Shown: one piece after another, positions 1 to 64,000 of the stretch
How the letters are laid out: every line of letters starts with the position of its first letter
Position numbering within the stretch: the first letter of the stretch is position 1
Origin: Jannaschia helgolandensis
GTDB lineage: Bacteria > Pseudomonadota > Alphaproteobacteria > Rhodobacterales > Rhodobacteraceae
Direction: 5' to 3'
NCBI RefSeq assembly: GCF_900109285.1
Contig: NZ_FNZQ01000001.1
Location: 1,269,001 to 1,333,000 of the forward strand
Length of the DNA: 64,000 nt
Translations under genes and position numbers: made by a program
The notes under the pieces: generated by a model
Databases searched by the model: none
What the model saw: the letters and a program-made list of their open reading frames with translations, nothing else
What the model was told of the DNA's origin: nothing

Positions 1-599
1 AACATTCGCGCGCCCGACACTCGGCGCAGTCCCATCCAAAGCACTTCCTGCGGGCCGTTGTCGCGGGTGTCGACACGGTCGCCTGGATACAGATCCTCGA
101 TTGCGCGGGGGCCGTCGGGCGTGTCGAGCAGGGTGCCTGCGGTAAAACAGATGGTTTTCTTTTCGGTCGGCGCATCCTGCACCGTGGGCGACTGCACGAT
201 GCGGAGATCGGCGTTGGCGGGCGGCAGACCATCCGAGAACAGAAGAAGCGTTTCACCGTTCGCGACCGGCACAACCTGAGCGGGCCATCGGGTCCGCCCG
301 TCGGTCACGATCAGGGCGGCGGGATCCTCGTCGGGGTCCAGCAGACTGAGCGGAACGGCACTGCTGCCGCGTCCTCGGCTAAGTTTCGCTACCGTTCGCG
401 GCACGCGCGCGCGCAGGTCCGCCTGACCTTCCGCACCATTGAGAAGCAGCGCCGCGCGAGCCCCGTCAAGGCGCAGGGGAGCACCGAACCACCGGAAATC
501 GGAGCCGACCGGAAAAGGTGTGCGGGCGGACGGAAAATGCCCGTCCACCCGCGCCTGAACTGCGGAAATGACTTGTGCCCCTGCACATGCCCCCAACAT
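1..599 (-). CDS. Hint-domain (hedgehog/intein-like) protein, C-terminally cut by window edge
   Basis: The frame is open from ATG at 599 to the window edge (about 199 residues visible). The first about 145 residues are of no family I recognise. Then comes KKTICFTAGTLLDTPDGPRA, followed by IEDLYPGDRVDTRDNGPQEV and a LWMGLRRV segment. That C-F-x-x-G-T-L-(I/L)-x-T start and the GD-x-V-x-T-x-D-N-G-P-Q-x-V-x-W motif are diagnostic of the Hint_2 domains abundant in Rhodobacterales, which usually sit in self-processing or exported proteins. The nucleophile-position Cys is present. No signal peptide is clear. An AAGGGGCGG ribosome-binding stretch precedes the ATG. The gene follows the lipocalin gene on the same strand after 149 bp that hold a plausible promoter. 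The substrate or function of the N-terminal part is unknown, and the catalytic end lies outside the window. Confidence 0.75.
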   Translation of the reverse strand, partial: MLGACAGAQVISAVQARVDGHFPSARTPFPVGSDFRWFGAPLRLDGARAALLLNGAEGQADLRARVPRTVAKLSRGRGSSAVPLSLLDPDEDPAALIVTDGRTRWPAQVVPVANGETLLLFSDGLPPANADLRIVQSPTVQDAPTEKKTICFTAGTLLDTPDGPRAIEDLYPGDRVDTRDNGPQEVLWMGLRRVSGARM

Positions 600-664
600 G
601 CCCGCCCCTTCGTTACCGTTTGTTTTTTATTGTTTTTTTCGGCCGCTGCCCGACCTGTGGCACA

Positions 665-694
665 GTCATAGCGCATCTGCGAATCGCCCGTCAA
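665..694 (-). promoter_or_regulatory. Candidate sigma-70 promoter for the Hint-domain gene
   Basis: On the minus strand TTGACG (-35) is followed after 18 bases by TATGAC (-10). The -10 lies about 65 bases before the Hint gene ATG at 599. This is a sequence match only. Confidence 0.4.
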
Positions 695-748
695 ACATTG
701 ATTGGAATATGATTCGTTTTTCTTGCAAAACTGTTCTGACTGACCGGC

Positions 749-1255
749 TTACGAGGGGCGGACAAACATCAGCGCACTGCGATCGAAGCCGTTGAAGTCC
801 AGAACCTCCAGCGCCGCGCGCAAACGGTCCAACGGCAGGCCGGGGCTACGGTTCAGGATGCGCCCCCCGGTGCCGTCGGGCCGCACGATAATGGCCGTGC
901 GATAGCCGGTGTCAGTCCAAAGTATCCAGTGTTGCGACGTCTGTCCCTGCATCTTGACGGACAGTCGCCCAAGGCCGGTAGTATCTGCCTGGCCGGTCGC
1001 AGGATCGCCGCCGTCGCAGGTTTCGGTAATCGCCGCGGACGTCGGGCTTCGCTGGTCATAACGGACACGAGCGTTGGCACAGGCGCGCCCATCCGGGAAG
1101 CGCGCGACCTCGTACCAATCTCCCTGAAACCGGGCGAGATCGAAATCGGCTTTCGATGCAATGAGGGCGTTTGGGTCACGAAAATTGCGTTCACCGGTTG
1201 GAGACAGTGTGGCCTCGCACCCGGCGAGCAGTAGCAGGAGGAATATCGCGCGCAT
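749..1255 (-). CDS. Lipocalin-family lipoprotein (Blc-like)
   Basis: A 168-residue protein starting MRAIFLLLLLAGCEA, a lipoprotein signal peptide with lipobox LAGC, so the mature protein should be anchored by its N-terminal Cys. The lipocalin signature GDWYEVARFP follows near residue 50, and the C-terminal half carries the (Y/L)xxAIIVRPDG and RSPGLP-type strands expected of bacterial lipocalins. Family members bind lipids or other small hydrophobic ligands at the envelope. I chose ATG at 1255 because AGGG sits 8 bases upstream; a TTG two codons earlier is also in frame. The gene starts 8 bases after pdeM ends, so it is probably the last gene of the helicase-pdeM-lipocalin run. Ligand unknown. 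Confidence 0.85.
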   Translation of the reverse strand: MRAIFLLLLLAGCEATLSPTGERNFRDPNALIASKADFDLARFQGDWYEVARFPDGRACANARVRYDQRSPTSAAITETCDGGDPATGQADTTGLGRLSVKMQGQTSQHWILWTDTGYRTAIIVRPDGTGGRILNRSPGLPLDRLRAALEVLDFNGFDRSALMFVRPS

Positions 1256-1263
1256 GGCCAACC

Positions 1264-1929
1264 CTAGCGTGGCATCGGAATTTCGACCATCGGCAGCCCG
1301 GCCAATATGGCGCGCGCATTGGCGGCCATAAGTTGCCCCAACGCCCGGTCAGAGGTTCGCATCCCGCCGGTATAGGTGCCGTAGGCAGGCAGGATAAGGC
1401 GCATGTCGTCGCGCAGGAAACAAGGTCGAGATACCGCATGCCCCCGAACCCGCAATCTGGCCTTTGGATGATAATGCCCCGAGATTTCGGGGGACGTGCC
1501 ATCAATCGCGATGTGCCGAAACGTCACCGGCCCGCAGGTCACGACATCCGCCGCGTGCCCGCCCAGCCCCGTCGGTGCCGGGTCGTGATTGCCGGTCACC
1601 CATGTCCAATCACGGCCCGCCGTCAGATTTGCGATCCAGTTCGCATGGTCGGGGTCGAGTGCGGTTACGGCGACCATATCATCGAAACTGTCGCCCAGGC
1701 AGATGACGGCGCGGGGCAGGGTCGCCGCGATATCGGCCTCCAGCCGGGTCAGCGTGTCCTGTACTTCGTAGGGCGGCAACAGGGCTCCGCCGCGCCGCGA
1801 AATGCGCTCGGATTTCCCGAGGTGCAGGTCACTGACGACCAGCAACTCCTCCGCAGGCCAGAACAGCGCACCCGAAGGGCGTGCGATCATCGCCTGACCG
1901 GCAAAGGTGAAGATGTGCCCGTTCTGCAT
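1264..1929 (-). CDS. pdeM: Ligase-associated DNA damage response endonuclease PdeM
   Basis: A 221-residue calcineurin-like metallophosphoesterase. Metal-binding motifs are visible in order: SDLHLGKS, GDSFDD, TGNHD and GHYHPK. PdeM proteins occur next to a Lhr-type DEXH helicase (and often a ligase and an exonuclease) in a bacterial DNA repair set, and that partner helicase is directly upstream here. The start at ATG 1929 (MQNGHIFTFAG) has GGAA closely upstream and matches the usual start of the family; an in-frame TTG at 1965 would add 12 residues of atypical sequence. The ligase and the exonuclease of the set are not in this window. Confidence 0.88.
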   Translation of the reverse strand: MQNGHIFTFAGQAMIARPSGALFWPAEELLVVSDLHLGKSERISRRGGALLPPYEVQDTLTRLEADIAATLPRAVICLGDSFDDMVAVTALDPDHANWIANLTAGRDWTWVTGNHDPAPTGLGGHAADVVTCGPVTFRHIAIDGTSPEISGHYHPKARLRVRGHAVSRPCFLRDDMRLILPAYGTYTGGMRTSDRALGQLMAANARAILAGLPMVEIPMPR

Positions 1930-1970
1930 GCGTTCCGGTGAATCACGCGCGGCGGCCCAATGCAAGCGCG

Positions 1971-4376
1971 TCAGTCGGGCGACAGCCCTGCATCGGACAT
2001 CAAGCGCGCGGCTTCTTCCTGAATCAATCGGCTTTCGGCGCGGCCCTTGATCGGAACCTTGCCCATTTCCAGAAACAGCGGCGCGGCCAGCGGCGACACG
2101 CGGTCCAGAGCAATCTGGTCGATCCTGTCGCCGACGGTTTCCAGAAGCAACTCCACCCGTCCGAAGTCGATATGGCCGCGCATCGCCTCCTCCTCGGTGA
2201 TCCGCAGCATCAGGTGGTCCGGGTCATAGCGGTGCAGCGTATCATACAGAATGTCGCTGCTGAATGTCGCCTGTCGCCCGCTGGACCGCTTGCCCGGAAA
2301 ATTTCGGTCGATCAATCCAGCGATGATCGCAGCATTCCGAAATGCCCGTTTCATGACAGCATTGCCTTTCAGCCAGGATTCCAGCGCGGCGTGAACCCCG
2401 TCATTGTGCAGAAATGGCGCGACGTCGGGCACAGGTTTCAGGCCCCAGATCAACACGGCATAATCGGTTGCAACGAAGCCCAGCGGCTCCAGTCCCGCTT
2501 CTTCCATACCCTTGGTGACCAGAAGGGCCAGCGTCTGGTTCGCATTGCGCCCGCAAAACCCATAAAGGCAGATGTGGTGGCGGCCGTCGCGGGGAAATGT
2601 CTCGACCAACAGGCGACCGGGCTGCGGCATTTGCGACCTAGCGATCTGAAGATCAAGCCATTCGCGAGTGTGGTCCGGAAAGGCACTGAAATCTCCGGAG
2701 TGAAGGATGCGCTGGATACGGTCGGCCAGATGCACCGACGTCGACCATTTATACCCCATGAAGGTGGCGATGCGGGGTTCCCGATTGGGGTTCGGGCTGA
2801 CCTCCACGATCAATTCACGCAGGCCCTCGAAGCGGACGACCTGACCGCCCATCAGGAAAGTATCGTTTTTGGACAGGGTGGCGGCAAAGCCTTCTTCGAT
2901 TTCACCCAATGGTGCGCCGCCACGCCCGCGATAGCGCACCTTGAGCGTGTCCGTATCGATGATCGTACCGAGGTTCATTCGTATCTGTCGCGCCGCACGC
3001 GGATCGCGAAGACCCCAGACACCGGGTTCGCGTTCCTTGAGCCTTTGGTAGCGGTCATAGGCACGCAGGGCATATCCGCCCGTGGCCACGAAATTCACAC
3101 AATCGTCAAACGTGGCGCGGGTCAGGGTGGAATAGGGGCCGACACTGCGAACTTCTGTATAAAGTGCGTCTTCGGAGAAATCGCCGGCACAGGCCACGCA
3201 GGCAATATGCTGACTCAACACGTCGAGCGGCCCGTCCAGTCGCAAATCGCCGTCCAATGTTCTGTCGCGGACCGCATCCAGCGCGGCGATGCATTCGACG
3301 ACCTCGAAGCGATTTGCCGGGACAAGTCGAGCTTTGGAAGGAGAATTGTAGCGATGATTGGCGCGTCCGATACGCTGAACAAGGTTCTTCACCTTTTTCG
3401 GTGCCCCGATCTGGATCACCAGATCGACGTCGCCCCAATCAATCCCCAGGTCGAGACTGCCGGTCGCCACTATGGCTTTCAGCGTCCCTTCGACCATTGC
3501 CTGTTCAACCCGAATACGGGCTTCTTTCGATAGCGCGCCATGGTGAATGCCGATGGGCAGGTCATCATCGTTGGCAAGCCAGAGGTTGTGAAAGAAGATC
3601 TCGGCCTGAGCGCGGGTGTTGTGGAAAATCAGCGTCGTGTTGTGCTTTCGGACTTCGGCCAGCACGTCAGGAATGGCATATCGACCGCCCGCACCGGCCC
3701 AGGGAGGTGCATCTGTCGTTGGCAGGATCGCGATGTCGGGCGGCGGGCCGGGGTCGGCATGCAAAATGGGGCATGGGTCGGGGTGGCGTGCCAGATAATG
3801 TGCAATGACAGCGGGATCGTCGACTGTGGCAGAAAGCCCGATCCGGCGCAGGCCGGGGGCCAGCGTTTGCAGGCGCGACAGGCACAGCATCAACTGATCG
3901 CCACGCTTGCTGTCGGCCAAAGCGTGAATTTCGTCGACGATGATGCGCTTGAGGCCTTTAAATGTGCGACCGGCGTCAGGGTAGCTGATCATCAGTGCCA
4001 GACTTTCCGGTGTGGTCAGCAGGATATGTGGCGGGTCGGCACGCTGACGTTTGCGCTGGGTCTGGGGGGTGTCGCCGGTCCGGTCCTCTACCCGGATCGG
4101 AAACCCGGCTTCCTCGATAGGGGTGCGTAGATTGCGTTTGATGTCATTCGCCAGGGCTTTGAGCGGACTGACATAAAGCGTGTGCAGCCCTTCATGAGTA
4201 CCATCTGCCAGTTCGATCAATGTTGGCAGGAAACCGGCCAGTGTCTTGCCGCCTCCGGTGGGCGCGATCAGCAAAAGCGACGGCGCGTCCGCGCGGGCCA
4301 GCATCTCAACCTGATGAGGATGCAGCGACCAGTTGCGGCTGGCGAAAAACCTGACGAGGGGGAGTGGCAGGGACAT
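1971..4376 (-). CDS. Ligase-associated DNA damage response DEXH-box helicase (Lhr family)
   Basis: An 801-residue superfamily 2 helicase. Walker A reads APTGGGKT, the Walker B box is DEIH, and motif VI reads QRIGRANHR; a long C-terminal Lhr-type region follows. The length fits the short, ligase-associated Lhr subgroup, not the about 1500-residue Lhr. It is expected to be a 3'-5' ATP-dependent DNA translocase acting in double-strand break or crosslink repair together with the downstream nuclease PdeM. ATG at 4376 (MSLPLPLVRFFASR) is the likely start, because the in-frame extension upstream has no family similarity. A terminator hairpin separates it from the unrelated gene upstream, so helicase-pdeM-lipocalin is probably a separate transcript. 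Confidence 0.9.
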   Translation of the reverse strand: MSLPLPLVRFFASRNWSLHPHQVEMLARADAPSLLLIAPTGGGKTLAGFLPTLIELADGTHEGLHTLYVSPLKALANDIKRNLRTPIEEAGFPIRVEDRTGDTPQTQRKRQRADPPHILLTTPESLALMISYPDAGRTFKGLKRIIVDEIHALADSKRGDQLMLCLSRLQTLAPGLRRIGLSATVDDPAVIAHYLARHPDPCPILHADPGPPPDIAILPTTDAPPWAGAGGRYAIPDVLAEVRKHNTTLIFHNTRAQAEIFFHNLWLANDDDLPIGIHHGALSKEARIRVEQAMVEGTLKAIVATGSLDLGIDWGDVDLVIQIGAPKKVKNLVQRIGRANHRYNSPSKARLVPANRFEVVECIAALDAVRDRTLDGDLRLDGPLDVLSQHIACVACAGDFSEDALYTEVRSVGPYSTLTRATFDDCVNFVATGGYALRAYDRYQRLKEREPGVWGLRDPRAARQIRMNLGTIIDTDTLKVRYRGRGGAPLGEIEEGFAATLSKNDTFLMGGQVVRFEGLRELIVEVSPNPNREPRIATFMGYKWSTSVHLADRIQRILHSGDFSAFPDHTREWLDLQIARSQMPQPGRLLVETFPRDGRHHICLYGFCGRNANQTLALLVTKGMEEAGLEPLGFVATDYAVLIWGLKPVPDVAPFLHNDGVHAALESWLKGNAVMKRAFRNAAIIAGLIDRNFPGKRSSGRQATFSSDILYDTLHRYDPDHLMLRITEEEAMRGHIDFGRVELLLETVGDRIDQIALDRVSPLAAPLFLEMGKVPIKGRAESRLIQEEAARLMSDAGLSPD

Positions 4377-4404
4377 GCCCCTGCAGTCTAGCGCAGGCAA
4401 GGCG

Positions 4405-4437
4405 AAGGAAAAGGGCGGACCGGTACGGCCCGCCCTT
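4405..4437 (-). terminator. Intrinsic terminator
   Basis: On the minus strand AAGGGCGG and CCGCCCTT form an 8-bp stem around a GC-rich loop, followed by TTTTCCTT. It lies between the paralogous membrane protein gene (ends 4546) and the helicase start. Confidence 0.7.
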
Positions 4438-4545
4438 GTTAACCCGCCGGTCGCGGAACAGCCTTGGGGGTTGCAATGGACCCGGCGAGTATGAGGAGCG
4501 CTTCAGGGCGCGGAGTTTTACTTGTGTTTACGGGACTTGTTCGGA

Positions 4546-5001
4546 TCAGCGACTGCGGAGTTCTGCCCGATACAGATCGGCAATGCGCGTCGTGGCGGCG
4601 ATTTCAAGATCAGCCATCCGAGCCGCTTCGGACCCTGACGGTGCGATGTCGCGGGTAACCTGGCTTTCGATCAGGATACGGGCTTGAGCTTCGAGCGCGG
4701 CTTCAAGTTCCGATTTGGTCATGTTGACGGCCGACGCTGTGATCATGGGATGTACCAGGTCCGCGTTGCATCCGGATGCCGCGCAGGCATCATACAAGGC
4801 AACGGCCAGCGAAGTATCAGTCTGCGCGACAAACTGGATGTCCTGTATATCAGCTGGCGTAAGGTCGGCATAGGCCGCCACGTTCGCACGCAGATCGCCC
4901 AAGACCACCGTGGCTGTCGCAAGAACTCCACCGATCACAGCGACAGGCAGGACAATTGCAGTCAGTCGCAGAATGCGTTTGAGTTCTGTCGTATTGCCCA
5001 T
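4546..5001 (-). CDS. Membrane-anchored protein of unknown function, paralogue 1
   Basis: I do not recognise this 151-residue family. There is one hydrophobic segment at about residues 10-33 and a C-terminal domain predicted to lie outside the membrane. That domain carries C73 and C78 in a DACAASGCNADLVHPMI stretch and ends in a helix rich in Ala, Glu and Arg. It aligns along its length with the next gene upstream (5141-5602): the two Cys, the Asp, the His-Pro and the final RIA-LY-A-L pattern all coincide with an offset of one residue. ATG at 5001 has GAAGGG 8 bases upstream and gives the two proteins nearly equal length. The paired Cys might form a disulphide or bind metal; that is inference. 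Confidence 0.7.
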   Translation of the reverse strand: MGNTTELKRILRLTAIVLPVAVIGGVLATATVVLGDLRANVAAYADLTPADIQDIQFVAQTDTSLAVALYDACAASGCNADLVHPMITASAVNMTKSELEAALEAQARILIESQVTRDIAPSGSEAARMADLEIAATTRIADLYRAELRSR

Positions 5002-5097
5002 GACGTTGTGCCCTTCGGTCGCCGCGGTTTTCACGCTTATTCGAAACAATTGTACTGGGAAAATCTGGCGAAAATCGGGCAAGCGCCAGATGGAGGA

Positions 5098-5120
5098 CGC
5101 TCGCCTGTGTCAGGCGAGCG
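5098..5120 (-). terminator. Strong hairpin between the two paralogues
   Basis: CGCTCGCCTG and CAGGCGAGCG form a perfect 10-bp stem with a 3-base loop, 20 bases after the stop of the upstream paralogue. No T-tract follows, so it may be a partial terminator or an RNA-stabilising hairpin that sets different levels of the two proteins. Confidence 0.55.
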
Positions 5121-5140
5121 GTCTTGGATGTTCGGAAAAC

Positions 5141-5602
5141 CTACCGGAGATAATGCAGTTTCGCAGTATACAGACGTGCGATGCGTGCGGCTGCCGTCAA
5201 TTCCAGCTGTGCTGAAACCTTGCTTTCCGACCCGTCGGGTGACTTGTCGATCACGGCAAGATTTTCGACGATCGTACGCATCTGCGCCCACCGCCCGGAG
5301 TCGAGTTGATCCCGGTCCATAGTATCGGCGTAAGCCAGGATGAGAGGATGCAGATTATCAATGTCGCATCCGACAACCTCGCAAGCCTTGTTGATCGTCT
5401 CGACCATCGCATTTTGGGAAAATGCCGTCACTGCGATATTGGTCGTGGGAGCCGGTGCTTTACGGGATTGCGGCGCGATCAATGTCACGGCATTGGCCCC
5501 TGCGGTGATGAGGATAGCGGCCATCGTGAAGACGGCAATCGTTGCATGACTGTGCTTGCGCACCAAACTGAGTCCAGATTTTTTTGCTGTTTCTAACGAC
5601 AT
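5141..5602 (-). CDS. Membrane-anchored protein of unknown function, paralogue 2
   Basis: A 153-residue protein of a family I cannot name, paralogous to 4546-5001. A basic N-terminus (MSLETAKKSGLSLVRKH) precedes one hydrophobic segment at about residues 20-41 and a Pro/Ala linker. The C-terminal domain holds KACEVVGCDIDNLHPLI (C74, C79, H85), which matches the paralogue position for position, and it ends RIARLYTAKLHYLR. ATG at 5602 has GAGGTG 6-7 bases upstream; an in-frame start 57 bases earlier is less likely. A CtrA-type box lies 157 bases upstream, just after the last gene of the Tad cluster. That suggests, but does not prove, a link to the pilus or to cell-cycle/motility control. Confidence 0.7.
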   Translation of the reverse strand: MSLETAKKSGLSLVRKHSHATIAVFTMAAILITAGANAVTLIAPQSRKAPAPTTNIAVTAFSQNAMVETINKACEVVGCDIDNLHPLILAYADTMDRDQLDSGRWAQMRTIVENLAVIDKSPDGSESKVSAQLELTAAARIARLYTAKLHYLR

Positions 5603-5758
5603 CCTAGGCACCTCATCATTTCGAGTTATCATATCCGGGGCGAAACGCACCGTTTCCATAATTCGATCCTAGGTGATGATGCTGGCATGATTCTGTCAAT
5701 TTGACTCAACCTTTGCGGAACCGCTCCTGCACAAGTGCAATCAATAAAAAGGGTATTG

Positions 5759-5774
5759 TTAACCAATTATTAAC
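5759..5774. promoter_or_regulatory. CtrA-type binding site (TTAA-N7-TTAAC)
   Basis: TTAACCAATTATTAAC is an exact match to the full CtrA consensus and is extended to TTAACCAT on one side. It lies in the only long A/T-rich stretch between the AAA ATPase stop and the paralogue gene starting at 5602, which it could control. Confidence 0.55.
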
Positions 5775-5776
5775 CA

Positions 5777-7096
5777 TTAGTGTGCAATGTCGCCTTCCTC
5801 TACGAACAGGTTTGCCCAGGCGCGGTCGACCAGTTCCGGCGTCATGCGATAGGGAAGACCTTCGAAGTCGCAGGCCGCGATCATCTGGTCGATCAGGAAA
5901 ATGCCGTGGAAGTTGGCGTAAACATTGTCAATTTCCGGGTATTTTTGTTTGAGAAGATGCACGAGTGCGGCTTCATCCAGCTCAAATTTCTTCTTCTTTG
6001 CTACCAGGGCGAAGATCTTGAGAAACTCCGCCTGAGTTGGCCCGTCGATCAGAACCTTGAAGAAAATACGACGTAGGGCAGCCATGTCGAAAATCTTGTT
6101 TGGGTGGAAATTTGTCGAAAATACGACAAGCGTATCGAAGGGCACCTCGAACTTTTCGCCAGACTGCAATGCGAGAATATCGTATCCCATTTCCATCGGA
6201 ACGATCCAGCGGTTGACGATTTTCTGCGGCGGTTCGGCCTGGCGGCCTAGGTCGTCCACGATGAAAACGCCACCTGAGGATTTCAACTGCAAGCTGGCCT
6301 GATAGGTGCGCGCAACGGGATTATAGTTCAGATCCAGCATGTCCAGGGACAACTCACCCCCCGTCATCACGGTCGGGCGCTGGCACAGGATATATCTGCC
6401 GTCGACGCGGTTATTGACCTTGCGAAGCTCGCTCACATCGGCATCGACCACGATGGGGGTATGCACGATAGGGTCGTACAGGGTAATAACCTGACCTGCA
6501 TATTCGATGGCATGCGGGATCCAGATATGATCGCCCATTGCGGCGCGGATGCCTTCGGCGATCGACGATTTGCCGTTGCCCGGCGGACCGTAAAGCAGAA
6601 CAGATCGACCCGATCCCACGGCGGGGCCAAGCTGATCCAACAATCCTTCCGGCAGGATCAGATGACCCATCGACTTGGTCAGAAGGTCACGGGTCATGCG
6701 GATGTTCTTGATCGATTGCGCCTTGACCTGCATCTTGTAGGTTTCAAGTGGCACCGGCATCGGGCCGTAATATTCCGATTGGCTGAGAGCATCCATCGCG
6801 CGGGCCTTGCCCTGATCAGTGAGCTGGAATCCCATTTCGCCCGACGACCCGGCATGCATTGTGCCGGTCGCCTGCATCAGCCCCGCATCGCGGGCCTGAT
6901 CGACCAACTGTTGCGTCAGGCCGGATGTCAGACACAGGGCGCTTGCAATTTCGCGGGTGGTTTCAAGCGATTTGCGGAACACCGTTTTCAAAAGAATGTC
7001 ACGCAGCATCGTGTTCGTCAGGCCGGTATCGACCAGCGTGCGCGGCTGGACTGGGGCAGGAACACCTAATTCTATGGGGTCGGGGCGAATATTCAT
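5777..7096 (-). CDS. AAA+ ATPase with N-terminal winged-helix-like domain, Tad-locus associated
   Basis: A 439-residue ATPase. Residues about 30-105 (TREIASALCLTSGLTQQLVD and the following LTDQGKARAMDAL) look like a winged-helix/effector-type fold. Walker A is GPPGNGKSS at about 170-178, Walker B is GGVFIVDD near 275-282, and STN (sensor 1) follows before an Arg-rich ALRRIFF segment. The fold resembles MoxR/RavA-like remodelling ATPases more than the Tad secretion ATPase TadA, which is present separately. It lies 65 bases behind the prepilin peptidase gene and appears to close the Tad operon. ATPases of this type are common beside tad genes in Rhodobacterales, but their role in pilus biogenesis is not defined to my knowledge. 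Confidence 0.8.
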   Translation of the reverse strand: MNIRPDPIELGVPAPVQPRTLVDTGLTNTMLRDILLKTVFRKSLETTREIASALCLTSGLTQQLVDQARDAGLMQATGTMHAGSSGEMGFQLTDQGKARAMDALSQSEYYGPMPVPLETYKMQVKAQSIKNIRMTRDLLTKSMGHLILPEGLLDQLGPAVGSGRSVLLYGPPGNGKSSIAEGIRAAMGDHIWIPHAIEYAGQVITLYDPIVHTPIVVDADVSELRKVNNRVDGRYILCQRPTVMTGGELSLDMLDLNYNPVARTYQASLQLKSSGGVFIVDDLGRQAEPPQKIVNRWIVPMEMGYDILALQSGEKFEVPFDTLVVFSTNFHPNKIFDMAALRRIFFKVLIDGPTQAEFLKIFALVAKKKKFELDEAALVHLLKQKYPEIDNVYANFHGIFLIDQMIAACDFEGLPYRMTPELVDRAWANLFVEEGDIAH

Positions 7097-7161
7097 CTAT
7101 CTGTCCTCTGCCTCTGGCCCGGTTTGACACGCAGGGCTTTAGAAATTCTGAAGGGCGATTG

Positions 7162-7677
7162 TCATTGCGTCGCGGCCAGTCCCAAATACGTCAGTTGCGT
7201 TGCTGCAAGCGTGATGCCCATCGGAAAATCCTTGGGTTCGGACCAGCTTTTCCAGCCGGGTGTCGCGGAGCGAACGGCGGGGATCATACGGATCAAGCGG
7301 TGCGCGACCCAGGTCACGACAAGCAGACCGGCAAACAGGATCATGACTTCGGCGATGTCACCAGCCGCCACGAAAGGTGCCATGGCAGCAGCAAATTTTG
7401 CATCGCCCGCGCCCAGTGCCCGGATCGTGCTGAGACCAAATCCGACTGCCAGGATGACGGCCAGATGCAGGTAGCGCCACAAGTATTCGGTGAACGGCAT
7501 CAGGAAGATGCCCGACACGACGAATGTCACGAACAGGGCAAGCACCGCCTCGTTGCGGATCTTCATCTGAGTCAGGTCGGTATAGGCGACCCAGAGGCAA
7601 ATCGGCAGGGAAAGAAGGCCGAACACAAGGCCCTGCAAGGGCGTCGCGGACAAAATGGTACTTGTTATATTTTCCAT
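7162..7677 (-). CDS. cpaA: Prepilin peptidase, A24 family (CpaA/TadV)
   Basis: A 171-residue polytopic membrane protein with about five hydrophobic segments. The two catalytic aspartates of type IV prepilin aspartyl peptidases are visible: one in LWVAYTDLTQMKIRN, the other in the ALGAGDAKF motif (GxGDxK form). It should cleave the leader of the Flp pilin and the TadE/F pseudopilins at the cytoplasmic face of the inner membrane. It lacks the N-methylation domain of the large PilD type, as usual for CpaA. It begins 3 bases after the TPR lipoprotein gene ends, indicating translational coupling in the Tad operon. Confidence 0.9.
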   Translation of the reverse strand: MENITSTILSATPLQGLVFGLLSLPICLWVAYTDLTQMKIRNEAVLALFVTFVVSGIFLMPFTEYLWRYLHLAVILAVGFGLSTIRALGAGDAKFAAAMAPFVAAGDIAEVMILFAGLLVVTWVAHRLIRMIPAVRSATPGWKSWSEPKDFPMGITLAATQLTYLGLAATQ

Positions 7678-7680
7678 GAC

Positions 7681-8526
7681 CTAGCTGTTTAATGCTTCCA
7701 GTGCACGCACCGCCGGTTCGAAATAGCGGGGGTGTGTATCGATGGCGTCTTCAAGCATGCTGCGCCCGATGTCTGTGTCACCCCGCTTGATCGCGGCAAG
7801 GGCACCGGTATGTAAAAGTTGCGCCCGTTCTTCCTGCGTCATCGGAACGATCGGCAGGGCGTAAACCCGGCGGGTGGCCCGCGCGAGAACGAGATTGTTC
7901 TTTGCCGTGAAAAGCTTGGGGTCATAAGTGATGGCTTCGGTGAACAGCCGTTCCGCCGCCTCACCATCACCGCGGGTCAACTTGGAATAACCCCAGTTGT
8001 TCAGCACACCCGCCGGCGTCGTCGTCAGACCTACGGCGGTCTCATAGAAACTGTCGGCCTTTGTCCATTGCTGATTGCTGTCGGCGACGACGGCTTCCAG
8101 CTTGTAGCGGTCAAAAGTCTCATGCGTCGGGGGTATGGTGTCGAGCACGATTTTGGCTGCGGCCCAGTCGGACGTCCGGATCAGCGCGTCGGCCAGGCTG
8201 ACCATATCATCGTTATTGCTGTCATCGTGGTCGACGACCTTGCGCCAGGCCAGCACCGCTTCTGATTGCCGACCGCCGCGCACCAGCGAACGGGCGAGGC
8301 CGCGTTGATGCTCAATCTCATCTGGTTCGGCATCCACCTGACGTTGGAAATATGTGACCGCCTCGCCGGGGTCGGCGACCGTAAGCATGATCTGGCGAAT
8401 GCTGTCGGCTTCGGCGGCGGCGGCATTGTTGACGGCACGGGTGACATCGCCTTGCCCCGTCTGGCCACAGGCCGACAGGATCGCGGCGCTCCCGAGGAGG
8501 AGAGCGAAAAAGACAGGGTGGCGCAT
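7681..8526 (-). CDS. TPR-repeat lipoprotein of the Tad locus
   Basis: A 281-residue protein with a lipoprotein signal (MRHPVFFALLLGSAAILSAC, lipid-carrying Cys at residue 20) and several degenerate TPR units, e.g. residues about 65-100, 165-200 and the C-terminal LEDAIDTHPRYFEPAVRALE. TPR lipoproteins such as TadD act as assembly or pilotin-like factors for the RcpA secretin at the outer membrane. Two TPR lipoproteins are adjacent here; this one is the second after tadC and may share the work. Its stop is 3 bases from the prepilin peptidase start. The exact partner cannot be read from sequence. Confidence 0.8.
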   Translation of the reverse strand: MRHPVFFALLLGSAAILSACGQTGQGDVTRAVNNAAAAEADSIRQIMLTVADPGEAVTYFQRQVDAEPDEIEHQRGLARSLVRGGRQSEAVLAWRKVVDHDDSNNDDMVSLADALIRTSDWAAAKIVLDTIPPTHETFDRYKLEAVVADSNQQWTKADSFYETAVGLTTTPAGVLNNWGYSKLTRGDGEAAERLFTEAITYDPKLFTAKNNLVLARATRRVYALPIVPMTQEERAQLLHTGALAAIKRGDTDIGRSMLEDAIDTHPRYFEPAVRALEALNS

Positions 8527-8560
8527 TTTGCGTCCTTTGCTGCTCGATGCCTTCTTTTTC

Positions 8561-9133
8561 TTATGGAAACTGCTCGGGCGAATTCAGGCCGTAAATGCCA
8601 TCATCCCCCCGCGTCAGCGTGAAGGCGTTATCTTGCGGTTGAGTGTAGCCGCTGTTTTCGATTTTTGCACCTGAGACACGCAGATTCTCCAGAATCTCCG
8701 GTGATGGTTGCAACGCGAACGCAGTTCGGAAGACGCGGTGTGCCTCACCCGTCTGTCCCAACTCCATCAGGACGACACCGAGATTATTCATCGCAGGCGC
8801 GTTCCGGGGTTCTTCGGCGACCGCTTCTCGCAGAAGACGTTCAGCCTGATTCAACCGGCCCAATCCTATATTGGCTTGTGCCATGGCAATTTTTATCTCG
8901 GTTGTCGGGCCCGCGCGTTGGCCTGCCGCCCGAATGTAGCTATTCAAGGCGAGTTCAGGTTCCCCCGCCGCCAACAGTCGGTCCCCGACGATCAGAGGAT
9001 CGACGCCCCCCGGGCCGCGCATGAAACCTGGCGCTGTCAACGGATCATCTGCGACCGCCCCGCGTTCGGTGACACCGGCCTGGCAGGCGGACAGGGCCGC
9101 GACGGTCAGGAAAAGGAGCCAGCTGCGGCGCAT
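8561..9133 (-). CDS. tadD: TadD-like TPR lipoprotein
   Basis: A 190-residue lipoprotein (MRRSWLLFLTVAALSACQAG, Cys17 in the lipobox) with two to three TPR motifs, clearest in LNQAERLLREAVAEEPRNAP and the NNLGVVLMELGQTGEAHRVF unit. Its position directly after tadC is the usual place of tadD, so I give that symbol, with the caution that the next gene is also a TPR lipoprotein. It probably supports secretin localisation or stability in the outer membrane. The start overlaps the tadC stop as TGATG, so translation is coupled. The Gln/Asn-rich tail (SGYTQPQDNAFTLTRGD) lies outside the TPR region. Confidence 0.78.
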   Translation of the reverse strand: MRRSWLLFLTVAALSACQAGVTERGAVADDPLTAPGFMRGPGGVDPLIVGDRLLAAGEPELALNSYIRAAGQRAGPTTEIKIAMAQANIGLGRLNQAERLLREAVAEEPRNAPAMNNLGVVLMELGQTGEAHRVFRTAFALQPSPEILENLRVSGAKIENSGYTQPQDNAFTLTRGDDGIYGLNSPEQFP

Positions 9134-10110
9134 CAGAATGCCTTAGTACCGCTCAACGCCTCGGCAATGCCGAACAGCGAAGGGCCGATAAGGATGATCA
9201 GAAGGGGAGGGACGCAGAACATCATCGTGCCAACGGTCAGCTTGGTCGGCAGGACGTTGGCTTTTTCTTCGGCCCGCATCACACGTTTGTCCCGCATCTC
9301 GCCCGCATAGACGCGCAGGGCATCGGCGATCGAGGTGCCGAAGCTCGCGGACTGGATCAGCACTGTGACGAAGCTGGTGATATCGTTGATATCACAGCGA
9401 TCGGCCATTGCGCGCAGAACATCGGGCTTGTCCTTGCCGGCTTTCATTTCCTGGGCGACCATAAGGAACTCACCGGCAAGTGCTGGATACGAAGGTTCGA
9501 TCTCGGTGGCCATGCGGATAATCGACTGGTCCAGCGACTGACCGGCTTCAACGCAGACCAACAGAAGGTCGAGCGCGTCGGGAAACCCGTCCTGGATTTC
9601 GCCCTGACGTTTGGCGACGCGCTTGTTCACCCAGTATTTCGGCGCATAGTACCCGACCACGCCGGGAATCATCGTATAGGCCATTTTGTTGACCATCGAC
9701 ATATCTGCGGCCAGAACCAGCGAATAGATCGCCCCAAGAACCAGCAACCCCAGACCCAGAAGCATCTGGGCGGCAGTCAACGTACGGACGGCGTCCTTGT
9801 GCGGGTAGCCCGCCCGGATCAGCATCGTTCGGGTCTTCGACATCTCTTCCTCGTCCTGCGGATCGAGGTATTGTGCGTATTTTGCCAGGTGTTCGTTGCG
9901 CGTGCCGTGACGCGACAGACGATTATCGCTGTCATCCTCCAGGATGATCCCCTTCCGCTCGCGGGCGATGCGGTCCATCGGCTCCTTCTTGCGGGTCAGG
10001 ATCAGGGGCAGCATCATCAGTACAAGGACCAGCCCGGCTGCGCCCGCGACATATATCCAGGCGTCCGCGCCCAGAGCATCGGTCAGCATCGTGTTGATTG
10101 TTTCGAACAT
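9133..10110 (-). CDS. tadC: Tad pilus inner-membrane platform protein TadC
   Basis: A 325-residue T2SSF/GspF-type platform protein. Hydrophobic segments lie at about residues 18-38, 108-130, 135-155 and 290-318, with the conserved cytoplasmic T2SSF domain between (LLLVCVEAGQSLDQSIIRMA and the GKDKPDVLRAMADRC region, then FGTSIADALRVYAGEMRDKR). TadC works with TadB as the inner-membrane base that the TadA ATPase drives for Flp pilus polymerisation. It starts 9 bases after tadB ends and overlaps tadD at its 3' end. Length and order fit the family. Confidence 0.92.
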   Translation of the reverse strand: MFETINTMLTDALGADAWIYVAGAAGLVLVLMMLPLILTRKKEPMDRIARERKGIILEDDSDNRLSRHGTRNEHLAKYAQYLDPQDEEEMSKTRTMLIRAGYPHKDAVRTLTAAQMLLGLGLLVLGAIYSLVLAADMSMVNKMAYTMIPGVVGYYAPKYWVNKRVAKRQGEIQDGFPDALDLLLVCVEAGQSLDQSIIRMATEIEPSYPALAGEFLMVAQEMKAGKDKPDVLRAMADRCDINDITSFVTVLIQSASFGTSIADALRVYAGEMRDKRVMRAEEKANVLPTKLTVGTMMFCVPPLLIILIGPSLFGIAEALSGTKAF

Positions 10111-10119
10111 CGGTGTGCC

Positions 10120-11088
10120 TCAGACCTTGATATTGACCATCATGCGCATGAAGATCACGTTCACGATAAGGAACACGATCACCACGGCTGCGGCCGGGAT
10201 GAAATAGGGGGTTCCGGAGACCTCGGAATAATAGTCGGGCTTCATGACATTGATGCCGACGGCGGCCAGAACCGGGAACGCCGACAGGAAGACGCCGGAC
10301 CAACGCGCCTCGGCGGTGATTGCCTTGACCTTGCGGAACAGCTTGAACCGCGCGCGGACCACTTTCGACAGACCTTCGAGGATTTCCGCCAGGTTGCCGC
10401 CCGATTTCTGCTGAATGGCGACGGCCACGGCGAGGAAACGCAGGTCCTGCAACTCGACCCGTTCCGCCAGCGCGCGCAAAGCGTCGGGCACATCGCGTCC
10501 ATATGCGGCTTCGTCCGCGATGAAGCCCATTTCAGAGCCCAACGGGTCGGCGACTTCCTTGGCGACGATCCCGATGGCGGAGTTCAGCGGATGACCGACA
10601 CGCAACGACCGGACGATCAGTTCGATCGCATCGGGCAGTTGCTCTTCCATCAGGGCGAGACGTTTCTTGGCCTTGCCGTTAACCCAGAAATATACGCCGC
10701 CGATACCAATGAAAAGCGACAGCGGGATACGGATCGCGAGTGCCGCGCCTGTCAGGAAGGTCATCAGAAAGAAGGACATGAATACCATCAGAACCATGAC
10801 GCCGATCAGCATGCCCGGCGTGAAGGCGAGGTTCGCTTTCTGCGCCTTTTCGGCCAGCAGAGAATACAGCGGAATGGATTTTGCCCCATCATGCTGCGAC
10901 ATTTCCTTGCGGAGCTGGGCCATCACCTCGTCGCGGGTCTGACCCTGCTCCAACAGGGCCAGGCGGCGATTGACGCGATTGTTCAGCTTGATCGACTTGC
11001 CGAAGATCAGCATGTAGATGCCGCCGATAGACAGGAAGACGGCACCGAAAATAGCCAGATAAATCAGTGGCTCAATGGACAGTTCCAT
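10120..11088 (-). CDS. tadB: Tad pilus inner-membrane platform protein TadB
   Basis: A 322-residue T2SSF-domain membrane protein. An N-terminal transmembrane segment (YLAIFGAVFLSIGGIYMLIF) is followed by a basic cytoplasmic stretch, a central pair of membrane segments near residues 95-145, the T2SSF domain (DAIELIVRSLRVGHPLNSAI, QKSGGNLAEILEGLSKVVR) and a final membrane segment. It is the partner of TadC. ATG at 11088 (MELSIEPLIYL) is the real start: it lies one base after the tadA stop, whereas the longer in-frame extension overlaps tadA and has no similarity to the family. Tight spacing implies co-translation of tadA, tadB and tadC. Confidence 0.92.
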   Translation of the reverse strand: MELSIEPLIYLAIFGAVFLSIGGIYMLIFGKSIKLNNRVNRRLALLEQGQTRDEVMAQLRKEMSQHDGAKSIPLYSLLAEKAQKANLAFTPGMLIGVMVLMVFMSFFLMTFLTGAALAIRIPLSLFIGIGGVYFWVNGKAKKRLALMEEQLPDAIELIVRSLRVGHPLNSAIGIVAKEVADPLGSEMGFIADEAAYGRDVPDALRALAERVELQDLRFLAVAVAIQQKSGGNLAEILEGLSKVVRARFKLFRKVKAITAEARWSGVFLSAFPVLAAVGINVMKPDYYSEVSGTPYFIPAAAVVIVFLIVNVIFMRMMVNIKV

Positions 11089-11089
11089 A

Positions 11090-12553
11090 TCAGCGGCTCC
11101 CTGCCGGTTCATAGATGGATGTGGGCAGGTCATAGCCCCAGGCCTTGAAGCGATCCGAATAATGGCTGCGGATGCCGGTGGCTGTGAAGCGACCGATGAT
11201 CTTGCCATCCTGCTCCAGACCAAGACGCTCGTAACGGAACACTTCCTGAAGGGTGATGACCTCACCTTCCATGCCGGTCACCTCGGTGATCGAGACCATG
11301 CGGCGCGAACCGTCCTGCAGGCGTGAGGCCTGCACGATCAGGTTCACGGCCGATGAAATCTGGGCACGCACGGCTTTCAGCGGCATTTCGATACCGGCCA
11401 TCGCGACCATATTTTCAAGACGCGAAATACCGTCGCGCGCGTTATTGGCGTGGATTGTCGTCATCGAACCGTCGTGGCCGGTGTTCATCGCCTGTAGCAT
11501 GTCGATGACCTCCTCGCCCCGCGTCTCACCCACGATGATACGGTCGGGACGCATCCGCAGCGCATTGCGGAGACAGTCACGCTGGGTGACGGCCCCTTTG
11601 CCTTCGACGTTGGGCGGTCGGCTTTCCATCCGGCCGACGTGATCCTGCTGCAACTGAAGTTCGGCCGTATCCTCGATCGTCAGAACACGCTCGGCGTTTC
11701 CGATGAAGGACGACAGCGCGTTCAGCGTTGTCGTCTTGCCCGAACCGGTACCGCCCGACACGATCACGTTCAGGCGGCAAGCGACCGCAGCCTGTAGGTA
11801 GGTGGCCATTTCCTCGGTGAAGGCTCCGAACTTGACCAGGTCGTCAATCGCCAGCTTTTCCTTCTTGAACTTGCGGATCGAGACCAGCGATCCGTCGACA
11901 GCGACCGGCGGGACCATCGCGTTGAAACGCGACCCGTCCTTGAGGCGGGCGTCGACATAAGGATTGGATTCGTCGACACGACGGCCCACGGCGGACACGA
12001 TCTTGTCGATGATCCGCATCAGGTGCTTTTCATCCTTGAAACGAATTTCGGATTTCTGCAGCTTTCCGTCGCGTTCGATGAAGATGCTGTGCGGACCATT
12101 GACCAGGATATCGTTGACAGTTTCGTCCTTGAGCAGCGGCTCGAGCGGGCCGAGACCCATGACTTCGTCGAACAATTCCGAGTTCAGGATATCGCGGTCT
12201 TCACGGCCCAGTACGATACCCAACTCGTTGAGCTCTTCATTGGTGATCGAGACGATCTCGCCGCGCAGAGCGGTCGGATCGGCCTTTTCGATCGCACCAA
12301 GGTTCAGGTTGTCGAGCAACCTGTGGTGCATTTCGGTCTTCAACTCCTCGATACGTTCGCGGCGTTTCATATCCCTGTCGGCGGGCGCGGGTGCGGCGGC
12401 CTTCGGCTTCGGGGCCGGTGCTGCCTTCGGCGCAGCGGTCGGCCTGGCCTCAGAAACAGAAATGGCGCCCGTGGGAGCGGCTTTGGGGCCGTCGGCAGGG
12501 CCTCCAATGGGCTTGGCCCCTTCGATCTGCGGTTTCTTGTAACGTGAGAACAT
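11090..12553 (-). CDS. tadA: Tad pilus secretion ATPase TadA/CpaF
   Basis: A 487-residue GspE/VirB11-superfamily ATPase. A low-complexity Ala/Pro/Lys stretch (residues about 20-60) precedes the N-terminal domain. Walker A GGTGSGKT is at 267-274, followed by the Asp box ([13 protein letters not shown]), the [11 protein letters not shown] Walker B region and the His box ([13 protein letters not shown]). It powers polymerisation, and possibly retraction, of the Flp pilus from the cytoplasmic side. It starts 19 bases after tadZ. Both the length and the motif set are complete, so the machine should be functional. Confidence 0.95.
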
Positions 12554-12572
12554 CTGTCGCTTCCTTGCGTAT

Positions 12573-13928
12573 TCAGCCGAACTTCAAGCCGAAAATCGCT
12601 TTTTTGGCAGGTTTCTGAGCACCTTGCGGGACCCCGGACTGGATGGCCTTCCGCGCTTCCAAGAGGCTCCCGGCCAGCTTGCCGAGTTCCTTGGCAAGCG
12701 GATTGCGGGCGGCAAGGGTGGAGATCGGCGCGGCCTGATCGTTGACTTCGGTCACCTGCTTGCCGCCATCGGGCAGCACGGCGTGAAATTTGACGCCAAG
12801 GCTGTCGGCCATCTTGTCGACGCGTCCGCGACCGGACATGTCCATTTTTCCCGGAGCCCGATTCAGTAGATAGGTCAGTTTTTCGATCGGCAGCCCTTCG
12901 GCTTGCAGAAGTTTGTGAAACCGCATGGCATTCTGGGCCGATCGCACTTCCAGGCTACAGACCAGGAAATAGATATCCGACAGGCTGAAAACTGTGTCCG
13001 TCCAACCGGTTACAGTAATTGGCATGTCGATGATGACGATGTCGAAACAGGTCCGTGCAAGGGTAAGCAGGCCGGTCACATCTTCCGGGCCGATCAGATC
13101 CAAAGGCAGGATCTCGGCAGGGGCCGTGAACACACTGACCTTGTCCTTGTAGTGACCAAGGGCCTGCCTGAAGGCCTGTTCGTCCATTGCCGAGATATCG
13201 GACAGGACTTCGTAGATCATCGCCTTGCGCGGAAGGTCGAGATATGTGGCGACCGACCCGAACTGCAGTCCCAGGTCGATCACGCAGATCGTCGGGCCGC
13301 CGTCCTTGACGACATTCGCCAGTTCCCAGGCGAGATTCACGGCAACGGTCGTCGCGCCGTCGCCGCCAGATGCGGACTGGACTGCGAAGATCGCGCCCTC
13401 CGGCTTCACGCCACCGCCAGTGGTGGCGGGCAGGTTCATACTGGGGGTCGGCAGTTGCGGTTGCGCGTCGACCATGTCGGCGCCTGCGCGTTTGAGCATT
13501 TCGGTGTTGTCCGCGCCGCCCTGGGTGCGAATGCGCGAAACCGCATCAGACAAGGCAGCTTCTGGCAGAGGGTAGGGCGCGAAATCGTCGGCTCCGGCGC
13601 GCAGCAGTTCGTGCAGGGCCATCGGCCCCAGACCGTCTGCCACCAGAATAACCTTCAGTCCGCTGCGCTTGCCCTGGCGGATCACATCCGCAATCTGGGG
13701 CAGGCGCGCCTCGTCATCCTTGTCGACCGCAAGTACGATGAATTCCAGTTTGCGGGCATCGTCCTGTCGCAGGAACGCTGCCGCTTCGGCAAAATCGAGG
13801 TCGCCCCAGGCTTCGCCCAGTTCGGTTTCCATGTCCTCGATAAGAAGATCAAATTCCTGCACGTCACGGGACACGGTGACCGCGCGAAGCGGCTCGGGTT
13901 CGGGTAGCAGGGCAAGATTGCTCGCCAT
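12573..13928 (-). CDS. tadZ: Tad pilus localisation ATPase TadZ/CpaE
   Basis: A 451-residue protein with an N-terminal receiver-like domain (about residues 15-135, with IVLAVDKDDEA and LKVILVADGLGP strands) followed by a MinD/ParA-type ATPase domain. The deviant Walker A reads SASGGDGATTVAVNLAWE: the usual signature lysines are replaced (GGDGATT), a known variation among TadZ/CpaE proteins. Walker A' is CVIDLGLQFG and a Walker B-like IVIIDMPITV follows. TadZ proteins mark the pole or the site of pilus assembly. It heads the second Tad transcript, behind a 269-bp region with a terminator and two hairpins. Confidence 0.88.
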   Translation of the reverse strand: MASNLALLPEPEPLRAVTVSRDVQEFDLLIEDMETELGEAWGDLDFAEAAAFLRQDDARKLEFIVLAVDKDDEARLPQIADVIRQGKRSGLKVILVADGLGPMALHELLRAGADDFAPYPLPEAALSDAVSRIRTQGGADNTEMLKRAGADMVDAQPQLPTPSMNLPATTGGGVKPEGAIFAVQSASGGDGATTVAVNLAWELANVVKDGGPTICVIDLGLQFGSVATYLDLPRKAMIYEVLSDISAMDEQAFRQALGHYKDKVSVFTAPAEILPLDLIGPEDVTGLLTLARTCFDIVIIDMPITVTGWTDTVFSLSDIYFLVCSLEVRSAQNAMRFHKLLQAEGLPIEKLTYLLNRAPGKMDMSGRGRVDKMADSLGVKFHAVLPDGGKQVTEVNDQAAPISTLAARNPLAKELGKLAGSLLEARKAIQSGVPQGAQKPAKKAIFGLKFG

Positions 13929-14005
13929 CGGACATCACCACACTGTTATCGGCGCCCCTTTGGGGCAGATCTTGAGCGGGGACAGCCGAAAATCTGTCGG
14001 CCCGC

Positions 14006-14050
14006 ACGCGGAGGTTACCTCCGTGAGCCCTGAATGACGGGCAATTCAGG
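14006..14050 (-). promoter_or_regulatory. Two hairpins in the leader of the tadZ operon
   Basis: In the 269 bases without a gene between ompA-like and tadZ, CGGAGG/CCTCCG (14009-14023, extended by CACG/TGAG-type pairing) and CCTGAAT/ATTCAGG (14029-14050) form two stems about 80-120 bases before the tadZ ATG. They could structure the tadZ leader RNA. No known riboswitch is recognised. Confidence 0.35.
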
Positions 14051-14137
14051 CAACAATTGGACCGAAAATATGAAATTATCGGAAACACGGGCACCAAACT
14101 GTGATCTATCCGACGCCATTTCGAACGAAACTTGACG

Positions 14138-14167
14138 GAAAAAGGCCCCACGTTTCCGCAGGGCCCT
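14138..14167 (-). terminator. Intrinsic terminator after the ompA-like gene
   Basis: On the minus strand AGGGCCC and GGGGCCT pair with one mismatch around an 11-base loop and are followed by TTTTT. It separates the flp-rcpC-rcpA-ompA transcript from tadZ onward. Confidence 0.65.
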
Positions 14168-14197
14168 GTTGGTACGTTCATGATCTGGAATTCGAAG

Positions 14198-14896
14198 TCA
14201 GCCGCCTCCGCCGGAATTGCCGGCGCTCTGACCAGCTCCGGCCGGTGCTGCCGCACTCGTGGCGACCGAAGATGCGGATGCCTGTCCTGCGGCCCCTCCG
14301 ACATAGCGACGATAGACGATCTGACCGTATTTTCCGTCAAGCACCAACGGATGGTCACCCACGAAGCCGGCAACTTCGGTAACGGCCCGGCGGTTCGCAC
14401 GTTCCCGCGATTGGGTCGGCACAAGCGGACGGGTCTCGCCGAAGCTTACCAAAGCTTCCAGCCTGTTGAGAGAGACACCGCGCGACGCCAGGTAGGCCAC
14501 GGCGGCCTTCGCGCGAGCGAGGCCCAGTCGCTTGTTATAGCCGTTCGAACCGACCTTGTCGGTATGGCCGTAGACACTGAACCGCACCTCGGGGAAAGTG
14601 CTAATGAACGCTGCCTGCTGGTCTAGGACGGCTCGTGCCGTTGCGTCCAGCGCCGAGGAGTTGAAGGCAAAATTTATCGTCGTCGGGACTTCGGCTGCGA
14701 ACCGCGTGCCCAGATGGCTGAGCGCGGGCGCTTCGCCATTCATGACAAGCATGTTCTGCATCGTGGAATCGCCGAAGGCACCTTCGTCGATTTCGGATCC
14801 TGCGGGACGGTTGTACTGTGTGCCGGTGCAGGCCGAAAGCGCCGTAAGGCCGAGGCCTCCGATCACGAAGCGGCGGGAGAGGGACAGTCTGTTCAT
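14198..14896 (-). CDS. OmpA-family lipoprotein of the Tad locus
   Basis: A 232-residue protein with a lipoprotein signal (MNRLSLSRRFVIGGLG then LTALSAC, Cys23) and an OmpA/MotB peptidoglycan-binding domain at about residues 70-185, with FSVYGHTDKVGSNGYNKRLG, the LARAKAAVAYLASRGV helix and a RESRERANRRAV-type Arg-rich end. It probably links the outer membrane secretin complex to the peptidoglycan. The C-terminus is an unusual low-complexity Ala/Ser/Gly tail of about 35 residues. ATG at 14896 is preferred over the adjacent ATG at 14899 because GGAG is then 7 bases upstream; that ribosome site overlaps the rcpA stop codon. Rhodobacterales tad loci commonly have such a gene here. Confidence 0.87.
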   Translation of the reverse strand: MNRLSLSRRFVIGGLGLTALSACTGTQYNRPAGSEIDEGAFGDSTMQNMLVMNGEAPALSHLGTRFAAEVPTTINFAFNSSALDATARAVLDQQAAFISTFPEVRFSVYGHTDKVGSNGYNKRLGLARAKAAVAYLASRGVSLNRLEALVSFGETRPLVPTQSRERANRRAVTEVAGFVGDHPLVLDGKYGQIVYRRYVGGAAGQASASSVATSAAAPAGAGQSAGNSGGGG

Positions 14897-14900
14897 CATC

Positions 14901-16289
14901 TCACTCCAACACATAACCGTAATTGCCCGAAAAGTCCTGCGCTGCGGCCCCGTTTCCACGGCTGGACGCATTCGTGTTCGTCTGGCTGCCGGTCACCCGG
15001 CCATAGAGGAACAGCTCGTTCTCGGTCGGGGGACGGATGCGGTCGGTCGGGACGGCCAGGGTTGCACCCGAAGTCGGCTGCACCAGATGGGCGGTAACGA
15101 TGATGACCAGTTCCGTCTGATTGCGCTGATACCTGGCGGACCTGAACAGCGCACCCAGTATTGGAATATCTCCAAGGAAGGGTACTTGGGTTTTGCTGTC
15201 GGAGAAATCGTCCTGCAGAATCCCAGCAATTGCAAAGCTCTGTCCGTCTCGAAGCTCGACCGTAGTTGACGCCCGCCTGTTGCTGAGTGCGGGCACCTCC
15301 GCGCCGTTCCCGAGCGCGACCGTCTCGGAGAAATCAACCGAAGACACCTCGGTGTTGAGAACGAGGTTAATGATGTCACTATCGACGACAGTTGGCGTGA
15401 AATCGAGAGTGACGCCGAACGGCTTGAACTCAACACCGACATTGCCGTCATCGTCGATCGTCGGGATTGGGAACTCGCCTCCGGCCAGAAAACTAGCAGT
15501 CTGTCCCGACAGAGCGGTAAGATTCGGCTCCGAGAGTGTGCGTACGGCCCCTTGGGTTTCCAGCGCTTCGAGGAGAACGTTGAAACCGAGGCTATTTGTT
15601 CCGAAGCTCAACTGCATAGTCCCGGCATTTGAATCAAGACTGGTATTGCCCGTGAAACCACCTGCTGGCTGGCCGCCAGCGTTGAGATCGGTACCAGAGA
15701 TGCCGACCGACGCGCTCAGCTGCTTGCCTAAATTCCGCGACATCTCGGCGAAGCGGACCTTCAACTGCACCTGCTGAGTGCCCCCCACATTCATAAGGTT
15801 CAATGTCCGTCCCGGGGCATAGCGTTCGGCAATCTCCATCGCCTGGTCTACCTTCTGCACCGAGGAAACAGTCCCGGACAGGACGATCCCATCATTTGCG
15901 GTGCGGACTTCGATACGTTCGCGCGGCAGCAGCTCTCGCAGCCGTTCCTTGAATTCGGCGATATCGGGGGTGACCTGCACCTCGACGTTGGTGATCAGAC
16001 GTCCGTCCGCCCCCAGAAGGGTCAGCGTCGTCCGGCCGGGCAGTTTGCCCAGCACATAAACCGTGCGTTCAGACAGCGTTGCAATATCTGCGATCAGCGG
16101 GTTGGCGACGGAGAGTTCCGCAAAGGGGACGTCCGACTCCAGCACGATGGCGCGGTTCAGTGGAACCCGGAGCGCGGTCTGCGTCCGGCCCTGACTGATC
16201 TGTAAAGTCTGTGCATAGGCATCTGCGACGGGGGAACCGGAAATCAGCACCCCGAGCATCGCTGCCCGAAGAATCGTACGAAAATTCAT
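14901..16289 (-). CDS. rcpA: Tad pilus outer-membrane secretin RcpA/CpaC
   Basis: A 462-residue secretin. A Sec signal peptide (MNFRTILRAAMLGVLI, cleavage near AYA-Q) precedes a pilus-type N-terminal domain, a BON-like segment (DGIVLSGTVSSVQKVDQAME) and the C-terminal secretin domain with VQLKVRFAEMSR, SEPNLTALSGQTASFLAGGE and the VPFLGDIPILGALFRS signature. It forms the outer membrane pore for the Flp pilus. It lies after rcpC, separated by 256 bases, and runs into the ompA-like gene with the stop inside that gene's ribosome-binding site. Confidence 0.93.
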   Translation of the reverse strand: MNFRTILRAAMLGVLISGSPVADAYAQTLQISQGRTQTALRVPLNRAIVLESDVPFAELSVANPLIADIATLSERTVYVLGKLPGRTTLTLLGADGRLITNVEVQVTPDIAEFKERLRELLPRERIEVRTANDGIVLSGTVSSVQKVDQAMEIAERYAPGRTLNLMNVGGTQQVQLKVRFAEMSRNLGKQLSASVGISGTDLNAGGQPAGGFTGNTSLDSNAGTMQLSFGTNSLGFNVLLEALETQGAVRTLSEPNLTALSGQTASFLAGGEFPIPTIDDDGNVGVEFKPFGVTLDFTPTVVDSDIINLVLNTEVSSVDFSETVALGNGAEVPALSNRRASTTVELRDGQSFAIAGILQDDFSDSKTQVPFLGDIPILGALFRSARYQRNQTELVIIVTAHLVQPTSGATLAVPTDRIRPPTENELFLYGRVTGSQTNTNASSRGNGAAAQDFSGNYGYVLE

Positions 16290-16475
16290 TGTGACCTGCC
16301 TCTCTGATCACTCTGCTCAAACGGATCTTGCGTCCGCATCCCGACAACGATGTCAGATGGGCGGAATTTTGCAACGTATCTGGGGGAATGCGGTGCCAAG
16401 ACGGACCTTTTGGACACAGTTGGCCTCTTTTTCGACACATTTCAGCATGTTATGCAGGCGCTTTCGTGTAGGGAA

Positions 16476-16505
16476 CCCCGCGCGGAGGGCGATTTCCACG
16501 CGGGG
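16476..16505 (-). terminator. GC-rich hairpin between rcpC and rcpA
   Basis: CCCCGCG and CGCGGGG form a 7-bp stem with a 16-base loop, 41 bases after the rcpC stop in the 256-bp rcpC-rcpA gap. No T-tract is present; it may attenuate transcription or be a processing or stability hairpin. Confidence 0.4.
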
Positions 16506-16545
16506 CTCTGTTGCGTCGTCATGGCGGAGCCGGTGCGATTTCCGG

Positions 16546-17376
16546 TCAGCCCTCTCTGGGACAGGGGATCGGGATCAGCACCATTTCGGCACCTTTACGG
16601 GTTCGGACGGTGCAGGTGCGCTGCCGCTCGACCACGGCCTCTTCTTCCTTTGGACCCAGGATTTCCGCAAGCGTCGCCTCGACAGTCTGCGACTCCGTCT
16701 CGTCGCGCACGCCGACCAGGGCCAGTGTCAACCGCCCGGTGGCCTGCGCCTGCGCCAGCTTGGCGACGACGGCGGGGGTGACCTCGACCGTGATGTTACG
16801 CGCGATGCTGGGGCTGTTGCGTTCCTCGTCCGTCTGCTGATCGATGGCGATAAGCGGCAGGTTGGCGTGGATAAGGCGGGTCACGCCGCCCTGATTGCCG
16901 CCGCCCGTCCAATAGACGTCGACCCGGTCGCCGGGGCGCAAAAAGCCCGAAACGCCGCTGTTCACGTCGACCTGAAGAGTAAAGGCCCGCATGCCCGGTG
17001 TCAGCGCGGCGGCAAGTCCCGCATCTTCGCCCGGCTGCGTGACCTTGACCAGAAGAACCGGTTCATCACGCTCCATGACGCGGAGAATCGTGCGGGAACC
17101 GCTTTCGCCTGGCGGGAATATGGCTTCCATCGTCTCGAACGTGCCGGCGGGGATGGCATCCGCAGGCCAGGACACGGCGCGAACATCGTCGGGCCTCAGG
17201 GTATCGCCATAGCGCAGCTGGCGCTTGACGACATAGACATCCTTGACCGGAATGATGGCCTGCTGAGTCTGGGCCAGGGCATTCTTGTATTGGCTGAACC
17301 GCCCCTTGGCGGTGTTGACTGCAAACCCGGCCAGGCCGAGGCCCACCAGAAGCAGAAGTCCGAAGATGACGCGCAT
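16546..17376 (-). CDS. rcpC: Tad pilus assembly protein RcpC/CpaB
   Basis: A 276-residue protein with an N-terminal membrane anchor (MRVIFGLLLLVGLGLAGFA), a SAF/antifreeze-like domain (DVYVVKRQLRYGDTLRPDDV and DEPVLLVKVTQPGEDAG), and the RcpC C-terminal domain with FTLQVDVNSGVSGFLRPGDR followed by VDVYWTGG. It is a periplasmic component that works with the RcpA secretin. ATG 17376 gives the usual length. It is the first gene after the pilin gene, across a strong terminator-like hairpin, so pilin is probably made in excess over this and later products. Two Cys near the C-terminus (TCTVRTRKG, IPIPCPREG) may form a disulphide. Confidence 0.9.
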   Translation of the reverse strand: MRVIFGLLLLVGLGLAGFAVNTAKGRFSQYKNALAQTQQAIIPVKDVYVVKRQLRYGDTLRPDDVRAVSWPADAIPAGTFETMEAIFPPGESGSRTILRVMERDEPVLLVKVTQPGEDAGLAAALTPGMRAFTLQVDVNSGVSGFLRPGDRVDVYWTGGGNQGGVTRLIHANLPLIAIDQQTDEERNSPSIARNITVEVTPAVVAKLAQAQATGRLTLALVGVRDETESQTVEATLAEILGPKEEEAVVERQRTCTVRTRKGAEMVLIPIPCPREG

Positions 17377-17507
17377 CGATCTTTTCCTTGTATAATATCC
17401 GCCACTTGCGTCGGCCGGGCGATCGTTTCCGTTCTGGCGTTGGAATACGGCAATACAATGGACGCGATTGGGTCATCGCATGGCTGGCCTAAGGAATAGT
17501 GAACAAC

Positions 17508-17541
17508 GAAAAACGCCCCGGACGTGGTGCCCGGGGCGTTT
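17508..17541 (-). terminator. Intrinsic terminator downstream of the pilin gene
   Basis: On the minus strand AAACGCCCCGG and CCGGGGCGTTT form an 11-bp stem with an 8-9 base loop followed by TTTTT. It lies 38 bases after the flp stop and before rcpC, so partial read-through would give high pilin and lower machinery expression. Confidence 0.8.
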
Positions 17542-17579
17542 GATGTCAGAACCGCCCTTTCGGTCGGTCTATTCAGGAA

Positions 17580-17804
17580 TTATGCCGGGTCTTCAGCAGG
17601 CTCTTCAGGAAGGCCAAAGGGATTGGTGAGCGGATCGGTTTCGGTCAACGTATCGCTGATGTTAGTCGACAGATCCTGGATACCGCCGGAGACGACGCCC
17701 ATGACGGCGAGGCCCAGGCCGACCAGAGCGGCGGTCAGCACAACCCAGTCAACCGTCACGGCACCGGATTCGTCGTTCTTGAAGGTGTTGATGGCATTCA
17801 GCAT
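17580..17804 (-). CDS. flp: Flp-type pilin with variant processing motif
   Basis: A 74-residue Flp/Fap-type prepilin. The N-terminal leader (MLNAINTFKNDESG) is followed by AVTVDWVVLTAALVGLGLA, the hydrophobic assembly helix. Canonical Flp has G|xxxxEY; here the equivalent is G|AVTVDW, i.e. Asp for Glu at +5 and Trp for Tyr at +6. The tail is acidic and Pro-rich (NPFGLPEEPAEDPA). AAGGA lies 8 bases before the ATG. It heads the Tad locus, upstream of rcpC, and is followed by a strong terminator. This Asp/Trp variant is common among Rhodobacterales pilin-like proteins as I recall, so the peptidase should accept it; that is inference. Confidence 0.85.
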   Translation of the reverse strand: MLNAINTFKNDESGAVTVDWVVLTAALVGLGLAVMGVVSGGIQDLSTNISDTLTETDPLTNPFGLPEEPAEDPA

Positions 17805-17968
17805 TGGTTCGTTCCTTGTAAGGTTCTTCAGGTTTCACATCGTCGGGCCGTCTCGCCCTTTCGATGAGTCGGTTCTGCAGGTAAAACGGGGCGGGAATGA
17901 GACACCTTCGGGACAAGTCAGGGGAAATGTGCGGGTCAAACAATGGTGGTATTTTTGTAACCAATTGA

Positions 17969-18017
17969 TTTATATATACATGACGGATTGTGCAAAGTTG
18001 ATCTTGCATTTTGCACA
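17969..18017 (-). promoter_or_regulatory. Candidate pilin promoter with overlapping dyad
   Basis: On the minus strand TTGCAC (-35, 17990-17995) and TATAAA (-10, 17969-17974) are 15 bases apart, about 165 bases before the flp ATG. The -35 lies in one arm of a perfect inverted repeat, TGTGCAAA (17989-17996) and TTTGCACA (18010-18017), which may be an operator. Confidence 0.4.
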
Positions 18018-18689
18018 TTGCCGGAAAACCAATGACTTGGGATTGGACTCAAGGATTTATACGAATTTGACGTGAATCTTCCTTACGGCAGATTCTGCCT
18101 TGGAGTGCCCGCCTTCACGGACGTGGCCAGGCACATTGGTCCTATCGCGGTGAAGGGACCGCATGCTCCAGTCACGTCCTGCAAACCGATCCGCGGATCT
18201 CATGAGATCGGAAAAGAGTAGGGGCCGCGCCTGCCAGCACGACCCCCTGTCCCTCGGCTCTTGGTACCGATGGAATGTCGTGGCGTTTCCCTCATTGTCC
18301 GGTCCGCCTGCCAACGGATCGGTGGGGACTTGCTCGATTGCCACGGTCCTTGCCCGGATGTTCCGGTGCTTGTTATTGATCCATGCCGGGGCGGTCTGCC
18401 GTCGCCCGCGTCATAAGATGTGATCGGTATGTCGGGCAATTGAGGCGAGATCGTGTCGCATTTCGTTCAAAGTGGGGACAATGGCGTATTTACGCTCTTT
18501 TTAGCGATGCCAGACGACAACAGCAGGGCCGGGGCGTGTTATTCCGGTGTTGCTGGACGTCCAACGATGACCTGCGCGCGGCAATTGTCACAGCGCGGGC
18601 ACGATTTCATGCAGGTGCAATGACAGGCGGGGCACAAAGATGGCAGGATGCCCGCAATAACAACGACACAACGGTCGGGCAGTCCAGAC
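18018..18689. other. 672-base region without a recognised gene, rich in hairpins
   Basis: I see no convincing coding frame here. Between 18071 and 18209 several inverted repeats occur: CGTGAA/TTCACG (18071-18119) enclosing GGCAG/CTGCC (18087-18099), GGTCC/GGACC (18138-18160), and the perfect 14-base palindrome GATCTCATGAGATC (18196-18209). This could be a structured non-coding RNA or the remains of a gene. The stretch 18210-18689 shows nothing I can name beyond the transglycosylase promoter region. Confidence 0.3.
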
Positions 18690-19532
18690 ATGAAACCGAT
18701 GATCTCCCTCGCTCTCGTGGGTGCGCTCTTTCTTGCGCTGCCGGCGACGCAGGCGAACGCCCAGTTCACGTTCAAACGCGTGCGCCCGCCCGAGGCTGGG
18801 GCTACGAATCGCATCAATATCCAGATCGAGCAGGAGACGTTCGACGCCCAGTCTGCCCCGCGCCCCGACAGGCCGCAGGACCCGGACGTAGCGGTTGCGC
18901 GTACGACCCCGTCAAATCCGCAAGTCGGGCGCGGCGACCCGCAGACCTGGTTCTGGTCTGCCATATCGCCCACCATCGCGCCGACGCCGGGCCGTTTTCT
19001 CAAGGCAGCAGAGGTAGCTGCCCGCCCCCCGGACGGCAGTGGCATCCTTGCCCCGTCGCTTGCGCAGCTTCAGGCTATCGCCAAGCTGCATGGTCCCGAA
19101 ATCCTGGCACGCTCGGTCGGAACACGGGTGTCGCCCGCGCTGGTGCTGGCGCTGATCTCGGTTGAATCGGGTGGTCGGGTCACCGCGGTATCCAACAAGG
19201 GCGCGACCGGGCTGATGCAATTGATACCCGCTACCGCTGAACGGTTCGGCATTACCGATGCCAGGGATCCGGCTCAGAACATCCGCGCGGGTGTCGCCTA
19301 TCTGGATTGGCTGATGGAGGAGTTCGGGAACGATCCGGTCCTCGCGCTGGCCGGTTACAATGCCGGCGAGGGGGCCGTGCGCCGCCACGAAGGCGTGCCG
19401 CCCTTTAACGAAACCCGCGCCTATGTACCCAGGGTGCTGGCTGCCTGGAACGTCGCGCGCATGATGTGCAGCACGCCGCCGGAATTGCCCGGTGACGGGT
19501 GCGTTTTCAATCCGACACTCACCGGATCCTGA
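18690..19532 (+). CDS. Secreted lytic transglycosylase (SLT family)
   Basis: A 280-residue protein starting with a Sec signal peptide (MKPMISLALVGALFLALP, cleavage near ANA-Q). After a Pro-rich linker the SLT domain spans about residues 145-265: catalytic Glu in ALISVESGGR, then GATGLMQLIPATAERFGI, NIRAGVAYLDWLM and LALAGYNAGEGAV. It should cleave peptidoglycan glycan strands in the periplasm with formation of anhydromuramic ends. A dedicated transglycosylase beside a pilus locus may open the wall for assembly, but the gene is on the opposite strand and may be unrelated. The start is ambiguous between 18690 and 18699; both keep the signal peptide. Confidence 0.88.
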   Translation: MKPMISLALVGALFLALPATQANAQFTFKRVRPPEAGATNRINIQIEQETFDAQSAPRPDRPQDPDVAVARTTPSNPQVGRGDPQTWFWSAISPTIAPTPGRFLKAAEVAARPPDGSGILAPSLAQLQAIAKLHGPEILARSVGTRVSPALVLALISVESGGRVTAVSNKGATGLMQLIPATAERFGITDARDPAQNIRAGVAYLDWLMEEFGNDPVLALAGYNAGEGAVRRHEGVPPFNETRAYVPRVLAAWNVARMMCSTPPELPGDGCVFNPTLTGS

Positions 19533-19559
19533 TCCGTATCGCACCGTTGGGGTCCCATC

Positions 19560-19859
19560 CTATTCGATGACGTCGGCCCAGTCCGGATGCCGCTGTGCCT
19601 GCGCCTTGACGAAGGGGCAGAGCGCGATCACCCGCATCCCCTCGCTGCGCATGTCGGCAACCATCCGTTCAGCCAGCGCCAGCCCGACACCCTGTCCGCG
19701 AAACGCATCCGGCACCCCGGTGTGGTCGACGATTATCTTCGCCGTTCGCAGCCGCGAATAGGTCATCTCGGCCTCGGCATCGTCCGCGCGATAGACCCAG
19801 CGCCCGCCGCTTTCGCCGTCTTCGCGGGTGATCCTGTCGTCGCTCGTCGTTTGATTCAT
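19560..19859 (-). CDS. Small GNAT-fold N-acetyltransferase (YjdJ type)
   Basis: A 99-residue protein of the short GNAT subgroup (about 90-100 residues, often called Gcn5-related YjdJ/GTP-N-acetyltransferase-like). The core is MTYSRLRTAKIIVDHTGVP, the acetyl-CoA loop FRGQGVGLALAERMVAD, then ALCPFVKAQAQRHPDWADVI, all typical of the group. Substrate unknown. It is convergent with the transglycosylase gene, with only 27 bases between stops. Start ATG 19859 gives the usual length. Confidence 0.82.
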   Translation of the reverse strand: MNQTTSDDRITREDGESGGRWVYRADDAEAEMTYSRLRTAKIIVDHTGVPDAFRGQGVGLALAERMVADMRSEGMRVIALCPFVKAQAQRHPDWADVIE

Positions 19860-19980
19860 CGTCCCGGCACCGTTATGTCATGGGCTTCGCGCCCCGTTCT
19901 AAAACTCTGCGGTAGCAGCGCCTCGCCGACGCCATGCCGACGATCGCCCTGCCAGATCTCGGCTGCCCAAAAATTCCGTC

Positions 19981-21071
19981 TCATGCCGGTCCCCCTGTGC
20001 CAAATATCTGCTCCAGATCGCTCATGCTCCGCAAACGGCGAGAGCCGGGGTAAAACGGCGAGACTGCGGCCCGACCCAGAAGCCGCCGGTAGTATGCGGA
20101 GCCGTCGGCATGCTGCCCTCGCCCGGTCACATATTCCAGCCCCTCAAGGCCGCGCGTGATCGGAAAGTGCAGCAACACCCCACGCTCCGACCCAAGCGGA
20201 AGGACGCGATTCATGGCATGGGCACCCCCATAGAACCGAAGCCCGGTCTGCCACCGCACAAGAGGAACCTTGGTCAGGTTGAGAGGCGGCATCGCGCCGC
20301 GTGATCGCGTAAGCCCCCGCCAGAGGCCCGCCGACACATGTGCTGTCGAACCGGGGCGATGGTTCCAGCGACGGTGCAGACGGCGGGCGATCCGAGCCAT
20401 TGCAGTTGGTGCCTCGTCAGAAAAGAGCCGCTGCCGCATTCCGCCGAGAACATGCATCGCGGGGATGGGCCAGTTTCTGCGGAACCGGGAGGGCGCCTGC
20501 TCCATCCATGTGGAGGCAGGATCGAGCGTCGGGCAGTCGAAGAAGGGAAAGGCATCTGTCAGGGAGCCGCCGTGATATCTGTCAGGGAGCCGCCGTGATA
20601 GACGTGATCGGTCAATGGGGCGTCGGCGTACATGTCGAGCATGACGGTATAGAGCGCTGCAGCGCTTTCCGCTTCCAATGTGCCGATCAGCTCGGCGAGC
20701 GACCTTGACGGCCAGCCGTGCCAGACCAGCAACTCATCCACGTCAGGGGCCAAAATCCAGCGGCCCGCCGCGACGCGGTCGAGCGCCTGAGATCTCCATT
20801 CGCGCTTGTGCTCTTTGTATGTCGAGTTGTCACGCGGACGCAGGACGGTCACATCGGGTGCAGCAGCCAGAATGTCGGCGGTACCGTCGTCGGACCGATC
20901 ATCGACGATCAGGAAAGCGATACCATCGGACGACGCGCCTGCCGCGCGGTAATGATCGAGGAAGGCAGGCAGAAGGTTGGCCTCGTTATGCACCAGGACG
21001 ATAGCCACGACCGTGCCGTCCGCCGTCCGGTCGGGGCCGATCAAGTCGAGATGGTCGGTGAACGCGGTCAT
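19981..21071 (-). pseudogene. Family 2 glycosyltransferase disrupted by a 23-bp tandem duplication
   Basis: From ATG 21071 the frame encodes a family 2-type transferase N-half: VVAIVLVHNEANLLPAFL, FLIVDDRSDDGTADIL and APDVDELLVW, i.e. the nucleotide-sugar Asp motifs. It stops early at 20559 after HGGSLTDITAAP. The downstream half continues in another frame to 19981. The break is exactly at two adjacent copies of a 23-base unit (20554-20599). With one copy, the reading frame runs through HGGSLTDAFPFFDCPTLDP into MEQAPSRFRRN and on to the stop, giving 355 residues, the size expected for the family. The C-half keeps coding character, so the mutation is recent, switchable, or a sequence or assembly error. 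The start overlaps the methyltransferase stop (ATGA). Confidence 0.85.
20554..20599. repeat. Perfect 23-bp tandem direct repeat inside the glycosyltransferase gene
   Basis: Two identical adjacent copies at 20554-20576 and 20577-20599, each beginning ATCTGTCAGGG on the plus strand. A 23-base unit shifts the frame by two bases per copy, so one copy gives an open gene and two copies a stop. Confidence 0.95.
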
Positions 21072-21667
21072 TCCGGTTTATGGAAGAGGACCGAAGAACC
21101 CGTCGCGGAAGCATCCCGAACACGCCACCATGATTTACGGTCGCGCACCGCGAGCAGGGGAGTGGAATAGAATTCGTGGCGCACTTCTTCCAGCTTGTCG
21201 AAAAGGAAGCGCAAGCCCGAGGGCCTGGCGCGCCAGTGATCGCCGAAATCCGGCCCCTCGTGAGTGGGATAGAGCCACGGCATCGCCACGTAGAGATGTC
21301 CGCCGGGTGCGACCAGGTCCGTAATATTCGGCGCAGCGATCCAGGGGCGTTCGATATGCTCGATGACGGACATGCAGAGCACCAGGTCGAACTGTCCCAG
21401 CTCCGGCATTGGCAGCATCAGGTCCCCCTGGATATAGTCGGGGTGGTCGTGGGGCCGCTGGTCAAGTGCGCGAAAGCTCGCGCCGGGAAAATAGTCGCGA
21501 TATCGACCGCCTTCCTTGTCCGTGGCGTCGGGCTCCGCGCCGAGGTTCAGGACGCTGCGCGCGCCCAGCCCCCCGCACATTTTGCGCAGCCAGTGGTTCT
21601 GCCCGGACCGGCATATGGAGACGCGCCGTCGGAAAGGTGTCAGAGGAAAGGTCTGCTTCATGGCCAT
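21068..21667 (-). CDS. Class I SAM-dependent methyltransferase
   Basis: A 199-residue methyltransferase of the Methyltransf_11/23 kind. SAM-binding motif I reads SVLNLGAEPD (Gly-poor form of E/DxGxGxG), the acidic loop DYIQGDLM follows, then FDLVLCMSVIEHIERPW, the usual motif II/post-motif, and PGGHLYVAMPW. The substrate is not evident; the linked glycosyltransferase suggests a surface glycan or glycolipid. ATG 21667 starts 4 bases after the scoB stop, and the gene's stop overlaps the start of the glycosyltransferase, so the set scoA-scoB-methyltransferase-glycosyltransferase looks translationally coupled. ATG 21661 is an alternative start. Confidence 0.8.
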   Translation of the reverse strand: MAMKQTFPLTPFRRRVSICRSGQNHWLRKMCGGLGARSVLNLGAEPDATDKEGGRYRDYFPGASFRALDQRPHDHPDYIQGDLMLPMPELGQFDLVLCMSVIEHIERPWIAAPNITDLVAPGGHLYVAMPWLYPTHEGPDFGDHWRARPSGLRFLFDKLEEVRHEFYSTPLLAVRDRKSWWRVRDASATGSSVLFHKPE

Positions 21668-21671
21668 CCGC

Positions 21672-22313
21672 TCAGACCAGCGTTGCGTCTGTCAGGGAAC
21701 GCAGTTCAGCCTCGCTTACGCCATCGGCCAGTTCCACGATGCGCAAGCCACCGTCGACGACATCCAGAACGCCCAGGTTGGTGATGATGCGGTCGACCAC
21801 CGCCTTGCCGGTCAGCGGCAGTGTGCATTCGCGCAGCACCTTCGACTGTCCGTGCTTGTTGGCATGGTCCATCACCACCACCACGCGACCGACGCCTGCC
21901 ACCAGATCCATCGCGCCACCCATCCCCTTGACCAGCTTGCCGGGGATCATCCAGTTCGCCAGATCGCCGTTCTCGGCCACCTCCATCGCGCCCAGGATCG
22001 CCATCGCGATCTTGCCGCCCCGGATCATCCCGAAGCTTTGCGCGCTGTCGAAATATGCGGTCTGCGGCAGTTCGGTAATGGTCTGCTTGCCCGCGTTGAT
22101 CAGATCGGCGTCCTCTTCGCCATCGATCGGGAACGGACCCATGCCCAGCATGCCGTTTTCCGATTGCAGCGTCACTTCGATCCCGTCGGGGATGTAATTC
22201 GATACCAGTGTCGGAATCCCGATACCGAGATTGACGTACCAACCGTCCTGCAGTTCCTGCGCCGCCCGTGCGGCCATCTGGTTGCGGTCCCAACCCTTGA
22301 TCGCGTCGGCCAT
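21672..22313 (-). CDS. scoB: 3-oxoacid CoA-transferase, subunit B
   Basis: A 213-residue beta subunit of a family I CoA-transferase. The catalytic Glu lies in the SENGMLGMGPF motif; GIGIPTLVSNY and MGGAMDLVAGVGRVVVVMDH are family hallmarks. With subunit A it transfers CoA from succinyl-CoA to acetoacetate or a related 3-oxoacid, feeding ketone bodies or aromatic and branched-chain breakdown products into acetyl-CoA. The start overlaps the scoA stop as TGATG, implying equal production of the two subunits. The specific 3-oxoacid (acetoacetate or 3-oxoadipate) cannot be fixed from sequence; the similarity to ScoB/AtoA favours acetoacetate. Confidence 0.9.
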   Translation of the reverse strand: MADAIKGWDRNQMAARAAQELQDGWYVNLGIGIPTLVSNYIPDGIEVTLQSENGMLGMGPFPIDGEEDADLINAGKQTITELPQTAYFDSAQSFGMIRGGKIAMAILGAMEVAENGDLANWMIPGKLVKGMGGAMDLVAGVGRVVVVMDHANKHGQSKVLRECTLPLTGKAVVDRIITNLGVLDVVDGGLRIVELADGVSEAELRSLTDATLV

Positions 22314-23020
22314 CAGACAGGCTCCTTCTTGGCGCGCACGGTGCGCTGTTCGATCCGTTTCTCGTGCTCGCCCTGCACGATCCGATGCACATAGATGCCC
22401 GGCAGGTGGATGCCGTCGGGGTCCAGCGATCCGGTCGGCACGATCTCCTCGACTTCCGCTACGCAGACCTTGCCGCACATCGCGGCGGGCGGGTTGAAGT
22501 TGCGCGCGGTCTTGCGGAACACCAGATTGCCCGTCGCATCCGCCTTCCAGGCCTTGACAATGGACAGGTCGGCAACGATCCCGCGCTCCAGGATATATGT
22601 CTCGCCGTCGAAATCCTTGTGGTCCTTGCCGTCCGCGATGACCGTGCCAACGCCGGTCTTGGTATAAAAGCCGGGTATGCCGCAGCCGCCCGACCGCATC
22701 CGTTCGGCCAGGGTGCCTTGCGGGTTGAACTCCAGCTCCAGCTCGCCGGACAGGTATTGGCGCATGAACTCGGCGTTCTCTCCGACATAGGAGGAGATCA
22801 TCTTCTTCACCTGCCGCGTCTGCAACAGGATGCCGATGCCGAAGTCGTCGACGCCCGCGTTGTTGGATGCGAACGTCAGGTCCCTGGTCCCGGCCTCCTT
22901 GATCGCCTGCAACAACAATTCCGGGATGCCGCACAACCCGAAGCCGCCGGCAGCAATGAACATCCCGTCCTGCAAAAGCCCGTCGAGTGCCTCGGCCGCC
23001 GATCCGAATACTTTCTTCAT
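22313..23020 (-). CDS. scoA: 3-oxoacid CoA-transferase, subunit A
   Basis: A 235-residue alpha subunit of a family I CoA-transferase. The glycine-rich GGFGLCGIPELLLQAI near residue 30 and the TFASNNAGVDDFGIG stretch are characteristic, and DLVFRKTARNFNP-type CoA-binding sequence (NLVFRKTARNFN) follows near residue 165. GGTGGG lies 5-8 bases before ATG 23020; the five extra in-frame residues upstream are unlikely. It forms a heterotetramer with ScoB in the cytoplasm. A hairpin about 95 bases upstream separates it from glyA. Confidence 0.9.
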   Translation of the reverse strand: MKKVFGSAAEALDGLLQDGMFIAAGGFGLCGIPELLLQAIKEAGTRDLTFASNNAGVDDFGIGILLQTRQVKKMISSYVGENAEFMRQYLSGELELEFNPQGTLAERMRSGGCGIPGFYTKTGVGTVIADGKDHKDFDGETYILERGIVADLSIVKAWKADATGNLVFRKTARNFNPPAAMCGKVCVAEVEEIVPTGSLDPDGIHLPGIYVHRIVQGEHEKRIEQRTVRAKKEPV

Positions 23021-23112
23021 TGTCCCACCCTGCATGAAGCTGTCCTTGCAGAAGGGTTATCCGGTCGTCCCGAGGCTTTCAATCGCCGCGCGGCGCTTGT
23101 GTCGGGCAGGAC

Positions 23113-23146
23113 AATACCGCGCTGCCCGATTGCGCAGCACGGTATT
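23113..23146 (-). terminator. Hairpin between glyA and scoA
   Basis: AATACCGCGCTGC and GCAGCACGGTATT pair in 12 of 13 positions around an 8-base loop, 25 bases after the glyA stop. No T-tract follows, so it may be a factor-assisted terminator. Confidence 0.45.
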
Positions 23147-23170
23147 CCGAGATCAAGTGTAAGTCGCGTC

Positions 23171-24466
23171 TTACAGGCCCGGATAGATCGGGAACCGGTC
23201 GCACAGCGCCTGCACCTTGGTGCGAACCGCTTCTTCGACCTCCGCATTCCCATCCGGTCCATTCGCGGCCAATCCATCGACCACCTCGACGATCAGGTCG
23301 CCGATTTCGCGGAACTCATCAACGCCGAACCCGCGCGTGGTCCCCGCAGGTGACCCCAGACGAATGCCACTGGTAACGGTCGGCTTTTCATCGTCGAACG
23401 GAATGCCGTTCTTGTTACAGGTGATATGCGCGCGTCCCAGCGCGGCCTCGGTCGCATTGCCCTTGACGCCTTTGGGGCGCAGATCGACCAGCATCAGATG
23501 CGTGTCGGTGCCGCCGGTAACGATGTCGAGGCCACCTTTCATCAGCTGATCGGCCAAGGCCTGCGCGTTCTCGATCACCTGGAGCTGATAGTCCTTAAAG
23601 CCCGGACGCAGCGCTTCACCGAAGGCCACGGCCTTGCCCGCGATGACATGCATCAGCGGGCCGCCCTGAATTCCGGGGAAGATCGCGGAATTGACCTTTT
23701 TCGCGATGGTCTCGTCGTCGGTCAGGATCATGCCGCCGCGCGGGCCGCGCAGGGTCTTGTGTGTCGTGGTGGTCGCGACATGGGCGTGCGGGAAGGGGCT
23801 GGGGTAGTGACCCGAGGCCACCAGACCCGCGAAATGCGCCATGTCCACCAGTAGGATGGCACCGACGCTGTCTGCAATCTCGCGCATCCGGGCAAAGTCG
23901 ATGATGCGCGGAATGGCCGAGCCGCCTGCGATGATCATCTTCGGCTGATGCTCGGTCGCCAACTCCTGCACCTGATCGTAGTCCAGGGTCAGGTCCTGCT
24001 TGCGGACACCATATTGCACCGCGTTGAACCACTTGCCAGACTGGTTCGGCTTGGCGCCGTGGGTCAGGTGACCACCCGCATCAAGCGACATGCCCAGAAT
24101 GGTGTCGCCGGGTTTCAACAAGGCGGTGAACACGCCCTGATTGGCCTGCGATCCTGAATTCGGCTGGACGTTGACGAAGTTGCAACCGAACAATTCCTTG
24201 GCTCGGTCGATGGCGAGATTTTCCGCGATATCCACATATTGGCAGCCGCCGTAGTAGCGGCGACCCGGATAGCCCTCGGCGTATTTGTTCGTCATGACGC
24301 TGCCCTGTGCTTCCATCACGGCGCGGCTGACGATGTTCTCGGATGCGATCAGTTCGATCTCGTCGCGTTGACGTCCGAGCTCCTGGCGAATGGCCTCGGC
24401 GATCTCCGGGTCGGTGTCGGCCAGAGTGGCGGTAAAGAAGGTCGGGTCGCGGTGGGGGGCGTTCAT
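23171..24466 (-). CDS. glyA: Serine hydroxymethyltransferase
   Basis: A 431-residue PLP enzyme that interconverts serine and glycine with tetrahydrofolate as the one-carbon carrier. The PLP-binding Lys lies in [27 protein letters not shown] near the N-terminus, [11 protein letters not shown], and [10 protein letters not shown] are all canonical. Length is normal. AAGGAG is 8 bases before ATG 24466. It is divergent from nadK across 160 bases that include a GAAGCCGC/GCGGCGCTTC imperfect hairpin in the glyA leader. It ends 150 bases before scoA. Confidence 0.97.
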
Positions 24467-24626
24467 GGCACGGCTCCTTTGGGCAGCTTGCAGGCGTCAT
24501 ACGCCGCCTCGCGTCTGGTTTGAAGCCGCCAATGCGGCGCTTCGGGGGTTCCCCGCGACGCCGATGCGCGCCTTGCCTTTCCGATCCGCGCACGACAACC
24601 CTGTGCCGGAACCATCGGGGGCCTTA

Positions 24627-25394
24627 ATGCCGCGCGCCAAGAATATCGCCTTTGTCGCTTCGGACACGTCCGAGGCGCAGTTCGCTTTGAAGCGGCTGAC
24701 GGACCGCTATGGCCAGACGGATATAGCGGATGCTCAGGTCATCGTGGCGTTGGGGGGCGACGGGTTCATGCTGGAGACGTTGCATGCAACGATGGCAGTC
24801 GAAGCGCCCGTATATGGCATGAACCGGGGGACAGTCGGGTTCCTGATGAACGACTATCGCGAGACCGGCCTGACGGGTCGCCTGGCGCGGGCCGAGGAGG
24901 CGGTCATCAACCCGCTTCGGATGCAAGCCACTCGTTCCGATGGGGAAATTGTCGAGGCTTTGGCAATAAACGAGGTTTCGTTGCTACGCGCAGGGCCGCA
25001 GGCAGCACGGCTCAGGATCACGGTCGACGACCGGGTGCGGATGGAAGAACTGGTCTGCGATGGCGCACTGGTCTCCACGCCGGCGGGATCGACGGCCTAC
25101 AACTACTCCGCGCACGGTCCGATCCTGCCGATCGGGTCCGGCGTTCTGGCGCTGACGGCAATGTCGGCGTTCCGGCCAAGGCGTTGGCGCGGCGCGCTTT
25201 TACCACAGGAAGCCAGGGTCCGGTTCGACGTACTGACCCCCGATAAACGGCCGATGATGGCCGAGGCGGACGGGCATTCGGTGCGCGATGTCGTATCCGT
25301 CGAAGTCGCCAGCGAACCGGCGATCTGTCATCGCCTACTGTTCGATCCGGGACACGGGCTGGAGGAACGGCTGCTGCGGGAACAGTTCACCTGA
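24627..25394 (+). CDS. nadK: NAD kinase
   Basis: A 255-residue ATP-NAD kinase producing NADP. The GGDGFML motif (catalytic Asp) is at about residue 38, followed by [13 protein letters not shown], the [13 protein letters not shown] region and the substrate-binding [18 protein letters not shown]-type motif; the C-terminal [10 protein letters not shown] is also conserved. I start at ATG 24627 ([13 protein letters not shown]); the longer in-frame extension upstream overlaps the glyA promoter region and looks non-coding. The next gene, metG, follows after 143 bases in the same direction. Confidence 0.93.
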
Positions 25395-25537
25395 CGCCGT
25401 TTGCCGGTCTGAATCCGACATATTACGACGGTGCATACGAAGGTATTACCACGGTATGACGGGCCTGGCGCCACGCTCCCGGCTTGCGAGGCCCATGTCG
25501 CGCGCCTAGAAGCCTTTCGACCTATCGAGAGAACCAC

Positions 25538-27250
25538 ATGCAGCGCACGCTCATCACTTCGGCCATTCCGTACATCAATGGCATCAAGCACCTCGGCAAC
25601 CTGATCGGCTCGCAATTGCCCGCCGATCTGTATGCCCGCTATGCCCGTGCGCGGGGGCACGAGGTGATGTTCATCTGCGCCACCGACGAACATGGCACCC
25701 CGGCGGAGCTGGCGGCCAAGAAAGCAGGCAAGCCGGTTGCGGAATACTGCGCGGAGATGTGGCAGGTGCAGAAGGATCTGGCCGACGGTTTCCGCCTGTC
25801 GTTCGATCACTTCGGACGATCCAGCAGCCCGCAGAACCATAAGCTGACGCAGCATTTCGCGGGCAAGCTGGACGAGGCCGGTCTGATCGAGGAGCGCTCG
25901 TCGAAGCAGGTCTATTCCAATGCGGACGGACGGTTTCTGCCGGACCGTTATGTCGAAGGGACCTGCCCGAATTGCGGATACGAGCGGGCGCGGGGCGACC
26001 AGTGCGAGAATTGCACCAAGCAGCTGGAACCGACCGACCTGATCGACCCGCGTTCGGCGATTTCGGGCAGCACCGATCTGGAGGTGCGGTCGACCAAGCA
26101 CCTGTTCCTGAAGCAGTCGCAGTTGAAGGACCGGCTGGATGCATGGATCGACAGCCAGGATGGCTGGCCAGTGCTGACGACGTCGATCGCCAAGAAATGG
26201 CTGCACGACGGCGACGGGTTGCAGGATCGCGGCATCACCCGCGATCTGGACTGGGGCATTCCGGTGATGCGCGGCGATGAGCCCTGGCCCGGTATGGAGG
26301 GCAAGGTCTTCTATGTCTGGTTCGACGCGCCCATCGAATACATCGCCGGAACCGCCGAATGGGCGGATGCGAATGGCGGCGATTGGGAGCGCTGGTGGCG
26401 CAAGGATAAAGGTGCCGAAGACGTCCGCTATGTTCAGTTCATGGGCAAGGACAATGTGCCGTTCCACACGCTGGGCTTTCCGGCGACGTTGCTGGGGTCG
26501 GGCGAGCCCTGGAAGACGGTCGATTATCTGAAAGCGTTCAACTATCTGAATTACGACGGCGGACAGTTCAGCACGTCGCAGGGGCGCGGCGTGTTCATGG
26601 ATCAGGCCCTGGAGATCCTGCCGTCGGATTACTGGCGCTGGTGGCTGCTGAGCCATGCGCCGGAAAATCAGGATACCGAATTCACCTGGGAGGCATTCCA
26701 GACCGACGTGAACAAGGACCTGGCCGACGTGCTGGGCAATTTCGTCAGCCGGGTCACCAAGTTCTGCCGCTCGAAGTTCGGCGAGGCGGTGCCGGAGGGT
26801 GGCGACTGGGGCGCGGCGGAGACGGCGTTGATCGACACGCTGACGACGCGCATCCGCGCCTATGAGAGGCATATGGACGCCATCGAAATCCGCAAGGCGG
26901 CCGCGGAGTTGCGGGCGATCTGGGTCGCGGGGAACGAATACCTGCAGGAGGCCGCACCCTGGGCCACGTTCAAGACCGATCCTGAACAGGCGGCGGCCCA
27001 GATCCGATTGGCGCTGAACCTGATCCGGCTCTACGCCGTTTTGTCGCGCCCGTTCATTCCGGATGCCGCTGCGGCAATGCTGGCGGGTATGCAGACAGAG
27101 GACGATGCCTGGCCCGACGACGTGGATGCAGCGGTGCGCGTGCTGGCCCCCGGTCATGCGTTCACGGTGCCGGACGTCCTGTTTGCCAAGATCGACGATG
27201 CGACCCGCCAAGGCTGGGCCGAACGGTTTGCGGGGGGACGACGCGAATGA
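25538..27250 (+). CDS. metG: Methionyl-tRNA synthetase
   Basis: A 570-residue class I synthetase. The N-terminal HIGH-type motif is in [15 protein letters not shown], the zinc knuckle is [17 protein letters not shown], and the KMSKS-type loop reads FSTSQGRGV, the form used in alphaproteobacteria. It charges initiator and elongator tRNA-Met. ATG 25538 ([12 protein letters not shown]) is chosen because the family starts directly before this strand; the 18 residues upstream are not similar. There is no C-terminal EMAP/dimerisation domain, as usual for this subgroup. Its last codons overlap the following VOC gene by 4 bases. Confidence 0.96.
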
Positions 27251-27618
27251 AGCTGGGCTCCTTCGCTTATCTCGTGCCCGACTATGACAAGGGCCTGGCC
27301 TTCTTTGTCGACGGGCTTGGATTCAAACTGGTCGAGGATATCGATCAGGGACGTAAGCGCTGGGTTACGGTGCGCTGCGGTCCGATAAGCCTGGTCTTTG
27401 CACGCGCCGACACGGATGCGCAGGTCGCAGCCATCGGGCAGCAGTTCGGGGGCCGGGTCGGCCTGTTCCTGAAGACCACGAACTTTGCCCGCGATGCCAG
27501 GAAGATCGAGAAGGCAGGTGGCGTGTTCGAGGAAGCGGTGCGCAGCGAAAGCTATGGCAAGGTGGCCGTCTGGCGCGACCCGTTCGGCACGCGCTGGGAC
27601 CTGATCGAGCCGACCTGA
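27247..27618 (+). CDS. VOC (glyoxalase/dioxygenase fold) family protein
   Basis: A 123-residue single-module pair of beta-alpha-beta-beta-beta units: [20 protein letters not shown] at the start and [20 protein letters not shown] then [10 protein letters not shown] at the end, the standard pattern of VOC proteins. Members include glyoxalases, antibiotic-binding proteins and dioxygenases. The metal ligands of a true glyoxalase I are not all obvious (the first position is Tyr, not His), so I do not assign a reaction. It overlaps metG by ATGA and so is co-expressed with it. Confidence 0.82.
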
Positions 27619-27682
27619 GATCGGGAAGGGAACCGGGGCCGCAACAAGAACGTTAAGGGAACTTCAACCAGATGAGGTTCCC

Positions 27683-27904
27683 ATGACCAGGACGACCGAT
27701 ACCCCGAAAACCGACGCCCCAGGCAACGCCGAGAAAGACCCGGACGACTGGACCACGGGTGACGAGGAGATGACCGGCGCACAGGCCAGCTATCTCAAGA
27801 CGCTGTGCGAAGAGGCGGGCGAGACGTTTGACCCGGATCTGACCAAGGCCGAGGCGTCGAAGCGGATCGATACCTTGCAGCAGAAAACGGGCAGGGGCAC
27901 CTGA
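27683..27904 (+). CDS. DUF3072 family protein
   Basis: A 73-residue soluble acidic protein. The core EEMTGAQASYLKTLCEEAGE, followed by FDPDLTKAEASKRIDTLQ, matches the DUF3072 family, small proteins widespread in Proteobacteria and actinomycetes whose function is unknown. The C-terminal helix-turn-helix-like KAEASKRIDTL segment resembles the SAP-like LTKAEA(S)xxID(x)L motif. GAGG precedes the ATG by about 5 bases. It lies between the VOC gene and the heat-shock promoter of hsp20 and has its own ribosome site. Confidence 0.8.
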   Translation: MTRTTDTPKTDAPGNAEKDPDDWTTGDEEMTGAQASYLKTLCEEAGETFDPDLTKAEASKRIDTLQQKTGRGT

Positions 27905-27937
27905 TCGGCTTTGGGGTCAGGATTTTCAGCGGCCCCC

Positions 27938-27966
27938 CTTGAAGCGATTACGTCCGATCCCCAGAT
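27938..27966 (+). promoter_or_regulatory. RpoH (sigma-32) type promoter of hsp20
   Basis: CTTGAA (-35) followed after 15 bases by CCCCAGAT (-10) fits the sigma-32 consensus CTTGAA-N(11-16)-CCCCAT-T. The transcript would begin about 27972, leaving about 98 bases of leader before the hsp20 ATG. Confidence 0.75.
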
Positions 27967-27971
27967 TTTTC

Positions 27972-28069
27972 TGTGTCGGATGCCTGAACAGGGTCCGGCA
28001 TCAGCAGACCCGGTCCCTGTCCATCTCGGAGGGGACCGTCCCGTATCGCTTGAAGCAAGGATGCATGAC
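27972..28069 (+). promoter_or_regulatory. ROSE-like RNA thermometer leader of hsp20
   Basis: The 5' leader folds into successive stems: GGGTC/GACCC (27991-28010 region) or the alternative CGGTCCC (28011-28017) with GGGACCG (28032-28038). A final small hairpin (28045-28062) pairs ATC-G-CTTG with CAAG-GAT, leaving a single bulged G and burying the AAGGA ribosome site. That last element, with one bulged G opposite the ribosome site, is the hallmark of ROSE elements on alphaproteobacterial small heat-shock genes. Not verified by folding software. Confidence 0.6.
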
Positions 28070-28540
28070 ATGCGAACCCTAGATTTGACCCCCCTTTATC
28101 GCGCCACCGTCGGTTTCGACCGCATGGCCAATCAGCTGGACCGCGCGATGACCGCCGACACGGCGACGACCTATCCGCCCTACAACATCGAAAAGCTGGG
28201 CGAGAACGATTACCGGATTTCGATTGCCGTGGCCGGATTCGCCGAAGACGAGCTGTCGATCGAAGCGCGTGAAAACCAGCTTATCGTGACTGCCCGCAAG
28301 GCCGAGAGCGAGACCAAGCCGACCTATCTGCACCGGGGCATCGCCACCCGTGCCTTCGAGAAGTCGTTCCAGCTTGCCGATCACGTGTCCGTCACGGGTG
28401 CCAGCCATGCCGATGGCATGCTGCATATAGATCTGGAGCGTCAGGTCCCCGAGGCCCTGAAGCCCCGCCGGATCGAGATCGCGTCGGGCGCGCCGAAGCG
28501 GCCCGCACTGGAAGGAACCTCCGAGACTGTCGAGGTCTGA
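28070..28540 (+). CDS. Hsp20 family small heat-shock protein (IbpA-like)
   Basis: A 156-residue alpha-crystallin-type chaperone. The alpha-crystallin domain spans about residues 35-135 (YPPYNIEKLGENDYRISIAV, AGFAEDELSIEAREN, LHRGIATRAFEKSFQLAD), and the C-terminal I-x-I oligomerisation motif is RRIEIASG. It holds unfolded proteins in a refoldable state. ATG 28070 (MRTLDLTPLYRATVGFDRM) matches the IbpA-like start; an ATG three codons earlier is weaker and would overlap the ribosome-binding hairpin. Control looks double: an RpoH promoter and a ROSE-like thermometer in the leader. A terminator follows. Confidence 0.93.
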   Translation: MRTLDLTPLYRATVGFDRMANQLDRAMTADTATTYPPYNIEKLGENDYRISIAVAGFAEDELSIEARENQLIVTARKAESETKPTYLHRGIATRAFEKSFQLADHVSVTGASHADGMLHIDLERQVPEALKPRRIEIASGAPKRPALEGTSETVEV

Positions 28541-28574
28541 ACGTCCCCAAGACTGACCCTCGCAGATGAGGAGT

Positions 28575-28609
28575 GGCGCGCGTCCCCGGCAATGGGGGCG
28601 CGCGTTTTT
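28575..28609 (+). terminator. Intrinsic terminator of hsp20
   Basis: GGCGCGCGTCCCC pairs with GGGGGCGCGCG (one mismatch/bulge) and is followed by TTTTT, 35 bases after the hsp20 stop. Confidence 0.85.
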
Positions 28610-28718
28610 GTCTGGCGGCCGTTTGCCCGGCCGGACTGGGCGAACCGGGCAAGGGACGGGCAGGGTGGCCTGCGAGGTCTGGTCAAGGTCGGGACGCCAT
28701 GGGTGCCGGAGCGTGCCG

Positions 28719-29579
28719 TCAGAACCACTGCCCCGGTTCCATCAGGCCCAGGTCGATCAACTGTTGTGCCTGCCAGTCGAAGCGTATCGAGCCATCCCAG
28801 CGGAATGCCTTGATTGCCGCGCGCGAACCGGGATTGGTGGCAAGCGCCTTGGCGGCGCGGAAGGACGCGACGCAGCCGGTCAGCGAATGATGCCAAGGAC
28901 AGGCGTAGGTATTCATTTCCTCGTCCGACAGGCGGTGGTCGGGCAGCAAGCGCAGGCCCTTCCTGGCGCGGAACAGCGACACACGGTCGATGCGGCGACG
29001 TTCCCACGGGATATGTTCCTCGAACCGCCAGCGCAGGCCGCCGAAGAAGTCGAGCTGCCGGTCGACGGGGCCGTCCTCGCTCCAGCGGGCCAGTGCGAAA
29101 TAGCCTGCCTCGTCCATCCAGGCATCGTTCGGATCGACACCGTTCTGACCCCGCTGCAGCGTGCCGGAATAGAGATCGACCACGAAGGTCAGCACGGCAT
29201 CGCGGCGTTCTTCGGCGCAGAAGGCGAGGGCTTCGCCGATGCGGCGCGTTTCGGCAAACGGATGGTAGATGTATTCCGCGTTATGGACGTATCCGGTCCA
29301 GGCCCCGGCGGGTCGACCGGCGATCAGGGCGTTCACGCAGGTCGTCGCCATGTCGTCGGGGCGTCGGTCCAGGGTCAGGCGATGCACACCTTCGGGCAGG
29401 GCCGGGGGTACGGTGATGCCGGGGGGCACGGCCAGCACGATCTGCCGGAACCCGGCATCGGAATGATGCCGGACTGTGCTGGCAATTTCGCAGTCGTCCT
29501 CGCAGATCAGCATCAGGGCAAGACCCGTGCCGAGAGCACCGGCGCGGGCCGTCAGATCCTCGGTCGAGGTAAAGTCCAT
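28719..29579 (-). CDS. Glycosyltransferase family 2-like protein
   Basis: A 286-residue protein of the Glyco_tranf_2_4 (GT2-like) kind common in Rhodobacterales. The N-terminal part has VLAVPPGITVPPALPE and a DRRPDDMATTCVNALIAG segment; the mid-part contains the FVVDLYSGT and FGGLRWRFEEHIPWE patterns, and the end SIRFDWQAQQLIDLGLMEPG. Substrates unknown. The gene starts at ATG 29579. The same frame stays open much further upstream across miaB on the opposite strand, but that extension is antisense and not part of the gene. It is divergent from miaB across 129 bases. Confidence 0.75.
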   Translation of the reverse strand: MDFTSTEDLTARAGALGTGLALMLICEDDCEIASTVRHHSDAGFRQIVLAVPPGITVPPALPEGVHRLTLDRRPDDMATTCVNALIAGRPAGAWTGYVHNAEYIYHPFAETRRIGEALAFCAEERRDAVLTFVVDLYSGTLQRGQNGVDPNDAWMDEAGYFALARWSEDGPVDRQLDFFGGLRWRFEEHIPWERRRIDRVSLFRARKGLRLLPDHRLSDEEMNTYACPWHHSLTGCVASFRAAKALATNPGSRAAIKAFRWDGSIRFDWQAQQLIDLGLMEPGQWF

Positions 29580-29708
29580 CCAGTGCGCCCGCCTGCCCGT
29601 TCGTCGCGCACCTTCCCGCAAAGTTACCGAGGCCGCAACGGGGCCGCGTTGCGGTAGCTGCGGGCCTGCGGTATTGGCGCAACTCGTATCCCCGCGGAGA
29701 CCCCTGCC

Positions 29709-31028
29709 ATGAGCGCGCCGAAGAAGCTGCACATCAAGACCTATGGCTGTCAGATGAACGTCTATGACAGCGAGCGCATGGCCGAAGCGATGGGGCCGGA
29801 AGGATATGAGGTGACGGACCGGCCCGAGGAGGCCGATCTGATCCTGTTGAATACCTGTCACATCCGCGAGAAGGCCGCCGAGAAGGTCTATTCCGACCTT
29901 GGCCGCTTGCGACCGCTGCGGGAGGCCAATCCGAACCTCAAGATCGGGGTCGCGGGTTGCGTTGCGCAGGCCGAGGGCGCGGAGATCATGGCCCGTCAGC
30001 CACTTGTCGATCTGATCGTCGGTCCGCAGACCTATCACCGGCTGCCGGCGATGATGCGCAAGGTCGATGCGGGTGAGAAGGCGCTGGATACGGAGATGCC
30101 GGAGGAGGACAAGTTCGACCTTCTGCCGAAACTGCGCAGTGCCGCGCGGCCGACCGCGTTTCTGACTGTGCAGGAAGGCTGCGACAAGTTCTGCGCGTTT
30201 TGCGTCGTGCCCTATACACGCGGCGCCGAGGTCAGCCGCCCGGTCGAACGTCTGTTGGGCGAGGCGCGCGATCTGGTGGCGCGCGGTGTGCGGGAAATCA
30301 CCCTGCTGGGACAGAACGTGAATGGCTATCACGGGGCCGGTCCGGATGGCCGAACATGGTCGCTGGCCGATCTGATCTGGGCGCTGGACGGGATCGAAGG
30401 GTTGGCGCGTATTCGGTTCACGACGTCGCATCCCAACGACATGAGCGATGATCTGATCGCGGCGCATGGGCGTTGCGCCAAGCTGATGCCTTATCTGCAC
30501 CTGCCGGTGCAGTCGGGGAGCGACCGGATTCTGAAGGCGATGAACCGCAAGCATACGGCGGCGGAATACCTGGCGATCCTTGAGCGGCTGCGGGCGGTAC
30601 GGCCCGATCTGGCGATGTCGGGCGATTTCATCGTCGGCTTTCCGGGCGAGACCGAAGCGGATTTCGAGGCGACGATGGATCTGGTGCGGCAGGTGCATTA
30701 TGCAGCGGCCTATTCCTTCCGGTATTCGGCGCGCCCCGGCACGCCCGCCGCAGAGAAAGAAGACGTTCCGCAGGACATTGCGGTCGAACGTCTGCATCGT
30801 CTGCAGACGCTGATCACGCAGCAGCAACACGAGACGCAGAACGCGATGGTCGGGCGCGAAACGGAGGTCCTGTTCGAGAAGGCAGGGCGCAATCCCGGTC
30901 AGTTGATCGGCAAATCCGAGTATTTACAGGCGGTTCACGCCGATGCACCCGATACCTTGCTGGGGCAGGTCGCGCGGGTCCGCATCGTCGAGGCCAAGAC
31001 CAATTCGCTGGCCGGTGTCCTGATCTGA
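29709..31028 (+). CDS. miaB: tRNA-2-methylthio-N6-dimethylallyladenosine synthase MiaB
   Basis: A 439-residue radical-SAM methylthiotransferase. The N-terminal UPF0004 domain ligates one Fe-S cluster through C14 (TYGCQMN), C50 (NTCHIREKA) and C84 (AGCVAQ). The radical SAM cluster motif is C158-x3-C162-x2-C165 (CDKFCAFC), followed by a C-terminal TRAM domain ([20 protein letters not shown]). It modifies A37 of tRNAs that read codons starting with U. The length is standard. A strong hairpin follows the stop and separates it from the convergent small gene. Confidence 0.97.
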
Positions 31029-31059
31029 CGGGTGCGGGCCGTTGACGGACCCGCACCCG
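31029..31059. terminator. Bidirectional terminator hairpin
   Basis: CGGGTGCGGG and CCCGCACCCG form a perfect 10-bp stem with an 11-base loop between the convergent miaB and 31076-31411 genes. It lacks a T-tract on either strand. Confidence 0.6.
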
Positions 31060-31075
31060 GATGCAGAGACCCGGT

Positions 31076-31411
31076 TCAGCGACGGGGCGGATTGGAGGCG
31101 AGGATTTCGCGCATCTTGTCGCCCAGTCCTTCGGGGTTATCGACCAGACGTTCATCGCGGCACACCGACGTGGCGATCGACTGAGAGTCGGACGGGTTGT
31201 AGCCCGCAGCCCGCAGATCATCGACGAAGACACCATTGGGCCGGTCCCAGATGACTTCATCGCTGAAGAAGCGCTGGCAGCTGACGCGCACCTTAAGGGG
31301 TTGCACCTGCTGGGTCGCGTGGCGGACTTTGTAGCCGTGGCCCTGATGCGCGAAGGCAGCCGATGCCGGAAGCAACGCGGCAACGGTAAGCGCGGCAGTT
31401 AGAGTTTTCAT
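31076..31411 (-). CDS. Exported protein of unknown function
   Basis: A 111-residue protein with a clear Sec signal peptide (MKTLTAALTVAALLPASA, cleavage near AFA-H). The mature part starts with His-rich HQGHGYKVRHATQQVQ and contains two Cys (VSCQRFFSDE and ATSVCRDERLV) likely to form a periplasmic disulphide. The rest is soluble. I do not recognise the family; similar small proteins seem restricted to Rhodobacterales. AGGA lies 7 bases before ATG 31411. It is divergent from the GCEHW pair across 389 bases and convergent with miaB. Confidence 0.7.
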   Translation of the reverse strand: MKTLTAALTVAALLPASAAFAHQGHGYKVRHATQQVQPLKVRVSCQRFFSDEVIWDRPNGVFVDDLRAAGYNPSDSQSIATSVCRDERLVDNPEGLGDKMREILASNPPRR

Positions 31412-31800
31412 GACGTTATCCTGTGAAGGTTATGGCAGACACATGCGTCGGCCCGATCCCCCCGGATCACGAGTTACCCCGCGCGAAAGACCGTCGCATA
31501 TCGGTCAGAGTAGCGCTCTCGAAGGGGTTTGACATCTATTATGGCGCATTTTGCTCGCTCCGGAGACGAAAGGCCGGGATAGCCGGAATTGTCCCGAGAA
31601 AAGCGGAGGTGGGGACGAAAAAATTGGGGTTCGGCCCTAATAAGCCGCAATATGTAGTAATGGGGTTTTGCAGGCGCGCCGCATTTGATAGTCTGCGAGC
31701 CAGCGGCTGCAACCGTCCGTTCTGTCTTTCGCAATCGTGACGTCGGATTCGTGGGGGTGAGTCGCGCGATATTCTGACGGAACGATATGGGAGGCTCAGT
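31412..31800. other. 389-base divergent intergenic region
   Basis: This contains the promoters of the exported protein gene (left) and the GCEHW pair (right). I see no coding frame with family similarity. A GGGAGG ribosome site precedes the GTG at 31801. No clear operator or known RNA motif was found. Confidence 0.4.
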
Positions 31801-32175
31801 GTGGCTCGGGACGGATCGAAGGCATTCAGGATGGCGATGGCCTTTCTGAGTATGGCTGCGCTGCAGGTCGTAGCAGCCCCCGCGATGGCGCAGAATATCG
31901 GTGATGTCGGCGCGGATTCGCGTGGCAACATCTATACTTTCGTACGCGACCGGACCGGGCGCGGCGTCTGGATGAAGGGGCGCACGATTCCCGAGCCGAC
32001 GACCGAGCGGCGCATTCAGGCCGAACGCTACAAGCCCACGATCTGGACTGACCCCGACGGATGCGAACATTGGGTCATGGACGACGGTGTCGAAGGCTTC
32101 ATGACGCCGCATGTGACAGAGCTTGGTGTTCCCGTATGCAATCAACCGCCAAAGACGCACCGGGGGAAACACTGA
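31801..32175 (+). CDS. Exported GCEHW-motif protein of unknown function
   Basis: A 124-residue protein with GTG start (GGGAGG 6-11 bases upstream) and a Sec signal peptide ending near AMA-Q. The C-terminal half holds the conserved motif PTIWTDPDGCEHWVMDDG, then VEGFMTPHVTELGVPVC. Two Cys (in GCEHW and near the C-terminus) may pair in the periplasm. The next gene repeats the same motif, so the two are paralogues encoded in tandem, one base apart. I recall this motif in small Rhodobacterales proteins of unknown function, sometimes fused to larger envelope proteins. Function not assigned. Confidence 0.72.
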   Translation: MARDGSKAFRMAMAFLSMAALQVVAAPAMAQNIGDVGADSRGNIYTFVRDRTGRGVWMKGRTIPEPTTERRIQAERYKPTIWTDPDGCEHWVMDDGVEGFMTPHVTELGVPVCNQPPKTHRGKH

Positions 32176-32176
32176 C

Positions 32177-32488
32177 ATGAGCATTCTTCGTATCGCCGCC
32201 GCCGGTGCGGTGTTCGTCACGCTGTCCGCATGCGAATCGGACAACACCGGCGACAAGACCATCGACCGCGGGTTGATCGGTCGGTCGTCTCTGCAGGACC
32301 TTTCGCCTGGTATCTGGGTCGACCCGCGCGGTTGTGAACATTGGCTGATAGACGACGGCGTGGAAGGATATCTTTCGGCCCGTTACGACCCGCGCACCGG
32401 ACGTCAGGTCTGCGGACGCAACACGGCTCCGCCGGAATATGTGACCGGTCCGTTCCGTGGCGGACAGGACGTCAGCGACGGAATTTGA
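32177..32488 (+). CDS. GCEHW-motif lipoprotein of unknown function
   Basis: A 103-residue lipoprotein (MSILRIAAAGAVFVTLSAC, Cys19 in the lipobox). The mature part carries the motif SPGIWVDPRGCEHWLIDDG, then VEGYLSARYDPRTGRQVC, aligning with the preceding gene. It starts one base after that gene's stop, so both are produced together, one free in the periplasm and one membrane-anchored. Paired conserved Cys suggests a disulphide. The partner or ligand cannot be read from sequence. A following C-terminal stretch (APPEYVTGPFRGGQDV) is Gly/Pro-rich. Confidence 0.72.
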   Translation: MSILRIAAAGAVFVTLSACESDNTGDKTIDRGLIGRSSLQDLSPGIWVDPRGCEHWLIDDGVEGYLSARYDPRTGRQVCGRNTAPPEYVTGPFRGGQDVSDGI

Positions 32489-32655
32489 CTGTTGCTTTCG
32501 GGTGCCAATGAAGGGGTCGCTGCGGAAACGTCGCGGCCCTGTTACATTCGGGGTTGAAATCGCGCTCATGCCACCGACGTTCCCTTGCGGCTCCATCGTG
32601 TTCGGGGCACCCTTTTGCGATCGCCGCTGTTGATACTCCCTAGAAGGATGCGTGC

Positions 32656-33687
32656 TTGGCCACTCTGCTTGCCCCCGAAGACAAAATCGCCGTCCAGCTG
32701 GACTTCCCCGACAATCGCCTGATGATCGACCTGGTCGGTCCCGGCGGTGCCCATCTCTCTCAGATCGAACAATTAATGGGCGTGCAAATCGTCCATCGCG
32801 GCAATGCGCTTGCCGTGCACGGTGAAGCTGCCCCCGAGGCGGAACGGGTGCTCAATGCGCTCTATTCCCGGCTCGAATCGGGCAAACAGGTCGATATGGG
32901 CGCGATCGACGGTCTGATCCGTCTGCGCGCCGAGGAAGAGAACGATGGCGCGCGTCAGGGCGATCAGACCGAGATGTTCGCCGGTCCCAAACTGGAAATC
33001 CGCACCCGCAAGAAGACGATGGAGCCGCGGACCGAGGCGCAGAAAGCCTATACCCGCAACCTTCTGGAGAACGAACTGACCTTCGGGATCGGCCCCGCGG
33101 GAACGGGCAAGACCTATATCGCGGTCGCGGTCGCGGTGTCGAAATTCATCACCGGCGAAGTCGACCGGATCATCCTGACACGGCCCGCCGTCGAGGCGGG
33201 CGAAAAGCTGGGCTTCCTGCCCGGCACACAGGACGAGAAGGTCGATCCCTACATGCAGCCGCTGTATGATGCGCTGAACGATTTTCTGCCCGGCAAGCAG
33301 TTGCAGAAACTGCGCGAGGACAAGCGGGTCGAAATCGCGCCGCTGGCCTTCATGCGGGGGCGCACGCTGTCGAATGCCTTCGTCATTCTGGACGAGGCGC
33401 AGAACGCGACGACCATGCAGATGAAGATGTTCCTGACGCGTCTGGGGCAGGGGTCGCGGATGGCGATCACCGGCGACCGGTCGCAGGTCGATCTGCCACG
33501 CGGTGTCCAGTCGGGTCTGCGCGATGCGGAGGCTATTCTGGAAGGGGTGGAGGGGATCAGTTTCAATTACTTCACCGCCACCGATGTCGTGCGTCACCAG
33601 TTGGTCGCCAAGATCATCACCGCCTACGAGGCTGATGATGCGCGCCGCGAAGCCGAGCGCGCCGCGCCGCGTGATTACGCGCGATGA
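32656..33687 (+). CDS. phoH: PhoH-family ATPase
   Basis: A 343-residue PhoH/YbeZ-type protein. After an N-terminal strand region (QLDFPDNRLMIDLVGPGGAH) comes the PhoH domain with Walker A GIGPAGTGKTYIA, then RPAVEAGEKLGFLPGT, MRGRTLSNAFVILDEAQNAT and GDRSQVDLP. It is a likely RNA-acting ATPase working with YbeY, whose gene lies two genes downstream. The start is probably TTG at 32656: AGAAGG lies 8 bases before it, and nearby ATG/GTG codons are out of frame. An initiation at TTG would lower expression. The last four bases overlap the RraB-like gene. Confidence 0.9.
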   Translation: MATLLAPEDKIAVQLDFPDNRLMIDLVGPGGAHLSQIEQLMGVQIVHRGNALAVHGEAAPEAERVLNALYSRLESGKQVDMGAIDGLIRLRAEEENDGARQGDQTEMFAGPKLEIRTRKKTMEPRTEAQKAYTRNLLENELTFGIGPAGTGKTYIAVAVAVSKFITGEVDRIILTRPAVEAGEKLGFLPGTQDEKVDPYMQPLYDALNDFLPGKQLQKLREDKRVEIAPLAFMRGRTLSNAFVILDEAQNATTMQMKMFLTRLGQGSRMAITGDRSQVDLPRGVQSGLRDAEAILEGVEGISFNYFTATDVVRHQLVAKIITAYEADDARREAERAAPRDYAR

Positions 33688-34028
33688 GCTTTGATTATGC
33701 CGCGCAGAAAGCCGCGACGGAGGCGCTCTGGGCGGAGATGTCGGCGCAGCACGACCTGCCGCATCAGGGCCAGTTGGACCTGCATTTCCGGGCTGGTGAC
33801 GGTGCGGATGCGACAGAATTCATGGGCTGGCTGGAAGACGCGGGATACGATGTCGAACATTACGAGGCCGACCCCGAGGATGAAGATGACCCGGAAGAGG
33901 CAATCGAAGTGCAGACCGGTGTCATGCCACTGACGCCCGAGACGATCCATGCCGAGGAGCGTCGCTGCACCGAGGCGGCGCTGCGTTTCGGGTTCACACC
34001 CGATGGCTGGGGATTTATCGGGGCATGA
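33684..34028 (+). CDS. RraB-domain (ribonuclease E inhibitor B-like) protein
   Basis: A 114-residue acidic protein of the RraB/DUF1260 fold: LPHQGQLDLHFRAGDGADAT, then FMGWLEDAGYDVEHYEADPE, then the C-terminal IHAEERRCTEAALRFGFTPD with GWGFIGA. RraB in enterobacteria inhibits RNase E, but these alphaproteobacterial proteins are untested there, so the role is inferred. It is coupled by ATGA overlaps to phoH before it and ybeY after it, placing it in an RNA-processing group. The acidic stretch DPEDEDDPEEAIE is unusual and could bind RNase or RNA-like surfaces. Confidence 0.75.
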   Translation: MSFDYAAQKAATEALWAEMSAQHDLPHQGQLDLHFRAGDGADATEFMGWLEDAGYDVEHYEADPEDEDDPEEAIEVQTGVMPLTPETIHAEERRCTEAALRFGFTPDGWGFIGA

Positions 34029-34492
34029 TCGCCGACGTGATCGTCGAAGACGCGCGCTGGATCGATCTGGAGCGTCTGGCGCAGATTGCCATTCCCGCAG
34101 CACTGCGCGGATCGGACCTGACCGGCGATTTCGAGGTCGCGGTCATGGGCTGCGACGATACGCGCATCGCCGCGTTGAACGCGGACTTTCGCGGCAAGCC
34201 CGTGCCGACCAACGTGCTGAGCTGGCCGTCCGGGGACCGCATGCCCGGCAAGGTGCCGGATGATACGGAGTTGGGCGATATCGCAATCGCCTTCGATACT
34301 TGCAGGCAAGAAGCTGCCGAGCAGGACAAGCCATTCGAAGCCCATGTCATTCATCTGCTGATCCATGCCACGCTGCATCTTCTGGGGCACGATCACCAGA
34401 CCGATGCGGAGGCGGCGCGCATGGAAGCGCTCGAAGTTAAAATCCTTGCCGGATTGGGTTTCCCCGATCCCTATGCGTCTGGTAGGGAATGA
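34025..34492 (+). CDS. ybeY: Endoribonuclease YbeY (16S rRNA maturation)
   Basis: A 155-residue metalloenzyme. The zinc site HATLHLLGHDH (HxxxHLxGxDH form) is at about residues 118-128. The N-terminal half carries the strands VEDARWIDLERL and DDTRIAALNADFRGK, followed by PTNVLSWPS. It processes the 3' end of 16S rRNA and takes part in ribosome quality control. It is coupled to the RraB-like gene upstream and lies between phoH and corC, the standard cluster. Confidence 0.93.
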   Translation: MIADVIVEDARWIDLERLAQIAIPAALRGSDLTGDFEVAVMGCDDTRIAALNADFRGKPVPTNVLSWPSGDRMPGKVPDDTELGDIAIAFDTCRQEAAEQDKPFEAHVIHLLIHATLHLLGHDHQTDAEAARMEALEVKILAGLGFPDPYASGRE

Positions 34493-34498
34493 TACGAC

Positions 34499-35419
34499 AT
34501 GCGCGAAGCGATGTTTCGCATCAACAGGAAGGGGCCACCGGGTCCGATGGACAACGACGGATCGTCTAGCGCCGCGCCGGGCGCGCAGGACGAAAATACA
34601 GCAAGCGACGGGCATATCGGTGCACGTCCGGGATTCATGGCGCGTGTTTTCGGCGGTTTGATGCCCGATCCACAGTTGCGAACCGATAACGTGGCGACAG
34701 CGCGTCCGATGCCTGGCCTTTTGAACCTTCGGCTGAAGCGGCTGGACGATGTGCTGATCCCGCGCGCCGAGGTGGTGGCCGTGCAGGTCGATATCTCGCT
34801 GCCGGATCTGGTTGCCAAATTCCGCCAGTCCGGGATGACGCGCCTGCCGGTGTTCGAGAATACGCTCGACGAGCCGCTGGGCATGATCCATTTGAAAGAT
34901 CTGGCGCTGAACCATGGATTCAACGGTGATCGCGACAAGACGTTCGACATGCGCCCCCTGCTGCGCAAGCTGATCTATGCGCCGCCGTCGATGCCCATTG
35001 GCGTGCTGCTGACCAAGATGCAGACGCAGCGCATCCATATGGCGCTGGTGATCGACGAATATGGTGGCGTCGACGGTCTGGTGACGCTGGAGGACCTGAT
35101 CGAACAGGTCATTGGCGAGATCGAGGACGAGCACGATCAGGAGGAAGGCAAGTTCTGGCGGCAGGAGAAGACCGGCTGCTATCTGGCGCTGGCCCGCACG
35201 CCCATCGACGATTTTCAGGACGAGATCGGTTTTCGGCTGGTTGACTCCGAGGATGAAGAAGAGGTCGATACGCTGGGCGGGCTGGTGTTCATGCTGGCCG
35301 GGCGTGTGCCCGAACGCGGCGAGGTCATTCCCCATCCGTCGGGCGCCGAGATCGAGGTAGTCGACGCCGACCCCCGCCGGATCAAGCGTCTGCGCCTTCG
35401 TATGCCGCAAGCCGCCTGA
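34499..35419 (+). CDS. corC: HlyC/CorC family CBS-domain protein
   Basis: A 306-residue soluble member of the family: two CBS domains (about residues 85-205: RLDDVLIPRAEVVAVQVDI, RLPVFENTLDEPLGMIHLKD, IHMALVIDEYGGVDGLVTLE) followed by the CorC_HlyC domain (FQDEIGFRLVDSEDEEEVDT, LGGLVFMLAG). It lacks the N-terminal DUF21 membrane domain of its longer relatives. CorC is linked to Mg/Co homeostasis or resistance. It lies 6 bases after ybeY and 2 bases before lnt, so the three are very likely co-transcribed. Confidence 0.9.
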   Translation: MREAMFRINRKGPPGPMDNDGSSSAAPGAQDENTASDGHIGARPGFMARVFGGLMPDPQLRTDNVATARPMPGLLNLRLKRLDDVLIPRAEVVAVQVDISLPDLVAKFRQSGMTRLPVFENTLDEPLGMIHLKDLALNHGFNGDRDKTFDMRPLLRKLIYAPPSMPIGVLLTKMQTQRIHMALVIDEYGGVDGLVTLEDLIEQVIGEIEDEHDQEEGKFWRQEKTGCYLALARTPIDDFQDEIGFRLVDSEDEEEVDTLGGLVFMLAGRVPERGEVIPHPSGAEIEVVDADPRRIKRLRLRMPQAA

Positions 35420-35421
35420 GA

Positions 35422-36900
35422 ATGCGCCACCTTCACCACCTTCTTCCCGTTCTCGCGGGACTTGCCGCCGCGTTGGGTCAGGCCCCGTGGGAGTTGTGGT
35501 GGCTGGCGCTGCCGGCCTATGTCGTCGGGATCTATTCCATCACGGTGGCGCGCTGGCCCTTCCTGGCCGGTCTGCTGTTCGGCATGGCCCATTTCGCGCT
35601 TGCCCTGAACTGGATCATAGAACCTTTCCTGGTGGACGCGGCCCTGACCGGATGGCTCGCACCTTTCGCCCTGCTTGGCTTCTCATTGGGTTTCGGGCTG
35701 TTCTGGGCGGTTGCAGGCTGGCTGGGGATGCGCCTGTCGGGCGGGCCTATCGGGGTCGGCGTGGCGCTGGCGGGGGCCGAGCTTTTGCGGTCCTACGTGC
35801 TGACCGGGTTTCCCTGGGGCCTGCCGGGGCATATCCTGATCGGATCGCCTGCCCTTACGGCATCGGCCTATGTCGGTGCGCATGGGTTGGGTTTGATGGT
35901 GCTTCTGGGAGCTGCCCTGATCGCGGCGCGGACCCCGGTGCGGATGGCATCGGGGGTCGCGATATGGCTGTTGCCATTCGGTCTGGCACTGACCCTGCCG
36001 GATGCACCCGCCGTGCCCGACGATGCGCCGGTCATCCGGCTGGTGCAGCCGAATGCGCCGCAAAGTCAGAAATGGGACCCGGATTTCATTTACGTATTCT
36101 TCCAGCGCGGGCTTGCCGAAACCGCGGCCGCTCCGCTTGGCCGAGCGCCGGATGCCGTCGTCTGGCCCGAAACATCTCTGCCACAGCTTTTGCGATACTC
36201 CGACGATCTGCGGCCTGTCATCGCCACGGCGGCGGGTGGCAAACCGGTCGTCATCGGAGCGCAGCGATACGGCGAGGACGGCAGGCCGCGGAATTCGGTC
36301 GTGATGCTGACGGGTGAGGGGGGCGACGTCGCCCAGGTACAGGACAAGTTCCGACTGGTTCCGTTCGGAGAATACCTGCCCCTGAAGGGCTTTTTTGAAA
36401 TGTTCGGATTAGGCCCCCTCGCGGCGCAGCTGGCGGGTGGCTTCGTGCCGGGCGACGGACCTGTTCTGATGGACCTGCCGGAAATCGGAACGGTGTTGCC
36501 CCTGATTTGTTACGAAACCATCTTTCCCCAGATATTGCGGCAGGTAGATCGCCCGAAGGCGATTCTGAACCTGACCAACGACGCCTGGTTCGGAGCCAAT
36601 GCGGGGCCGCAGCAGCATCTGGCTCTGGCGCGGTTGCGATCAGCCGAATCCGGTCTGCCGCTGCTGCGCGCCGCGAATACCGGGGTATCGGCGGTCATCG
36701 ACGCGCGGGGCAACATTCTCGGGTCGCTGCCACTGGGAGAGGCCGGGCACCTCGACGCAGCCTTGCCGCCCGCACTGCCCCCGACGCTTTATATCATGAC
36801 TGGAGACTGGGCGGCTCTCATGGTGTTGCTGCTCCTGACTGCATTTCTGCTGTGGCACAGGGTTCGAAATCCGGTTGCCCTCGTTCGCAATCCCACCTAG
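35422..36900 (+). CDS. lnt: Apolipoprotein N-acyltransferase
   Basis: A 492-residue integral membrane enzyme that adds the third acyl chain to lipoproteins, in the inner membrane. About six N-terminal hydrophobic segments are followed by the periplasmic nitrilase-fold domain. Its catalytic triad is visible as Glu in VVWPETSLPQ, Lys in VQDKFRLVPFGEYLP, and Cys in LPLICYETIFPQ. The last segment (WAALMVLLLLTAFLLWHRV) returns to the membrane. Start ATG 35422 immediately follows corC. The many lipoproteins in this window (lipocalin, TPR proteins, the OmpA-like protein, the GCEHW lipoprotein) would be its substrates. Confidence 0.95.
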   Translation: MRHLHHLLPVLAGLAAALGQAPWELWWLALPAYVVGIYSITVARWPFLAGLLFGMAHFALALNWIIEPFLVDAALTGWLAPFALLGFSLGFGLFWAVAGWLGMRLSGGPIGVGVALAGAELLRSYVLTGFPWGLPGHILIGSPALTASAYVGAHGLGLMVLLGAALIAARTPVRMASGVAIWLLPFGLALTLPDAPAVPDDAPVIRLVQPNAPQSQKWDPDFIYVFFQRGLAETAAAPLGRAPDAVVWPETSLPQLLRYSDDLRPVIATAAGGKPVVIGAQRYGEDGRPRNSVVMLTGEGGDVAQVQDKFRLVPFGEYLPLKGFFEMFGLGPLAAQLAGGFVPGDGPVLMDLPEIGTVLPLICYETIFPQILRQVDRPKAILNLTNDAWFGANAGPQQHLALARLRSAESGLPLLRAANTGVSAVIDARGNILGSLPLGEAGHLDAALPPALPPTLYIMTGDWAALMVLLLLTAFLLWHRVRNPVALVRNPT

Positions 36901-36910
36901 CGAAGACACC

Positions 36911-36958
36911 AACCGTCCCAACGGCTTCCTGACGGGGCGCGGTTCATAATCGGAGCAC
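36911..36958 (+). promoter_or_regulatory. SAM/SAH riboswitch upstream of metK
   Basis: The leader contains CCGTC (36913-36917) pairing with GACGG (36931-36935), a loop with AACGGCTTCCTGACG and the conserved AATCGGAGCA (36948-36957) that is both the pseudoknot strand and the ribosome-binding site, 4-7 bases before ATG 36962. The GGAG pairs with the loop UUCC (one G-U). This matches the small H-type SAM/SAH riboswitch found in Rhodobacterales before metK. Confidence 0.85.
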
Positions 36959-36961
36959 TTC

Positions 36962-38146
36962 ATGAGCAGTCGCAAGAATTATTCCTTCACCTCGGAATCC
37001 GTGTCCGAAGGTCACCCTGACAAGGTCTGTGACCGGATTTCGGACGCCGTCCTCGACGCTTTTCTGGCCGAGGAACCGGAGGCCCGCGTCGCCTGCGAAA
37101 CCTTCGCGACGACAAACCGCGTGGTGATCGGTGGCGAGGTGGGGCTGTCCGACAAGGCGGCGCTGGACGACTACTTGGGTCGTATTGAGCAGATCGCCCG
37201 CGATTGCATCCGCGATATAGGTTACGAACAGGACAAGTTTCATCACGCCACGGTCGAGGTGACGAATCTTCTGCACGGCCAGTCGGCGCATATTGCCAAG
37301 GGTGTGGACGCGACCAACCAGAAGGAAGAGGGCGCGGGCGATCAGGGGATCATGTTCGGCTATGCCTGTTCCGAGACACCCGATTTGATGCCCGCGCCCA
37401 TCCACTACGCCCATGCGATGCTGCGCCGTCTTGCCGAAGTGCGAAAGGACGGGACCGAACCAACGCTGCTGCCGGACGCCAAGTCGCAGCTGACGTTGCG
37501 TTATGAAGACGGCGTGCCGGTGGCGGTCGAGTCCATCGTCCTGTCGACGCAGCACGCGCATGAGACGCAGACGCAGGCCGACATCCGCGCCATCGTTGAG
37601 CCGTATATCCGCGACGTTCTGCCCGACGGCTGGATTCATGACGATACGGTCTGGCACGTGAACCCGACCGGCATCTTCGTGATCGGCGGGCCGGACGGCG
37701 ATGCGGGCCTCACCGGGCGCAAGATCATCGTCGATACCTATGGGGGCGCGGCCCCGCATGGCGGCGGAGCTTTCTCGGGCAAGGACCCGACCAAGGTGGA
37801 TCGTTCCGCCGCCTATGCTGCGCGGTATCTGGCGAAGAACGTAGTCGCCGCCGGACTGGCGACACGCTGCACACTGCAACTGTCGTACGCGATCGGTGTG
37901 GCGAAGCCGCTGTCGATCTATGTCGATACGCATGGCACCGGGCAGGTCGAAGAGCCTGCGATCGAACGCGCGCTGGATCGGGTGATGGATCTGACGCCGC
38001 GCGGCATCCGCATACATCTGGGCCTGAACAAGCCGATTTATCAGCGCACGGCTGCCTATGGTCACTTCGGTCGTGCGCCCGAGGCGGACGGTGGTTTTTC
38101 GTGGGAGCGGACGGATCTGGCCGAAAAGATCGCCACCGAAGTCTGA
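36962..38146 (+). CDS. metK: S-adenosylmethionine synthase
   Basis: A 394-residue methionine adenosyltransferase. Canonical motifs: [13 protein letters not shown] near residue 20, [15 protein letters not shown] near 125, and [19 protein letters not shown] near 265. It makes S-adenosylmethionine from methionine and ATP. It is preceded by a SAM/SAH riboswitch overlapping its ribosome site, so SAM accumulation should repress its own synthesis by blocking translation. It is convergent with ribD, with only 9 bases between stop codons and no separate terminator stem that I can see. Confidence 0.98.
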
Positions 38147-38155
38147 CCGGATGGT

Positions 38156-39241
38156 CTAACCGGCGGTCCAGCGGTGCAGGATGTCGGGCCCCAGCGTTCG
38201 AACCTCCGACAGGCGCAGACGCGGCGCATCGGACAGGGCGCTGAGCCCCATTGCCCCGAGTGCGGGCGTGCCCTCGGCCCCCAGGGCCAGTCCGGCGGTA
38301 TAGCAATCCAGCCGGTCCACCAGGTTTCCGGACAGCAATGCCGCGGCCAACGTGCCACCGCCCTCGCAATATAGCCGCGTCAATCCGCGCCGGGCCAGTT
38401 CAGACAGCGCGGCCGTCAGGTCGACATGCCCACCCGGCCCGGCGGGGCAGGCAATCAGGCTGACACCCCTGGCTGAGAAGGCGGCGCGGCGATCTTCTGG
38501 CGCTTTGCTGCCGTGCACCATCCAGACCGGGGCCGTGCCACGGGTCATTGCACTGTCGACAGGCAGGTCCAGACGCCGGGACAGGACAATGCGGACGGGC
38601 TGCGGCACCTCGCCCATTCCGCGCACCGTCAGTTGCGGATCGTCATTGCGTGCGGTTCCGGCACCGACCATCACGGCATCGTGGCAAGCCCGCTGCGCAT
38701 GGACATGAGCCCGTGCTTCCGGTCCGGTGATCCACTGACTGTCGCCGCTTGCCGTCGCGATACGACCATCGATACTGGTGGCGAGTTTCAACGTAACAAA
38801 CGGGCGACCCTGCGCGAGGCGTGTCAGAAACCCTTGCTGCAGCGACCTTGCCTCGCTGTCCAGAACGCCTTCAATCACTTCTATCCCGGCGGCCCTCAGC
38901 ATCGCGATCCCGCCCCCATCGACGCGGGGGTCCGGATCGCGAGCGGCGATAACGACCCGCGCGATACCCGCATCGATCAGGGCCTGCGCGCATGGCGGGG
39001 TCGCGCCATGGTGCGCGCAAGGCTCCAGCGTGACATAGGCCGTTGCCCCGCGCGCCGCACCACCGGCCTGAGCCAAGGCGCGTGTTTCGGCATGAGGCCT
39101 GCCCCCGTCGGCGGTCCGCGCGCGGCCCAGGATCACGCCATGCCGTTCGATCACACAGCCGACGGCCGGGTTTGGCCAGACCCGGCCCAGACCGCGCCGT
39201 GCCAGACCCAGGGCGTGGGCCATGAAGCGGGGATCGATCAC
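38156..39241 (-). CDS. ribD: Bifunctional riboflavin biosynthesis deaminase/reductase
   Basis: A 361-residue RibD. The N-terminal deaminase domain has the zinc ligands HAETRALAQ and [11 protein letters not shown]; the C-terminal reductase domain has [14 protein letters not shown] and the [14 protein letters not shown] motif. It performs the second and third steps of riboflavin synthesis. The start is probably GTG 39241, whose bases overlap the nrdR stop (GTGA); the in-frame ATG at 39223 is an alternative. An nrdR-ribD arrangement is common in Proteobacteria; ribE and ribB are not in this window. Confidence 0.95.
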
Positions 39242-39699
39242 GGGTCGGCGGGGGGGCGCAGTTCGTGAACGAAGTCTTCGAAGTCGTCTGCGGCCTGGAA
39301 GTTCTTGTAGACGCTGGCAAAACGAACGTAGGCGACGGTGTCTATCCGGGCGAGGCTTTCCATCACGATCTCGCCGATCGTGGTTGACTTGATGTCGGTA
39401 TCGCCCATCGATTCCAACCGCCGCACGATGCCGGAAATCATCTGATCGATCCGTTCAGGATCGACGGGCCGCTTCTGCATCGAGATGCGGATCGAGCGCT
39501 CCAGCTTGGCACGGTCGAATTCCTCGCGTTTGCCGCTGGATTTAATAACCACCAAATCGCGTAGTTGCACCCGTTCATAGGTCGTGAACCGGCCCCCGCA
39601 GGACGGACAGAACCGACGTCTGCGGATGGCGACGTGATCTTCGGCCGGTCGGGAATCCTTCACCTGGGTGTCGACATTTCCGCAGAAGGGGCAACGCAT
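39238..39699 (-). CDS. nrdR: Transcriptional repressor NrdR
   Basis: A 153-residue repressor of ribonucleotide reductase genes. The N-terminal zinc ribbon has CPFC (residues 3-6) and CPSC (31-34), and the ATP-cone domain ([47 protein letters not shown]) follows. It senses dATP and ATP. It heads a coupled pair with ribD. I did not find a clear NrdR box in this window, which fits as its targets lie elsewhere. Confidence 0.96.
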
Positions 39700-39946
39700 G
39701 ATAGATCTCCGGGTCTTCGGTCCAGCGACATCTGGCGCAAGGGACCAATCCTAGGTGCGCGGGTAGTGTGCCGTTCTAATGGTGGTGTGGCAAGTGCGAT
39801 GCGGCATCTTCCAATGTGCCTCCGCGTCTAGCCGGACCCCGTGCGGGCAGCGGACGTCCGCGCAAACTCGGGTTGCGGCATGTTTCCTTGACCTGACGAC
39901 AGCCGAGCCCGCAACCTGTTCCGACACAGTTGAAAGGGATCAGAAC

Positions 39947-40159
39947 ATGAGTATCGCCCGCGTAACAGAAATTTCCGCTACCTCGAAGAAGAGCTTCGAT
40001 GACGCCGTGGCCCTCGGTGTCGAACGCGCCAACGACACATTGCGCAATGTCCAGAGCGCCTGGGTCAAGGAGCAGTATGTCCGCGTCGAGGACGGAAAGG
40101 TGGACCACTATCAGGTCAACATGATGGTGACGTTCATCCTCGAAGACGGGAAGAAGTAG
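39947..40159 (+). CDS. Dodecin family flavin-binding protein
   Basis: A 70-residue dodecin: MSIARVTEISATSKKSFDDA, then VALGVERANDTLRNVQSAWV, then KEQYVRVEDGKVDHYQVNMM. The alternating KSFDDAV helix and VKEQ(x)V(R)V(E)DG(K)V(D)xY(x)V pattern are characteristic. Dodecins assemble as hollow 12-mers that bind flavins or CoA and may store or buffer them. AAAGGGA lies about 8 bases before ATG 39947. A terminator follows. It is divergent from nrdR across 247 bases and next to a riboflavin gene, which fits its flavin role, although it is not in that operon. Confidence 0.9.
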   Translation: MSIARVTEISATSKKSFDDAVALGVERANDTLRNVQSAWVKEQYVRVEDGKVDHYQVNMMVTFILEDGKK

Positions 40160-40193
40160 TCCGGAAGGTACTAGATACCGCGTTGCCATGCGG

Positions 40194-40220
40194 CAGCGGG
40201 AGCGCTCCTCCCGCTGTTGT
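40194..40220 (+). terminator. Terminator after dodecin
   Basis: CAGCGGGAG and CTCCCGCTG form a perfect 9-bp stem with a 5-base loop, 34 bases after the dodecin stop, followed by TTGTGT. Confidence 0.6.
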
Positions 40221-40246
40221 GTGAGCCGTGAAAGACCCAGGGAATT

Positions 40247-40465
40247 CTATCGGGCCTCGGAAAGGTCTGTCGAATACCGGAGACGCGCAAAATCACTGGC
40301 GTATACCCGTGCCACGATTGCAGCGCTTTCAGCCGTGTAATACTCGGCCATCCGATCCGAGACATTGGTCGTGACGGGCCCACCGGTCAACGTCCGCGAT
40401 ACGACTATGGCACCAGAGACCTGGCCGCTCAGGTAATAGGATGACCTGAGCGGCACGCGGCTCAT
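40247..40465 (-). CDS. Possible small protein behind rpoD
   Basis: A 72-residue frame beginning 7 bases after the rpoD stop, with third-position G/C preference like neighbouring genes but only a weak ribosome site. The sequence (SYYLSGQVSGAIVVSRTLTG, then SAAIVARVYASDFARLR) has no hydrophobic anchor and no family I recognise. It may be a real gene read through from rpoD or a chance frame. Confidence 0.35.
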   Translation of the reverse strand: MSRVPLRSSYYLSGQVSGAIVVSRTLTGGPVTTNVSDRMAEYYTAESAAIVARVYASDFARLRYSTDLSEAR

Positions 40466-40472
40466 ATTTCAC

Positions 40473-42470
40473 TTACTGATCGAGGAACGAACGCAGTTTG
40501 CGCGACCGCGACGGATGCTTCAGTTTGCGCAGCGCCTTCGCCTCGATCTGACGGATGCGTTCGCGGGTCACCGAGAACTGCTGGCCGACCTCTTCCAGGG
40601 TGTGATCGGTATTCATACCAATGCCGAACCGCATCCGCAGGACGCGTTCCTCGCGCGGGGTCAGCGATGCCAAGACACGCGTCGTCGTCTCTTTCAGGTT
40701 TTCCTGAATGGCACTGTCCAGCGGCAGAACGGCGTTCTTGTCCTCGATGAAATCTCCAAGCTGGCTGTCCTCCTCGTCGCCGATCGGCGTTTCGAGCGAG
40801 ATCGGCTCCTTGGCGATCTTCATCACCTTGCGAACCTTTTCCAGCGGCATCTGCAGCTTGGCGGCCAGTTCTTCGGGTGTCGGTTCGCGACCGATCTCGT
40901 GCAGCATCTGGCGGCCGGTGCGGACCAGCTTGTTGATCGTCTCGATCATGTGGACCGGGATACGGATCGTGCGGGCCTGATCGGCGATGCTGCGCGTGAT
41001 CGCCTGACGAATCCACCACGTCGCATAAGTCGAGAACTTGTACCCGCGACGATACTCGAACTTGTCGACGGCCTTCATCAGACCGATGTTGCCTTCCTGA
41101 ATGAGATCGAGGAATTGCAGGCCGCGATTGGTGTATTTCTTGGCAATGGAAATCACGAGACGCAGGTTGGCTTCGACCATTTCCTTCTTGGCCTGACGGG
41201 CTTCCTTCTCGCCCTTCTGGACCTGGTTCACGATGCGGCGGAACTCGTTGATGTCGACGCCGACGTATTGACCAACCTGTGCCATGTCGCCGCGCAATTC
41301 ATCGACCTTGTCGCGCGACCGCTCGAACAGGGCCTGCCAGCCGCGCCCGGTCTTCTCGGTCATGCGATCGACCCAGCCCGGGTCCAGTTCATGGCCGCGA
41401 TATTCCTCGATGAATTCGCGACGGTTGATGCGCGCCTGATCCGCCAGCTTCACCATGCCCGAGTCGATGGACATGATCCGACGATTGATCCCGTAGAGCT
41501 GGTCGATCAGGGCTTCGATCCGGTTGTTGTGCAAATGCAGCGCATTGACCAGTTCGACGATCTCGGAGCGCAGCTTTTGATACTCGTCCTCGGCCTTGTT
41601 CGAGAACGTATCGTCCTCGTTCAGCGTGGCGCTGATCCGGAGGTCCTGCATCTCGGCCAGCTTGATGTAGTCGTTTGCGATCACGTCGAGCGTTTCCAGG
41701 ACACGCGGCTTCAAAGCCGCCTCCATCGCGGCCAGCGACATATTCGCGCCTTCGTCTTCGTCGTCTTCGTCATCCGCGTCCGTAATCGGATTGCCGTCGG
41801 CATCGAGTTCAGGCTTGGTGCCTGCGTCCGGAGCTGCCCCAGATACGGGAGCGGTGCCAACCACAGCAGTCTCGCTCTCCTCCTCCATCTGGTCGCCAAA
41901 TGTGGTTTCCAGATCGATCACGTCGCGCAGCAGAATATCCTCGGACAGCAATTCGTCCCGCCAGATCGTGATCGCCTGAAAGGTCAGCGGGCTTTCACAC
42001 AAACCCAGGATCATAGTATTGCGACCGGCCTCGATCCGCTTGGCGATGGCGATTTCGCCTTCGCGCGACAGCAATTCGACGGACCCCATTTCGCGCAGGT
42101 ACATCCGCACGGGATCATCGGTCCGGTCCAGCTTTTCGGCACCGCCCTCGGTCGTGGCAACGTCGCCACCCTTTTTCGACGCATCGACTACGGCAGTGGA
42201 CCCGCCAGACTGATCGTCGTCCTCGTCCTCGTCCTCGGTTTCCTCGGCCTCGACGATGTTGATGCCCATCTCGGACAGCATCGACATCACATCCTCGATC
42301 TGCTCGGACGATACCTGTTCGGGCGGCAGAACCTGGTTGAGTTGATCGTAGGTGATGTAGCCCCGCGTTCGTGCCTCGGCGATCATCTTTTTGACAGCCG
42401 CCTGGCTCATATCGAGCGAGTGATCGCCATCCGGATCCTGTTGCTTTTCGTCGTCCGTATCTTTGGCCAT
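40473..42470 (-). CDS. rpoD: Primary RNA polymerase sigma factor (sigma-70)
   Basis: A 665-residue group 1 sigma factor. Region 1.1, a variable acidic insert ([15 protein letters not shown], then the [19 protein letters not shown]-type stretch), and the core follow in order: region 2 with [20 protein letters not shown], region 3 with [18 protein letters not shown], and region 4 with the [21 protein letters not shown]. It directs housekeeping transcription. I start at ATG 42470 because GGAG lies 7 bases before it; the upstream in-frame ATG at 42503 has no ribosome site. It follows dnaG by 83 bases, the classic dnaG-rpoD macromolecular synthesis pair. Confidence 0.97.
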
Positions 42471-42553
42471 CGCCGCGCTCCGATCAGAGGAGTGATTCTT
42501 CATGGTTCGTCTGGCGAATCACTAGCGCGAATCGAACGGAGCCGCACCCCGAA

Positions 42554-44536
42554 TCACTTTTTCTTAGCTTTTTCCCAAACCTTCGTGTCCAGAAGGTCCT
42601 GCAAGTAGGTGGACAGGCCGACTTCATCCGCCCCGTCCAAGTCATCACTCCGTGCCATCCGCTGGCTGTTGTCACGAAGGCGCCCAGCCTGCGCCAGCCG
42701 CCAGGTCATTGCCTCATCGGCTCCGTCCTCGAAATCCTCGATCGCCTCCCGGCGTTCCCGGTCGGCCCCCCGCCGCGCATCAAGTCGCGCCAGCGCATCC
42801 CGAATGCACATCCGCGCCCCGTCCACATCGGTACGGGTCAGAGGCGAGATGCGGACATGGCGCTGCGCCAGAAGTATTTCAAGGGCTTCGTGGCCAAGAC
42901 GCTCGTCAATGGTGATCCGTGCCGCCTCCGCGCCGATTTGCGGCTCCAGTGCAATCAATACCTGAGCCAGCCAAAGATGCTCGTCCCGCGTCCAGTGGCC
43001 CGCCTCGAGCAGATCGGAAAACTCCCCGATCAGCGACGGATGCAGGGCCAATCCGGCAAGGATGACCTGTTCCAGCAATGTGTCGGGGCTGGTCTTGCCC
43101 ACCGCCAGATCCGAGGTGCGCGCCGTTGTCGTGGCCTGCGCAGGTGGCTGCCAGCGTTTGCCGGGCGTGAAGGGGCGGTTTTGCGCATGGGATTTAGTCG
43201 AGACGAATTCGCGGTTGCCCCGCAGCCCGCCACCGTCGCCGCGGGGCACGACGGGTCCGAACAATTCGGCGCGCAGGCGGGCGATTTCCTCGCCGTAATG
43301 TCGTCGCAGGCTGGGGTCCTTGATCCGGCGCACGACGGCCCGAAGGTCGCGGTCCAGCATCGCACGACGCTCGGGACTGTCGAAGGACTTACCGACCACT
43401 TCGCGGTGCCACAGCAGCGACAGCATGGGCCGGGCCTCGTCCAGCACGGCCTGCATCGCCTTCGGCCCGCCGTCGCGGATCAGATCGTCCGGGTCCTTGC
43501 CCTCGGGCAGGATGGCAAAGCGCAGGGATTGACCCGCTTCGATCAGAGGCAGCGAAAGATCCACCACACGCAGCCCCGCACGCTGTCCCGCCACGTCGCC
43601 GTCCAGCGCGATCAGCGGTTCGGGCGTGACGCGCCACAGCATCTGCAGCTGACGTTCGGTGACGGCGGTGCCCAACGGTGCGACGGATGCCTCGAACCCG
43701 GCTTGCGACAGGGCGATGACGTCCATGTAACCCTCTGCCACGACAAGGGATTGACCCTTGCCCGCCGCAGTGCGCGCGGGTCCGAGATTATAGAGGTTGG
43801 CCCCCTTGTCGAACAGCACGGTTTCGGGCGAGTTCAGGTATTTCGCCTTGGCATTCGGGTTCATCGCCCGACCGCCGAACCCGATGCAGCGTCCTCTTGG
43901 GTCGCGGATCGGAAAGATGATCCGGTGAATGAAACGGTCGCGGGCCGCGTTGCCATCTTCGGCAGGAACGGCCAGGCCGGCCCCTTCTATAAGGTCGAAT
44001 GGAATGCCCTTGTCGGTCAGCGCATTCATCAGCAGGTCGGAGGCATCGGGCGCGAACCCGATCTCGAAGCGGTCGAGGGTGGTGCGGTTCAGGCCCCGGC
44101 GTTCCAGATAGGCGCGTGCATCCGTGGCGGCCTGCGTCTCAAGCTGCAGGCGAAACCATTTCACGGCCTCTTCGGTAACCTCGGCCAGACGGGTGCGAAG
44201 ATCGGCCTTCTGGGCGGCCTTCGGGTCTTTCGCGGGCATCGGCATCCCGGCCTCGCCTGCAAGAATTTCGACAGCTTCCATGAAGCCGACGTTCTCGGTC
44301 TCCTGCACGAAGCCGAAGACGTTGCCTTTCGCCTGACAGCCGAAGCAGTAGTAGAATCCCTTCTGGTCGTCGACGTGGAAGCTGGCGGATTTTTCCTGAT
44401 GAAACGGGCAGGGGGCCCACCAGTCGCCCTTGGCCTGGTTCGTCTTCTTCATGTCCCACGTCACCTTGCGCCCGACGACATGAGACAGGCTCAGCCGGTT
44501 GCGAAGATCGTCGAGGAAGCTGTCGGGCAGGCGCAT
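42554..44536 (-). CDS. dnaG: DNA primase
   Basis: A 660-residue primase. The N-terminal CHC2 zinc-binding domain has CPFHQEKSASFHVDDQKG, then FYYCFGC. The TOPRIM domain carries VVAEGYMDVIALSQAGF and ALDGDVAGQRAGLR; the C-terminal helicase-binding region is present (LTYLQDLLDTKVWEKAKK end). It makes RNA primers for replication. The likely start is ATG 44536 (MRLPDSFLDDLRNRLSLS), giving the usual length; the upstream ATG at 44590 adds 18 residues not typical of the family. It heads the dnaG-rpoD pair. Confidence 0.96.
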   Translation of the reverse strand: MRLPDSFLDDLRNRLSLSHVVGRKVTWDMKKTNQAKGDWWAPCPFHQEKSASFHVDDQKGFYYCFGCQAKGNVFGFVQETENVGFMEAVEILAGEAGMPMPAKDPKAAQKADLRTRLAEVTEEAVKWFRLQLETQAATDARAYLERRGLNRTTLDRFEIGFAPDASDLLMNALTDKGIPFDLIEGAGLAVPAEDGNAARDRFIHRIIFPIRDPRGRCIGFGGRAMNPNAKAKYLNSPETVLFDKGANLYNLGPARTAAGKGQSLVVAEGYMDVIALSQAGFEASVAPLGTAVTERQLQMLWRVTPEPLIALDGDVAGQRAGLRVVDLSLPLIEAGQSLRFAILPEGKDPDDLIRDGGPKAMQAVLDEARPMLSLLWHREVVGKSFDSPERRAMLDRDLRAVVRRIKDPSLRRHYGEEIARLRAELFGPVVPRGDGGGLRGNREFVSTKSHAQNRPFTPGKRWQPPAQATTTARTSDLAVGKTSPDTLLEQVILAGLALHPSLIGEFSDLLEAGHWTRDEHLWLAQVLIALEPQIGAEAARITIDERLGHEALEILLAQRHVRISPLTRTDVDGARMCIRDALARLDARRGADRERREAIEDFEDGADEAMTWRLAQAGRLRDNSQRMARSDDLDGADEVGLSTYLQDLLDTKVWEKAKKK

Positions 44537-44662
44537 TGCCGCAATATCGGCCTGCGACCTGCCAGAGTCGAGAGGGCGCAGCACGATCATGGACCTGTGG
44601 GCGACCGTCGGCGGCGATTGTCGCCCGAGCGTGTGCGAACACGAAACCTACCGGTACGCCAG

Positions 44663-44693
44663 ACGCCGCCCGATCCCGAATGGATGGCGGCGT
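44663..44693 (-). terminator. Hairpin between tadF and dnaG
   Basis: ACGCCGCC and GGCGGCGT form a perfect 8-bp stem with a 15-base loop, 37 bases after the tadF stop. It is terminator-like, but no T-tract follows. Confidence 0.45.
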
Positions 44694-44729
44694 TTCGCCA
44701 TTCGAGACACTGCACGCGTGGCGCAGACC

Positions 44730-45395
44730 TCAGCCTGCGGTACAGTTTCCAAGACCGATGAGCGGGACACCGTCGATCAGCACTACTTCCGTGCCGCAGT
44801 CGAGGTTGTTGTTGTTGACGCTGGTGTTGCCTTCCTGGTTCTCGCCGGGCGCAAAGGCCAGACGGGCCGAGTACCTCTGGCTGATTGGTACGAAGTTCGG
44901 GATGATCCGATCTTCTAGACCGACGGAAAAGAACGGAGAATCATAAGTATAGGCTTCGACGAGAGTGAGGCGCTCGTTCTTGTCGAGGCGCGGAATCTTG
45001 TCGAGGAAGCTTTGCAGGCGGGTTGTCGTCAAGGCGGGCTGCCCATCGGTCGCATAGGACCAGACGACTTCCAGCCCATCGTCGGTGCGCCGCACCTCCG
45101 TGAAGCGCATATAGCTGGCATCTTCCGAGAAGGTCAGCGTTTCGTAGACGCTTTCCAGACCATCCAGATCCTGCGGGCTCAGCAGGCTAAGCCGACGCGA
45201 CAGCATATCCGCAACAGCATAGCTGGCCTTGAACATCTGCGATTCACGGCGGTAACCGTCGAAATACTGGTAGCCGGCAACATAGAGTGCGGCGATGACC
45301 GGAAGGATGATCGCGGCTTCGATCGAAAGCGAGGCGCGGTCTTCGAATGCAAAGTGGCGCGTGGCGGTCCGGAGGCGCGAAAGAATGGTCTTCAT
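44730..45395 (-). CDS. tadF: TadE/TadF-family pseudopilin
   Basis: A 221-residue protein with a basic start and one hydrophobic helix containing the TadE-like motif RASLSIEAAIILPVIAALYV. The larger C-terminal domain should be periplasmic and has two Cys (LDCGTEVVL and GLGNCTAG, at the end) likely to pair. Minor pseudopilins like this initiate or anchor Flp pili. I start at ATG 45395 (MKTILSRLRTATRHF), which has GAGG 9 bases upstream; an in-frame ATG (45404) and a TTG (45410) lie a few codons before. It begins 11 bases after the tadE stop. Confidence 0.8.
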   Translation of the reverse strand: MKTILSRLRTATRHFAFEDRASLSIEAAIILPVIAALYVAGYQYFDGYRRESQMFKASYAVADMLSRRLSLLSPQDLDGLESVYETLTFSEDASYMRFTEVRRTDDGLEVVWSYATDGQPALTTTRLQSFLDKIPRLDKNERLTLVEAYTYDSPFFSVGLEDRIIPNFVPISQRYSARLAFAPGENQEGNTSVNNNNLDCGTEVVLIDGVPLIGLGNCTAG

Positions 45396-45406
45396 CTGCG
45401 TCATCC

Positions 45407-46030
45407 TCAATTCGATTCGACGACAAAAGCGTTCGACGTCACCATGCGGAACGATCCGTCTTCGTCATTCACCAGATGCGATCCCAAGGTGCGGTTCCCT
45501 GCCATCACAGAAAGCGGCAATGTCGGAAGCACAGAATAACAGGCCCGCAGCAGGATCATCCGACCGGTCCGGTTGGCGGCAAAGCGCGACGGCGGCACGA
45601 TCGAAGTCAGTTGGTTCACGCAAGGAGCATCTGTATCGGGCGTCGAATAGGTAATCTGGTCGATTTCGGTCATTTCGATCACCAGGTTCTCGCTGCAGTC
45701 GGGCAGAATTTTCGCCCGGTTGCAGACTTTGGCGCGAACCTGTCCCTGGGTGACCGTACTGCCGGTGTCCAGTCGGATGTCGCGCACGACGATATCCACC
45801 GCGCGCTCCAGCATGACCTGACGTGTCAGCATGATCGACGCCTCGAAGGATGAGATGAAGACCATCAGGAATGCGGGCAGAAGAAGGACGAATTCGACCG
45901 AGGCGGCACCCCGTTCCGCATCGCATTGGCCGGGGCAGGCCGCATTGTCGAAGCGTCCGACGACTGCACGGGACAGGGTACCCCAGGCGCGGGCCAATTG
46001 CCCGACAAGGGGGAGGGCGCGCCGTGTCAT
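45407..46030 (-). CDS. tadE: TadE-family pseudopilin
   Basis: A 207-residue protein. The hydrophobic pseudopilin segment is AERGAASVEFVLLLPAFLMV followed by FISSFEAS, a good TadE match with Glu at the +5-like position (G-A-A-S-V-E-F). The C-terminal domain (about residues 75-207) is periplasmic and contains several Cys (VCNRAKILPDCSENL, DAPCVNQL, LRACYSV). It overlaps the tadG stop by ATGA. The three minor pilin genes tadG-tadE-tadF are a unit, about 27 kb from the main Tad locus. Confidence 0.82.
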   Translation of the reverse strand: MTRRALPLVGQLARAWGTLSRAVVGRFDNAACPGQCDAERGAASVEFVLLLPAFLMVFISSFEASIMLTRQVMLERAVDIVVRDIRLDTGSTVTQGQVRAKVCNRAKILPDCSENLVIEMTEIDQITYSTPDTDAPCVNQLTSIVPPSRFAANRTGRMILLRACYSVLPTLPLSVMAGNRTLGSHLVNDEDGSFRMVTSNAFVVESN

Positions 46031-47928
46031 TGATCCAACCGCAGGCGCGAGACAGAGGCCAGCACGTCATCGAAGGCGGATTCGATATCGAGGTTCTCGA
46101 CCTCGAAATAGCGGGCCCGGAAGTTATCGCCCATCGAGACGTCACCGTCGCCGGCGCAATCGCGCATCGCGGCCTTGCCGTCGGAGGGCGCCTGGAAGGC
46201 GATGGTATAGATGACCACACCCTGATCCCTGATCTGCTTGCAGATATTCGACAGGTTGGTGTCGGCCTCTCTCTGCCCATGGGTCGTTTCCCATGAATAG
46301 AAGTAATCGACGCGGGTGTTGAAGGTCATGCCGCTCATGATGTCGTTTGCAATATAGCTCATGGTCAGCGATCCGAAGACTTCGGCCCAGTCCAGACGCC
46401 GCGCGGCGGTGCCACCATAAACCGATGTTCTGTAGCGGTTCTGATGGTCGATCCAGTATTCGTTTTCCGCGGGGTCGTAGACCGAGAAGCGCACGGCGTA
46501 GGTGTTGTCCTGATCGTCATCGTAATAGGCTTGGCAAAGGGCTTCGTTCAGATCTCCGACCGTGCCGCAGCCGCTGCCGTTCAAACCGAACAGGTTCAGG
46601 CTGATTGTCTGACCCAGCACGCTGAGATTGAATGGAGTGTTGTCCGCCGGGTCGGGGCGACCGGCATCGACCCAGCCTTCGCACAGGGCCACATCCTCGG
46701 GCCAGATGCCGTCGGATCGGCTGCCGTTACTGTAGACCGTCGCATTGGCACGGTAATTCTCGCAGACAACGGACAGCGGCTCGCGATAGACATAGATGCC
46801 CGAAGCGCCGGTTTTGCGGGAGGGTTTCAGATCCCACTGCTGAGTGTTGACGCCATCGGTCATCACCACCAGCACCTTATGCGTGCCATCGGTATTATAG
46901 TCGACCGGACGTCCGACGAAGTTGGCGTTCACCCGCTCTGCGTCGGAGACGTCCGGGTCAATGCTCAGGGTAGCAAGTTCATCGCGCGACGAAGGGTCGA
47001 GAAGCAGGCTGCCCCATTTCACACCCAGATCCATTGCGGTCCAGCTGCCGGCTTGCAGGGCCGAAATACGGTTCTGAAGCTCGGTCACGTTGTTGGACCA
47101 AGGCAGGATCGCACCATATTCATCCGTGCGGCAGTTCGGGTTTTCGACCAGACCGGGCGAGTTCCCCGAGCGGTAGCTCGTCCGGAAGTCGAAATGGCCC
47201 ATCCGCTGCAACGGAAAGCCATTGGGCTGATCCAGGCGACGATATTCCGCATCCGAAAAAACGACGCAGTTCGAGAACGGATGCTCTTCGGTCAGGTCGA
47301 AGACACCACCGACCAGCGACCCGGCATTCACCCGGTCATTGTAGGGCACGAGGGAAATTGACGTCAGATCGGTGCGACCGCGCAGAAGTTCGGCCACGAA
47401 GTCCGACGCGGCAGTGCGCAGGGTTTCGATCTTGGCGCCCCCCATCGAACCGGAGATATCCACGACCAGTGACAGTTCCAGTTCGGTCCGCCGCTCGAGG
47501 GCAACCGATCGCACCGGCTGACGAAGGGTTTCCACGCCCAGAAGGTCCATGAAGAGGCTATTCACGTCCGCCGAGCCGGTGACCTCCACCGTGCGGGCAT
47601 CGGATTGGACTGTGGACGTCACCTCGACGCTTTCTTCGTCAATGCCTGCCGCCCGGATGTAGTCTTTCACGATGGCTTCCGCATCACGGTTCTGGTCAAG
47701 GCCAGCCGAGGCGAGCGCTGCGCGGTCGACCGCATATTGCAGCTCGGTCCGTTTCAACTCCGAGCGCATGATGTCGAGGGCGATCCCGCCGCCGACCATC
47801 ATCAACATGAAAACCATCAATCCGAAGATCGTCAAACTGCCGTCCTCGCGCTGTCCGAAGGCGAGGGCAGCCTTGGCAGCGGCTGGTCGGGGCGGGTTTT
47901 CATAATCGCGGATCACGGCAGATACCAC
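46027..47928 (-). CDS. tadG: TadG-like pilus assembly protein with von Willebrand A domain
   Basis: A 633-residue protein with an N-terminal pseudopilin-like helix (EDGSLTIFGLMVFMLMMVGG), the TadG-type segment (ELKRTELQYAVDRAALASAG), a linker and a vWA domain whose MIDAS motif is SLVVDISGSMGGAKIETLRT. The MIDAS metal ligand pattern DxSxS is intact, suggesting metal-dependent adhesion or assembly. Several Cys are spread along the domain. The start is uncertain: GTG 47928 or GTG 47916, the latter with GAGTGG 8 bases upstream. A TTAACCTTATTAA stretch, close to CtrA half-sites, lies just upstream of the start. Confidence 0.85.
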   Translation of the reverse strand: MVSAVIRDYENPPRPAAAKAALAFGQREDGSLTIFGLMVFMLMMVGGGIALDIMRSELKRTELQYAVDRAALASAGLDQNRDAEAIVKDYIRAAGIDEESVEVTSTVQSDARTVEVTGSADVNSLFMDLLGVETLRQPVRSVALERRTELELSLVVDISGSMGGAKIETLRTAASDFVAELLRGRTDLTSISLVPYNDRVNAGSLVGGVFDLTEEHPFSNCVVFSDAEYRRLDQPNGFPLQRMGHFDFRTSYRSGNSPGLVENPNCRTDEYGAILPWSNNVTELQNRISALQAGSWTAMDLGVKWGSLLLDPSSRDELATLSIDPDVSDAERVNANFVGRPVDYNTDGTHKVLVVMTDGVNTQQWDLKPSRKTGASGIYVYREPLSVVCENYRANATVYSNGSRSDGIWPEDVALCEGWVDAGRPDPADNTPFNLSVLGQTISLNLFGLNGSGCGTVGDLNEALCQAYYDDDQDNTYAVRFSVYDPAENEYWIDHQNRYRTSVYGGTAARRLDWAEVFGSLTMSYIANDIMSGMTFNTRVDYFYSWETTHGQREADTNLSNICKQIRDQGVVIYTIAFQAPSDGKAAMRDCAGDGDVSMGDNFRARYFEVENLDIESAFDDVLASVSRLRLDQ

Positions 47929-48149
47929 TCAAATTAATAAGGTTAACGAGATGCGACAAAACTGAGTCGCGCCGCTTTTTATTGACCCCGATCAGGGTGT
48001 CTGCCGGGCGTGAATGAGGAAAAAGCAAGGCATTGTTCATAGGATTTATATGATCTTGCCCTAATGGAGGTGTCGTTTCCCGATCCAGCCTCTATCGTGG
48101 GTCATGGAACTTTGCGCACACGCACCGCAGCTTCGGAGGATACGACACA

Positions 48150-49577
48150 ATGGTTACCCAACAAGGGGGCTTCAGCGCCTCTGTTAACGCGATGTACGAC
48201 CGGGCTGTCGGTATGATGGACCTTGGTCCCGGGCTGGTCGAGAAGATCAGGGTCTGCAACGCGACCTATACCGTTCGCTTTGGGGTGCGCCTGCGGGGCG
48301 CGATCCACACCTTTACCGGATATCGCTCCGTCCACTCCGAACATATGGAACCCGTGAAGGGCGGCATCCGCTATTCGCTGGCCGTCCACCAGGATGAGGT
48401 CGAGGCCCTTGCCGCGCTGATGACCTACAAGTGCGCGCTGGTCGAAACGCCATTCGGCGGGTCCAAAGGGGGGTTGTGCATCGACCCGACCCAATGGGAA
48501 CCGCATGAGCTGGAGCAGATCACCCGACGGTTCGCCTATGAGCTGATCAAGCGCGACCTCATCAACCCCAGTCAGAACGTCCCCGCCCCCGACATGGGAA
48601 CCGGCGAGCGCGAGATGGCCTGGATCGCCGATCAGTACAAACGCATGAAGACCACGGACATCAACGGAAATGCCTGCGTTACCGGCAAACCGCTGAATGC
48701 GGGCGGCATCGCCGGTCGGACCGAAGCGACGGGCCGGGGTGTGCAATATGCGCTGCGGGAATTTTTCCGTCACCCCGATGACATGAAGATCGCGGGCCTG
48801 ACCGGCACGCTCGACGGCAAGCGAGTCGTGGTTCAGGGTCTGGGCAACGTGGGCTTCCATGCCGCCAGCTTCCTGTCGCGGGAGGATGGGGCCAAGATCA
48901 TCGCCATCATCGAGCGCGACGGCGCGATTCATGATGAAGCCGGCCTCGATGTCGACATGGTGCATCTGCACATTCGTGAAAACGGCGGCGTGAAAGGCTT
49001 CCCCGGCGCTACATATGAGCCCGATGGTGCCAAGTTGCTGGAAATCGACTGCGACATCCTGATCCCGGCGGCGCTGGAAGGAGTGATCGACGAAGGGAAC
49101 GCCGACCGCATCAAGGCGCCGCTGATCATCGAGGCGGCGAACGGTCCGGTCACAGCCGGGGCGAACGACATATTGCAGAAACGCGGCTGCGTCATCATCC
49201 CCGATCTTTACGCCAATGCTGGCGGTGTCACGGTCAGCTATTTCGAGTGGGTCAAGAACCTGAGCCATATCCGCTTCGGTCGAATGCAGCGCCGCGCGGA
49301 GGAAGCCCGACATCATGTGCTGGTGAATGAGCTGGAGCGGCTGTCGAAAAACAAGGAGGTGGCCTGGACGCTCTCGGACGACTTCAAGAAGAACTACCTG
49401 CGGGGCGCGGGTGAACTGGAACTCGTTCGATCCGGTCTCGACGATACGATGCGCGCGGCCTACGGCGCGATGCGCGAAGTCTGGCATTCCCGCGATGCGG
49501 TTCCCGACCTCCGGACAGCGGGCTTTATCGTCTCGATCGGCCGGATTGCGGCAAGCTATCAGGCCAAGGGCCTCTGA
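48150..49577 (+). CDS. gdhA: Glutamate dehydrogenase (Glu/Leu/Phe/Val family)
   Basis: A 475-residue NAD(P)-dependent glutamate dehydrogenase. The catalytic Lys lies in the MEPVKGGIRYSLAVHQ stretch, FGGSKGGLCIDP follows, and the nucleotide-binding domain has VVVQGLGNVGFHAASFL. The enzyme interconverts glutamate and 2-oxoglutarate plus ammonia. Length fits the 'Glu/Leu/Phe/Val dehydrogenase' group of alphaproteobacteria. GGAGGA precedes ATG 48150. A large hairpin follows the stop. It is divergent from tadG across 221 bases. Confidence 0.93.
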   Translation: MVTQQGGFSASVNAMYDRAVGMMDLGPGLVEKIRVCNATYTVRFGVRLRGAIHTFTGYRSVHSEHMEPVKGGIRYSLAVHQDEVEALAALMTYKCALVETPFGGSKGGLCIDPTQWEPHELEQITRRFAYELIKRDLINPSQNVPAPDMGTGEREMAWIADQYKRMKTTDINGNACVTGKPLNAGGIAGRTEATGRGVQYALREFFRHPDDMKIAGLTGTLDGKRVVVQGLGNVGFHAASFLSREDGAKIIAIIERDGAIHDEAGLDVDMVHLHIRENGGVKGFPGATYEPDGAKLLEIDCDILIPAALEGVIDEGNADRIKAPLIIEAANGPVTAGANDILQKRGCVIIPDLYANAGGVTVSYFEWVKNLSHIRFGRMQRRAEEARHHVLVNELERLSKNKEVAWTLSDDFKKNYLRGAGELELVRSGLDDTMRAAYGAMREVWHSRDAVPDLRTAGFIVSIGRIAASYQAKGL

Positions 49578-49578
49578 T

Positions 49579-49620
49579 CTGAGCGCGCGTCCGGAACCCC
49601 GGCGAAGGACGCGCGTTCAG
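49579..49620 (+). terminator. Terminator after gdhA
   Basis: The arms 49579-49592 (CTGAGCGCGCGTCC) and 49607-49620 (GGACGCGCGTTCAG) pair with one mismatch over 14 positions, starting just after the gdhA stop. No T-run follows. Confidence 0.6.
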
Positions 49621-49624
49621 GACC

Positions 49625-50716
49625 ATGCAGATTTTTCGTATAGTGTCCCGATTTCTGTCCCGAATGGGGCTGGACTACGATAATGCAACGCTTCGCGATG
49701 CGGCCCGCCTGTCAATCCAGAGCGCGATTGCCGCCATGGTTTCTTATATCGTTATCCGGGCAATCGGTTCGGACGAGGCCTTTGTGGCAATACTTTCGGC
49801 CGTTCTGATCCTGCAACCCAGTGTCGGGGGTACGATAGATGCCGCACGCACGCGGATCGCGGCATCGGTCATCGGGTCGCTGATCGGATTGGTCAGCCTG
49901 ATCGTCTTGCCCACGGGCTTCGGCACGGCATTCGCGCTTCTTTTCACGATGCTGATCATAAACGCCTTTGCCCAGCTCAAACCGGAGTGGTCATATGGAG
50001 TCGTCGCCGCGGTCGCCCTGTCTATCGCCGATACAGAAGACCTGACCACGGCGTCCATCACGCGCCTTGTTGCTATCGCGCTGGGCGTGGCTACAGGTCT
50101 GATCGTGTCGGCGACGATCTGGCCGGATACCGCAACCGCCCGGTTCGAACGTCATCTGTCGGCGGCCCTGCGCCATATGGCAGACGCCATGCGCAACGTT
50201 TCGGAAAAGGCCCCGCAGGAGAAACCGGATACAGACATCAAGGGGCACCAAGCCGCCCGCGACAGTCTGCGCTCCGCCCGCGAAGTAAACGAGGCCGCCA
50301 AGATGGCTGATCACGGTACCATGACGCAACGCCTGCAGGCTGCTGATGCGGCGTCCGATGCGATCTGGCTGCTCAATTCGATCATGCAGCGTACGGAGGA
50401 CCTGAGGCAAACGCCTTTAGAGGAACCGCTCGCTCCTATTTCGAAACTCGGCGGAGACGTTCTGGATGCCTTGGCCGACGGCGAATTGATACATGACCAG
50501 ATCAGCAACCTGTCAAAAGCCATCGACCGTGTCGTAACAACGTGCCGGGACGCCACCATGACGGACGCGAGGGGTGGCGATCAGGCTGAAGTCATTGCGT
50601 TCGCGTTCGGAACGCTACTTGATCAGATGCGGGGGGTGGCCGATTCACAACCCGATCCAACTCATCAAACGCCGACCTGGGCCGAAAGGGTCAGGTTGCG
50701 TCGCCGTTCCCTGTAA
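49625..50716 (+). CDS. FUSC-family (aromatic acid exporter-like) membrane protein
   Basis: A 363-residue protein. About six hydrophobic segments lie in the first 180 residues (e.g. SIQSAIAAMVSYIVIRAIGS, AAVALSIADTEDL), followed by a long cytoplasmic helical region (ARFERHLSAALRHMADAMRN, AADAASDAIWLLNSIMQRTE). This is the FUSC/ArAE layout, the family of aromatic carboxylic acid efflux pumps such as AaeB, though this protein is shorter (half-size). Substrate unknown. It is 47 bases after gdhA and convergent with the antiporter gene, with a 26-base overlap of their 3' ends. Confidence 0.8.
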   Translation: MQIFRIVSRFLSRMGLDYDNATLRDAARLSIQSAIAAMVSYIVIRAIGSDEAFVAILSAVLILQPSVGGTIDAARTRIAASVIGSLIGLVSLIVLPTGFGTAFALLFTMLIINAFAQLKPEWSYGVVAAVALSIADTEDLTTASITRLVAIALGVATGLIVSATIWPDTATARFERHLSAALRHMADAMRNVSEKAPQEKPDTDIKGHQAARDSLRSAREVNEAAKMADHGTMTQRLQAADAASDAIWLLNSIMQRTEDLRQTPLEEPLAPISKLGGDVLDALADGELIHDQISNLSKAIDRVVTTCRDATMTDARGGDQAEVIAFAFGTLLDQMRGVADSQPDPTHQTPTWAERVRLRRRSL

Positions 50717-52610
50717 GAGCATCGGCTGTAGCCGGGTCTTCGCCGAAACGAGTCAACAGGGCGCTTTCCAGATCCTTGTTATAGGCGCGGGCCTGTTCGG
50801 TATACTCGGGGTTATCCTTGATCGACACACCTGGTTTCCAGACCTTTGCAAGGTTCAGCATCGCCTCTCGGTCATGACGGAAAAAAGTTTCGCGCGCTTC
50901 ATGGGCCTCGGTTTCCGACCAGCCCATCTGTTCGAGAACATATCGCCCGACCCGCAGGGAGCTGTCGAACATCTCGCGAACGATCTGATCGGCACCAGCC
51001 CGATACAACTCGTAGACATGCACCCTGTCATACGCGCGTGCGACGATATGTATTTCGGGGTTAGCCTTTTTCGCCAGTTTGACCAGCTTGACCGCGTCTG
51101 CCCGGCTGTCGACTGCTACAACCAGAATCTTCGCGGTTTTCAGTCCAGCAGCTTCCAGCAATTCGGGTCTGGTCGGGTCGCCCATATAAGTCTTGATTCC
51201 GAACTGGCGAAGCAACTGGATCGTTTCGATATCCCGGTCCAGAACCACCGTGCGGAGCCCCGCGCCCTGAAGCATGCGATGAACGACCTGACCGAACCGC
51301 CCGACTCCGGCGATGATAACTTCGGCCCGTTCGTCGATTTTATCGTCAGGAACGTCCTCGCCTGCGGGTTGTCGTGCGGCAAGTTTTTCATAGACGATGA
51401 ACAGAAACGGAGTCAGCAGCATCGACAGGGCTACTGCCAGCAGCAGGATGGATGACACTCTGTCCGTGAAGACGCCATCCTGGACCCCGACCGACACCAG
51501 AACGAACCCGAATTCCCCCGCCTGCGCAAGGCTGAGTGTAAAGAGGATGCGGTCTCGCCCCTTCACGCGGAAAACGAGAGCCAGAACATACAGGATCGCG
51601 CCTTTGACCAACATTACGCCCAGAACGATCCCCAGGACGATCAGAGGGGCCGAAGCGAAGGTTTCAAAGCTGATGCCTGCCCCTACGGTTATAAAGAACA
51701 ATCCAAGCAGAAGCCCTTTGAACGGCTCGATATCCGCCTCCAGCTCGTGGCGAAATTCGGAATTGGCCAGCACAACACCAGCGAGAAATGTACCGAGCGC
51801 GGGAGAAAGCCCGATCAGCGACATCATGACTGCGACACCGATCACGAACAGAAGCGTCACTACGGTGTGCATTTCGCGCAGGCGCGCGCGACCGGCGAAG
51901 TTGAAAACCGGCCGCGTCAGGAATGTGCCGCCCAGAATAATGACCGCGACCGCGCCTATCGTCAGCAGGCCGACCCCCCAACCGGGCAGGGCGTCGACCC
52001 AGGATGTGACATCGGCGACCATCGTGGCACTTTCGCCGTCACCAACCGCCGCCGGCTCACCTTCAGTTTCCGCTTTGCCTGTGGCCGCCGATCCATAATC
52101 GATCGCCAACAGGGGCATGATGGCCAACATCGGGATGACAACGATGTCTTGCGTCAACAGGACGGAAAAGGTCGAGCGTCCGCCTCGGGTTGAGGTCAGG
52201 GCCTTTTCATCGAGCGTCTGCATGACGATTGCCGTGGACGACAGTGCAAACACCATGCCGATCGCGATTGCGACGGGAAGCTGCAGGCCGAACCATGCCG
52301 CTGTCACCGTCACGAGGCCGGTCGTCAGCAAGACCTGACCCAGACCCAGCCCGAGCAATCGGACCCGCATCTCCCAGAGGGCGCGGGGCTCAAGTTCCAG
52401 CCCGATTACGAAAAGCATCATGACGACGCCGAATTCCGCGAAATGCTGCAATGTCACGGTCTCGGACCCGACGAGGCCGGTGACCGGGCCGATCAGGATG
52501 CCTGCGACCAGATAGCCAAGAACGGAGCCCAGCCCGAATCGTACGGCAAGCGGCACGCAGAGCGTTGCCGCACCCAGATATATCGCCGCCTGAAAGAGAA
52601 AGGATTCCAT
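50691..52610 (-). CDS. KefB/KefC-type monovalent cation:proton antiporter (CPA2)
   Basis: A 639-residue protein. About 12-13 membrane segments span residues 1-400 (Na/H exchanger domain; VFALSSTAIVMQTLDEKALT is the typical conserved stretch), followed by a TrkA-N (RCK) domain with EVIIAGVGRFGQVVHRMLQG and VVLDRDIETIQLLRQFG. Between segments there is a hydrophilic loop (KAETEGEPAAVGDGESATMV) unusual for the family. It exchanges K or Na for protons and may be ligand-gated by the RCK domain; a glutathione-gated Kef role is not proven, as no KefF/G partner is here. Its 3' end overlaps the convergent FUSC gene by 26 bases. Confidence 0.87.
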   Translation of the reverse strand: MESFLFQAAIYLGAATLCVPLAVRFGLGSVLGYLVAGILIGPVTGLVGSETVTLQHFAEFGVVMMLFVIGLELEPRALWEMRVRLLGLGLGQVLLTTGLVTVTAAWFGLQLPVAIAIGMVFALSSTAIVMQTLDEKALTSTRGGRSTFSVLLTQDIVVIPMLAIMPLLAIDYGSAATGKAETEGEPAAVGDGESATMVADVTSWVDALPGWGVGLLTIGAVAVIILGGTFLTRPVFNFAGRARLREMHTVVTLLFVIGVAVMMSLIGLSPALGTFLAGVVLANSEFRHELEADIEPFKGLLLGLFFITVGAGISFETFASAPLIVLGIVLGVMLVKGAILYVLALVFRVKGRDRILFTLSLAQAGEFGFVLVSVGVQDGVFTDRVSSILLLAVALSMLLTPFLFIVYEKLAARQPAGEDVPDDKIDERAEVIIAGVGRFGQVVHRMLQGAGLRTVVLDRDIETIQLLRQFGIKTYMGDPTRPELLEAAGLKTAKILVVAVDSRADAVKLVKLAKKANPEIHIVARAYDRVHVYELYRAGADQIVREMFDSSLRVGRYVLEQMGWSETEAHEARETFFRHDREAMLNLAKVWKPGVSIKDNPEYTEQARAYNKDLESALLTRFGEDPATADALTGNGDAT

Positions 52611-52658
52611 GTCACGGGTCTAGGCCACACTGCCCTGTCGGGCAACGCAGTGTTGGCG

Positions 52659-53114
52659 TCAGACGGGCAGGGGGCCATCCCGCTTGGGTTGGTCCATGAC
52701 GATCTGGCTTTGAACGCGGGCCACGGCATCATGCGGCAGCAGGACACAGTGGATGAGATCGTTCAGCGCCGTCAGGTCGTGGCACCAGACGCGCAGCAGA
52801 TAATCCGCCTCGCCCGTCATCGTCCAGACCGACACGACGCGCGGTTCTGTCTCCAGCAAACGCAGAAACGCACGGGCGCGGTCCGGGGCGTGGCTCGCCA
52901 TCTGGACCTGAACGAAGGCCTGCACATTCAGATCCAGTTTGAATGGGTCGAGCCGGGCGACCGTGGCCCGGATCAGACCGTCCGTTTCCAGTCGGGCGCG
53001 CCGCCGTCCCGCCTGACTGGGCGACAGGTTCAGGGCGCGACCAAGCGCGTCTGCCGTAAGTGTTGCATCGCGCTGAACAAGACGAAGAAGATGGCGGTCG
53101 GTTTCATCAAGCAC
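52659..53114 (-). CDS. Lrp/AsnC family transcriptional regulator
   Basis: A 151-residue regulator: N-terminal winged HTH (DETDRHLLRLVQRDATLTAD, then ALGRALNLSPSQAGRRRARL) and a C-terminal RAM ligand domain (VVSVWTMTGEADYLLRVWCH). The start is GTG 53114 with GAGG 6 bases upstream; the longer in-frame extension overlaps the intergenic operators. It is divergent from hppD, and TGCGC-containing dyads lie between the two, so it probably controls hppD and itself in response to an aromatic amino acid or its product. This regulator beside hppD is a recurrent arrangement as I recall. Confidence 0.88.
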   Translation of the reverse strand: MLDETDRHLLRLVQRDATLTADALGRALNLSPSQAGRRRARLETDGLIRATVARLDPFKLDLNVQAFVQVQMASHAPDRARAFLRLLETEPRVVSVWTMTGEADYLLRVWCHDLTALNDLIHCVLLPHDAVARVQSQIVMDQPKRDGPLPV

Positions 53115-53129
53115 GGCTAGCCTCAAGGG

Positions 53130-53207
53130 TGCGCGTTTATCGCGTCCCCAAAAGTTAAGATGCGCGAAGAATGCGCGCAACTGCAATGATAGCCCTGATA
53201 ATGCGCA
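53130..53207. promoter_or_regulatory. Candidate Lrp-type operator region between lrp and hppD
   Basis: Four TGCGC cores lie at 53130, 53161, 53173 and 53202. The middle pair forms a perfect dyad TGCGCG-N7-CGCGCA (53161-53179). They lie in the divergent promoter region and are likely sites of the adjacent Lrp/AsnC protein; the pattern differs from the E. coli Lrp consensus. Confidence 0.5.
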
Positions 53208-53260
53208 CAAGGATCAGAGCCGAGCCAGTATCGTACAGGCAAATTCGAAGGAGATCACTT

Positions 53261-54355
53261 ATGGGTCCGTTCCCGCATCACGCCCCCTATGCCGAAATCA
53301 GTGCCGATAATCCGGCCGGAACCGACGGTTTCGCCTTTGTCGCTTTCGCGCATGAAGATCCACAGATGCTGCGCGACGTTTTCACCCGGCAGGGCTATTC
53401 TCATGTCGCAACGCACAAGACCGACGCCGTCGAGATCTGGCAGCAAGGCGATATTACCTATCTGATCGACGCCCAGCCCGGCAGCCACGCAATGCGCTTC
53501 GTCGACGAACATGGGCCTTGCGCCCCGGCGATGGGTTGGCGCGTCGCAGATGCCCGGCATGCCTTCGATCATGCCGTGGGCCGGGGTGCCATACCGTTCG
53601 ACGGTCCGGGAAAGTTGATGGATGTGCCCGCAATCATCGGGATCGGCGGCAGCCTGATCTATTTCATAGATCAGTACCGTGACGCCTCGCCCTTCAATGC
53701 CGAGTTCGATTGGGTCGGCAAGGCGCACCCGGAGGGCGTGGGCTTCCACTACCTCGATCACCTGACCCATAACGTCCACAAGGGGAACATGGACAAGTGG
53801 TTCCGCTTCTACGGCGATCTGTTCAATTTCCGCGAAATCCGCTTTTTCGACATTCAGGGTAAACACTCCGGCCTGCTTAGCCGGGCACTGACGTCACCCT
53901 GTGGTCGTATCCGCATCCCGATCAACGAAGACCGCGGCGAGACCGGGCAGATCGTCGAATATCTCAAGCGTTACAACGGCGAAGGCATTCAGCACATCGC
54001 GGTAGGGGCCAGGGACATCTATTCGGCCGTCGACCGCATTGCCGACAATGGTGTCACCTTCATGCCGAAGCCGCCGCAATCTTATTACGATATGAGCCGG
54101 GAACGGGTGACCGACCACACGGAGCCGCTGGACCGGATGGAGAAGCACGGTATTCTGATCGACGGTGAAGGCGTCGTCGGTGGGGGCGAGACCCGGATTC
54201 TGCTGCAGATTTTCTCAAAGACCTGCATCGGGCCGATCTTTTTCGAGTTCATCCAGCGCAAGGGAGATGACGGCTTTGGTGAAGGCAACTTCAAGGCCCT
54301 GTTCGAGAGCATCGAGGCTGATCAGATTGCGAGGGGTGTCCTGGCGGTGGACTGA
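53261..54355 (+). CDS. hppD: 4-hydroxyphenylpyruvate dioxygenase
   Basis: A 364-residue non-haem iron dioxygenase converting 4-hydroxyphenylpyruvate to homogentisate in tyrosine breakdown. The 2-His-1-Glu metal site is visible: His in FHYLDHLTHNV, His in GEGIQHIAV, and Glu in FFEFIQRKGDDGFGEGNF. Two VOC-type modules make the fold. ATG 53261 (MGPFPHHAPYAEIS) has GAAGGAGATC 7-15 bases upstream, a strong ribosome site. Later pathway genes (homogentisate dioxygenase and fumarylacetoacetase) are not adjacent. It is divergent from an Lrp-type regulator. Confidence 0.95.
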   Translation: MGPFPHHAPYAEISADNPAGTDGFAFVAFAHEDPQMLRDVFTRQGYSHVATHKTDAVEIWQQGDITYLIDAQPGSHAMRFVDEHGPCAPAMGWRVADARHAFDHAVGRGAIPFDGPGKLMDVPAIIGIGGSLIYFIDQYRDASPFNAEFDWVGKAHPEGVGFHYLDHLTHNVHKGNMDKWFRFYGDLFNFREIRFFDIQGKHSGLLSRALTSPCGRIRIPINEDRGETGQIVEYLKRYNGEGIQHIAVGARDIYSAVDRIADNGVTFMPKPPQSYYDMSRERVTDHTEPLDRMEKHGILIDGEGVVGGGETRILLQIFSKTCIGPIFFEFIQRKGDDGFGEGNFKALFESIEADQIARGVLAVD

Positions 54356-54462
54356 CCTTACAATAGGGGCATTTCGTGCGCGCGTTTGTGGAAGATGACA
54401 TCTGTATCGGCGTGGGACGCAGCGACAAAGGGGCGTCCAAGGTCGCGAAATCAGATACCGTG

Positions 54463-54481
54463 CAGGTTCCGCCGGAACCTG
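54463..54481 (+). terminator. Hairpin after hppD
   Basis: CAGGTTCC and GGAACCTG form a perfect 8-bp stem with a 3-base loop about 110 bases after the hppD stop, within the 287-base convergent gap to sitD. No T-tract follows. Confidence 0.4.
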
Positions 54482-54642
54482 GCGACATGTTTCTGTAACA
54501 CGAGCGATTGGGCGGAACTATACGCCGCGGCTGCCGTTGATTTATCGAACCGCACAAAATGTCTACGCCACAACCGTTGGCATATCTCCCCTTTATGGGC
54601 TCCGGTCGTCTTCCGGTGGTTGTGCGGTGCGGGAGGCGATCG

Positions 54643-55527
54643 TCAGAGCGGCGCCCCGGTTCTTTCATTAGGACTGGGGCGTTCGTATTTTTCACGGTCG
54701 GCACGCGATTGTCGTGCGACCTGAATACGGCGAGCCGTGAAGGCAGCCAAAAACAAGCCCGTCAAAACCAGCACGATGGTTGGCGCCGGTGCACTGTCCA
54801 GCCAGAAACTCGCATATATGCCCGTCAGCATCGAACCGGCGCAGACGACGACAGAAACGACCAGCATACGTCCGAAACTTCGTGTGACCAGAAACGCTAT
54901 GGCCCCCGGCGTCACAAGCAGAGCGACAGCCAAAATCAGGCCGACGGAGGCAAGCACTGCCACGACCACTAATGACAGGATCGTCAGCAGGCCATAATGC
55001 AGCAACCGCGTATTCAGTCCCGCCGCCTGTGCCTGCGCAGGATCGAAGGCATGCAGCAGAAAGTCCCGCCATTTCAGGCTCAGGACTGCGACCACCGGCC
55101 CCGAGATGGCCAGCCCGGTCCACAGGTCCGCAGGGCCGACGCCCAGCATATTCCCGAACAGGATCTGATCCAGATGGGCATCCGAAGGAAATGCAACGAA
55201 CAGGATCAATCCGACTGCGAACATGCCGGAAAATACCACACCCATGACGGTGTCGCGTTTGACGCGCGAATTTTCGGCCAGATACCCGGTCAGCAGCGAA
55301 CATCCCATGCCAGCGGTAAATGCCCCAACGATCAACGGAATGCCCAGCAGATATGCCAACACGACGCCGGGCAGGATTGCATGGCTGACGGCATCGCCCA
55401 TCAACGCCCAACCCTTGAGGACGAGGAAACACGACAGAAGCGCAGCCGCTGGCGAGACGATCAGCGAAATCAGAAAGCCATTCTGCATGAACGGAAACTG
55501 AAATGGCAGGAGCAGTGTTTCGATCAT
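54643..55527 (-). CDS. sitD: Manganese/iron ABC transporter permease SitD
   Basis: A 294-residue ABC-3 family permease. About nine hydrophobic segments, with the family's conserved cytoplasmic loop in LKGWALMGDAVSHAILPGVV near residue 40. Its charged C-terminal tail (ARQSRADREKYERPSPNERT) is short. It forms the membrane channel with SitC, energised by SitB. The start ATG 55527 overlaps the sitC stop (ATGA). It is the last gene of the sit operon and converges on hppD. Confidence 0.88.
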   Translation of the reverse strand: MIETLLLPFQFPFMQNGFLISLIVSPAAALLSCFLVLKGWALMGDAVSHAILPGVVLAYLLGIPLIVGAFTAGMGCSLLTGYLAENSRVKRDTVMGVVFSGMFAVGLILFVAFPSDAHLDQILFGNMLGVGPADLWTGLAISGPVVAVLSLKWRDFLLHAFDPAQAQAAGLNTRLLHYGLLTILSLVVVAVLASVGLILAVALLVTPGAIAFLVTRSFGRMLVVSVVVCAGSMLTGIYASFWLDSAPAPTIVLVLTGLFLAAFTARRIQVARQSRADREKYERPSPNERTGAPL

Positions 55528-56378
55528 GCTACCTTCCGGGCTTTCCGTGCCTTGCGACGGGTCGCCAGAACGCCGTGCACGGGTGCGAAAACAAAGGCGA
55601 TTCCGAAGATCAGAGTTTGCAGCGTCACGATGATGCCGCCGGTCGCCCCATCAAGAAAGAAGCTAAGGTAAGCGCCAACGAACGATGTGCCGGCCCCGAT
55701 GCTGATCGACCAAGCCAGCAGATGTGGAAACCGGTCGGCCAGCAGATAGGCGGTCGCGCCGGGGGTCACCACCAGGGCGATCACCAGAAACGCGCCGACC
55801 GTTTGCATTGCGGCGACGACGGAAGCGGACAGCAGGGTGAAAAACAGGACTTTCAGCAACTCGGGCCGCAATCCAATGGATCGGGCGTGGCTTTCGTCGA
55901 AGAAGGTGACCAGCAGGTCTTTCCACTTCAGCGCCAGTACCACCGCCGACACTGTTCCGATGATGACAAGCTGCAGCGTATCCTCGGGCGTGATGGCCAG
56001 GATATTGCCCATCGTGATGGTCTGAACCGACACAGATATCGGATTCACCGACACCATGAACAGGCCCAGCCCGAAGAACGATGTGAAGATGATGCCGATG
56101 ATGACATCGGCTTTCAGCCCTGACCGATCGGTCAGAAAAAGCATCGCCGCCGCCGCCAATCCGCCCGACAGGAATGCGCCGAAGGCGAAAGGCAGGCCCA
56201 GCATATAGGCACCCGCCACTCCGGGCACGACCGAATGGGACAGGGCATCCCCGATCAGCGACCAGCCCTTGAGCATCAGGTAACACGACAAGAAGGCACA
56301 TACGCCGCCGACCAGCGCGCTGACCCACATCGCGTTGATCATGTAGGAATAGGCGAAGGGCTCAAGCATTGCCGTCAT
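55524..56378 (-). CDS. sitC: Manganese/iron ABC transporter permease SitC
   Basis: A 284-residue ABC-3 permease paralogous to SitD, with the same conserved LKGWSLIGDALSHSVVPGVA loop. About eight to nine hydrophobic segments follow. The start is uncertain: ATG 56378 (MTAMLEPFAYSYM) or ATG 56369 (MLEPF); both overlap the end of sitB, by 17 or 8 bases. With SitD it makes the transport pore for Mn2+ (or Fe2+) uptake in the inner membrane. Confidence 0.87.
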   Translation of the reverse strand: MTAMLEPFAYSYMINAMWVSALVGGVCAFLSCYLMLKGWSLIGDALSHSVVPGVAGAYMLGLPFAFGAFLSGGLAAAAMLFLTDRSGLKADVIIGIIFTSFFGLGLFMVSVNPISVSVQTITMGNILAITPEDTLQLVIIGTVSAVVLALKWKDLLVTFFDESHARSIGLRPELLKVLFFTLLSASVVAAMQTVGAFLVIALVVTPGATAYLLADRFPHLLAWSISIGAGTSFVGAYLSFFLDGATGGIIVTLQTLIFGIAFVFAPVHGVLATRRKARKARKVA

Positions 56379-57267
56379 CTGTGTCGGCCTTGACCGTCGC
56401 GCGCGCAATCGATTTCTTCCGCTTCTCGCCATACATCACAAACGGTCGTTCATCGTCAGTGATGATACGCACTTCGCGGGTATCGTCGTCGTCGTGGTGC
56501 AACTCGGTCCCGCCCAGCGTGAAATGCCGCAGGACACCTCCGAAGGCAGCCTCCAGATTATCGCGGGTGTAGACTTCGTCGGTCTTGCCGTAGGCGGTGA
56601 CGGTCCCTTTAACGAGGACGACACGATCGCAGAATTCCGGCACGGACCCGAGGTTGTGCGTCGACACCAGCATCACCCGGCCTTCCTCGCGCATTTCGCG
56701 CAGCAGGGCGACAATCTGCTCCTCGGTCTTGACGTCGACGCCGGTAAATGGCTCGTCCAGCAGGATGACCTGACCGTCCTGCGCCAGGGCGCGAGCCAGA
56801 AAGACGCGCTTGCGCTGACCTCCTGAAAGCTCACCGATCTGACGCTGCCGATAATCGGACATGCCGACGCGGGCCAGTGCCTGATCGACGGCGGCATGAT
56901 CCGCCGGACGGGCGCGGCGCAGGAACCCCATGTGGCCGTAACGACCCATCATCACGACGTCTTCGACCAGTACGGGGAAGGCCCAGTCGACCTCCTCCGC
57001 CTGCGGGACATAGGCGACGATATTGGATTTCAGGGCCTCGCGTACGGTTCGCCCCAACAGTCTGATTTCACCCTGGGACGCAGGCACAAAGCCCATTATG
57101 GCCTTGAACAGCGTGGATTTGCCCGCCCCGTTCACCCCGACCAGCGCGGTCACGCTGCCCTTGGGAATGTGAAAGGTCGCGTCGCGCAGCGCCGTGAGAC
57201 CGTTACGATAGGTCACGGTTACACCGGTCGCGTCGATGCCGCCGCCATCTGCCACACTGTTTATCAT
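56362..57267 (-). CDS. sitB: Manganese/iron ABC transporter ATP-binding protein SitB, with acidic/His tail
   Basis: A 301-residue ABC ATPase. Walker A GVNGAGKST, the signature IGELSGGQRKRVFLARALAQ and Walker B VILLDEPFTGVD are all intact. After the usual end near residue 250 it has a charged C-terminal extension, including ELHHDDDDTREV, that is longer than in typical relatives; HHDDDD could bind metal and sense supply. That is inference. ATG 57267 overlaps the sitA stop (ATGA). Confidence 0.9.
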   Translation of the reverse strand: MINSVADGGGIDATGVTVTYRNGLTALRDATFHIPKGSVTALVGVNGAGKSTLFKAIMGFVPASQGEIRLLGRTVREALKSNIVAYVPQAEEVDWAFPVLVEDVVMMGRYGHMGFLRRARPADHAAVDQALARVGMSDYRQRQIGELSGGQRKRVFLARALAQDGQVILLDEPFTGVDVKTEEQIVALLREMREEGRVMLVSTHNLGSVPEFCDRVVLVKGTVTAYGKTDEVYTRDNLEAAFGGVLRHFTLGGTELHHDDDDTREVRIITDDERPFVMYGEKRKKSIARATVKADTDDGNA

Positions 57268-58145
57268 CGGTTTGCCAAAAGGCCGTCGGCCACCGTTTCC
57301 GACGTTACCCGCAGCAGATCCAGATATGTCGGGACCGGCCCGTCGGCTTCCGACAGACTGTCGACATACAACTCGCCTCCGTAGGCCGCGCCGGTTTCGC
57401 GGGCGACCTGTCTGGCGGGGTCCGTATTGACGGTGCTTTCGCAGAACACGACGGGAATGTTATGGTCGCGCACCCCGTCGATTACCTTGCGCACCTGCTG
57501 CGGGGTGCCAACGGCATCGGCGTTGATGGGCCACAGATACAATTCCTTCAACCCGAAATCGCGTGCCAGATAGCTGAAGGCCCCTTCGCAGGTGACCAGC
57601 CAGCGGCCATCTTCGGGGATGGTCGCCAGACGTTCGCGCGCCGGGGCGAGGGTGGCAGTGATTTGCGTCTTGTAGGCATCGGCGTTGGCAACGTACGTCG
57701 ACGCATTCGCAGGGTCGGCTTCCGACAACGCATCGCGGATATTGTCGACATAGATCAGTGCGGCATCCGGGCCTATCCAGGCGTGGGGGTTTGCCAGCCC
57801 TTCATAGCCGCCTTCGGTGATGGAAATCGGTTCGATCCCATCGCTGACGGTGACGGATGGGATATCGCCCAGATTAGACAGGAATTGCTCGTACCATAGC
57901 TCCAGATTCAGGCCGTTCCACAGCAGCAGATCCGCATCTGACGCACGCACCAGGTCTCGCGGTGTGGGGGAATAGCCGTGGATTTCCGCCCCCGGTTTGG
58001 TGACCGACACGACATCGGCGGCATCGCCTGCGACATTGCGGGCCATATCGGCAATGACGGTGAAGGTAGTCACGACCTTCAATCTGCCCTCCTGCGCCGT
58101 GGCGGGTGTGGCGAGGAGAAGGATGGCGAGGACGATGCGAAACAT
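57264..58145 (-). CDS. sitA: Manganese/zinc ABC transporter substrate-binding protein SitA
   Basis: A 293-residue periplasmic cluster A-I binding protein. Sec signal peptide MFRIVLAILLLATPATA (cleavage before QEG). The metal ligands fit the family: His in GAEIHGYSPTPRD, His in ANPHAWIGPD, Glu in VVFCESTVN, Asp in GGELYVDSLSE. It lacks the long His-rich loop of zinc-specific ZnuA, which favours manganese (or iron). ATG 58145 has AGGTG 4-8 bases upstream. It heads the sitABCD operon and has a Mur/Fur-type dyad in front. Confidence 0.92.
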   Translation of the reverse strand: MFRIVLAILLLATPATAQEGRLKVVTTFTVIADMARNVAGDAADVVSVTKPGAEIHGYSPTPRDLVRASDADLLLWNGLNLELWYEQFLSNLGDIPSVTVSDGIEPISITEGGYEGLANPHAWIGPDAALIYVDNIRDALSEADPANASTYVANADAYKTQITATLAPARERLATIPEDGRWLVTCEGAFSYLARDFGLKELYLWPINADAVGTPQQVRKVIDGVRDHNIPVVFCESTVNTDPARQVARETGAAYGGELYVDSLSEADGPVPTYLDLLRVTSETVADGLLANR

Positions 58146-58157
58146 GAACACCTGAGA

Positions 58158-58174
58158 TTGAGAACTATTCGCAA
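58158..58174 (-). promoter_or_regulatory. Mur/Fur-type operator upstream of sitA
   Basis: TTGAGAA-CTA-TTCGCAA is a 7-3-7 inverted repeat with one mismatched pair, ending 13 bases from the sitA ATG. Its symmetry and A/T distribution resemble Mur boxes (manganese-responsive Fur family) on sit operons in alphaproteobacteria. Confidence 0.5.
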
Positions 58175-58439
58175 AAGTGGCTCTTACGCTCGGAATGTCA
58201 AGGGCCGCCCCGAAAGGCAGCCCATGCAATTCACTGTTCTTTTCGATGGTCTATCAAATGCCGGAGCTTTGTATCCGCTGACTGTATGACCTGCCTTGCC
58301 AAGGTGTTCGGAATATATGGCCAAACTATCTGTTTCGATGCGGCTTAACTGTGCGGTCTATATTTTCTTTCATAAAGAGGAAGGCGGCAGTGCGGAATTT
58401 GGAGTAACCATCTTGCGCAAGCTCAAGGCATTTCATGAA

Positions 58440-59879
58440 TCAGTCGATCTTCGGCAACAACAGGTCCAGCGAAGCCTTCGCATCGCCGTAGAACATGCGC
58501 GTATTCTCTTTGTAGAACAGCGGGTTCTCGATGCCGGAATATCCGGTGCCTTGACCGCGCTTGGACACGAACACCTGCTTTGCCTTCCAGACCTCCAGCA
58601 CCGGCATCCCGGCGATGGGGCTGTTGGGGTCGTCCTGCGCGGCGGGATTCACGATGTCGTTTGACCCAATGACGATGACGACATCGGTGTCGGGCAGGTC
58701 GTCGTTGATCTCGTCCATTTCCAGCACGATGTCATAGGGCACCTTCGCCTCGGCCAGCAGCACGTTCATGTGGCCGGGCAAACGGCCCGCGACGGGGTGA
58801 ATGGCGAAGCGGACGTTCTTGCCCTTGGCACGCAACTTGCGGGTCAGTTCGGCCACATTCTGCTGTGCCTGCGCGACCGCCATGCCATAGCCCGGCACGA
58901 TGACGACACTGTCCGCCTCGTTGAGCGCATTCGCTACGCCGTCGGCATCAATGGCGACCTGTTCGCCCTCGACCGCCATCTGCTCGCCCGCCGGGCCACC
59001 GAAGCCGCCCAGAATAACCGACACGAAGCTGCGATTCATCGCCTTGCACATGATATACGACAGGATTGCGCCCGACGATCCGACCAACGCGCCGACCACG
59101 ATCAGCAGGTCATTGCCAAGGCTGAAACCGATCGCCGCCGCTGCCCAGCCCGAGTAACTGTTGAGCATCGAGACGACGACGGGCATGTCTGCGCCGCCGA
59201 TGCCCGTGATCAGGTGATACCCGATGAAAAGCGCGGCCAGCGTCATGATGAACAGTGGAAAGAACCCGCCAGTGTTGAAGTACCAGATCAGCGCCAGCAG
59301 AGAGATACCCGCCGCCGCCGCATTCAACAGATGACCGCCCGGTAGCTTTTTAGCAGCCGAGTCGACCTTTCCCGCAAGCTTGCCATAGGCGATGACCGAA
59401 CCGGTGAATGTCACGGCTCCGATGAAGACGCCCAGGAACAACTCGACCCGCAGGATATTCAGCTCGACAGTGGTCTTCTTGGCGATCAGCGTGGCGAAGG
59501 TGCCCAGTGTCGTCAGATCGGCGCCCTCTGCTTTGAGCCCCGCGACGCGCGCCATTTCGAAATGCGCGATGAAGCCGACGAACACGGCAGCCAGACCGAC
59601 CAGAGAATGCATGGCCGCAACCAGTTCCGGCATCTGCGTCATCTGCACTTTGGTTGCCAGTTGGTAACCGATGACGCCACCCAGTGCGATCAGGATCAGC
59701 GACAGCAACCAAAGGCCCGCACCAGGGCCGATCAGGGTTGCGAAAATCGCCAGAGCCATGCCCGCGATACCGTACCAGACGGCGCGCTTGGCCGATTCCT
59801 GACCTGACAATCCGCCCAGCGACAGGATGAAGAGAACGGCTGCGACAACATAGGCCGCAGTGGTGAATCCGAATTCCAT
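58440..59879 (-). CDS. pntB: NAD(P) transhydrogenase, beta subunit
   Basis: A 479-residue PntB. About eight to nine N-terminal transmembrane helices (e.g. [20 protein letters not shown]) are followed by the NADP(H)-binding domain III with [40 protein letters not shown] and [20 protein letters not shown]. It couples proton flow to hydride transfer between NADH and NADP+. ATG 59879 starts 12 bases after pntA stops. The 294 bases downstream to sitA hold no gene I recognise. Confidence 0.96.
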
Positions 59880-59891
59880 GACCGGTCCCCC

Positions 59892-61466
59892 TTATGATTT
59901 CTGGAACATGGCGAGCATGCGCCGTGTCACGAGGAAGCCGCCGAAAATGTTTATCCCGGCCATGAAGACGGACAACGCCGCCAGAAGGATCACCAGCCAT
60001 GAGCCCGAGCCGATCTGCACCAGGGCGCCCAGAATGATGATCGAAGAGATCGCGTTCGTCACTGCCATCAGTGGTGTGTGCAGGCTGTGCGATACGTTCC
60101 AGATGACCTGAAACCCGACGAAAACCGACAGGACGAATACGATGAAGTGCTGCATGAAACTGGCAGGCGCGAAAAAGCCTACGAAAAGCAGAAGCGCGGC
60201 ACCGATGACCAGCAGCCCGACCTGATTGCGGGTCTGTGCCTTAAAGGCGGCGACTTCGGTCGCGCGTTTTTCCTCGGCTGTCGGGACGATGACTTTCTGC
60301 TTCGGCTTCGTTGCGATGGCCGCGATTTTGGGCGGCGGGGGCGGCCATGTGATCGACCCTTCGTGCGTGACGGTCGCGCCCCGGATCACATCGTCTTCCA
60401 TGTCGTGGACCACGACACCGTCCTTCTCGGGCGTCAGGTCGGCCACCATATGACGGATGTTGTTGCCATAAAGCGTCGACGACTGCGCCGCCATTCGACT
60501 GGGGAAATCGGTATAGCCGATGATCGTGACGCCGTTATCGGTTACGATCTTTTCGTCCGGCACGGTCAGTTCGCAGTTACCGCCGCGTTCGGCCGCCAGA
60601 TCCACGATTACCGATCCGGGCTTCATGGACTTGACCATATCGGCCGTCCACAGCACCGGCGCGGGTCGGTTCGGGATCAGCGCGGTCGAGATGACGATGT
60701 CGATATCCGGAGCGATCTCACGGAACTTGGCCAGTTGCTTTGCCTGGAATTCGGGGCTGGAAGGCGGGGCATAGCCGCCCGTTTCCGCGCCGTCGGGCAA
60801 TTCGCTGTCGTCGAACTCCAGATAGACGAATTCCGCTCCCATCGACTCGATCTGCTCGGCCACTTCGGGGCGCACGTCAAAGGCATAGGTGATGGCGCCC
60901 AGTGATGTAGACGTGCCGATCGCGGCCAGACCGGCGACACCCGCACCGATCACCAGAACCTTGGCCGGGGGCACCTTGCCTGCGGCCGTTACCTGTCCGG
61001 TGAAGAAACGCCCGAAGTTATTGCCCGCCTCGATCACCGCGCGATACCCGGCGATATTCGCCATCGACGACAGCGCATCCATCTTCTGGGCGCGGGAAAT
61101 CCGGGGAACCATGTCCATCGCAATGGCAGTCGCGCCCTTGGATTTCAGCGTTTCCATCAGCGCCTCGTTCGACGACGGATAGAAGAACGAGATCAGCGTC
61201 TGGCCCTTGGTCAGTCGCTTGGCTTCAGTTTCCGTCGGCGGGCGCACCTTGGCCACGACGTCGATCATCTTGAACAGGGACGGCGCTGTCTTGACGACTT
61301 CCACCCCTGCATCACGATACGCATCATCCGTGAACCCGGCGAGGGTACCGGCACCGGCCTCGATAAAAACTTCATGCCCGAGCTTTTGCAGATGACCTGC
61401 GCTCTCTGGGGTGATGGCGACGCGGGCTTCGCCCTCGTGTACCTCTTTCGGTGCGCCGATCTTCAT
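59892..61466 (-). CDS. pntA: NAD(P) transhydrogenase, alpha subunit
   Basis: A 524-residue single-chain PntA: the NAD(H)-binding domain I ([38 protein letters not shown], with GxGxxG) and, at the C-terminus, four transmembrane helices (e.g. [20 protein letters not shown]) of domain II. Some alphaproteobacteria split this into two subunits; here it is fused. With PntB it supplies NADPH. It starts at ATG 61466 and is divergent from the SDR gene across 100 bases. Confidence 0.96.
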
Positions 61467-61566
61467 TGCAAAGTCTCCGGGGGCAGTTAGCGGTAATCCC
61501 TCTTATCTGTCGGCAACGGAAGCCTCAATGCAACATGCGCCGATGCGACACTTAATTGCGTGAAGG

Positions 61567-62319
61567 ATGATGACCTTGGGGAAATTGAACGAACGGCACG
61601 CACTTGTAACAGGCGGTGGCAGCGGCATCGGTCGCGCCATTGCGGAAAGCCTGATGTCGGCGGGCGCGCGCGTCACGGTCACCGGACGGCGACTGGAAGC
61701 ATTGCAATCGGTGTCCGGCGCAAATGCAGTCGCGATGGATGTAACCGACGAAACTTCGGTCATCGAGGGCATCGACGCTGCCCGCGAAGCGTTTGGCCCT
61801 GTTCAGATATGTATTGCAAACGCGGGCATCGCAGAAGGTGCATCACTGGCCAGGACTGATGCGCAGATGTGGCGGCGCATCATGGCGACAAACCTCGACG
61901 GGGCGTTTCACACGATCCGCGCCTGCCTGCCCGACATGGACGACTGGGGAAGGGTCATCGCCGTGTCATCCATCGCGGGGCTTAAGGGATTGAAAGGAGC
62001 ATCGGCCTATACCGCGTCGAAACATGGAATGATCGGACTGATCCGGGCGCTTGCAGCGGATCATCTGGGACGCGGCGTCACGTTTAACGCGCTCTGCCCC
62101 GGATATGTGGATACCGCGATCGTAACTGACAACACCTCACGGATCATGGCAAGGACGGGCATGTCCGAGGCGGATGCGCGCGATGTGATGATCGGCCAAA
62201 ACGCCCATCGCCGCCTGATCGAAGTCGATGAAGTAGCCGATGCCGCGATATGGCTGTGCAGCGATGGCGCACGTAGCGTGAATGGTCAGGCGATACAGAT
62301 CGCCGGGGGGCAATACTGA
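61567..62319 (+). CDS. Short-chain dehydrogenase/reductase
   Basis: A 250-residue SDR. The cofactor motif TGGGSGIGRAIA, the structural NAG and the catalytic Ser (AVSSIAG) and YTASKHG (Tyr-x3-Lys) motifs are intact. Basic residues after the second strand (TGRRLEAL) suggest NADP preference. Substrate unknown. The start is uncertain among ATG 61567, ATG 61570 and TTG 61576; the TTG has AAGGA 8-9 bases upstream. Its stop overlaps the kynU start (TGATG), so it is co-translated with kynureninase and may act in the same pathway. Confidence 0.85.
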   Translation: MMTLGKLNERHALVTGGGSGIGRAIAESLMSAGARVTVTGRRLEALQSVSGANAVAMDVTDETSVIEGIDAAREAFGPVQICIANAGIAEGASLARTDAQMWRRIMATNLDGAFHTIRACLPDMDDWGRVIAVSSIAGLKGLKGASAYTASKHGMIGLIRALAADHLGRGVTFNALCPGYVDTAIVTDNTSRIMARTGMSEADARDVMIGQNAHRRLIEVDEVADAAIWLCSDGARSVNGQAIQIAGGQY

Positions 62320-63518
62320 TGAACTGGACGGAGATGCGAAAACGGTTCCATCTACCGGATGGGGTGATCTATCTGGATGGCAATTCGCTGGGTCCACTGC
62401 CGGTCGCAGCGGCGGAGCGCGTGCGCCGAACGATCGAAGACGAGTGGGGGCAGCTTCTGATCCGGGGTTGGAACACAGGCGCGGACGGTGAAGGCTGGAT
62501 GGGATGGCCCACACGTCTGGGCGACCGCATAGGTCGCTTGATCGGCGCGCCCGAGGGGTCAGTCGTCGTGGGCGACACCCTGTCGATCAAGGTGTTTCAG
62601 GTGCTGGATGCCGCCTTGAAGTTGCGGCCCGACCGTCGCGTGATTCTGTCTGACAGCGGCAATTTTCCGACCGATCTCTATATGGCTGAAGGATTGATCG
62701 CCACGCTGGGGCAAGGGCACGAGTTGCGGGTCGTCGCGCCAGAAGACGTGGCAACGGCGATCGACGACGCCGTGGCCGTCACCCTGTTGACACAGGTTGA
62801 TTATCGCACCGGTCGGATGCATGACATGGCGTCCCTGACCGCACTGGCCCACGATCACGGCGCACTTGCAATCTGGGATCTGGCCCATTCCGCCGGCGCG
62901 CACGAAGTTGATGTGACGGCCGCAAATGCCGATTTCGCAATCGGCTGCACCTATAAGTATCTGAACGCCGGCCCCGGTGCGCCCGCCTTTGTCCACGTCC
63001 GCCCCGACTTGCAGGACCGGATCGCCCCGGCGCTGTCAGGGTGGCTGGGACATGCCGCGCCCTTCGCCTTCGATCCATCCTATCGTCCCGGTCCGGGGAT
63101 CGAGCGGATGCGCGTCGGCACACCTCCGGTCCTGCAACTCGCCGCGCTCGACGCCGCACTCGATATCTGGGACGACGTCGACATGCCTGCCTTGCGGGCG
63201 CGCTCTCTCGAATTGTCTGGCCGTTTTTTCGACGGTGTCTCCGAACTATGTCCTTCGCTGATGCCTGCATCGCCCGCCGATCAGACGTGCGGCTCGCAAG
63301 TCAGCTTCCGCCACGATCAGGGCTATGCGGTCATGCAGGCCCTGATCGCGCGCGGTGTCATCGGCGACTTCCGCGCACCCGACATCCTGCGCTTTGGTTT
63401 TACCCCGTTATTCATCGGCGAGTCCGAGGTGGATGCGGCAGTCTCCCATCTGGCGCAGGTTCTGACCACGCGGGAATGGGATCAGCCGCAATTTCTTGCG
63501 CGTAAGGCCGTGACCTGA
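62319..63518 (+). CDS. kynU: Kynureninase
   Basis: A 399-residue PLP-dependent enzyme hydrolysing kynurenine to anthranilate and alanine in tryptophan breakdown. IYLDGNSLGPLP at the start, the aspartate region AIWDLAHSAGAHEVDV, and the PLP Lys in FAIGCTYKYLNAGPGAPAFV are characteristic. Length is normal for the family. It is coupled to the SDR gene upstream (TGATG). kynA and kynB are not in the window, at least before its end. Confidence 0.94.
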   Translation: MNWTEMRKRFHLPDGVIYLDGNSLGPLPVAAAERVRRTIEDEWGQLLIRGWNTGADGEGWMGWPTRLGDRIGRLIGAPEGSVVVGDTLSIKVFQVLDAALKLRPDRRVILSDSGNFPTDLYMAEGLIATLGQGHELRVVAPEDVATAIDDAVAVTLLTQVDYRTGRMHDMASLTALAHDHGALAIWDLAHSAGAHEVDVTAANADFAIGCTYKYLNAGPGAPAFVHVRPDLQDRIAPALSGWLGHAAPFAFDPSYRPGPGIERMRVGTPPVLQLAALDAALDIWDDVDMPALRARSLELSGRFFDGVSELCPSLMPASPADQTCGSQVSFRHDQGYAVMQALIARGVIGDFRAPDILRFGFTPLFIGESEVDAAVSHLAQVLTTREWDQPQFLARKAVT

Positions 63519-63608
63519 AAGCCGCCATGCCATTGCATACCGCGCGGTGGCGATTGCACCCTTCCGCTTGACGCACACCTATCGCGCCATACGTCGGAGA
63601 TACCTAAT

Positions 63609-64000
63609 ATGTTGCGCGATTATCCCTGCCGCTACGATTTGGCCAACGAGCTTCATGCCCGTCCGTTCCCGTCACTGCCGACCGGGTCCGAAGCCGCGTT
63701 CCTCGCCATCAAGCGGGAACACGATGCTGCCAATCGTGACCGCGCAGCGGACAGGGCGCATCTTCTGGCGTTGCTGGACCGGTTTGGCGCGGACCATCCT
63801 AAACCCGATGCAACCCATTTCTTCGGCCAGATGGGCCGCTATCGCCTCAAATGGGAGAGTCATACCGAATTCGTGACCTACACGCTGTTTTCCGACAGTC
63901 TTTCGCCGCTTCCATTTGACGGCAATTTGTTTGCGGCCTTCCCCGCTGACTGGTTGGCCGCAGCGCCGGGCCTGCGTCTGACGTCCGCCCTGATCCGGGT
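63609..64000 (+). CDS. DUF3422 family protein, cut by window edge
   Basis: The frame runs from ATG 63609 (GGAG 8 bases upstream) to the window end, about 130 residues: MLRDYPCRYDLANELHARPF, then PSLPTGSEAAFLAI, THFFGQMGRYRLKWESHTEF. This matches the N-terminus of DUF3422 proteins (about 420 residues, with two C-terminal membrane segments not seen here). Function unknown. It lies 90 bases after kynU in the same direction and may be part of that transcript. Confidence 0.85.
   Translation, partial: MLRDYPCRYDLANELHARPFPSLPTGSEAAFLAIKREHDAANRDRAADRAHLLALLDRFGADHPKPDATHFFGQMGRYRLKWESHTEFVTYTLFSDSLSPLPFDGNLFAAFPADWLAAAPGLRLTSALIR

Follow-up and report, generated by a model that had tools for sequence, protein, structure and literature searches.

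Spontaneous sequence duplications in pneumococcal capsule genes were reportedly described by Waite in 2001 and 2003. In the passages of PMC4022640 that touch on the subject, acapsular serotype 8 pneumococci are said to have been obtained in continuous culture via tandem duplication in wchA (citing Waite 2003), three of that study's own isolates, one of them with a tandem repeat, are held to keep a potential for reversion, and reversion in wchA is expected at a frequency no higher than about 1e-5 when the insertion measures nine bp or less (citing Waite 2001, 2003). A second kind of described system is the simple-sequence-repeat contingency locus, of which the homopolymer site in kpsC serves as an example in the relevant section of PMC13410964. 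In the roseobacter group, a heritable biofilm-dispersal variant of the marine Phaeobacter inhibens carries a single-base duplication frameshift in anmK, according to the excerpt of PMC6224355 used here, and on that account tolerated frameshift variants in this group are unsurprising. The duplication treated in the pertinent part of PMC12054119 is a large one, unrelated to the case here.

The locus studied here lies in a window (the whole stretch of Jannaschia helgolandensis DNA that was analyzed) of 64,000 nucleotides, in which a 23-bp unit is tandemly duplicated within a gene for a family 2 glycosyltransferase (GT2). As in the pneumococcal capsule genes of Waite (2001, 2003), a short tandem duplication disrupts a polysaccharide-synthesis gene and can collapse again; the window gene differs in encoding another enzyme, in belonging to a Rhodobacteraceae-type host, in not having been seen in a capsule locus, and in being known from sequence alone. 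With the contingency loci it shares a reading frame set by copy number, but there are two copies of a long unit instead of many short ones, and the repeat is not kept in relatives. We consider a plain recent null mutation of the GT2 gene to be the best explanation, with a probability of roughly 0.77. The duplication is a kind of mutation already known, of which this is a fresh instance.

The two units, to which no strand is assigned, occupy 20554..20576 and 20577..20599; the first in window order is the second by transcription, and vice versa. They are identical and adjacent, which confirms the perfect 23-bp tandem duplication at 20554-20599 of the original prediction. The period-23 self-match of the array covers 24 positions, one base more than the unit, and chance alone would give about 2e-7 runs of 24 in the window (periods 7-399, independent-base model). 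A scan of periods 7-399 found no other perfect array of whole tandem units in the window with a run of at least 12, and Tandem Repeats Finder scored it 94, the next-best array in the window reaching 52. No further copy of the unit, allowing up to 3 mismatches, was found in the host genome searched.

The upstream part of the GT2 gene (20559..21071, minus strand, 170 codons) runs from an ATG at 21071 to a stop codon (20561-20559) that falls within the second transcribed copy. The downstream part (19981..20553, minus strand) is in a different frame, which is open from below 20736 to a stop at 19983-19981 and has its first start codon, an ATG, at 20505. The 23-base length of the unit is thus frame-shifting, as the different frames of the two parts show. 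Neither part contains a further stop codon, and the duplication is the sole defect seen in the gene. A Pfam scan of the upstream part gave PF13704 (9.2e-21) and PF00535 (3.3e-6). Its PF13704 (Glyco_tranf_2_4) score of 74.6 bits, against a gathering cut-off of 27.5, places it in the same family as the three intact relatives scanned (L005, L004 and L007, with 68.7, 70.0 and 74.3 bits), from which it differs in that its frame breaks after the domain; no single frame of the window gene reaches the C-terminal region of the relatives, the break being at the duplication. NCBIfam matched neither GT part (19984-20553 for the downstream one), and the downstream part had no Pfam match either (19984-20505); it does have homologues, despite the lack of a family match.

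Both halves had been claimed to keep coding character. By homology this holds for both, and codon usage agrees for the upstream part and only weakly for the downstream one. GC3 is 0.758 upstream and 0.705 downstream (0.688-0.854 in nine neighbouring genes). The codon-adaptation score of the upstream part (0.613) is close to that of the adjoining methyltransferase gene (0.616), and that of the downstream part (0.516) is slightly higher than the scores of its other frames (0.468 and 0.416) and below the range of the nine neighbours (0.575-0.749), seven of which formed the reference set. As this margin is small, the standing of the downstream part as coding sequence rests mainly on homology, and its low codon adaptation makes it possible that it has been relaxing for some time since the break. 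The break is nevertheless probably young, to judge from the lack of further stops in either part.

To compare the gene with its relatives, the upstream and downstream parts were each set separately against 103 loci. The upstream part was matched at 95 of these and the downstream part at 30, all of which match both. Six of the 30 rows are copies of the host's own locus, with the parts in different frames in every case (6/6), and the best matches of both parts lie in one frame in all 24 non-own rows. These 24 represent 20 distinct places (L099-L102 repeat L069-L072), and loci L005 and L070 carry an identical gene. In the ten rows that were aligned (L004-L008, L069-L072 and L103; nine distinct sequences) the frame is open from the start of the match through the site, and its stop comes 303-359 codons from that start. 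Some bases are covered by both the upstream and the downstream match in L004 (24 nt), L005 (18 nt), L069 (36 nt) and L072 (18 nt), which shows the block to be single there; no such overlap is seen in L006, L007, L008 and L071, where the block is too diverged. The prediction that the duplication breaks the frame of a family 2 glycosyltransferase gene therefore holds, the relatives keeping one unbroken frame, and the combination of intact homologues with a single defect is one expected of a recent pseudogene. Amino acid identity over the upstream part is 54% for Rhodosalinus halophilus, 53% for a Rhodobacterales MAG, 47% for Roseivivax isoporae, 46% for Maritimibacter sp. 55A14 and 42% for a Rhodobacteraceae MAG, and at about 54% even the best relative is too distant to date the break. 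The genome with the Rhodosalinus gene (G081) belongs to one family with the host. A DNA search of the genus (20 genomes) matched the host and, over 57 bases at 81%, one other genome, with no same-species or near relative, and a search of plasmid DNA gave no match. Solved structures searched by sequence with the intact relative A1 likewise yielded no match. The predicted fold of A1 (5 sequences) has a mean pLDDT of 59.2 and is reliable chiefly over the N-terminal 130 residues; the break site corresponds to about residue 160, within the poorly predicted part.

The GT2 gene comes second in a tightly packed pair of about 1.8 kb, which extends approximately over 19860..21671 (minus strand) and lies between scoB and an acetyltransferase gene. 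The first member encodes a SAM-dependent methyltransferase (21068..21667, minus strand; PF08241), with one sub-threshold hit in NCBIfam. Its stop overlaps the GT start (ATGA), and because of this overlap the two genes are probably translationally coupled. The upstream GT2 domain is generic, being found in 110 of 292 genomes (E <= 1e-15), and few genomes have the downstream part (6 of 292, E <= 1e-8), the host being included in both counts; at the latter threshold the downstream part is absent from the other 19 genomes of the genus. The methyltransferase was found in the host alone among 194 genomes, the same 19 genus members included, at E <= 1e-15, a threshold too strict to pick up more diverged copies.

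All 20 genus genomes have a scoB homologue, and the surrounding loci were fetched for 11 of the 19 that are not the host's own. At seven of the 11 the scoB match is followed after 11-34 bp by an acetyltransferase match, the corresponding gap in the window being 1815 bp; a transglycosylase gene follows scoB at three (L126, L127 and L135), and neither of the two was found after scoB at L134. None of the 11 loci shows a match at 1e-8 to either GT part or to the methyltransferase. From its absence at the genus loci examined, the pair is probably an accessory gain, most simply explained by horizontal transfer. The G+C content of the pair (0.635) is unremarkable next to scoAB (0.623) and the window (0.611), so that the case for horizontal gain rests on the patchy distribution.

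The sequence of events may have been as follows. A 23-bp segment within an accessory, probably horizontally acquired GT2 gene would have been copied once in tandem, perhaps by strand slippage or by end-joining, with hardly any homology (1 bp) at the site. Since 23 bases do not make up whole codons, translation would leave the frame of the gene in the second copy and stop there, giving a product of 170 residues that keeps the matched GT2 domain and lacks the C-terminal half of about 190 residues, presumably with loss of GT2 activity. Such a loss is probably tolerated, since the gene comes last in its tight two-gene set and is not found elsewhere in the genus. Like any perfect tandem repeat, the array could collapse at low frequency, which would make the off-state reversible in principle; this low-rate reversibility would be a by-product of the mutation and not a designed switch. 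A special hot spot, by hairpin or by homology, was considered and rejected: junction homology at the duplication is 1 bp, no stable hairpin is predicted (over 20540-20615 the DNA folding z-score is -0.62 on one strand and +0.92 on the other, and a single unit scores +1.00), and a 6-base CGTGAT that recurs 9 bases past the array is not located at the duplication ends. The short homology and the lack of a hairpin make a rare slippage or joining event at an unmarked site probable. A genome-wide excess of tandem duplications was rejected as well, as 395,000 readable bases sampled from the host contig held four arrays, whose units measure 9-12 bp, and no array with a longer unit. The locus illustrates clearly how a small duplication that may be reversible can silence an accessory gene, and it serves as a warning that draft-genome "pseudogenes" of this type may be one slippage event old.

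Other explanations have to be weighed against a recent null mutation. An assembly or sequencing error could have doubled the 23 bases, as might be suspected in a draft genome of 14 contigs and with a gene that has no other visible defect; some 129 kb, however, separate the site from the end of its 1.42-Mb contig, and short-read assembly collapses tandem copies more often than it creates them, so that we regard such an error as unlikely. The two parts might instead be made separately and form a working split enzyme, with a restart at ATG 20505. The downstream frame is open and this ATG lies about 54 bases beyond the stop of the upstream part, but the parts share one frame in all 24 other rows (a confirmed open frame in 10), a restart would drop residues that align in the relatives (the AFPFFD block), and by eye there is no obvious ribosome-binding site before the ATG, all of which leaves a split enzyme barely credible.

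The original prediction had also offered phase variation of a surface glycan. As a contingency switch, the copy number of the 23-bp unit would change often and toggle the glycosyltransferase in the population, as in the pneumococcal capsule genes. A unit length not divisible by three, perfect copies and a glycosyltransferase as target would all suit such a switch, and tandem duplication in wchA offers a precedent in the portion of PMC4022640 concerned. The same portion reports no fixed pattern of wchA mutations in that study's natural isolates, and its authors lean towards plain loss. Also against a switch, the unit is present in just two copies, the 395,000 readable bases sampled from the same contig have no unit longer than 12 bp, and no copy of the gene turned up in the remaining 19 genomes of the genus. 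An array survey covered 90 of 97 rows with the gene or GT2 relatives (seven Brucella/Ochrobactrum rows were left out), all of them distant relatives. Two (L046 and L077) have a perfect 12-bp tandem pair within an open frame that it leaves unshifted, and a longer or frame-shifting array occurs in 0 of 90; nor is the repeat kept or copy-variable among these rows. With two copies, no frame-shifting array in these 90 rows, neither a stable hairpin nor long junction homology, and no glycan-synthesis family in 13 other window proteins scanned, the claim of surface-glycan phase variation lacks support; evolved phase variation of the GT2 gene is not supported, and a frequently toggling switch seems quite unlikely. 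Should both alleles be mixed in one culture, capsule-type duplication switching would be extended to a very different bacterium and enzyme. A further proposal, that the duplication holds a newly gained methyltransferase and glycosyltransferase pair in an off-state which reverts at low frequency, with new glycan genes of this lineage being sampled by spontaneous tandem duplication and collapse, strikes us as highly improbable; if true, it would give surface heterogeneity without a dedicated repeat tract.

A role of the GT2 gene in a surface glycan is plausible by analogy with the cluster of one relative, Maritimibacter (L004), where the intact gene stands among genes for a GT4-type transferase, two sulfotransferases, an FkbM-type methyltransferase and a GT25 of LPS-biosynthesis type. 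At L136 (G122) the neighbours, judged by eye, are presumably a KDO transferase, an FkbM methyltransferase, a GT25 and a GT4. At L005 and L007 the gene lies among what we take to be sucCD and malate dehydrogenase genes, and from these surroundings it also occurs without a glycan cluster, as it does in the window, where no glycosyltransferase or other glycan-synthesis family was found in the 13 other proteins scanned.

The names used for the neighbours scoB, glyA, metG, CpaB, CpaC and NADK are our assumptions from the translations; Pfam gave PF01144 for scoA, PF01464 for the transglycosylase and PF14542 for the acetyltransferase. The scoA and scoB genes (21672-23035) adjoin in the window and in L126; a distance of about 1.1-1.4 kb separates them at 10 of the 11 genus loci fetched, a spacing that points to other small gains or losses at the locus. 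The genus relative L126 also has a short repeat tract of ACCCGT type (L126:7048-7098), lying between the genes for its CpaB-like protein and its transglycosylase. Finally, an 11-base stretch is common to the 23-bp unit and the end of scoB (21688-21698) and has three occurrences in the window, two of them in the array and the third in scoB; both scoB and the GT2 gene encode SLTDA there, and the likeness is probably due to chance.
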